A stretch of DNA of 32,742 nt from an uncultured Caulobacterales bacterium (lineage in GTDB: Bacteria > Pseudomonadota > Alphaproteobacteria > Caulobacterales > Caulobacteraceae), in NCBI GenBank assembly GCA_903851655.1, contig CAINOV010000367.1, positions 1 through 32,742 on the forward strand. Direction: 5' to 3'. Position 1 is the stretch's first letter. Each line of letters starts with the position of its first letter. The notes beneath the pieces were generated by a model. It was not told where the DNA came from. It worked only from the letters and a program-made list of their open reading frames with translations, and did no database searches. Position numbers and translations under genes: made by a program. Shown in pieces: positions 1-32,742 of this stretch.

Positions 1-1151
1 AGCCCATCAGCATTCAACAGCCTGAACATGATAGCAGTATGGCGAAGGCTGTAGAGCGTTCTGCTTTGCCCCGTAGCAGTCGTCTTGAGGTCAGCCAATT
101 TTAGCACCTGGTCGAATTGTCGGGCAATTTGCTGCAGGGCATAGGCGCGGTTCGATGAATGCGCCGGCTGGAAAACGAAATCGTCGTCCTTGCCGTAGCC
201 CTCAGCCTGTTGCCTCGCACGAAGGCGCTGATAAACCTTGATGGCGCTCGCCTGGGAGACCACCGGCTGCGAATGACCCTTGGTCGGTGGATAGTCTAAC
301 TTGAGATAACTGTTAGGCTTGTTGATGATTGACACGTGCTTGTGTTTCAGCACTTTCAGATCGGAAGGGCGAATATACGTATTGGTCATGAAGAGAATGA
401 CGTCGTATATCTCGTCATCAATTTTTATGGTTCTTTTTGCTCCCCTTGCGCCTGAAGCGACCGAGAACGTATTTCGCACATTGGTCCGAGCTGTTGTGTG
501 TAGCTTGAGATACTCATCGCTGTTGAACCAGGGTCGCGGATTATCGTCGAGCTTGAATGTGGGCATCGCGGGGAGGCTCTGGATCACCCCCATTTTCTGA
601 GCGTGCACCAGGATGGTCTTGATATGGGACCGGTAGGTCTTAAGCGTGTTGCTAGTGAGGTTCAGATCGCTTGAACCGATCTGCGTGAAGAACCCGCTGA
701 TGCACGCGTAATCGATATCGGCGACTTCCATCTTCCCGAAATAGGGGAGCAGATGCTTCTCCAGCCTCGCGGCGTCATACTTGGTCTTGGTGGCTGCAAG
801 CTCACCGCGTCGAACGCGGGCTTCATTTTCCAGGAGCAACTGCCGCGCACAGACTTCAAATCCGCTCTTCTTCGTGAGCGGCAGTTTGTTGATCGTCTTG
901 TATTTTAGCTCCGCGAAAAACTTTTTCGCCAGCTGAATGGCCTCGCGCCTATCCCTGGTTTTCAGGCTTCGCTTATAGACCTTTTTGTCCTCATAGAACC
1001 GCGCATACCAGTACGGTGACGCGGACATTTGGAAGATGGTGAGAGTGCCGTAGCCCTTCACCTTCTCGACAGTGTCCAACAACGGAACTGTGCGCTCGCG
1101 CCTGGGAGTGCTTGTTGAGCTACTCAAGTTGTCGGCGTCGGGATCTGCCAT
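1..1151 (-). CDS. Tyrosine recombinase / phage-type integrase, 3' end cut by window edge
   Basis: Reading the minus strand from an ATG at 1151 gives 383 open codons that run off the window. An N-terminal segment (about residues 40-85, with a YWYARFYEDKK-like strand) resembles an arm-DNA-binding or AP2-like integrase domain. A helical SAM-like core-binding region follows (about 95-200). The catalytic domain shows a first arginine in NTYIRPSDLKVL and the box-II segment YSLRHTA, where Tyr replaces the more usual His before LR. The catalytic Tyr lies beyond the window. The gene is clearly AT-richer than its neighbours, which indicates horizontal transfer. It sits beside a broken tRNA-Thr gene and points away from it, as expected for an integrase at the end of an integrated element. 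No good ribosome binding site precedes the ATG, so translation may be leaderless or weak. The family call is firm. The identity of the element (prophage, genomic island or ICE) cannot be judged from here. Confidence 0.88.
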   Translation of the reverse strand, partial: MADPDADNLSSSTSTPRRERTVPLLDTVEKVKGYGTLTIFQMSASPYWYARFYEDKKVYKRSLKTRDRREAIQLAKKFFAELKYKTINKLPLTKKSGFEVCARQLLLENEARVRRGELAATKTKYDAARLEKHLLPYFGKMEVADIDYACISGFFTQIGSSDLNLTSNTLKTYRSHIKTILVHAQKMGVIQSLPAMPTFKLDDNPRPWFNSDEYLKLHTTARTNVRNTFSVASGARGAKRTIKIDDEIYDVILFMTNTYIRPSDLKVLKHKHVSIINKPNSYLKLDYPPTKGHSQPVVSQASAIKVYQRLRARQQAEGYGKDDDFVFQPAHSSNRAYALQQIARQFDQVLKLADLKTTATGQSRTLYSLRHTAIMFRLLNADG

Positions 1152-1156
1152 AAAAA

Positions 1157-1184
1157 TTGTTGTATAGCAAATTCTATACAACAA
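1157..1184. promoter_or_regulatory. Perfect inverted repeat upstream of the integrase (candidate operator)
   Basis: Two 11-bp perfectly complementary arms, TTGTTGTATAG and CTATACAACAA, are separated by six bases (CAAATT). The inner arm ends five bases from the recombinase ATG, so anything bound here would block the start region. The placement suggests an autoregulatory or excisionase-type operator. A recombinase arm site is an alternative. Confidence 0.6.
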
Positions 1185-1232
1185 AAAGCGAAATTAATCG
1201 TTATAATTCAGCGGCTTAACTCTCACGCCTGA

Positions 1233-1274
1233 CGCATTACGAATGCGGTGCTCTACCGGCTGAGCTAAGGCGGC
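1233..1274 (-). pseudogene. tRNA-Thr(CGT) 5' half, truncated at the anticodon stem
   Basis: On the minus strand the sequence starting at 1274 reads as a normal tRNA 5' half. It has acceptor strand GCCGCCT, D-arm GCTCA...TAGAGC, and anticodon arm CCGCA-TTCGTAA-TGCG with anticodon CGT (positions 1241-1239). After the fourth base of the 3' anticodon strand the match to a tRNA stops. The final stem base would mispair, there is no variable loop or T-arm (no GGTTCRA motif), and no acceptor 3' strand complementary to GCCGCCT follows at the right distance. The break coincides with the change from GC-rich chromosome to AT-richer recombinase DNA, so this looks like an attachment-site junction. Between this fragment and the hemY-like stop (1275-1363) there is only a 6-bp GC hairpin (1285-1299) and no gene. 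Confidence 0.75.
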
Positions 1275-1363
1275 CCGGGACTGGCGCTCCAGAGGAGCGG
1301 CAGTGGCGGGGTGTTTAGCCTCGCGCGGCCGACTTGCCAAGGGCTTGTGTGCCGCGCGCCGGG

Positions 1364-2866
1364 TCAGCGGGCCGTGCGCCGACGCCGGCCCGGCGGCGAC
1401 GGACGGGGCGCGGACAGGGCCGCGGCGTCGTCCTCGGGGCCCGGATCGTCAGGGATCAGCGGCGACAGGTCGCCGGACCGGTCCGCGGCGTAGAACGGCG
1501 TCGAGGCCTGATAGGCCACCGGCAGGTCCGGCAGCTCGCTCAGGACCCGCTCCCCCCGCTCCAGGCGCGGATGGATCAGCTCGCCCGTCTCGGCGAACTG
1601 GGACACCAGCCGGCTCCAGTCCCCGGATCCATAGGCGAAGGCGCGGCCCTCGGGGTCGATGTCGCTCCAGTCCGGCTCCACGGCGGCGGCGGCGGCGCGG
1701 GTGATCCAGCCCCGGGCCTCGTCGGTGTCGTGGGCGGCCATGGCCACCCGGGCCATCAGGCCGCAGACCCGGGCGCTGGCGTCGGGGCGGTCCAGGCGCT
1801 CCCCGGCCTTGCGGGCCTGGAGAATGTCGCCGGCCAGCAGGGCCTGCTCCACCAGCAGGATGCGGCTCTCGTGGTGATCGGGATTGGCCTCGGCCAGCTG
1901 GGTGAGGCGCCGCGCCCGCTCCCGCGGGGTCTCCGCGGTGTTCAGGTCCCGCCAGGCCATGGCCAGACCGGGGTGCGGCCGCGCCTTCCAGGCCTGCTCG
2001 ATCAGCTGGGCGGCGCGGGCGGCGCGACCGTCGGCGGCGAGGCGGCGGGCGGCGGTGAGCACGCCCGGGGTGAAGTCCGGACGCAGCTTCGCCGCCTGGC
2101 TGGCCAGGTCGAGGGCCTCCTCCAGCGCCTTGGGATCGGCGGACAGCTCCCGCCGGGCGGCGGAGGCGGCCAGCAGGGCGGCGCGGGCCCGCTCCGCCGA
2201 GGCGGGAGAGACGATCTTGCGATCCAGGGCGTCCTTGGCCAGGGACAGGGCGGCGTCCCAGTCGCCGGCGGCCAGCCGCGCTTCCAGCAGGGCCCGCCAG
2301 GCCCAGCGGGCGGTCTTGGTCAGGCCGTAGGCCGCCTCGGCGTGACGCACGGCGTCGCCGGCGTCCCCCCGCCGCTGGGCCATCAGCATCAGGCCCCGGT
2401 GACCGGCGAGGCGCAGCTCGGGAAAGCCCAGCATGGCGTTGTAGGCGGCCATGGCGGCGGGCTCGTCCCCCGCGGCCTCGGCGGCGGAGGCGGCCAGCAC
2501 CCGCACCAGGGCCGGCTGGTCGTCGATATAGTCCGCGGCCTTCTGCGCCAGGCGCCGGGCGTCGGCGCCGGCCCCGGCGGCCACGGCCACGAAGCCCCGG
2601 GCGAGGCTTTCGGCCCCTTCCCGCCGGCGGGTCTCCGCCCGGGCCCGGGCGGCCCGGGTCGGCGCCGCCAGGAACCACAGCAGCAACTGCCAGGCGAGGG
2701 TCGCCAGCAAGGCGCCGAACACCACCGTGACCAGGGCCGCGGACGCCGTGGTGTCGATCCGCCAGCCCACCCAGGTGACGCTGGCCGAACCGGGATCCCC
2801 CGCGGCGGCGATGGCCACGGCGACGACGAAGGCGATGATCAGCAGGATCAGGAGCGTGCGGGTCAC
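1364..2866 (-). CDS. hemY: HemY N-terminal domain / TPR membrane protein
   Basis: The protein has about 500 residues. It opens with two hydrophobic helices (about 4-24 and 40-62), followed by the charged stretch APTRAARARAETRRREGAESLARGFVAVAAGA typical of the HemY N-terminal domain, given here in pieces only as a landmark. Alanine-rich TPR-like helical repeats then run to about residue 440, and the tail is low-complexity, Pro/Arg-rich. The family is an inner-membrane TPR protein encoded with late heme genes; its biochemical role is unsettled, and it is not the protoporphyrinogen oxidase also called HemY. The GTG start at 2866 is chosen because it overlaps the TGA of the upstream gene (GTGA), which implies translational coupling. 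A longer reading to 2971 would lie inside that gene and lacks the family's N-terminus. It is the last gene of the hemC-hemD-Mic60-hemY operon. Confidence 0.85.
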   Translation of the reverse strand: MTRTLLILLIIAFVVAVAIAAAGDPGSASVTWVGWRIDTTASAALVTVVFGALLATLAWQLLLWFLAAPTRAARARAETRRREGAESLARGFVAVAAGAGADARRLAQKAADYIDDQPALVRVLAASAAEAAGDEPAAMAAYNAMLGFPELRLAGHRGLMLMAQRRGDAGDAVRHAEAAYGLTKTARWAWRALLEARLAAGDWDAALSLAKDALDRKIVSPASAERARAALLAASAARRELSADPKALEEALDLASQAAKLRPDFTPGVLTAARRLAADGRAARAAQLIEQAWKARPHPGLAMAWRDLNTAETPRERARRLTQLAEANPDHHESRILLVEQALLAGDILQARKAGERLDRPDASARVCGLMARVAMAAHDTDEARGWITRAAAAAVEPDWSDIDPEGRAFAYGSGDWSRLVSQFAETGELIHPRLERGERVLSELPDLPVAYQASTPFYAADRSGDLSPLIPDDPGPEDDAAALSAPRPSPPGRRRRTAR

Positions 2867-3723
2867 TGGCCGGCCTCCCGGTCCACGGCGGCGAGGTTGC
2901 GCAGGGCCTTCAGGCGGATGGCGGCGATCTGGCGCTGCACCTCCGCCCGGCTGCGGGCGCGGTCCAGCCACACCTTGGCGGCGGCGGGCCCGTTGGAGGG
3001 CAGGGACTCGATCTCGCGGATCGCCCCTTCCAGGTCGCCGTCATTCACCTTGCGCTCCGCCCGCGCCAGGATCGCGTCAGGGTCCGACCCAGTCAGCCGG
3101 TTGATCCGACGGAGCGTGAACACCGCCGACAGGGCGTGGTTCAGGCGGGTGAGCAGGCCCGCGCCTTCCGCCGGGGTCTTGGCCGCGAAACTGGCCTGAC
3201 GGGCCATTTCCGGGAACTCGGCCACCAGCACCGCCCGGGTGGGGGCGCCGCGTTCCGCCAGGGGGCGGAGCGCCGTCAGATCGCCGGTGTCGGGCAGGAT
3301 CCGCGCCACGGTGTTCAGCTCTGCGACAAACGGCCGCCCGGTTTCGGACGCCTGGGACAGGCTGGCGGTGGCCAGCGCCGCCGCAGCGGCGCCGGTCAGG
3401 GAACGGCGATCGGCCTCCAGCCGGTCGACCCGCGCCGCCAGGGCCGCAGTTTCGGCGGCGGCGGCGGGCTGGACCGGAACCGGCGCTGCGGCCACGGGCG
3501 CGGAAACCGGAGTCTCCGTCGTCGGCGAGCGGCCGGCGCCTGCGGTCTCCGCCGGGGGCGGCGCGGGGGGAAACAGTTTGGACCCATAGAGGCCCACCAC
3601 CGCGCCGCCGACGATGCACACGGCGCAGGAGACCAGCCACATCCACACCATCGGCGTCAGCACGCGGCTGCGCCCCGGCCGGGGCCGGGGGGTGAGGTCG
3701 GAGGGGTCGCTGGCGAGGGTCAT
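2863..3723 (-). CDS. Mic60/mitofilin-like inner-membrane protein
   Basis: The protein has about 286 residues. A short Pro/Arg-rich cytoplasmic tail leads into one membrane helix (about 24-46, including MVWMWLVSCAVCIVGG). A Pro/Ala-rich linker and a brief coiled coil (about 88-108, ARVDRLEADRRSL) follow. The C-terminal mitofilin domain shows FEMARQA-like, LNHALSAVFTLRRINR and ARAERKVNDGDLEGAIREIESL motifs. Alphaproteobacterial Mic60 is the bacterial relative of the mitochondrial cristae organiser and bends intracytoplasmic or inner membranes. Its gene commonly lies between hemD and hemY, exactly as here. The ATG at 3723 lies 10 nt after the hemD stop; an upstream in-frame start at 3828 would overlap hemD and is rejected. 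The coiled coil is much shorter than in the mitochondrial protein. Identification rests on the C-terminal domain plus gene order. Confidence 0.8.
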   Translation of the reverse strand: MTLASDPSDLTPRPRPGRSRVLTPMVWMWLVSCAVCIVGGAVVGLYGSKLFPPAPPPAETAGAGRSPTTETPVSAPVAAAPVPVQPAAAAETAALAARVDRLEADRRSLTGAAAAALATASLSQASETGRPFVAELNTVARILPDTGDLTALRPLAERGAPTRAVLVAEFPEMARQASFAAKTPAEGAGLLTRLNHALSAVFTLRRINRLTGSDPDAILARAERKVNDGDLEGAIREIESLPSNGPAAAKVWLDRARSRAEVQRQIAAIRLKALRNLAAVDREAGQ

Positions 3724-3733
3724 GGGCAACCGG

Positions 3734-4465
3734 TCATTGGCGCACCGGCGCTGCGGGAGGCGCGCCGGCCAGGGTGTCGACCACGACCTTAAGCAATGCC
3801 GTCTCCCGGGGGAACGGGGGACACGCAATTTCTCTGAAACCGACAGCCGCCAGCGGCGCGGCGCAGGCGTCGGACAGGGCGAACAGCACGGTGTGTGTCA
3901 GGGCCTCCCCCGGCTGCAGGCGCTCCGCCAGGACGGCGGCGGCGCTGGGGGACTGGACCAGGACCCCGGCCAGCCGGCCGGCCCGCAGATCCGCAAGGGC
4001 CGGCGCCCAGCCGCTGCAGACCGGGTCCGTGCGGTAGACGGGCCACGGGATGACGGCCCGCCCGACGGTCGACAGGTCGCCGGCGGTGACCGCGGCGCAG
4101 GGATGCAGGAGGCGCAGGCCCGGCGGCGTTCCGGCCAGCGTCCGGGCCAGGTCGGCCACCGCCCCGTCGGCGTCGGCGGCCACGGTCCAGCCCGCCGCTC
4201 GCGCCGCCCGGGCCGTCGCCTCGCCCACGGCGTAGACCGGCAGGGTCCGGTCGGAGGTGAGCGCCGCGACCTGGCGCACGGCGGCGGCGCTGGTGAAGAC
4301 CAGGGCGTCGTGGTCGCTCAACCTGTCCGCCGAGGTCGCGAGGGGCGTGGTCTCGATCAGGGGCGCGACCACCGGGACGAGGCCCGCCTGCGCCAGACGC
4401 TCCGCCGTCGCCGCGGCGCCCGGCGCGGCCCGGGTCACCCACACCCGCGGCGCGGCGCCGGTCAT
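3734..4465 (-). CDS. hemD: Uroporphyrinogen-III synthase
   Basis: The protein has 243 residues, the normal length. The start VWVTRAAPGA matches the family's N-terminal strand where an Arg sits near the entry of the active cleft. ALVFTSAAAVRQVAAL, VYAVGEATARAARAAGW and LVQSPSAAAVLAERL are the expected two-lobed HemD signatures. The enzyme cyclises hydroxymethylbilane with inversion of ring D to give uroporphyrinogen III, the common precursor of heme, siroheme and cobalamin. Its ATG at 4465 is only three bases after the hemC stop, so the two consecutive pathway enzymes are co-translated. HemD is poorly conserved in general, but adjacency to hemC removes doubt. Confidence 0.93.
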   Translation of the reverse strand: MTGAAPRVWVTRAAPGAAATAERLAQAGLVPVVAPLIETTPLATSADRLSDHDALVFTSAAAVRQVAALTSDRTLPVYAVGEATARAARAAGWTVAADADGAVADLARTLAGTPPGLRLLHPCAAVTAGDLSTVGRAVIPWPVYRTDPVCSGWAPALADLRAGRLAGVLVQSPSAAAVLAERLQPGEALTHTVLFALSDACAAPLAAVGFREIACPPFPRETALLKVVVDTLAGAPPAAPVRQ

Positions 4466-4468
4466 CGC

Positions 4469-5434
4469 CTAGTCCGGCGGGGTGAGGGCGTCGCCGCCCT
4501 CCCGCCGCACGATCTCCCCCAGCTCCCGGCCGAGGCGGCCGGCCTCGTCGATCACCGCCTGGCCGGCGGTCGCGGCGGGGATCGTCCCCTCCCGCCGCCA
4601 GCGCTGGGATCCGTCGGCGGCAAGGCCCTCCACCACCAGGGACAGGCTCCCGCCGGACAGGACGGCGTAGGCGCCCACGGCGGTCTTGCAGGAGCCTTCC
4701 AGCGCCTCCAGCGCGCCGCGCTCGGCGGCCACGCAGAGTTCGGTCTCGGCGTGGTTGAGGGCCCGGATGACCGGATGGTCCATGTCCGCCGTGCGGGTCT
4801 GCAGGGTCAGGCAGCCCTGGCCGGGGGCGGGGGGCGCCTCCACCGGGTCGATGAGACCGGCGACCCGGTCGGCCATGCCCAGCCGCTTCAGCCCGGCATA
4901 GGCCAGCACGATACCCTCGGCGAACCCCTCCTCCAGCTTGGCGAGGCGGGTGTCCACATTGCCGCGGAGCAGCTGCAGTGACAGGTCCGGCCGGCGGAAC
5001 AGGGCCTGGGCCTGGCGTCGCAGGCTGGCGGTGCCCAGGCGCGCGCCCTGGGGCAGGTCCTCGATCCGCGTGGCCACGTGAGAGATGAAGGCGTCCCGGG
5101 GATCCTCCCGCTCCGGATAGGCGGCGACGCTGAGGCCGGAGGGCGAGACGGACGGCATGTCCTTCAGGCAGTGCACGGCGAGGTCGATACGGTCGTCCAG
5201 CAGCGCCTCCTCGATCTCCTTGGTGAACAGGGCCTTGCCGCCGATCTCCAGCAGCCGGCGGTCCTGGATCCGGTCGCCCGTGGTGGTGATGAAGATCACC
5301 GGCGCGACCCGTTCCGCGTCCGCCGGGTCCGCGCCCATCAGCCGGGTGACTTCGGCCTGGATGTAGCGGGCCTGCACCTGGGACAGGCGCGACCCCCGCG
5401 CCCCGATACGGATGGGAGAGGAGCTGTGTTGCAT
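4469..5434 (-). CDS. hemC: Porphobilinogen deaminase (hydroxymethylbilane synthase)
   Basis: The protein has 321 residues, the usual size. It begins IRIGARGSRLSQVQA and contains DLAVHCLKDMPS, GTASLRRQAQ and LLRGNVDTRLAKL, the family's substrate- and cofactor-binding motifs. The dipyrromethane-cofactor cysteine is in EGSCKTAVGAYA at about residue 248. The enzyme polymerises four porphobilinogen units into hydroxymethylbilane in the cytoplasm. It heads the minus-strand heme operon and is transcribed away from tsaD. The 135-nt divergent spacer (5435-5569) must hold both promoters, but I could not pick a convincing -35/-10 pair there. Confidence 0.96.
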   Translation of the reverse strand: MQHSSSPIRIGARGSRLSQVQARYIQAEVTRLMGADPADAERVAPVIFITTTGDRIQDRRLLEIGGKALFTKEIEEALLDDRIDLAVHCLKDMPSVSPSGLSVAAYPEREDPRDAFISHVATRIEDLPQGARLGTASLRRQAQALFRRPDLSLQLLRGNVDTRLAKLEEGFAEGIVLAYAGLKRLGMADRVAGLIDPVEAPPAPGQGCLTLQTRTADMDHPVIRALNHAETELCVAAERGALEALEGSCKTAVGAYAVLSGGSLSLVVEGLAADGSQRWRREGTIPAATAGQAVIDEAGRLGRELGEIVRREGGDALTPPD

Positions 5435-5569
5435 CGTGGGGTCCGGACCGTTACCTGAGGGCTCTGCCGTCCATGGCTACCGGAGACGGAGCCGCGTTTC
5501 AATGCGGGCGGCGCATCCCGGTCCGAGCCCCCCGGTCCAACCTCCAGGTCAGGAGACCCTGTCCGCGCC

Positions 5570-6667
5570 ATGCAACCCCCTCTCACCGTCCTCGGGATCG
5601 AGACCAGCTGCGACGAGACAGCGGCGGCGGTGGTGCGGCTGGGCGCCGGGACGGACGCCCGGCCCGAGGTCCTGTCCTCGGTGATCGCCACCCAGTTCGA
5701 GCGGCATCGTCCCTATGGCGGCGTGGTGCCGGAAATCGCCGCCCGGGCCCATGCGGAGGTGATCGATACGGTGATCCGCGCGGCGATGGACGAAAGCGGC
5801 GTCGGCTTCGGCGGCCTTGGCGGCGTGGCGGCCACGGCGGGCCCCGGGCTGATCGGCGGGGTGATGGTCGGCCTGGCGGCGGGCAAGGCCGTGGCCCTGG
5901 CCCGGAACCTGCCCCTGATCGCGGTGAACCATCTGGAGGGTCACGCCCTGTCCCCCCGGCTGACGGAGGACGCGCCCTATCCCTATCTGCTGCTGCTGGT
6001 GTCGGGGGGGCATTGCCAGCTGCTGTCGGTGGAGGGGGTCGGACGCTGCACGCGGCTGGGGACCACCATCGACGACGCCGCGGGGGAGGCGTTCGACAAG
6101 ATCGCCATGACCCTGGGCCTCGGCTATCCCGGCGGGCCGGCGCTGGAGCGGCTGGCGGCCACGGGCGACCCGACGCGCTTCGCCCTGCCGCGGATGCTGC
6201 TGGGCCGGGCCGGGTGCGACTTCTCGTTTTCCGGATTGAAGACCGCGGCGGCGCGACAGGCGGCGGGCCTGACCGATGACGGCGCGCGGGCGGACCTGGC
6301 GGCTTCCGTGCAGCAGGCCATCGCCCGCCAGCTGGCCGAACGCACCGCCCGGGCGATCACCCTGCACCTTCAGCGCTTCGGTGACGCCGGCCGCGTGCTG
6401 GCGGTGGCGGGGGGCGTGGCGGCCAACGGCGCGGTCCGCGCCGCACTGGCGGCGACGGCGTCCGCCCACGACTTCCGCTTCGTCGCCCCGCCGCTGAAGT
6501 ACTGCACGGACAACGCCGCCATGATCGCCCTGGCCGGGGCGGAGCGGCTTCAGCTCGGCCTGACCGACCCCCTGGACGTGGCCGCCCGGCCCCGTTGGCC
6601 CCTGGACGAGGCGACGGCGCTGAGCGCGCCGGTGCACGCGCCGGGCCGGAAAGGGGCCAAGGCATGA
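5570..6667 (+). CDS. tsaD: tRNA N6-threonylcarbamoyladenosine synthase subunit TsaD
   Basis: The protein has 365 residues. The ASKHA-fold start [15 protein letters not shown], the metal-binding HLEGH motif, the glycine-rich [12 protein letters not shown] strand and the C-terminal [12 protein letters not shown] with its metal-binding Asp are all intact. TsaD, with TsaB and TsaE, transfers threonylcarbamoyl from TsaC-made TC-AMP to A37 of tRNAs reading ANN codons. TsaB, TsaC and TsaE are not in this window. The stop overlaps the gpsA start (ATGA at 6664-6667), so the two genes are coupled. Divergence from hemC is a familiar alphaproteobacterial arrangement. Confidence 0.97.
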
Positions 6668-7653
6668 CGGACTTCGACCGCATCGGCGTCATCGGCGGCG
6701 GGGCCTGGGGCACGGCCCTGGCCCAGGTCTGCGCCCGGCCGGGGGTGGACGTGCTGTTGCACGCCCGGGAGCCGGAGGTGGCGGCGGAGATCAACGCCGC
6801 CCACCGGAACACCTCGTTCCTGCCGGACGTCCCCCTCGACCCATCGATTCGGGCGACGGACGCCCTGTCGGACCTCGCCGACCGGCAGCTGCTGCTGGTG
6901 GTCACCCCGGCGCAGCACATGCGCGCGACCCTGGCGGCGCTCGGCCCCACGGGGGCGCCGCTGGTGCTGTGCTCCAAGGGCGTGGAGCAGTCGACCCTCA
7001 GGCTGATGACCGACGTGGCCGCGGAGACCCGGCCCGGCGCGCCGCTGGCGGTCCTGTCCGGGCCCAGCTTCGCCGCCGAGGTGGCCCGGCGCCAGCCCAC
7101 CGCCGTGACCCTGGCCTGCGCCGACGCGGCCCTGGGCGAGGCCATCGCCCGGCGCCTCGCCACTCCGAGCTTCCGGCCCTATCTCAGCGCCGACCTGATC
7201 GGCGCCGAGGCCGGCGGGGCGGTGAAGAACGTCCTGGCCATCGCCTGCGGCGTGGTGGAGGGCATGGGCCTGGGCCGCAGCGCCCACGCCGCCCTGATCA
7301 CCCGGGGATTCGCCGAGATGACCCGTCTCGGCGTGGCCCTCGGGGGCCGGGCGGAGACCCTGGCCGGCCTGTGCGGGCTGGGCGACCTGGTGCTGACCTG
7401 CTCGTCGCCCCAGTCCCGCAACATGTCCGTCGGCCTGGCCCTGGGCCGCGGCCAGTCTCTGGCCGACGCCCTGTCCGGCAAGCTGTCCGTGGCCGAGGGC
7501 GTGGCCTCCGCCCCCGGCGTCCGCGACCTGGCCCGCAGGCTGGGCGTGGACATGCCGATCTGCGAGACCACCGCCGCCCTGCTGGCGGGAGCGACCCGGC
7601 TGGACGACGCCGTCGCTGGCCTTCTGTCCCGCCCCCTGCGTCACGAAACCTGA
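6664..7653 (+). CDS. gpsA: Glycerol-3-phosphate dehydrogenase [NAD(P)+]
   Basis: The protein has 329 residues. The Rossmann fingerprint [14 protein letters not shown] is at the N-terminus. [13 protein letters not shown], the catalytic-lysine segment [13 protein letters not shown] and [15 protein letters not shown] follow in canonical order. It reduces dihydroxyacetone phosphate to sn-glycerol 3-phosphate for phospholipid synthesis in the cytoplasm. The ATG at 6664 overlaps the tsaD TGA; an in-frame start at 6595 inside tsaD is disfavoured because it would add about 23 residues before the Rossmann strand. A strong GAAGGA ribosome site for the next gene follows directly after its stop. Confidence 0.97.
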
Positions 7654-7663
7654 AGGATGTCCC

Positions 7664-7948
7664 ATGGCCCTGTTTGCGATCATCTGCCTCGACAAGCCCG
7701 GCGCGCTGGAGCTGCGCCTGGCCACCCGCGAGCGGCATCTGGCCTATGCGGACGGACGCGGCGTGGTCCGCGCCGGCGGGGCCTTTCTCGACGCGGACGG
7801 CAAGCCCGAAGGCTCGCTGATCATCATCGAGGTCGAGGACATGGCCGCAGCCCGGGCCTTCGCCGACAATGACCCGTATTCCCAGGCGGGCGTCTTCGCC
7901 TCGGTGGAGGTGCGCCCCTGGCGGCTGGCCCTGGGCGGACTGGCGTGA
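7664..7948 (+). CDS. YciI family protein
   Basis: The protein has 94 residues and is a compact alpha/beta-barrel (ferredoxin-like) fold of the YciI/YCII-related family. Typical features are the N-terminal strand MALFAIICLDKPG, the conserved His in RERHLAYADG, the Asp in FLDADGKPEGSLIIIE, and the C-terminal AFADNDPYSQAGVF. Family members are suspected small enzymes or dimeric binding proteins with a His-Asp pair, but no cellular role is established. It lies 10 nt after gpsA with a good ribosome site (GAAGGATG) and overlaps the next start by GTGA, making it part of the tsaD-gpsA operon. Confidence 0.9.
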   Translation: MALFAIICLDKPGALELRLATRERHLAYADGRGVVRAGGAFLDADGKPEGSLIIIEVEDMAAARAFADNDPYSQAGVFASVEVRPWRLALGGLA

Positions 7949-8220
7949 GGCCGGCGCCGACGGCCGATCTGGAGGTCGCCGCGGCGGACGGAACCCTGCG
8001 GCGCTGGCGCAACGCCTGCCCCCACACCGGCGGCCCCCTGGCGCCTCCGGGCATCCTGCCCCTGTCGCGGGACGGGGCGCATCTGGTCTGCCAGACCCAC
8101 GGCGCCCTGTTCCGGGCGGAGGACGGCTTCTGCGTCGCCGGTCCCTGCGCGGGGGCCTGGCTCCGACCTGGGCTCAGGCCTGCGCCGTCTCCGCCATCCG
8201 GCGCAGCAGGGCCCAGGTGA
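7945..8220 (+). CDS. Short Rieske-type [2Fe-2S] protein
   Basis: The protein has 91 residues. Both cluster-ligand boxes of a Rieske ferredoxin are present: CPHTGGPL (Cys-x-His) at about residue 24 and CQTHGALF (Cys-x2-His) at about 50. These are followed by EDGFCVAGPCAG, as in small ferredoxin-type Rieske proteins that pass electrons to oxygenases or other partners. The GTG start overlaps the YciI stop (GTGA). Oddities: only about 23 residues precede the first ligand box, fewer than usual, and the tail after GPCAG is low-complexity and overlaps 47 nt of the convergent DUF971 gene. It could be a genuinely minimal protein or one whose C-terminus is eroding. No oxygenase or reductase partner is adjacent. 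Confidence 0.78.
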   Translation: MRPAPTADLEVAAADGTLRRWRNACPHTGGPLAPPGILPLSRDGAHLVCQTHGALFRAEDGFCVAGPCAGAWLRPGLRPAPSPPSGAAGPR

Positions 8221-8485
8221 ACAGGCCCGTGTCGTGGCCGTCGTCGAAGGTGATCCGAACCGCATAGCGCCCCACCGGCGCCAGGGCGACGATGGCGGCG
8301 CCGTCATGCACGCCGTCCGGCCGCAGGGGCGCGTGGGCGCCGTGGCCCCGGCCCTCCGCACTGGGCGAGCGCCGGCGAAGGTCCCCGGCCGGCAGCTCCG
8401 CCGTCACCCCGTCATCGAAGCTGACCGTCAGCTTCCGGCCGCCGTCATGGGCCCGCAGCTCCGTCGGCCAGGGGGCCGAGGTCAC
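8174..8485 (-). CDS. DUF971 / gamma-butyrobetaine hydroxylase-like N-terminal domain protein
   Basis: The protein has 103 residues. [21 protein letters not shown], read as two strands, and the segments [14 protein letters not shown] and [20 protein letters not shown] are hallmarks of DUF971. That domain also forms the N-terminal zinc-binding part of gamma-butyrobetaine hydroxylases and is found alone near Fe-S proteins. A role linked to iron-sulfur handling has been proposed but not settled. The start overlaps the upstream Trm112-like gene by ATGA. Its 3' end overlaps the convergent Rieske gene, a placement worth noting since both relate to Fe-S biology. Confidence 0.9.
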
Positions 8486-8706
8486 GCCTCGCCCTCCTCC
8501 AGGACGCGGGCCTCCTCGGGCAGCATCACCGGCGCGCCGTCGCGGATCGGATAGGCGAGGCGGGCGGAGCGGCTGATCAGCTCGTTGGCGGCGCGATCAT
8601 AGTCCAGCGCCCCGCGGGTCACAGGGCAGACGAGGATCTCCAGCAGCCGCGGATCCACGGCGGTGGGCGGGGTCGATCCGGGGGCCGCCTTGGAGGCTTC
8701 GGTCAT
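8482..8706 (-). CDS. Trm112 family protein (YcaR/UPF0434 type)
   Basis: The protein has 74 residues. [17 protein letters not shown] and [18 protein letters not shown] are the conserved core of bacterial Trm112-like proteins, which are small activators or partners of methyltransferases in other organisms. Only one Cys of the zinc-ribbon remains, as is normal for this subfamily. A good ribosome site (AAGGAGA) lies about seven bases before the ATG. It is third in the thioredoxin-Lon domain-Trm112-DUF971 series, with 22 nt to the gene upstream and an ATGA overlap with the gene downstream. Confidence 0.93.
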
Positions 8707-8728
8707 GGTCTGTCTCCTTGGGCGCAGG

Positions 8729-9373
8729 TCATTGCAGACCCGACGCCTCGCCGGGCTGGCCGCCGGCGGCGTCGAACCGCAACAGGGTGATCAGGGCCGC
8801 CAGCCGGTCGGCGGGGGTCGGCGCCTCGAGCAGGGCCTGCTTCTCGGTGGTGTCGAAGGGCAGGGCCATGCACAGGCTGCTGACCAGGGCGTTCACCGGG
8901 GCCGAGCGCACCGCATCCCAGTCCATGGCCAGCCCCCGGTGGTCGAGATAGGACCGCAGCGCCGCGAACAGGGCGTCGCTGTCCGCCGCGTCCGGCTCGT
9001 CGGCGGCCTGGAGATCGTCCTCGAAGCCCACATAGTCCGCCCGCACCTGGCGGTAGGGGGTGGGCAGATCCAGCTCCCGGACGGCGTGGAAGCGGCAGAC
9101 GCCGGTCAGGGTGATCAGGTAGCGGCCGTCCGGCGTTTCGGTGAAGCTGGTGATCCGGCCGACGCAGCCCACGGCCATCAGCCGAGGCGCCAGCCGATCC
9201 CCGCCGCTCTGGGTCTGGATCATGCCGATCATGCGGTCGCCGGCCATGGCGTCGTCGATCATGTTCAGATAGCGCGGCTCGAACACGTTCAGCGGCAGGG
9301 ATCCGTCGGGCAGCAGCAGGGCGCCGTCGACAGGGAAGACCGGAATCACCTGGGGCAGCTCGTTCAGTCTCAT
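8729..9373 (-). CDS. Lon-protease N-terminal (LON substrate-binding) domain protein
   Basis: The protein has about 214 residues and consists only of the Lon N-domain, with no AAA+ or protease part. [17 protein letters not shown] at the start, [23 protein letters not shown] and [12 protein letters not shown] are characteristic. Such stand-alone proteins are common in alphaproteobacteria, and their substrate is unknown. The ATG at 9373 is preferred. A GTG at 9391 would add six residues and sits two bases from the upstream stop, so it remains a real alternative; neither start has a strong ribosome site. The context after a CnoX-like thioredoxin suggests a protein-quality-control theme, which is inference. 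Confidence 0.9.
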
Positions 9374-9393
9374 GACGCCGACCGGACCCACGC

Positions 9394-10314
9394 TCAGGAA
9401 AACAGGACGGCGGACAGCCGGCGACGGCCCTGCTTGGCGATGTCCGACGACAGGCCCGCCGCCTCGAACACGGTCAGCAGCTCCTTGCGGGCCGCATCTC
9501 CGTTCCAGGCCCGGTCCGCCTCAATGATCCGCAGCAGCTGGTCGGCGGCGGCGGCGAAGTCCCCGAGGGCCGCCCGGGCCTGGGCCAGCTCGAACCGGGC
9601 CTGGTGGTCCGCCGGGTCGGTCCGCAGCCGCGCCTCCAGCGCGGCCGTCTCCGCCCCGCCCTTGGCCGCCAGGGCGATGGCCGCGCGCACGGCGGTCAGG
9701 TCCGCGTCGCTGGCGCCGGCGGGGGCCATGTCCAGCACCTCCGTCGCCCGTTCCGCGTCGCCGTTCAGCAGGTAGCACCGCGCCAGCCCGGCGATGGCCT
9801 TCAGGTGGTCCGGCTCCAGCGCCAGGATCTGGGCGTAGGCCTGGGCCGCGCCGCCCACATCCCCCAGAGCCACGGACTCCGTCGCCTCGGCCAGGAGGGC
9901 CTCCACATCCGCCGACGGCGCGCCGACGGGACCGACCAGGCGGTCGATGAAGGCCTTCAGCTGGCTCTCCGGCAGGGCGCCCATGAAGCCGTCCACCGGC
10001 TGGCCGTCCCGGAAGGCGAACACCGCCGGGATCGACTGCACCCGCAGCTGACCGGCATAGCCCGGATTCTCGTCCACGTTGATCTTGACCAGCTTCACCG
10101 CGCCCTTGGCGGCGATGACCACCTTTTCCAGCAGGGGGGTCAGCTGCCGGCAGGGGCCGCACCAGGGGGCCCAGAAGTCCACCAGCACCGGCTGGTGGCG
10201 GGACGCTTCGACCACGTCCGCGATGAAAGTGGCGTCGGTGGCCTCCTTGATCAGGGCGCCGTCGGCGGCGGCGGCGGCGGCGGTCTTGCCCTTGCCGATC
10301 AGGTCTCCGAACAT
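9394..10314 (-). CDS. cnoX: Thioredoxin-TPR protein, CnoX/YbbN-like
   Basis: The protein has 306 residues. An N-terminal thioredoxin domain (about 20-130) carries the complete redox motif WCGPC at 51-55 and the cis-proline segment VQSIPAVFAF. Tetratricopeptide-like helices follow (about 140-306), including ILALEPDHLKAIAGLARCYLL, cited as a landmark. This architecture is that of CnoX (YbbN), a chaperedoxin that holds unfolding proteins under oxidative stress and hands them to GroEL. The E. coli protein has lost one Cys of the CXXC, whereas here both are kept, so reductase activity is expected. It heads the four-gene minus-strand run, with AAAGG before the ATG. The 146 nt upstream (10315-10460) hold no gene, only a twofold GGAGCCTCCGCC repeat. 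Confidence 0.9.
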   Translation of the reverse strand: MFGDLIGKGKTAAAAAADGALIKEATDATFIADVVEASRHQPVLVDFWAPWCGPCRQLTPLLEKVVIAAKGAVKLVKINVDENPGYAGQLRVQSIPAVFAFRDGQPVDGFMGALPESQLKAFIDRLVGPVGAPSADVEALLAEATESVALGDVGGAAQAYAQILALEPDHLKAIAGLARCYLLNGDAERATEVLDMAPAGASDADLTAVRAAIALAAKGGAETAALEARLRTDPADHQARFELAQARAALGDFAAAADQLLRIIEADRAWNGDAARKELLTVFEAAGLSSDIAKQGRRRLSAVLFS

Positions 10315-10460
10315 GGGGTGCGCCTTTCGTCCGGGCCGCGCTCGGAACGCGGCGGGGGTTGCGTTCGGGGCCGGGCCCCGGAGTGTCGTCGAGGAGCCTC
10401 CGCCCGGGAGCCTCCGCCGACTAGATGGCCCCGATGCCGCCCGGCTTCAATCGGATTCCG

Positions 10461-11006
10461 TCACGGGGCGGGGGAATTCGCAAGCCCTTCGAAGTCCACG
10501 ATCACCGGCGCGCGCCCGAGACTGGCCAGGAACTGCAGAAAGGCGTCCCGCGACAGGTTGGTCGTGGCGGTGTTGACCAGGGGATGGAAGTTCACGCTGT
10601 CATGGGCCATCAGGGCGGCGTCCAGCACGAAGCGCACGGACTGCTCCGGATCATTGATCAGGGCCAGCGCCGTCACCGACCCCGGCCGCACCCCCAGCGC
10701 GTCCCACAGGCGGTCCTCCGAGCCGAACGACAGGCGCGCCGACCCGATCCAGGCGGGCGCCGCCTTCAGGTCGATCCGGGTCTCGGCCAGGGCGCTGATC
10801 AGCCACAACTGGCCCTTGGCGTCCTTCAGGAACAGGTTCTTGGAGTGGCCGCCGGGGATCTTCGCCCGCAGCTCCGGCCCCTCCTCCACCCGGAACACCG
10901 CCGGATGCTCGTAGGTCGCGTGCGGGATGTCATGGGCGGCGAGATGGGCTTCGAGGTCGGCTCGGCCCAGAGGTCGGCCCAGAGGTCGGCCCAGCGGTTC
11001 GGTCAT
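10461..11006 (-). CDS. YbaK/ProX-type aminoacyl-tRNA deacylase
   Basis: The protein has about 181 residues. The YbaK/EbsC editing domain is shown by [28 protein letters not shown] with its catalytic-pocket Lys-Asn pair, [15 protein letters not shown], and the substrate-loop [25 protein letters not shown] near the end is typical of the stand-alone prolyl-tRNA editing (PrdX/ProXp) branch, which hydrolyses misacylated tRNA-Pro. The ATG at 11006 is chosen because upstream codons to 11063 are Arg/Gly-rich and unlike the family. The N-terminus carries a PLGR-repeat from a 12-bp tandem duplication. Confidence 0.92.
10963..10998. repeat. 12-bp tandem repeat, three copies
   Basis: The unit CGGCCCAGAGGT occurs twice exactly and a third time with one change. 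It lies within the first codons of the YbaK-type gene, where it encodes PLGR repeats on the minus strand. Copy number is likely to vary between strains by slippage without breaking the frame. Confidence 0.85.
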
Positions 11007-11185
11007 GGATCGGCCCCGTACGGCGGAAGGTCCGGCGAATGGTCGCCGTCCCGCTAGAGCCACGACCCCGCACGGGCCGTCAAGACCTGCGACGAGGCGC
11101 GCGGGCCTTCAGTTTCGCTGCGACATGCTCTAGGCGTGATCGTTCGGGCGCGGTCAGACGCCGCGCCCCTGCCACGAGGCCGCAG

Positions 11186-11929
11186 ATGGAACTGGAATGC
11201 TACCCGGTGGCGGCGCGACCGCCGGAAATCGTGCCCGGCCGGCCCGACCGGCGCTGGATGGACCATTTCGCGAGCCGGCATCCCTACCGGTGCCTGCCCC
11301 TGACCATGGCCAACACCACGGGCTGGGAGATCCTGTGCCCGGTGGGCTTCACAGCGGAGTGGAGCGGCTCGCCGCAGAACGAGGCGATCACCCTGCGCCC
11401 CGACCGGCCGCACCCGGACTTCCACGACCTGTGCAAGGCCCATTTCGGCGGCGGCATCCTGACCTTCCACCCGGGATATCTGTTCCGCACGCCCCCGGGC
11501 TGGGACCTGATCGCCGCCGGGCCGCCGAATCTGCCCAAGGACGGCATCCAGCCCCTGTCCGGGCTGGTGGAGACGGACTGGCTGCCGTTTCCCTTCACCA
11601 TGAACTGGATCTTCACCCGGCCGGGGCGCGTGCGCTTCGAGAAGGGCGAGCCGTTCTGCTTCATCAGCCTCACCCCTCACCGGGTGATGGACCAGGTCCA
11701 GCCGATCCAGCGCAGCCTGGCCTCGGACGACGCCCTGCGCCACCAGTACGAGGCCTGGATCCGCGAGCGGGACGCCTTCAACAAGAAGCTGGGCGAGCGC
11801 GACCCCGAGGCGGTGCGCGAGGCGTGGCAACGCTACTATTTCAAGGGCGAGATCCCCGACGATCTCGGCCCGGCGCCTGCGGACCATGTCAACAAGCGCC
11901 GCCTGAAGTCCCTCAAGATCGGCCGCTGA
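11186..11929 (+). CDS. DUF6065-like protein of unknown function
   Basis: The protein has about 247 residues and is soluble, with no signal peptide or membrane helix. Conserved-looking blocks are LTMANTTGWEILCPVGFTAEW (cited to residue 21 only as a region near 40-60), HFGGGILTFHPGYLFRTPPGWDL, LVETDWLPFPFTMNWIFTRPG and FISLTPHR. These match my memory of the DUF6065 family, often found beside secondary-metabolite or oxygenase genes, but no activity is known to me. Trp, Phe, Pro and His are abundant. The ATG at 11186 has GAGG about seven bases upstream. It is a single-gene unit: a strong terminator follows 35 nt after the stop, and the 179 nt before it (11007-11185) hold no other gene. Confidence 0.75.
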   Translation: MELECYPVAARPPEIVPGRPDRRWMDHFASRHPYRCLPLTMANTTGWEILCPVGFTAEWSGSPQNEAITLRPDRPHPDFHDLCKAHFGGGILTFHPGYLFRTPPGWDLIAAGPPNLPKDGIQPLSGLVETDWLPFPFTMNWIFTRPGRVRFEKGEPFCFISLTPHRVMDQVQPIQRSLASDDALRHQYEAWIRERDAFNKKLGERDPEAVREAWQRYYFKGEIPDDLGPAPADHVNKRRLKSLKIGR

Positions 11930-11964
11930 CCGGACATGGCGACCCCCGTCCCGAAGATTCCCGC

Positions 11965-12000
11965 AACAGACCGCTTGCCAAGCCCGGCGCGGTCTGTTTT
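11965..12000 (+). terminator. Rho-independent terminator after the DUF6065-like gene
   Basis: A 10-bp perfect stem (AACAGACCGC / GCGGTCTGTT) encloses a 14-base loop and ends in a T-run. It isolates the DUF6065-like gene from the tRNA-Gly gene 45 nt further on. Confidence 0.88.
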
Positions 12001-12044
12001 AAAGCGCGCCTCTTCCTGCGGGGCCTCTTCGGCCTCGTGCGCGA

Positions 12045-12119
12045 GCGGGCGTAGCTCAGGGGTAGAGCACAACCTTGCCAAGGTTGGGGTCGAGGGTTCG
12101 AATCCCTCTGCCCGCTCCA
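12045..12119 (+). tRNA. tRNA-Gly(GCC)
   Basis: A complete cloverleaf is present: acceptor GCGGGCG / TGCCCGC, D-arm GCTCAGGGGTAGAGC, and anticodon arm CAACC-TTGCCAA-GGTTG with anticodon GCC. The T-arm is GAGGG-TTCGAAT-CCCTC, the discriminator is U, and CCA is encoded. It reads GGC/GGU codons. No deviation from a functional tRNA is seen. Confidence 0.98.
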
Positions 12120-12198
12120 AAACTTCTCGACATTGCGGTGCGTCGGTCGGCCTTCGGGCCGTCCGATCCCGTTTGCCGCGCCACTCGCCGGGTGCGGC

Positions 12199-12396
12199 GT
12201 GAGCGGCGACCCCGCCGCCCGGGATGCGGCCCTCGCCCTCATCCGGCAATATGGCGACGACGCCGAGGTGATCGCCGTCATGCGCGCCGCGGAGGTCGCA
12301 GCGATGGGTGACGCCGCCGCCCTCGCCCACTGGGACGCGGTGATCCTGTGCGTCCAGGATCTGCAGGGAGACGGCGGATCCGCCCCGCGCCACTGA
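12199..12396 (+). CDS. Small hypothetical protein
   Basis: The protein has about 65 residues from a GTG at 12199. The segment ALIRQYGDDAEVIAVMRAAE followed by MGDAAALAHWDAVI forms two or three predicted helices. It resembles small alphaproteobacterial proteins (the DUF6961 type, from memory) that pair a QYGDDA helix with a WDAV helix. No catalytic motif, signal or membrane segment is visible. It follows the tRNA-Gly gene by 79 nt and is not clearly in an operon. The spacing to the next gene (12397-12516) contains a TCGAT/ATCGA inverted repeat at 12435-12448 of unknown meaning. Confidence 0.55.
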   Translation: MSGDPAARDAALALIRQYGDDAEVIAVMRAAEVAAMGDAAALAHWDAVILCVQDLQGDGGSAPRH

Positions 12397-12516
12397 GGCG
12401 CCGCCACATGCAACCATAAGTCGGATTTCATGCCTCGATAACCATCGATTCCCACCTCATATTAGGAATTGCGCGACAAGATTGCATCCCAAGCCCGGTT
12501 TTTCGCCTTGAGGTCC

Positions 12517-13686
12517 ATGTTCCTTGCCGCCGCCATACGTCCGGGCCAGCCGGATCCGGAGGATCGCTTCAACGGCGATCCCGCCGGCGACTGGCGGGCC
12601 TCCAGCCGACTGGACCTGCACGCCCTGTGGGTGCGGCCGCCCACGGACCTGGGCTATCGGACCCACCCCCTGTTCTCCCATCCCGTGCTGAACCGGTCCG
12701 TGGTCGCCAAGTTCAACATGGCCCCGCAGGACGCCTCCCGCGGCCTGCCCCGGCGGCTGGGGGCGACCAAGCTGATGCTGCCCCTGTGCGCCGAGCGGGG
12801 CGGCATGATCGCCAAGTCGGTGATCATCGCCTCCCAGTCCCTCGAGTCCGCCCTCGGGTCGGAGCTCGATTACCGGGCGTATGATCTGGCCCACGACATG
12901 ATGGTGCTGCGGCGCCTCGCCTGGCTGCCGTCCCTCGACCCGTTCATGGTCGGGGAGATGGGACGCCATTTCCAGCTCAGCTTCGCCCAGTGCTACCTGC
13001 AGATCACCCGGGCGGAACAGCAGGCGGCCCTGACCCAGGGGATCGCGGAGATCGCGCCCTTGCTTCAGTGGCAGCTGGGCCTGACGGCGGGCCCGCGGGC
13101 CCTGCCCGACCGCCGGGCGGTGGCGCTGCTGACCGATGTGGCCGGTCCCGCCGGAGAGGAGGCGGCGGCCCGGATGGGCCTCGACATGAACCGCTGGTCG
13201 GTGATGCTGCTGGCCTGGAAGGGTGTCGTCTATTACCGGCGACGGTTGCAGATGATGGACCGGCAGGTCCGGCGGGTGGCCGACGAGATCGGCGGCGCCG
13301 CGCCCCAGGGCCACGCCTCCCCCGAGGATCTGGCCATGATCGACCTGTCCCGGGGGCGGGTGCTGCGCGCCCTGACCCTTGCCCGGCGGGAGGCGATCGA
13401 CCTGGCCGACGCCTTCGCCCAGTCGGCCGTCGCCCTGGAGGAGCGGCGCAGTCAGGCCCGCTTCATCGACTTCCTGCAGGCGACGCCCGCCGGCATGACC
13501 GCCCTGGGCGAGCGCATCCGCCGGCTGGACGAGGTGTGCGGCGGCTGGCGGATCGGATCCGCCGACCAGCTGGGGCCCATGGACGCCACGCGGCTTCGCG
13601 CCTTTCTGGCGGACCTGGAGCGGCAGCTGGCCACGGACCTGCTGCTGCGTCCCTGCGCGGCGCCTAGGCCGGGTCCTCGAGGCTGA
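12517..13686 (+). CDS. Hypothetical protein, ~389 residues, helical
   Basis: I do not recognise a characterised family. The ATG at 12517 is preferred because GAGG lies four bases upstream; a TTG at 12469 would add 16 residues. The protein is soluble-looking and mostly helical. An N-terminal part has HPLFSHPVLNRSVVAKFNM and KLMLPLCAERGGMI, the middle has FQLSFAQCYLQITRAEQQAAL, and a GVVYYRRRLQMMDRQVRRVADE segment leads into a long helical C-terminus. Composition and GC match the neighbours, so there is no sign of recent transfer. Its 3' end overlaps that of the convergent ABC ATPase gene by 23 nt. A link to that transporter is possible from proximity only. Confidence 0.72.
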   Translation: MFLAAAIRPGQPDPEDRFNGDPAGDWRASSRLDLHALWVRPPTDLGYRTHPLFSHPVLNRSVVAKFNMAPQDASRGLPRRLGATKLMLPLCAERGGMIAKSVIIASQSLESALGSELDYRAYDLAHDMMVLRRLAWLPSLDPFMVGEMGRHFQLSFAQCYLQITRAEQQAALTQGIAEIAPLLQWQLGLTAGPRALPDRRAVALLTDVAGPAGEEAAARMGLDMNRWSVMLLAWKGVVYYRRRLQMMDRQVRRVADEIGGAAPQGHASPEDLAMIDLSRGRVLRALTLARREAIDLADAFAQSAVALEERRSQARFIDFLQATPAGMTALGERIRRLDEVCGGWRIGSADQLGPMDATRLRAFLADLERQLATDLLLRPCAAPRPGPRG

Positions 13687-15022
13687 AGCTCTGCGATTGC
13701 TCGTCGAAGGCGAACAGCTCCGCATAGCGCCCCCAGTCGATCAGGGCGTAGAGGGTCTCCTCGGCGAACTCCTCGGACATGAAGTCCTCCAGCTCCTCCG
13801 AGAACCGGCGATAGGGGGCCCGGTGGGTGGAGCGCTCGTCCAGCACCCGGCGGATCATGGCCGCCATGGGCACCCGGGCCATCAGATGGTCGCGGAACAG
13901 CTTCTTGCGGGCGTCCACGTCATAGTCGACGAAGCGCTTGCCGTCCTCCGTGAGGCGGATGTCCCCGTGGGCCACGTCGGCAAAACCCAGCAGCTGCAGG
14001 CTTTCGGCCAGGGGGAACAGCTCGTCCACCTCCATGGTCAGCTCGTCGGCGATGTCGGGCAGGTCGGCCTTGCCGTCGAAGGGGGGCTGCATCAGCGCCT
14101 CCATCAGGCCGGCCAGCAGGTTGGTGGAGACCTGGGGCAGGGTCATGCCGATGCCGCCGCCGGGGTGGTCGGCGCCCCCATGCATCTGCTCGGCCCGGAG
14201 CTTGGGGTCCATGGGGTTGGTCATGCGGCCGTAGATGTCGTCCACCAGCTGGCGGAAGGCGGGCTCGGTCCGGTTGCGGGGATAGGGCAGGTCGATCTTC
14301 ACCTCGGCGGCGATCCGGCCGGGATTGGAGGCGAAGATCACCACCCGGTCGCACATCAGCACCGCCTCCTCGATATTGTGGGTGACCAGCAGGATCGAGC
14401 GCAGCGGCAGCTTGCCCTCCATCCACAGGTCCACGAGGTCGGTGCGCAGGGTCTCCGCGGTCAGCACGTCGAGGGCGGAGAAGGGCTCGTCCATGAGCAG
14501 CAGCTGGGGATGCACCACCAGCCCCCGGGCGAAACCCACCCGCTGGCGCATGCCGCCGGACAGCTCCTTGGGATAGGCGTTCTCGAAACCGTCCAGGCCG
14601 ATCAGGTCGATGGCCTGCAGGGACCGCTGGCGCCGCTCGGCCGGGGGCACGCCCAGGGGCTCCAGCCCGATCTCCACATTCTCCAGCACGGTCAGCCAGG
14701 GGAACAGGGCGAAGCTCTGGAACACCATGGCCACCCCCTTGGGCGGGCCGTCGATGGGCTGGCCCTGCCAGGTGACGTCGCCGCCCCGGGGCCGGGCGAG
14801 GCCGGCGATGATCCGCAGGAGGGTGGACTTGCCCGAGCCGGAGCGGCCCAGGAGGCCGACGATCTCCCCCTCCCGGAGCTGGAGATTGATGCCGTCCAGC
14901 ACCAGCAGGTCATTGGCCTGGCCCTTGGAGTAGGTCTGTCGGACATTGCGGATGTCCAGCAACACCGGGCCGGCCTCGGGGCGCTGGGGGGTCGGCGCGG
15001 TCGCCGGCGATGTCATGACCAT
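13664..15022 (-). CDS. ABC importer ATPase with C-terminal AAA-associated domain
   Basis: The protein has 452 residues. The nitrate/sulfonate/taurine-type ABC ATPase half (about 20-270) has Walker A GRSGSGKST, Q-loop VFQSFALFPW, signature LSGGMRQRVGFARG, Walker B LLLMDEP and switch THNIEEA. The C-terminal extension (about 290-450) contains ADELTMEVDELFPLAE and LTEDGKRFVDYD. It matches the AAA-associated C-terminal domain known on this ATPase subgroup and probably regulates activity. The start at 15022 has GAGGG five bases upstream. It follows the permease gene by 28 nt and forms an operon with it. The substrate cannot be told: nitrate, sulfonates, bicarbonate or thiamine-precursor analogues are options for the family. 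Confidence 0.93.
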   Translation of the reverse strand: MVMTSPATAPTPQRPEAGPVLLDIRNVRQTYSKGQANDLLVLDGINLQLREGEIVGLLGRSGSGKSTLLRIIAGLARPRGGDVTWQGQPIDGPPKGVAMVFQSFALFPWLTVLENVEIGLEPLGVPPAERRQRSLQAIDLIGLDGFENAYPKELSGGMRQRVGFARGLVVHPQLLLMDEPFSALDVLTAETLRTDLVDLWMEGKLPLRSILLVTHNIEEAVLMCDRVVIFASNPGRIAAEVKIDLPYPRNRTEPAFRQLVDDIYGRMTNPMDPKLRAEQMHGGADHPGGGIGMTLPQVSTNLLAGLMEALMQPPFDGKADLPDIADELTMEVDELFPLAESLQLLGFADVAHGDIRLTEDGKRFVDYDVDARKKLFRDHLMARVPMAAMIRRVLDERSTHRAPYRRFSEELEDFMSEEFAEETLYALIDWGRYAELFAFDEQSQSFSLEDPA

Positions 15023-15050
15023 GGGGCCCTCGGAGGCTGTGCGGACGGGA

Positions 15051-16790
15051 TCAGTTCAGCGCCAGGCGGCGCGCGGCGAAGTCGAACAGGGGCCGCCAGA
15101 GCAGGCGGTTGAACAGCACCACGAAGATGCTCATGACCACCGCCCCCAGCACGATCCGCGGGAAGTCCCCCTTCAGGGTGGCGTCGGCGATGTAGGCGCC
15201 CAGGCCATGGGCCTCGAGCTTGGTGTCCCCCCAGCTGGCCACCTCCGCGGCGATGGAGGCGTTCCAGGACCCGCCGGACGCGGTGATGGCCCCGGTCACA
15301 TAGTAGGGAAACACCCCGGGCAGGGCCACCTTGCGCCACCAGTTCCAGCCCCGCACGCGGAAACTGCCCGCCGCCTCCAGCAGGTCGTTGGGGAAGGCGC
15401 TGGCCCCGGCGATCACGTTGAACAGGATGTACCACTGGGTGCCCAGGATCATCAGCGGCGACAGCCAGATGTCCGGGCTGGCGTGGTTGGCGACGATCAG
15501 CGCCACCACCACCGGGAACAGCAGGTTGGAGGGGAAGGCCGCCAGGAACTGGGCCAGGGGCTGGACCGCCTCCGCCAGCTTGGGGCGCAGGCCGATCCAG
15601 ATGCCCAGCGGCACCCAGATGAGGCTGGCCAGCAGGATCAACAGCAGCACGCGGATCAGGGTCAGCGCGCCCATCTCCACCGCATAGACCACGTCGCCCA
15701 GGCCCAGGGTGCGGCGCATGTAGTCCACCCCCTGCCAGGCGAACCACAGGGAGGCGACGGCGATGGCGGCGAACCACAGATAGTCCACATTGCGGCTGTC
15801 CCAGGCCTTGCGCACCGCCGGCGGCGGGGTGAACTCCCGTCCCAGGCGCAGGGTGATGAACCAGCGGGACGCTGCGCCCACGGGGGCGAACAGCCGCTGG
15901 GCCAGCCGGGCGCGCTGGAAGAAGTCCAGCAGCCAGGAGGTCTGCTCCGGTCCGGAGCTGGCGGACAGCTCCACCCGGAACTTCTGCGACCAGGCCACCA
16001 GGGGGCGGAACAGCAGCTGGTCATAGATCAGGATGACGGCGAGCATGGTCAGCACCGCCCAGCCGATGGCGCCCAGGTCCTTGTGGTCTATGGCGGTGGC
16101 CACATAGGCGCCGATGCCCGGCAGGGTGATGTTGGTGGCGCCCACGGAAAAGGCCTCCGACGCCACCACGAAGAACCAGGCGCCGGACATGGACATCATG
16201 GCGTTCCAGATCAGGCCCGGCGCGGCGAAGGGCACCTCCAGGGTCCAGAACCGGCGCCAGCCTCCCAGGCGCAGGCTGTCGGACACGTCGGACAGGTCCT
16301 TGGGCACGGTCTTCAACGACTGGTAGAAGCTGAAGGTCATGTTCCAGGCCTGGGCCGTGAAGATGGTGAACACCGAGCACAGCTCCGCCCCCAGGACCGA
16401 GCCCGGGAACAGCTTCAGGAAGAAGGCCAGGGTGAAGGTCAGGAAGGTCAGGACGGGCAGGGACTGGAGGATGTCCAGGATCGGGATCAGCACCATCTCC
16501 GCCCGACGGCTCTTCTGCGCCAGGGCCCCGTAGCCCAGGGTGAAGACGAACGAGCAGACAATGCCCGCCAGCATCCGCAGGGTGGTGCGCAGGGCGTAAT
16601 AGGGCAGGGCGGACGGCTCGAGGGAGATCCTCGCATGTTCCACCGCCGCCAGGGGCTGGGTGGTCTCGTGGCCGCCGAAGGCGATCAGGGCGATGACGCC
16701 GAGCACGAGGGCGAAGATCAGCGCGTCCCAGACGGACGGGATGTATCGCCACGGCCGGATCGCCGTCAGGGACGGGTGATGCGCGGGCAT
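15051..16790 (-). CDS. Fused double ABC permease (BPD/MetI-type)
   Basis: The protein has 579 residues with two permease units in one chain. The N-terminal unit (about 80-290) has the EAA-type loop DSLRLGGWRRFWTLEVPFAAP. The C-terminal unit (about 370-570) has the corresponding AAGSFRVRGWNWWRKVALPGV loop. Both EAA loops dock onto the ATPase. A leading helix near residue 25 makes roughly 12 or more membrane segments. Fusion of both halves means the complete membrane pore is encoded by one gene. An AGGGGGG ribosome site precedes the ATG. No periplasmic binding protein is encoded in the window on either side. The 172 nt upstream (16791-16962) contain no gene. Confidence 0.93.
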   Translation of the reverse strand: MPAHHPSLTAIRPWRYIPSVWDALIFALVLGVIALIAFGGHETTQPLAAVEHARISLEPSALPYYALRTTLRMLAGIVCSFVFTLGYGALAQKSRRAEMVLIPILDILQSLPVLTFLTFTLAFFLKLFPGSVLGAELCSVFTIFTAQAWNMTFSFYQSLKTVPKDLSDVSDSLRLGGWRRFWTLEVPFAAPGLIWNAMMSMSGAWFFVVASEAFSVGATNITLPGIGAYVATAIDHKDLGAIGWAVLTMLAVILIYDQLLFRPLVAWSQKFRVELSASSGPEQTSWLLDFFQRARLAQRLFAPVGAASRWFITLRLGREFTPPPAVRKAWDSRNVDYLWFAAIAVASLWFAWQGVDYMRRTLGLGDVVYAVEMGALTLIRVLLLILLASLIWVPLGIWIGLRPKLAEAVQPLAQFLAAFPSNLLFPVVVALIVANHASPDIWLSPLMILGTQWYILFNVIAGASAFPNDLLEAAGSFRVRGWNWWRKVALPGVFPYYVTGAITASGGSWNASIAAEVASWGDTKLEAHGLGAYIADATLKGDFPRIVLGAVVMSIFVVLFNRLLWRPLFDFAARRLALN

Positions 16791-16962
16791 GGACCCCCCT
16801 TGTCAAGTGGCCAGCAGGTGGGAGGCGCCGGACAAGCCTGCGACGCCGGTTCGCACGCCCCATACAGGGGCGGGAAGCCAAGGGCAATGGCGGTTTGGCG
16901 ACAGTTCCGCGACAGTCAGGCGGTGGGCCGCCCGCCGGGATTTCCGGACCCGCGGCGGGACC

Positions 16963-17652
16963 TCAGAAATCCAGATCGTCGTAGTGGGCGACGGGGGTCA
17001 GGCCGGGATAGCGGTCGTTCAGCAAGGGCCGGAAACAGGGCCGCGACTTCAGCCGCGCATACCACATGCGGGTGGCGGGAAAGTCCTCCCACGGACATTC
17101 GCCGAAATAGTCGATCACCGACAGATGCGCGCCGGCGGCCATGTCCGCGAGGCTGAGCTGGCGACCCGCCAGCCAGTCCCGCTGGGTCAGCAGGCCCTCC
17201 AGATGGGCCAGATGCGCCCGCAGGGCCTGCCGCCCGGCCCTGAGCGCCGCCAGGTCCGGCGCCCCGCCCCCCAGCAGCCGCTTTTCCATCTTCTCGTGCA
17301 GCAGGAGGCCGTTGACCTCGTAGTCGAACTTCCGGTCGAACCAGTGCAGCAGCCGCCGGGTCTCCACCCGCTCGGCCACGTCGGTATTGGACAGCAGCGC
17401 CGGGTCGCCATAGCGCTCGTCCAGATATTCGAGGATCGCCCGGGCCTCGCAGATCACCAGCCGCTCGCCGGGGCGCACCTCCACCAGCACCGGCGGCAGG
17501 CCGCTGGGATTCAGCGCGGCCAGTCCCTCCGGGCGCTCCCAGTAGCGCTCCACCACCTCGGTGACGCGCAGCCGCTTTTCCCCGAGCACAAGCCGCACCT
17601 CCCGCGAGAACGGATCCAGCGGAAAATGATGCAGCGTGCGGTCGACAGGCAT
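16963..17652 (-). CDS. fzlA: FtsZ-binding GST-fold protein FzlA
   Basis: The protein has 229 residues. The glutathione-S-transferase fold is evident: an N-terminal thioredoxin-like half with LHHFPLDPFSREVRLVLGEK, NPSGLPPVLVE and ICEARAILEYLDERYG, then a helical half. The C-terminal part (SLADMAAGAHLSVIDYFGE, YARLKSRPCFRPLLNDR, and the terminal HYDDLDF) matches the alphaproteobacterial FzlA branch rather than a detoxifying GST. FzlA binds FtsZ filaments, bends them, and is required to activate constriction in Caulobacter; its extreme C-terminus is functionally important. It follows mtaB by 94 nt on the same strand and may share the dapF-mtaB transcript. Confidence 0.85.
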   Translation of the reverse strand: MPVDRTLHHFPLDPFSREVRLVLGEKRLRVTEVVERYWERPEGLAALNPSGLPPVLVEVRPGERLVICEARAILEYLDERYGDPALLSNTDVAERVETRRLLHWFDRKFDYEVNGLLLHEKMEKRLLGGGAPDLAALRAGRQALRAHLAHLEGLLTQRDWLAGRQLSLADMAAGAHLSVIDYFGECPWEDFPATRMWYARLKSRPCFRPLLNDRYPGLTPVAHYDDLDF

Positions 17653-17746
17653 CGACAGGGTCCGGCTCCGGGCTTGGCGAGATCAGTGCGTATCTGGGGC
17701 GCGAGGGCTTAACGTCCCGTTTACTGCGTCCCGGCGGCGCCGGGCG

Positions 17747-19030
17747 TCAGTCGAGCCGGTCCGCCCGCGCCCGGCCGCCCTCGACGCCGGTGACGCGGAA
17801 GCGGGCAAGGAGGCCCGCCGGCGCGTCGCCAGTGAAGGCGATCTCGGTGAAGTCGGCGGCCCGGGCGAGGCCGGGACGCTCCACCAGGGCCGTCAGCTCC
17901 CGCCCGACCTGGCGGGCGAGGTGCCGGTCCAAGGCGGCCTGACCGGCGGCCCGCAGGCGTTCGTTGCGGGCGCGGACCTCGCTCTTGGGCAGCTGGGGCA
18001 TGCGGGCGGCGGGGGTCCCCGGCCGCGGACTGAAGGGAAAGGCGTGGACATAGGTCACCCCGGCCGCGTCGATCAGCGACAGGGTGTTCTCGAACATGGC
18101 CTCGGTCTCGGTGGGAAAGCCGGCGATGAAGTCGGCGCCGAACACCACGTCCGGCCGCACCCGGCGGACATCCGCCACCAGCCGCAGGGCGTCGGCGCGG
18201 CTGTGCCGGCGCTTCATCCGCTTCAGGATCATGTCGTCGCCGGACTGCAGCGACAGGTGCAGGTGCGGCGCCAGGCGCGGCTCGTCCCCGAGGCAGCGCA
18301 GCAGGTCCGGGTCGATCTCCGCGGCGTCGATGGAGGACAGGCGCAGGCGGGGCAGCTCCGGAACCAGCTTCAGGATCCGCGCCACCAGCTGGCCGAGGGT
18401 GGGCTGGCCCGGCAGGTCGCTCCCCCAGGAGGTCATGTCGACGCCGGTCAGCACCACCTCGCCAATCCCCTGGGCCGCCAGCCGGCGCACGCTGTCCACC
18501 ACGTCCCCCGCCGCCGCCGAGCGGCTGGCCCCGCGGCCGAAGGGGATGATACAGAAGGTGCAGCGATGGTCGCAGCCGTTCTGCACCTCCACATAGGCCC
18601 GGGCCCGCTCCGACACGCCGTCGGCCAGATGGGCCGCGGTCTCGGTCAGGCGCTGGACGTCATTGACCCGCACCCGCTGGCCGAGGGACTCCGCGGCATA
18701 GGCGCCCGGCGCGCTCTTCAGGCCGTTGCCCAGCACCGCATCCACTTCGGGCATGGCGGCGAAGGCGTCCGGATCGATCTGCGCGGCGCAGCCGGTGACA
18801 ATCAGCCGCGCGTCCGGCCGGGCCCGGCGGGCCTTGCGGATGGCCTGGCGGGCCTGTCGCACCGCTTCGCCGGTCACGGCGCAGGTGTTGAAGATCACCG
18901 CGTCGGTCAGCCCGTCCGCCCGGGCGCGGGCCAGGGCCTGGTCGCTCTCATAGGCGTTCAGGCGACAGCCGAAGGTCACCACCTCCAGGCCGTCCGCCGT
19001 CTCCGCCGGCGGGGCGGGGGCGTCGCTCAC
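17747..19030 (-). CDS. mtaB: tRNA t6A37 methylthiotransferase MtaB
   Basis: The protein has about 427 residues. The three N-terminal cluster cysteines (FGCRLN, NTCAVT, VTGCAAQ) mark a methylthiotransferase. The radical-SAM motif CDHRCTFC with IPFGRG follows, then the HLHLSLQSGDD and DFIAGFPTETE segments and a short TRAM-like C-terminus. It converts t6A37 to ms2t6A in tRNA using two [4Fe-4S] clusters, acting on the product of TsaD, whose gene is also in this window. The GTG at 19030 overlaps the dapF stop (GTGA), so this start is chosen over a longer reading inside dapF. Confidence 0.93.
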   Translation of the reverse strand: MSDAPAPPAETADGLEVVTFGCRLNAYESDQALARARADGLTDAVIFNTCAVTGEAVRQARQAIRKARRARPDARLIVTGCAAQIDPDAFAAMPEVDAVLGNGLKSAPGAYAAESLGQRVRVNDVQRLTETAAHLADGVSERARAYVEVQNGCDHRCTFCIIPFGRGASRSAAAGDVVDSVRRLAAQGIGEVVLTGVDMTSWGSDLPGQPTLGQLVARILKLVPELPRLRLSSIDAAEIDPDLLRCLGDEPRLAPHLHLSLQSGDDMILKRMKRRHSRADALRLVADVRRVRPDVVFGADFIAGFPTETEAMFENTLSLIDAAGVTYVHAFPFSPRPGTPAARMPQLPKSEVRARNERLRAAGQAALDRHLARQVGRELTALVERPGLARAADFTEIAFTGDAPAGLLARFRVTGVEGGRARADRLD

Positions 19031-19857
19031 TTGAGGCGCCCGGCGAACTCGACCGCCACCGGACCGGTCATCATCACGTGATCGTCCGAGGTCCGCCAGT
19101 CGATCTCCAGCTCGCCCCCGTCCATCACCACCGTCACCCGGCGACCGGCCAGCCGGCGGCGATGGGCGGCCACCACCGCGGCGCAGCCGCCGGTGCCGCA
19201 GGCCTTGGTGATCCCCGCGCCCCGCTCCCACACCCGATAGCGGACTCGGTCGGTGGACAGGATCTGGGCGAAGCCGACATTGACGCCTTCGGGAAACAGG
19301 AAATGGTGCTCGATCATCGGCCCGACCTCGGCCACCGGCGCGACGGAGATGTCCGGCACGAAGAACACCACGTGCGGATTGCCCATGCTGACGCAGCCCG
19401 GGGTGTGCAGCACCGGATTGTCGATGGGCCCCACCTGCAGCTCGATACCGCGGGTGTCCATCTGCTCGGCCAGGGGGATGTCCCGCCAGTCGAGGCCCGG
19501 TCGGCCCATGTCCACCGTCACACGCTTCTCCCCGGCCCCGGTGACCGTCAGGAGGCCGGCGCGGGTCTCCACCACCGCCTGGGACCGGCCCGTGGCCTGC
19601 ATCACCAGCCAGCCGACGCAGCGGGTGGCGTTGCCGCAGGCGGACACCTCCTCGCCCTGGGCGTTCCAGATGCGCATGAAGGCGTCGCCGGTGGGGGACG
19701 GCTCGATGGCGATCAGCTGGTCGCAGCCGATCCCCGTCCGCCGGTCGGCCAGGGCGCGCACGGCCTCGGGCGACGGGCGGAACGGCGTGTCGCCCCGCGT
19801 CTCGACAATGATGAAATCATTGCCCAGCCCATTCATTTTAAGGAACGCCCGCGTCAT
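19027..19857 (-). CDS. dapF: Diaminopimelate epimerase
   Basis: The protein has about 276 residues, the normal length. The start FLKMNGLGNDF, the two catalytic cysteines in ACGNATRCVG and ACGTGGCAA, and SMGNPHVVFFV are diagnostic. It interconverts LL- and meso-diaminopimelate for lysine and peptidoglycan synthesis. The ATG at 19857 is chosen; upstream codons to 19893 are Arg-rich and unlike the family, and an ATG at 19836 (MNGLG) is the shorter alternative. It is first in the dapF-mtaB-fzlA series and diverges from a hydrolase gene over a 79-nt spacer. Confidence 0.96.
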   Translation of the reverse strand: MTRAFLKMNGLGNDFIIVETRGDTPFRPSPEAVRALADRRTGIGCDQLIAIEPSPTGDAFMRIWNAQGEEVSACGNATRCVGWLVMQATGRSQAVVETRAGLLTVTGAGEKRVTVDMGRPGLDWRDIPLAEQMDTRGIELQVGPIDNPVLHTPGCVSMGNPHVVFFVPDISVAPVAEVGPMIEHHFLFPEGVNVGFAQILSTDRVRYRVWERGAGITKACGTGGCAAVVAAHRRRLAGRRVTVVMDGGELEIDWRTSDDHVMMTGPVAVEFAGRLK

Positions 19858-19864
19858 GCTGCGG

Positions 19865-19893
19865 CATATAGCGCGCCGGGCGCGGATTTGCAC
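19865..19893 (-). promoter_or_regulatory. Candidate dapF promoter
   Basis: On the minus strand GTGCAA (19893-19888) and TATATG (19870-19865) are 17 bases apart. Transcription would begin close to the dapF ATG at 19857, implying a leaderless or nearly leaderless mRNA. Both hexamers are imperfect. Confidence 0.35.
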
Positions 19894-19936
19894 GCGGACG
19901 CCCCTCAGGGGGGACCGGAGACCAGGGAGCGAGATC

Positions 19937-20692
19937 GTGACAGACGCGCCCGAGATCGCATCCCTGCCCCTGCGCCTCGAGATCTGGCGGCCGGCGGGAC
20001 CCGGACCCTACCCCGTCGCCCTGCTGCTGCACGGTTGCGGCGGCCTGCAGCCGATGATGGCGCGCTACGCCCGGGCGTTGCAGGGGGCGGGCGCCGCGGC
20101 GGTGGTGATTGACAGCTTCGCCCATCGGGGTATCGGCCGGACCGCGGCGCAGCTGACGGTGTGCACCGGACTGCGGCTGCACGGGCATGAGCGGGCGCAG
20201 GACCTGCGACAGGCCCTGGACTGGCTGGAAACGCAGGCCTGGGTCGATCCGGCCCGGATCACCGCCGCGGGCTGGAGCCACGGAGGCTGGACGATCATGG
20301 ACGCCCTGGCCCTGGCCGGGGACGACCCCGCACCGGGCGGGCCGGCGGAGCGGCTGGCGGCGGTGCTGCTGGTCTATCCCTATTGCGGCCCGCCAGCGCT
20401 CACCCGGTCGCGGGGCTGGGGCCGGCTCGCGCCCGCGGTGACGGCGGTGGTGTGCGGCAAGGACAGGGTGGTCGGCAGCCGGGCGCCGCTGCGCGCGCTG
20501 CAGCGCCTGCAGGCGGACGGCGTGCCGGTGGCGACCCACCTGTTCGAGGACGCCACCCACTCCTTCGACGACGACGCCGCCAGCGATCCGCGCACCCGCT
20601 ACCGCGCCGACCTGGAAGCGCGGGTAGCGGACTTGCTGGTGGGGATGGCGGGTGGTTCGGCCGGGAGGCTCCCGGCTCAAGGCCGGGAATGA
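19937..20692 (+). CDS. Dienelactone hydrolase-like alpha/beta hydrolase
   Basis: The protein has about 251 residues, without a signal peptide. The oxyanion-hole strand LLLHGCGGL, nucleophile elbow AAGWSHGGW (Ser), acid CGKDRVVG (Asp) and ATHSFDDD (His) give a full catalytic triad in dienelactone-hydrolase order. The substrate is unknown; general ester hydrolysis is the safe reading. The GTG at 19937 has GGGAG about eight bases before it. The last dozen codons (GGSAGRLPAQGRE) lie within one arm of a palindromic repeat, so the C-terminus has probably been replaced by repeat DNA. Confidence 0.88.
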   Translation: MTDAPEIASLPLRLEIWRPAGPGPYPVALLLHGCGGLQPMMARYARALQGAGAAAVVIDSFAHRGIGRTAAQLTVCTGLRLHGHERAQDLRQALDWLETQAWVDPARITAAGWSHGGWTIMDALALAGDDPAPGGPAERLAAVLLVYPYCGPPALTRSRGWGRLAPAVTAVVCGKDRVVGSRAPLRALQRLQADGVPVATHLFEDATHSFDDDAASDPRTRYRADLEARVADLLVGMAGGSAGRLPAQGRE

Positions 20693-20753
20693 CATTGATT
20701 TATTGAATTATTTTATGGACTGTCATTCCCGGGCGAAGACCCGGGAACCTCTG
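20661..20753. repeat. Pair of inverted palindromic repeats between convergent genes
   Basis: Copy A (20661-20694) and copy B (20721-20753) are about 30-base near-identical inverted copies sharing CCGGGAATGACA and GAGG-TCCCGG blocks. They are separated by a 26-base AT-rich spacer. Each copy is itself partly palindromic (for example TCCCGGG...CCCGGGA in copy B). This matches the GTCATTCCCGGGC-type dispersed palindromes common in alphaproteobacterial genomes. Lying between convergent genes, it may also end transcription from both sides. Confidence 0.8.
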
Positions 20754-20770
20754 TCCGGCAAACCCCTACC

Positions 20771-23700
20771 CTACCCCGCCGCCCGCAGGGCCGCGTGGGC
20801 CAGGGTCAGCTTGGCGAAGCTCCAGCCGTCGCCGCTCTGCTCGATGTCCAGCACCACCCGGCGACCGCGCTCCACCGCGTCCCGGCGGGGACGGATCCAG
20901 GCGTCGATGGCGTTCAGCACGGAGGAGTCCGTCGCCCCCGCCGCCGGTCCGCCCAGCCGGGCGATAGCCCGGGTGCGGGCCGCCTGCTCCTCGATCATGT
21001 CCGCCAGCAGGCTGCGCACCGCCGCCCGCTCATAGGTGTCCGCCGGGTTCAGCGCCGCCGCCGAGGCCCGCAGCCGGTCATAGCCGAAGGCCGCGCCGGT
21101 CTGGTGGTACAGCCGGGCGAGGTCGGTCACCGGCCACAGGGTCTCCGCCGCCAGGTCGGCGATGTCCACGGTGGCCATCATGGCGGTCAGCTCCGCCACG
21201 GACCGGGCCAGGGCCTCCGGCGCGCCGAGTCCCAGGAAGCGCTGGACGGTGCGGTCCACCTCCTCCCGCTCGAACGGGGACAGGACGGCGGCGCCCGCGG
21301 TCCGCAGGGCGTCGGCGGCGGGCTGATAGGTGCTGATCAGGCTGTCGACGCTGCCGTCGTCCCGGCGGCCGGTGACGCTGTGCCGGGTGATCAGGCGGAA
21401 CACCTGCCGGCGCTGGATCCGGGCGATTTCCCGATAGAGCGCCGTCTGGGCCGCGGCGGGAATCCTCAGGTCGAGGGCGTCCACCGCCTGCCACGCCGCA
21501 TCGAGGCGGAACATCTGACGGGCGGCGAAGAAGGCCCGGGCCAGGGCGCCGGCGCCGGACCCGGTGGTGAACAGGATGCGCGAGGCGAAGGTCGGACCGG
21601 CCATGTCCACGATCTGGTTGGCCAGCCGGGTGCAGATGATCTCCCGGCGCAGGCGGTGACGGCTCATGTCCGCCTCGTAGGGGGCCAGCGCGTGAGGGAA
21701 ATAGCCCACCAGCACCCGCTCGAACCACGGATCGTCCGCGGCGTCGGACGCCACCAGGGCGGCGTCCAGCTCCAGCTTGCCATAGGCCGTCAGCACCGCC
21801 AGCTCGGGCCGGGCGAGACCGCGTCCGGCCATCTTCAGATCGTGGATCACCTTGGTGTCGGGCAGGCCCTCCACCCGGCGGTCCAGCCGCCCCTCCGTCT
21901 CCAGATTGGCGATGAACTGGGCGTGGACCCCCAGCTCCAGGGCGGCGTCCGCCTCCTGTAGGGTCAGGCACAGGGTCTGGGCGTAGTTGTGCGCCAACAC
22001 ATGGGCGGCCACCTCGTCGGTCATGCTGGCCAGCAGCGCGTCCCGGGCGGGGCGGTCCAGGCGGCCGGCGCGCTCCAGCTGTCCGGTGAGGATCTTGATG
22101 TTCACCTCGTGGTCGGAGGTGTCCACCCCGGCGGAATTGTCGATCGCGTCGGTGTTGATCCGGCCGCCGCCCCGGGCGTAGGCGATCCGGCCCGCCTGGG
22201 TGAAGCCCAGATTGGCGCCCTCGCCCACCACCTGGCAGCGCAGCTCGGTGGCGTCGACGCGCACCGCGTCATTGGCCTTGTCGCCGGCGTCGGCGTGGCT
22301 TTCCCCGGCCGCCTTCACATAGGTGCCGATGCCGCCGAGATAGAGCAGCTCCACCGGCGCCCGCAGGATGGCCCGGATCAGGTCGGTGGGGGCCAGCTCC
22401 TCGACCTCGACGCCCAGCAGGGCGCGGACCTCGGGACTGATCTCCGCCACCTTGGCGGTCCGCGGAATGATGGCGCCGCCCCGGGAGAGGAGCTCGGTCC
22501 GGTAATCGGCCCAGGACGAGCGGGGCAGGGCGAACAGGCGCTGGCGCTCGGCGAAGGACGCCGCCACGTCGGGATCGGGGTCGAGGAAGATGTGCCGGTG
22601 GTCGAAGGCCGCCACCAGCCTCGTCACCGGGGACAGCAGCATGCCGTTGCCGAACACGTCGCCGGACATGTCGCCGACGCCGACACAGGTGAAGGGCTCG
22701 GTCTGGATGTCCTTGCCCAGCTCCCGGAAGTGACGCTTCACCGCCTCCCAGGCGCCGCGGGCGGTGATGCCCATGGCCTTGTGATCATAGCCCACCGACC
22801 CGCCGGAGGCGAAGGCGTCCCCCAGCCAGAAGCCGTAGTCCTGCGCCACGCCGTTGGCGATGTCGGAGAAGGTCGCCGTGCCCTTGTCGGCGGCGACCAC
22901 CAGATAGGGGTCGTCCCCGTCGAAGGCGATCACGTTCATCGGCCGCACCACCTGGCCCTCGGCGTCGAGATTGTCGGTGATGTCGAGGAGACCGCACAGG
23001 AAGGTGCGATAGGCCCGGACCCCCTCCGCCCGCCAGGCGTCGGTCCCCGCCTGCTTGGGCAGCGACTTGGGATAGAAGCCGCCCTTGGAGCCGACCGGCA
23101 CGATCACGGCGTTCTTCACCTGCTGGGCCTTCACCAGGCTCAGCACCTCGGTGCGGAAGTCGTCCCGCCGGTCGGACCACCGCAGGCCGCCCCGGGCCAC
23201 GGGTCCGAAGCGGAGATGCACCCCCTCCACATGCGGCGCGGCGACGAAGATCTCGCGGAACGGCTTGGGCAGGGGCAGGTCGTCCAGCTCCCGGCTGGCG
23301 ATCTTGAAGCTGATGTAGGGCTTGGGAGATCCGTCCGGCTGGCGCTGATAGAAGTTGGTCCGCTGCAGGCTGTGGACCAGCTGGGCGATCCGTCGCAGGG
23401 CCCGGTCGGCGTCCAGGCTCTCCACCGCCTGGAGGGCGGTCTGGATCTCGGCGAACACGGCGTCCGCCTGCTCCCGCCGGTCCTTCAGCAGGGCCGCGAC
23501 CCCCGGGTGGAACTTCACCTGGAACAGGTCGAGGATCAGCCGCGCCACGCCGGGATGGTCCCGCAGGGCCTCCTGCTGCATGGCCTGGCTGGGGTCGAGG
23601 CCGGTCTGCTGGCGATAGCGGGCCAGGGCGCGGATCAGCGCCGCCTCCCGCCAGTGCAGGCCCAGCTCGATCACCAGCCGGTTGAATCCGTCGCTCTCCG

Positions 23701-25687
23701 CCTGTCCGGTCCAGACGGCGGTGAAGGTCTCCTCGAAGGCGTGCTTGATGTCGGCGAAGCGCAGATGGGCGCCCCGGGGATCGTCGATGACGAATTCATG
23801 CACCCACACCGCCTCCGCCGCGCCGGCGCGGCGGATGGGGAAGCCGTCCTCCACCAGGGCCTTCAGGCCCATGTGCTCGAGAATGGGCAGGACCTCGGAC
23901 AGGGGCACGGCCTGGCCGGAATGATAGATCTTGAAGCGGAAGGCGGTGGCCGGGTCATCGTCCAGCCGGAAGCCCCGAACCCGCAGGGCGGCCGCGCTGG
24001 ACTCCAGCGCCTCGATCTCGGCGGCGTCGCGCAGGGCTTCGTCGGCGTCGTACTGGGCCTGGTAGCCCGGCGGGAAGGCGCCGGTGTAACGGGCCAGCAG
24101 GTCCGCCACCTGGCCTGGCTCCACGCCCCCGTTGCGCGCCGCCTGGGCGAACCGGTCGGGCCAGGTCCGGGTGATTTCGTCGATCGACTGTTCCAGGGCC
24201 CGGAGGTCGGGCTCCACATGCCGGCGGGGGGTGACGCCCAGCACATAGTGGACCCGCGCCAGGGGTTCGGTCCCGAAATTGGGATAGTAGGCCGACACCC
24301 GGCCGCCCCAGGCCTCGGCCAGCATCTGCCCGACCTTCTGGCGCATCTCGGAATTGTAGCGGTCCCGGGGCACGAAGACGATGGCCGACACGAACCGGTC
24401 GAAGGGGTCGCGGCGCACGAACAGGCGGGCGCGGGGCCGGTCGAACAGGTGCAGGATCCCCATGGCCGTCTCGTAGAGATCGTCCTCGTCGGCCTGGAAC
24501 AGTTCGTCCCGGGGATAGCCCTCGATGATGTTGCGCAGGCGCTTTTCGTTGTGCGCGCTGGGGTTCTCGCCCGCGCGGGCCAGCACGTGGCTGATCTTGC
24601 GCCGGATCAGCGGGATGTCCCGGGCGGCCTCGTCATAGGCCTCGGCGGTGAACAGGCCGACGAAGCGCACCTCGCCGATCGCCGCCCCGTCCGCCGCGTA
24701 TCGCTTGACCCCCACATAGTCCATGTAGGCGCGGCGATGCACGCGGGAGCGGAGGTTGGACTTGGCCACGATCAGGGGGGCGGACGTCTCGAGATAGCCC
24801 TTCAGCTCCGAGGTCAGGAGCGCCGGCTCGCTGGCCCGGCGGAGCACCGCCAGTTCGTTGTCCCGCAGCACGCCCAGGCTGGCGTCGTCCGCATGGCCGG
24901 GCTCCTCGGGCGCATAGTCGCCATTGGCGAGGCGCGGATATTCATAGACCCGGGCGCCCAGGAACACGAAGTGCTCCTCCCCCAGCCAGCGGAGGAAATG
25001 CAGGTACTCCTCCACCGTCTCCGCCGGCGCGCCCGGCGCACGGGCGCCCCGCGCCTTCAGCCAGCGCGGCAGGGCGGCGCCGTCAGCCGCCAGGGCCTGC
25101 TCCAGGTCGTGAGTGGTCTTTCGCAGCAGATCGCGCATCGGCTCGAAATCGGCCACGGCCTGGCGAACATCGGCGAGGGTCGCGGCGACGCCGGACACGA
25201 TACTGTCCCGGCGATCTTCGCCGACGGGGGCCATGGCGACGATGATCACGGACTCCCGCCGGCTCGGCCCCTCCGCCGCCCGATGGCCGGCCCCGTCGCG
25301 GCGGACCGCCACCACCGGGTGGAACATGGCCCGGACGTCCAGACCGGCGTCGGACAGCTCCCCCATCACGCTGTCCACCAGGAAGGGCGCGTCGGGCTGG
25401 GCCACCACCAGCAGATCGAGGCCGAGGGACTGGCCCGCCGCGCCCGTGGCGGGGGTGAGGGAGATGACCGGCGCGCCGTTCAGATGGGCGGCGGCGGACC
25501 AGGCCTGGACCAGCCAGGCCGCCAGGTCGCGAAGGGTGACGCCGGGCAGCTCATCGGCGCGGGCGTCGTCGAAGGCCTGGCCGACAAAGTCCTTGTGCGT
25601 CGGTGAAAGTGTCCCGAATCCGCCCTGTTCACAAAATGCATCCAGGAGGTTTTCCCGCGAAAACGGGATCGATTTTTCGGCAGACAT
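20771..25687 (-). CDS. gdhB: NAD-specific glutamate dehydrogenase, large (~180 kDa) type
   Basis: The protein has 1638 residues, the full length of the large bacterial NAD-GDH family. A long N-terminal half with ACT-like regulatory regions (about 1-700) precedes the catalytic core. The core has LRWSDRRDDFRTEVLSLVKAQ (landmark only), the substrate lysine loop GSKGGFYPK near residue 865, and the nucleotide-binding segment CVGVGDMSGDVFGNG near 1010. VGEGANLGFTQAGR and INTDAIDNSAGVDTSDHEVN follow. A helical C-terminal domain ends the protein. It oxidises glutamate to 2-oxoglutarate and ammonia, mainly for amino-acid catabolism, and is usually allosterically regulated. In Caulobacter the homologue GdhZ also links metabolism to FtsZ assembly, which is notable with fzlA nearby. 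The ATG at 25687 has only a weak ribosome site. No frame break is seen. Confidence 0.96.
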   Translation of the reverse strand: MSAEKSIPFSRENLLDAFCEQGGFGTLSPTHKDFVGQAFDDARADELPGVTLRDLAAWLVQAWSAAAHLNGAPVISLTPATGAAGQSLGLDLLVVAQPDAPFLVDSVMGELSDAGLDVRAMFHPVVAVRRDGAGHRAAEGPSRRESVIIVAMAPVGEDRRDSIVSGVAATLADVRQAVADFEPMRDLLRKTTHDLEQALAADGAALPRWLKARGARAPGAPAETVEEYLHFLRWLGEEHFVFLGARVYEYPRLANGDYAPEEPGHADDASLGVLRDNELAVLRRASEPALLTSELKGYLETSAPLIVAKSNLRSRVHRRAYMDYVGVKRYAADGAAIGEVRFVGLFTAEAYDEAARDIPLIRRKISHVLARAGENPSAHNEKRLRNIIEGYPRDELFQADEDDLYETAMGILHLFDRPRARLFVRRDPFDRFVSAIVFVPRDRYNSEMRQKVGQMLAEAWGGRVSAYYPNFGTEPLARVHYVLGVTPRRHVEPDLRALEQSIDEITRTWPDRFAQAARNGGVEPGQVADLLARYTGAFPPGYQAQYDADEALRDAAEIEALESSAAALRVRGFRLDDDPATAFRFKIYHSGQAVPLSEVLPILEHMGLKALVEDGFPIRRAGAAEAVWVHEFVIDDPRGAHLRFADIKHAFEETFTAVWTGQAESDGFNRLVIELGLHWREAALIRALARYRQQTGLDPSQAMQQEALRDHPGVARLILDLFQVKFHPGVAALLKDRREQADAVFAEIQTALQAVESLDADRALRRIAQLVHSLQRTNFYQRQPDGSPKPYISFKIASRELDDLPLPKPFREIFVAAPHVEGVHLRFGPVARGGLRWSDRRDDFRTEVLSLVKAQQVKNAVIVPVGSKGGFYPKSLPKQAGTDAWRAEGVRAYRTFLCGLLDITDNLDAEGQVVRPMNVIAFDGDDPYLVVAADKGTATFSDIANGVAQDYGFWLGDAFASGGSVGYDHKAMGITARGAWEAVKRHFRELGKDIQTEPFTCVGVGDMSGDVFGNGMLLSPVTRLVAAFDHRHIFLDPDPDVAASFAERQRLFALPRSSWADYRTELLSRGGAIIPRTAKVAEISPEVRALLGVEVEELAPTDLIRAILRAPVELLYLGGIGTYVKAAGESHADAGDKANDAVRVDATELRCQVVGEGANLGFTQAGRIAYARGGGRINTDAIDNSAGVDTSDHEVNIKILTGQLERAGRLDRPARDALLASMTDEVAAHVLAHNYAQTLCLTLQEADAALELGVHAQFIANLETEGRLDRRVEGLPDTKVIHDLKMAGRGLARPELAVLTAYGKLELDAALVASDAADDPWFERVLVGYFPHALAPYEADMSRHRLRREIICTRLANQIVDMAGPTFASRILFTTGSGAGALARAFFAARQMFRLDAAWQAVDALDLRIPAAAQTALYREIARIQRRQVFRLITRHSVTGRRDDGSVDSLISTYQPAADALRTAGAAVLSPFEREEVDRTVQRFLGLGAPEALARSVAELTAMMATVDIADLAAETLWPVTDLARLYHQTGAAFGYDRLRASAAALNPADTYERAAVRSLLADMIEEQAARTRAIARLGGPAAGATDSSVLNAIDAWIRPRRDAVERGRRVVLDIEQSGDGWSFAKLTLAHAALRAAG

Positions 25688-26052
25688 GGGAGTCCCGCAA
25701 ATGTCGACCCTCTAGCAGGGATCGGTTCATGGGAATTTACCCTAAACCTCCTTAGCGAAGGTTCAACAAGGGGTGGGACGCAAAAATCCCCGGGTTCGGG
25801 CGGGCCGCCGGCGCAGGGCCCGGACAGATTCGCGCCGCCGGACGAGGGGGGCGTCCGGCGGCGCGGGTTCCGTGGCAGGCGCCAGGGAACATCTGCGTCG
25901 GCCCGCCGGCCCTGCATGAGGGCCCGGCCGCGCGATGTGTCAGGCGAGGGGGGACGCGCCCGACGCTCAACAGATAGGCCGGCCCCGGCCCCACGGGAGG
26001 GGCTCGGAGGAAAAAAGTGTTCAAGCGTGCGTGATGGCCCGGGCCGGGGCCC
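25688..26052. other. 365-nt gene-free stretch upstream of glutamate dehydrogenase
   Basis: No convincing coding frame is present apart from a possible 33-codon upstream frame starting at 25730. A weak minus-strand promoter candidate is TTGTTG (25769-25764) with TTTAGG (25746-25741) at 17-base spacing. The centre holds three adjacent hairpins, listed separately. A run of six A residues at 26011-26016 (T on the minus strand) might end transcription of the AI-2E gene, but no adjacent stem fits well. Confidence 0.6.
25831..25938. other. Three consecutive strong hairpins (possible structured leader or small RNA)
   Basis: Hairpin 1 (25831-25865) has a 14-bp perfect all-GC-rich stem, CGCGCCGCCGGACG with its complement, and a 7-base loop. 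Hairpin 2 (25867-25890) has stems GTTCC/GGAAC and TGGC/GCCA around AGGC, with one G-G mismatch. Hairpin 3 (25889-25938) is a long interrupted helix: ACATC/GATGT, GCG/CGC, CGGCC/GGCCG and GGCCCT/AGGGCC around GCATG. The strand of any transcript is not known. If read on the minus strand it would lie in the 5' leader of glutamate dehydrogenase. It matches no RNA family I recognise. Confidence 0.45.
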
Positions 26053-27117
26053 CTAGGCGCGGGCGGCGACCTGTCGGGCGGCGCCGGGCTCGGGATGGCC
26101 GTCGCCGGACAGCAGCACGGCGATCCAGCGGGAGTTCGGGAACTGGGCCAGGATGATGATGCCGGTGACGGTGAGCGGCGTGGACAGGAACATGCCCGGG
26201 ATCCCCCAGATGGCGCCCCAGACGGCCAGGCTCAGCAGGACCACCACCGGATCGATGTTGAGACCGTCCCGCTGCATCCGGGGCAGGAGGATGCTGCCCA
26301 CCACGAACAGGATGGTCTGCAGGCCGCAGAACAGGGCGATGGGCTCCCACAGGGTCGGGAACTGCACCAGGGCGAACAGGGGCGGCAGGACCGCGGCGAT
26401 CAGCCCGCCGATCACGGGAATGAACACGATGATGAAGATCAGAAAGGCCCAGAAGGTGGCGTTCTGCAGCCCCATGGCCGCCATCAGCGCCCAGGACAGG
26501 AGCGCGATGAGCGCCCCGGTCACGGTCTGGATCCACAGATAGCGTTCGACTCCGTCGCGGATGCGGCTGAACACGATGATCGCCTGCTCCCGTTCCTCGA
26601 CCACCGGCCACAGGGCGTCCACCTTGCTCCGAAGGCCCGCCCGGGCGGCGATCAGGAAGCCGGTGTAGATGAACACATAGATCGCGCCGGACGCGAACGA
26701 CTGCAGGGCGTGGGCCACGTCGCCGAAATAGCGGGCCGGATTGATCTGGTTGATCAGCGCCTCCACCGTCGGCGGGGCCTTGACCCCGGCCAGGGCGGAG
26801 ACCTGCATCAGGGTGTGGTTCAGCCGCGGGGCGTCAGCCACCAGCTTGGCGGAGAAGGCCGCCGCATTGTCCACCACCACGAACACGGTGAGGCCGAAGC
26901 CGATGGTCGAGATCAGGAGGGCCACCGGCAGGTCGGCCCAGCCGGGGATGAACGGCGCGCGGCGCTGGAGAAACCGGGCGAAGCTGTCGATCAGCACGGT
27001 GAGGAACAGGGCCAGCACCAGCGGCGTGAGGATCGCCGCAGCCCAGTTCATGGCCGCGCCGGCGGCGATCACCGCCAGCACGACCAGTGCGACCCGCGAC
27101 ACGTTCGACTGCTGCAT
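26053..27117 (-). CDS. AI-2E family transporter
   Basis: The protein has about 354 residues with roughly seven or eight membrane helices. The typical central soluble loop (about 130-180) is followed by the family's later half with FIIVFIPVIGGLIAAVLPPL, WEPIALFCGLQTIL and WGAIWGIPGMFLSTPLTV as landmarks. The family was named for autoinducer-2 export, but many members have other roles such as Na+/H+ antiport, so the substrate is open. The ATG at 27117 (MQQSNV) is chosen; a GTG 15 nt upstream has GGAGG too close to it and remains possible. It lies 78 nt after the RimB-RimK-like gene on the same strand. Confidence 0.9.
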   Translation of the reverse strand: MQQSNVSRVALVVLAVIAAGAAMNWAAAILTPLVLALFLTVLIDSFARFLQRRAPFIPGWADLPVALLISTIGFGLTVFVVVDNAAAFSAKLVADAPRLNHTLMQVSALAGVKAPPTVEALINQINPARYFGDVAHALQSFASGAIYVFIYTGFLIAARAGLRSKVDALWPVVEEREQAIIVFSRIRDGVERYLWIQTVTGALIALLSWALMAAMGLQNATFWAFLIFIIVFIPVIGGLIAAVLPPLFALVQFPTLWEPIALFCGLQTILFVVGSILLPRMQRDGLNIDPVVVLLSLAVWGAIWGIPGMFLSTPLTVTGIIILAQFPNSRWIAVLLSGDGHPEPGAARQVAARA

Positions 27118-27195
27118 TCCGCTACCGGCCACCCGCCCGCCTCCGGGACGCAAGGGCCCCATGAGGGGCCTGCGTGAACCAAAGCCCTCGTGGGG

Positions 27196-28662
27196 TCAAC
27201 TGGCCGCGGCGTCCGGAGCGGGCTTCACCGCCGCCGCAGCCGGCGCGATGCGACTTTCCAGGTGCCGGATGATCAGATCGGCGACATCCTTGCCGGACGC
27301 CTTCTCCACGCCCTGCAGACCCGGCGAGGCGTTCACCTCGATCACCTTGGGACCGTCATGGGCGCGCAGGATGTCCACCCCGGCCACGTGCAGGCCCAGC
27401 GCCCGCACCGCCCGGATCGCCACATCCCGCTCCGCCGTGGTGATCTTCACGGGCAGGGCCTCGCCCCCCTGATGCAGGTTGGAGCGGAAATCCCCCAGCT
27501 TGGCCTGGCGCTTCATCGCGGCCACCACCTTGCCGCCGATGACGAAGCAGCGGATGTCCGCGCCCCGGGCCTCGGCCACGAACTCCTGCACCAGGATGTC
27601 CGCGTCCAGGTCGCGAAAGGCGGAGATCACCGATTCCGCCGCCTGAGCCGTCTCCGCCAGCACCACGCCGCGGCCCTGGCTGCCCTGGAGCAGCTTCACC
27701 ACCAGCGGCGCTCCGCCCACCAGACCCAGGACATGGGCCGTGTCCTTCGGGGAGCGGGCGAAGGCGGTGGTGGGCATGGCCACGCCCTTGCGGGCCAGCA
27801 CCTGCAGGGCGTGCAGCTTGTCCCGCGCCGCGCCGATGGCCGCGGCCCGGTTCAGGCAATAGGCGCCGGTCATCTCGAACTGCCGCACCACCGCCAGTCC
27901 GTAGTCGGTGAGGGGCGAGCCGATCCGGGGGATCACCGCGTCATACCGCTCCAGCACCTCGCCGTCATAGAGGACGCTGGGCGCCCGGACATTGATGTCC
28001 ATGTAGCAGCGCGTGGTGTCGATGGCGTCGATCCGGTGGCCCCGGGCGGCGGCGGCCTCGAGCAGTCGCCGGCTGGAATAGTTCTGGGCGTTGACGGTGA
28101 GCAGCGCGATCCGCAGGGGGGCCCGTTCCGCCGGGGGCCGGTTCGCCCCCCGATAGCCGGCGTAGTCCAGCGCCGGCTGGGCCTGGGCCTGGGTCGGATC
28201 GACCACCGCGCCGATGGCCTCCAGGGCCTGGCGGCCCAGCAGCATCCGGCTGCTCATGCCGTCCCGGTTGGTGAGCGAGACCTCGGCGGACACGGTCCGG
28301 CCGGCGATGGCCAGGGCGGCGCGCACCACGAACCGGACCTCGGTCTCGCCGTTCGAGCTGGTCACGGCCCGGCGGTCGACGATTTCCGCGGCGCAGTCCA
28401 CCTCCACATCCGCGCGCCCGGGAATCGGCTGGACGCGAAAGCGCACCCACGGGGCCTCCGCCGGCCCGAAGGTCTCCATGCCATAGGCGTGCAGCGCCGA
28501 GGTCCGGGCGCCGGTGTCCACCTTGGCGCGCACGGCCGGAAGGCCGAGGTCGGGCAGGGCGATCCACTCTTCCCGGCCGAGGATCAGTTGGCCCGGAACC
28601 GATTGACCCGCGCCCGCGACGGACCCATCGGTCGGGAGGTCGAATGATTGCGAGCCGGTCAT
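27196..28662 (-). CDS. RimB-like retropepsin domain fused to RimK-type ATP-grasp ligase
   Basis: The protein has about 488 residues in two parts. The N-terminal domain (about 25-165) contains the retropepsin-like signature [13 protein letters not shown] with its catalytic Asp, plus [11 protein letters not shown], as in the family once called ATP-dependent zinc protease and now RimB. The C-terminal part (about 190-480) is a RimK-like ATP-grasp ligase: [19 protein letters not shown]-loop [18 protein letters not shown] and the metal site [14 protein letters not shown]. RimK adds glutamates to the C-terminus of ribosomal protein S6, and RimB removes such tails in Pseudomonas. A single chain would carry both activities, or the first domain may regulate the second. 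The ATG at 28662 has GGGAAAG upstream. Confidence 0.88.
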
Positions 28663-28797
28663 GGCGGCTTTCCCGGGGGCTGGATGGGGGACGGCGGCGC
28701 GCCCGCTGTCCCTTCGATAGGCCCATGCGGCCAGGCAGCGCCAGTGACGATTTGGCGACGCGGGTCGCCTCGCCCGAACCCATGACGACAGAATGAC

Positions 28798-28826
28798 TTG
28801 CACATATAAAGATATCTTTATAGGTT
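28798..28826 (+). promoter_or_regulatory. metK promoter with an 18-bp palindromic operator in its spacer
   Basis: TTGCAC (28798-28803) and TAGGTT (28821-28826) are separated by exactly 17 bases. That spacer is filled by TATAAAGATATCTTTATA (28805-28822), a perfect palindrome and a sharply AT-rich island in GC-rich DNA. A repressor bound there would cover the whole promoter. Sites of similar form are, as I recall, assigned to ArsR-family SahR near methionine-cycle genes, but that match is unverified. The predicted leader to the GTG start is only about 35 nt. Confidence 0.75.
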
Positions 28827-28867
28827 CCGGGCCAACCCTGCCCGCTGTCCCCCTGCCGGAGCCCGCC

Positions 28868-30034
<1,167 letters not shown>

Positions 30035-30106
30035 TCCGGATCGTCTAACCCGCACCGCCTCCGGCGGGCTCTGGCCACGGGGCCGCGGGCGGGCTATGGC
30101 CGGGGC

Positions 30107-30790
30107 ATGAACCCGTCTGACCCCCACCCCCCCCTGCGCACCTTCGGCCGGATCAAGTCCCGGACGATCAAGCCGGCGCAGGGCGCGCTGCTGGACACGC
30201 TGCTGCCGCAGATCGCCATGCCGACGGACAGGCCCCTCGATCGCGAGACGCTGCTGGCGGACCGGCGCGAACTCTGGCTCGAGATCGGCTTCGGCGGCGG
30301 CGAGCACCTGGCCGGACAGGCCGCGCGGCGCCCGGACGTGACGCTGATCGGGGCCGAACCGTTTCTGAACGGCGCCGCCAGCGCCCTGCGGCATATCGAC
30401 GAGGCCGGCCTGTCGAACGTGCGACTGCATGTGGGCGATGCCCGGGACATCGTCGACGCCCTGCCGGACGCCAGCCTCGATCGCGTGTTCATCCTGTTCC
30501 CCGACCCCTGGCCGAAGCTGCGGCACCACAAGCGGCGGCTGATCCAGCCGGGCTTTGTGGCCGGTCTGGCGCGGGTCCTGACCCCGGGGGGACGGCTTCG
30601 CTTCGCCACAGACTGGGCCGACTATGCGGACTGGGCGCTGGAGCGCCTGATCGGCTGCCCCGCCCTGGACTGGACGGCGCAGGGCCCCGACCACTGGCGG
30701 ACGCCGCCTTCGGATCACGTGACCACCCGCTATCAGGAGAAGCGGCTGGGGGACATCGCCCCGGTCTATCTGGATTTCATCCGCCTCTGA
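30107..30790 (+). CDS. trmB: tRNA (guanine-N7-)-methyltransferase
   Basis: The protein has 227 residues. The SAM-binding loop LEIGFGGGEHLA and the family-specific FPDPWPKLRHHKRRLIQ identify TrmB, which methylates G46 in the variable loop of many tRNAs. The C-terminal TRYQEKRLGDIAPVY is the expected tRNA-contact segment. It is 72 nt downstream of metK on the same strand, an association seen in other alphaproteobacteria that places the SAM user next to the SAM maker. It may share the regulated metK promoter. Confidence 0.96.
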   Translation: MNPSDPHPPLRTFGRIKSRTIKPAQGALLDTLLPQIAMPTDRPLDRETLLADRRELWLEIGFGGGEHLAGQAARRPDVTLIGAEPFLNGAASALRHIDEAGLSNVRLHVGDARDIVDALPDASLDRVFILFPDPWPKLRHHKRRLIQPGFVAGLARVLTPGGRLRFATDWADYADWALERLIGCPALDWTAQGPDHWRTPPSDHVTTRYQEKRLGDIAPVYLDFIRL

Positions 30791-30819
30791 CCGACCGACA
30801 CGCGCGGGCCGGAACGAAA

Positions 30820-30842
30820 CAGGGCGCCGCGAGGGCGCCCTG
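30820..30842 (-). terminator. Hairpin terminator between convergent trmB and ppa
   Basis: A 9-bp perfect GC-rich stem (CAGGGCGCC / GGCGCCCTG) encloses a 5-base loop. On the minus strand it is followed by TTTCGTT, fitting ppa termination. It could also stop trmB transcription, but the plus-strand side has no T-run. Confidence 0.7.
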
Positions 30843-30869
30843 CCGGGTCGTGTCCGAGGGCGTCCGGGG

Positions 30870-31433
30870 TCAGGCCGGGGACAGGAGCTTGTGCGGCTCC
30901 GCGTCGCTGGCGGCGGCGCGCTCGATGGACTCGCGGATCAGGTGACCGGCCTCCTCGGCGTCGCCCCAGCCGGCGATGAAGGTTTCCTTGCCCTTTTCTA
31001 GATCCTTGTAGTGCTGGAAGAAGTGCGCGATCTGCTCGGTCAGGATGGCCGGGAGGCCGCGCCAGCTGTCCACGCCCGTATAGAAGGGGTGCAGCGCGTC
31101 CACCGGCACGGCGAGGATTTTCTCGTCTCCGCCCTTTTCGTCCCGCATCTTCAGCACGCCGATCGGACGGCAGCGGATGATCGCGCCCGGAACCACCGGA
31201 GTCGGCCCCACGACCATGATGTCCATCGGGTCGCCGTCATCGGCGAGGGTGTGCGGGATGAAGCCGTAATTGCCGGGGTAGAACATGGCTGTGTGCAGGA
31301 AGCGGTCCACGAAGATCGCGCCGGAATCCTTGTCGATCTCGTACTTCACGGGCTCGCCGCCCTGCGGGATTTCGATCACGGCGTTGACGTCGTAGGGGGG
31401 ATTCACACCAGTGGGAATCTTCGAAAGGTCCAT
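30870..31433 (-). CDS. ppa: Inorganic pyrophosphatase (family I)
   Basis: The protein has about 187 residues. VIEIPQGG, KYEIDKDSGAIFVDR, FYPGNYGFIPHT and the metal-binding DGDPMDIMVV are canonical. It hydrolyses pyrophosphate, pulling biosynthetic reactions such as the MetK reaction forward. The ATG at 31433 (MDLSKIP) matches the usual family start; an ATG three codons upstream is possible and neither has a strong ribosome site. It follows queG by 33 nt on the same strand. Confidence 0.96.
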   Translation of the reverse strand: MDLSKIPTGVNPPYDVNAVIEIPQGGEPVKYEIDKDSGAIFVDRFLHTAMFYPGNYGFIPHTLADDGDPMDIMVVGPTPVVPGAIIRCRPIGVLKMRDEKGGDEKILAVPVDALHPFYTGVDSWRGLPAILTEQIAHFFQHYKDLEKGKETFIAGWGDAEEAGHLIRESIERAAASDAEPHKLLSPA

Positions 31434-31466
31434 GGAGCACACATCAGACAGTTGGGGAGGCGCTTC

Positions 31467-32591
31467 CTATGCGCCGAAACCGCTCTTTGCGGAAGGGCCC
31501 TCATGTCCTGCGGGCCCGGGTCGCAGCCGATTGAGCGCCCATAACGCCGCGTCACGGACCGTCTCGTCGCCGTCATGCAGCAGGGGGGCGAGCGCCGCGA
31601 TCGCCGCAGGATCGGCGCTGTTGCCCAGGGCGTAGGCGACGTTGCGGACGAACCGGTCCCGGCCGACACGTTTCACGGGGCTTCCGGCGAACATCTCGCG
31701 GAAGGCGCCGTCATCCAGGCCCGCCAGCGCCGCCAGCCGGGGCGCGGTAAGGGCGGCGCGGGGCTCGAAGGCCTGCTCCGCAGCCCGCTGGGCGAACTTG
31801 TTCCACGGACAGACGGCCAGGCAGTCGTCGCATCCGTAGATACGGTTGCCCAGCCCCGGCCGCAGATCCTCCGGCACCGGCCCCCGGTGCTCGATGGTGA
31901 GGTAGGACACACAGAGCCGGGCGTCGAGCTGGTAGGGCGCGGGAAAGGCCCCGGTGGGGCAGATGTCGAGACAGGCCCGGCAGGAACCGCAGTGATCCGT
32001 CTCCGCCGCGTCTGCGGCCAGGTCCAGGGTGGTGAGGATCACGCCGAGGAACAGCCAGGAGCCGAACGCGCGGCTCACCAGATTGGTGTGCTTGCCCTGC
32101 CAGCCCAGGCCGGACTGCGCCGCGAGGGGCTTTTCCATCAGCGGCGCGGTGTCGACGAACACCTTCAGCTCGCCGCCCAGGGCCCTGGCCATCCAGCCGC
32201 CCAGGGCCTTCAGCCGCTTCTTGACCACGTCGTGATAGTCGCGGCCCTGAGCGTAGACGCTGATCACCCCCCGGTCCCGGTGCGAGAGCGCATCGAGGGG
32301 ATCGGTGTCCGGTCCGTAGTTCAGGCCCAGCACCACGGCGGACCGCGCCTCGGGCCACAGGGCGCGGGGGTGGCGGCGTCGGTCCGCCGTGTCGGCCATC
32401 CAGCCCATCTGCCCGTGGCGGCCGAGGGCCAGGAACCGGTCCAGTCGCTCGCCGCGCACGGTGTCATCCTCCAGGGTCGTCACGCGGACGGCGTCGAATC
32501 CCTCGGCCAGGGCCTGGGATTTCACCGCCCTCGCAGCGGCGGCCGGGGTCGGGGGCGGGGCGGTCGGGGGAGGGGATGTCCGGGGCGGCAT
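31467..32591 (-). CDS. queG: Epoxyqueuosine reductase
   Basis: The protein has 374 residues. [20 protein letters not shown] (cobalamin-domain region, landmark), and two [4Fe-4S] ferredoxin-type boxes, [16 protein letters not shown] and [10 protein letters not shown], are diagnostic. A HEAT-like repeat ([20 protein letters not shown]) near the C-terminus binds tRNA. The enzyme performs the last step of queuosine synthesis at tRNA wobble position 34 and uses cobalamin. The first 20 residues are Pro/Ala-rich, so the true start may be slightly further in. Other que genes are not in the window. Confidence 0.95.
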
Positions 32592-32667
32592 GGCCCTGCA
32601 TACAACGGCTGGGCCGGTTCGTCACAGCGCCTTGACCCATCGGGAAAGATCAGAGCATAGGCGGGGG

Positions 32668-32742
32668 ATGACCGCCCCCCCGAAGCCTGCAGCGCAGACC
32701 CCCGCCTCGACCGCGAAGGCCGCCCGGCGGCCCGGCGGCAGC
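32668..32742 (+). CDS. Start of an unidentified gene, cut by window edge
   Basis: An ATG at 32668 preceded directly by GGCGGGG opens 25 codons that reach the window end without a stop. The peptide seen is Pro/Ala/Thr-rich and low in complexity, as in disordered N-termini, so no family can be assigned. It diverges from queG over a 76-nt spacer. Confidence 0.4.
   Translation, partial: MTAPPKPAAQTPASTAKAARRPGGS

Follow-up and report, generated by a model that had tools for sequence, protein, structure and literature searches.

A tyrosine-recombinase island splitting tRNA-Thr(CGT) at the anticodon loop in a Caulobacterales genome, with a putatively decayed replacement half

The window, i.e., the whole stretch of DNA analyzed here, is the entire contig C367 of 32,742 bases, taken from a draft assembly of 419 contigs and 3.85 Mb with a listed completeness of 100% and a contamination of 1.44%. 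At its left end, the contig breaks off inside a recombinase gene, 1.2 kb from the junction between an integrated element and the chromosome. The chromosomal flank harbors a hemY-like gene upstream of the tRNA locus (1364 to 2971, minus strand; PF07219 HemY_N, E = 7.4e-20), a mitofilin-domain gene and hemC for porphobilinogen deaminase (4469 to 5434, minus strand; PF01379, E = 6e-72). A hemY-like gene also adjoins tRNA-Thr(CGT) in G092, and hemC is likewise found a short way upstream of this tRNA in G218. The G+C content is 52% on the element side (1-1190) vs. 67-78% on the chromosomal side, the latter range being that of 1000-base intervals contained entirely in chromosomal DNA. The sole tRNA called by ARAGORN in the window is a tRNA-Gly(GCC) at 12045-12119.

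Next to the element lies the 5' half of tRNA-Thr(CGT) (nt 1-42; 1233 to 1274, minus strand), which sits at its native chromosomal place as judged from the match to congeners and from the colinear flank. Compared with five congeners, this half has no mismatch to four of them and a single one to the fifth over its 42 positions. The match extends through nt 42 and, as the initial annotation had stated, lacks the last base of the 3' anticodon strand (39-43). Positions 1233-2757 are colinear with the intact locus of G003 (87.2% identity) and positions 1233-2758 with that of G002 (85.9%), both alignments stopping at 1233, and loci from two other genera (L053 and L049) align over 1232-2774 at 70-71%. 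The junction at 1233 is genuine and above chance, because the chromosomal side is colinear up to that base with congeners carrying an intact tRNA and because the G+C content shifts there. Seen against these uninterrupted relatives, the insertion splits tRNA-Thr(CGT) at the anticodon loop, and the proposal that the element had inserted inside this gene at the anticodon is thereby borne out by the colinear break.

The likely crossover core can be narrowed to TTCGTAATGCG (1233 to 1243, minus strand), which comprises the anticodon loop and four nucleotides of the 3' anticodon strand and has its only exact match in the whole assembly at this place. In other islands of the family, the displaced 3' halves begin at nt 32, namely with TTCGTAAT. 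The core suggested earlier is supported in that the crossover likely falls within TTCGTAATGCG, the exact bases exchanged being deduced from these comparisons. Between the attachment core and the recombinase start, a perfect 11-bp inverted repeat, TTGTTGTATAG-N6-CTATACAACAA (1157 to 1184), possibly serves as an operator or an arm site.

Regarding the recombinase itself, the open reading frame runs from 1151 to 3 on the minus strand, starts 81 bp past the junction and can be read for 383 amino acids; it is open at the contig end, and the C-terminal part with the nucleophilic tyrosine is missing. This confirms that the broken 5' half lies next to a recombinase. The protein scores just under the cut-off against the SAM-like integrase domain PF13102 (22.2 bits vs. 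22.3; E = 1.9e-4) and has no match in NCBIfam. In an alignment with six relatives, R261, K291, R370, and H371 are invariant, these being presumably the catalytic residues of a tyrosine recombinase. A match to the recombinase at 1e-10 can be found in 27 of the 199 family genomes, the own genome included, the two nearest relatives among them being those of G218 and G015 (34-36% identity), each of which has an intact tRNA-Thr(CGT) nearby. The G218 recombinase is enclosed by this tRNA (28899-28974) and a 3' half covering nt 32-76, some 9.7 kb further on, and in G015, two 3' halves are found 2.6 kb and 17.4 kb downstream of the tRNA with the recombinase between them. Placed in this way, these relatives belong to islands inserted in the anticodon loop of tRNA-Thr(CGT) and lie kilobases from the tRNA, vs. 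81 bp in the window. No closer relative was found by peptide-pattern scans of genome contigs and viral contigs, nor in phages, and plasmid records gave four matches at 23-26% identity. Among 385 genomes of the class, three further ones have a match at E up to 1e-25, and no tRNA is called in the flanks of these three genes (up to 20 kb a side, less at contig ends). A search of the own assembly with the C-terminal stretch of the G015 recombinase gave nothing at E up to 1, a weak negative as it had no positive control.

The initial annotation had held that no T-arm or acceptor strand follows the break. This is not confirmed, as the 22 nt that follow on the element side (1232 to 1211, minus strand) seem to form a putative degenerate tRNA-Thr 3' half with remnants of the variable loop, the T-arm and the acceptor strand. 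Anchored at the junction, this stretch, TCAGGCGTGAGAGTTAAGCCGC, lacks GGGG and CACC relative to a 3' half from the family that ends in CACCTAAGCGGC and is otherwise identical to it at 18 of 22 positions. Besides showing these two 4-nt deletions, the stretch has a broken T-arm, and five of the seven acceptor pairs can be formed. The Rfam tRNA model, which is independent of this idea, aligns end to end (1-71) across the junction with a shortened T-arm, at a sub-threshold 26.3 bits compared with a gathering score of 29, and ARAGORN makes no call at the site; neither of the two marks used to recognize a functional tRNA, i.e., a score above the curated cut-off together with an ARAGORN call, is thus found at the junction, and no intact tRNA is called at 1199-1274.

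The resemblance of the 22 nt to a 3' half depends on the controls with which it is compared. When the local alignment was left free, the similarity was not significant: 106 shuffles and 50 Markov sequences (out of 5000 each) reached the score, as did 4846 of the 19983 40-mers from the window and 321 of the 2300 from the element. When it was anchored at the junction and scored against two variants, the score was reached by 47 of 5000 shuffles, by 3656 of the 20000 40-mers from the chromosome and 131 of the 2300 from the element, and by none of 334 GC-matched 40-mers. The early tests of the decayed-half idea were hence mixed to negative and the GC-matched anchored test positive; without GC matching, the similarity to a 3' half is not significant, the unmatched controls being inflated because both the tRNA and the chromosome are GC-rich. 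With several family variants, the best of which was taken in data and controls alike, three scorings were reached by 19, 32, and 8 of 4000 GC-matched real 40-mers (4000 of 9702 pooled 40-mers, from which those with TTCGA had been dropped beforehand, and no more than 8 of the 14 3'-half variants collected), by 16, 29, and 2 of 3000 shuffles of the 40 nt, and, when the 82-nt arm was shuffled and sampled 3000 times, by 5, 9, and 2 of the draws. These figures are suggestive of a decayed tRNA-Thr 3' half and support it short of proof.

The assembly was also searched for the missing parts of the gene. It contains 35 tRNAs above the cut-off, including tRNA-Thr(TGT) and tRNA-Thr(GGT), and neither a second tRNA-Thr(CGT) among these 35 nor its intact pattern elsewhere. 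The initial annotation had foreseen that ACG codons were left to tRNA-Thr(TGT) or that a second copy exists elsewhere; in the genome-wide tRNA search that it called for, tRNA-Thr(TGT) is present and no other tRNA-Thr(CGT) is found in the assembly. There is one tRNA-Thr(CGT) 5' half in the assembly. Querying the own genome with tRNA-Thr(CGT) gave two matches, namely this 5' half and a second one that is probably tRNA-Thr(GGT) (72% over the full query length). Similarity and pattern searches of the assembly did not find a displaced tRNA-Thr 3' half; a 3'-half pattern with up to three mismatches gave 24 matches vs. 78 for its reversed control, i.e., noise, and ten of these 24 loci had no match to the tRNA by BLAST, the other 14 having been viewed as 20-base lines.

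Regarding the far end of the element, congener DNA downstream of the tRNA matches another contig of the assembly, C211, from position 2092 onward at 82-87%, and the counterpart of this position lies about 630 bp past the tRNA in G003 and 1770 bp past it in G002. Since congener downstream DNA resumes there, C211:1 and C367:1 face each other across unassembled DNA, which would hold the rest of the island. Two other candidates for the left neighbor, C178:34-293 and C42:2893-2996, gave weak matches only, and C211 (82% over about 850 bases) was preferred; C178 carries an intact tRNA-Gly(CCC). The first 2091 bases of C211 match neither the downstream stretches of the two congeners nor any tRNA, and their open reading frames include an LprI-domain gene. 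Genes with this domain (PF07007) recur downstream of tRNA-Thr(CGT) in three genomes, at L097:623-1150 in the own C211, at L102:3564-3965 and 4240-4635 in G015 and at L104:8044-9315 in G218. C211 also encodes, at L097:1141-1842, a 233-aa protein without a Pfam match that starts with MRELAAEELKRVSGG, by eye resembling a double-glycine leader placed ahead of a lysozyme-like part.

Under every model, the chromosomal 3' half is expected in the gap unless it was deleted, so that its absence from the assembly does not prove loss of the gene. The loss of tRNA-Thr(CGT) that had been read from the break is accordingly not supported as an implication of it, the chromosomal 3' half not having been found either and the unassembled DNA being a place that could hold an intact copy.

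Loss of this tRNA seems to be tolerated in the family. Its intact pattern is found in 188 of 199 family genomes, the own genome, which is without it, being counted among the 199; the figure of 188 is maybe slightly high, as the pattern allows three mismatches and also matches a few Thr(TGT) genes. The 11 genomes without the pattern are the own one, G012, G092 and eight others. In G012, the tRNA is split between two contig ends, and G092 was rejected as a second broken case, its tRNA-Thr(CGT) being complete, with a single additional base in the T loop. This latter gene (L161:11007-11083; extra base within TTCGAAGTC) is still called as a tRNA by ARAGORN and is possibly a decaying gene or a sequencing error. 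The other eight genomes reach at most 58 bits to the tRNA-Thr(CGT) query, compared with 98-133 bits for intact copies of at least 88% identity among the matches listed, and five of these eight, none of which has a convincing match, are at least 90% complete. In seven long open reading frames of the window, which are unconfirmed as genes, ACG makes up 25 of 163 threonine codons. Such codons would be read by tRNA-Thr(UGU) through wobble.

Other tRNA fragments are found in the own genome and in the family. A 49-nt 3' part of tRNA-Lys(CTT) (nt 28-76; L037:928-976, i.e., C287:5927-5975) shows 100% identity to the intact gene and is located some 320 bp away from the end of a contig; it is probably a fragment displaced by another island, a canonical one. 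G008 contains nt 4-47 of tRNA-Thr(CGT) a second time (L105:692-735), together with the upstream flank (identity at 75 of 78 bp) and some 19 kb away from the intact gene; the stretch examined around it contains no relative of the window recombinase.

The explanation that accounts best for the locus, held with roughly even confidence, is that of an ordinary tRNA-targeting tyrosine-recombinase island at tRNA-Thr(CGT) whose replacement half has since decayed. It starts from what has been shown, namely the native 5' half, the junction, the link of the recombinase family to tRNA-Thr(CGT) and the lack of a second assembled copy. One end of the island would lie at the anticodon loop of a single-copy tRNA-Thr(CGT), and the attachment site of the element would have supplied a 3' half to replace the displaced one, as in the islands of its nearest relatives. 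If it carried such a half, the tRNA was probably whole right after insertion. The replacement half would then have decayed through two 4-nt deletions and through substitutions, breaking the T-arm and two of the seven acceptor pairs, and the presumed outcome is a pseudogene at the recombinase end, with ACG read by tRNA-Thr(UGU). Against this decay speak the non-significant similarity in the tests without GC matching, the identity of only 34-36% to the relatives, whose recombinases are kilobases away from the tRNA, and the chromosomal 3' half not found in the assembly, the missing DNA being a place where an intact gene may lie. The broader claim that the island durably cost its host tRNA-Thr(CGT), its attachment site no longer encoding or never having encoded a working 3' half and ACG resting on tRNA-Thr(UGU), is considered slightly more probable than its opposite.

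Alternatively, the island could be of the 5' type, in which the element's own 5' half and the chromosomal 3' half rebuild tRNA-Thr(CGT) at the unassembled far end; no tRNA would have been lost, and the native 5' half would be a harmless fragment beside the recombinase. A 5' fragment beside the integrase is the signature of this type, which accounts for 159 of 3919 islands in the part of the Islander description consulted (PMC4383910). The far end is indeed absent from the assembly, and the gene is kept in most of the family by the count given above. A possible precedent in the family at the same tRNA is seen in G019 (L129:2759-2891), G180 (L164:1806-1938) and G067 (L165, about 366-480), where an orphan 5' half (nt 1-39) lies a little upstream of an intact tRNA-Thr(CGT), from which it is separated by a short insert opening with TAGCGGGT (94 bp in G019, 94 bp in G180, about 82 bp in G067). 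The inserts of G019 and G180 have TTAGTAGGGCATTAGTAG in common, and in G180 the core forms an inverted repeat with the insert start; the arrangement looks like a scar or a mini-element of a 5'-type insertion. However, the nearest relatives of the recombinase reside in 3'-type islands, the sequence past the core is 3'-half-like in the GC-matched tests, and the assembly lacks both an intact copy and a second 5' half, which makes a rebuilt gene at the far end somewhat unlikely.

Outright breakage, the view of the initial annotation, is a further possibility, in that the element may never have had a usable replacement half, or that a later deletion may have taken the far end together with the chromosomal 3' half, the loss being tolerated. 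The missing 3' half, the first 2091 bases of C211 with their lack of congener and tRNA matches, and the apparent tolerance of loss in other genomes are in keeping with it. Yet, considering the resemblance of the 22 nt to a 3' half, and that the missing half is more simply accounted for by a 419-contig draft with a break in the recombinase, breakage of this kind appears clearly unlikely. Finally, an assembly chimera, with unrelated low-GC DNA wrongly joined to the tRNA 5' half, would suit a fragmented draft whose contig ends so near the junction but is hardly credible, since the recombinase subfamily is found at tRNA-Thr(CGT) in two other genomes and the join falls in the anticodon loop and stem, where the islands of the family insert.

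The tolerance of islands in tRNA genes is ascribed to the rebuilding of the gene. If the loss is durable, the locus breaks the usual rule by which tRNA-targeting integrases leave the gene functional, and a decayed replacement half would show the limit of this rule, a redundant isoacceptor letting a rebuilt gene rot; the island would then be locked in a pseudogene and the host tRNA set be one short. Tools that seek an intact tRNA together with a fragment will miss islands with a decayed replacement half. If the far end holds an intact gene, the island is an ordinary one of the 5' type.

With regards to known systems, the rule stated in the consulted part of the Islander description is that an island restores the tRNA gene that it splits, and among its 3919 islands, 3760 have a 3' fragment and 159 a 5' fragment, 2083 are anticodon-centered and 148 have damage (PMC4383910). 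Sites in the 5' half, from which the gene is restored under another promoter, are seldom met in bacteria according to the sections used of a review on archaeal tyrosine recombinases (PMC8371274), and tRNA fragments left by integration are described, in the accessible portion of a further study, as causing annotation errors (PMC9897764). A limited search of titles and abstract openings found no description of a case like the present one. As in the 3'-fragment islands outlined for Islander (PMC4383910), a tyrosine recombinase, an anticodon-loop site and a chromosomal 5' half at the recombinase end are found here, and relatives of the recombinase occupy such islands at tRNA-Thr(CGT); unlike them, the locus has a non-functional tRNA at the window end and a degenerate replacement half, and the displaced 3' half was not found in the assembly. 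The orphan 5' half beside the recombinase is shared with 5'-fragment islands as these excerpts present them (Islander, PMC4383910; pTN3-like archaeal integrases, PMC8371274), from which the locus differs in that no restored tRNA was found in the assembly and that the DNA past the junction is 3'-half-like. The locus also shares with the Islander category "Islands with damage" the site-specific insertion in a tRNA gene and the defect in a piece of that tRNA, but the damage reported there, in the text available, is a short stretch deleted from the displaced 3' fragment, whereas here it lies in the restoring half (PMC4383910). The locus is of a known kind, namely a tRNA-loop island, the replacement half of which has probably decayed.
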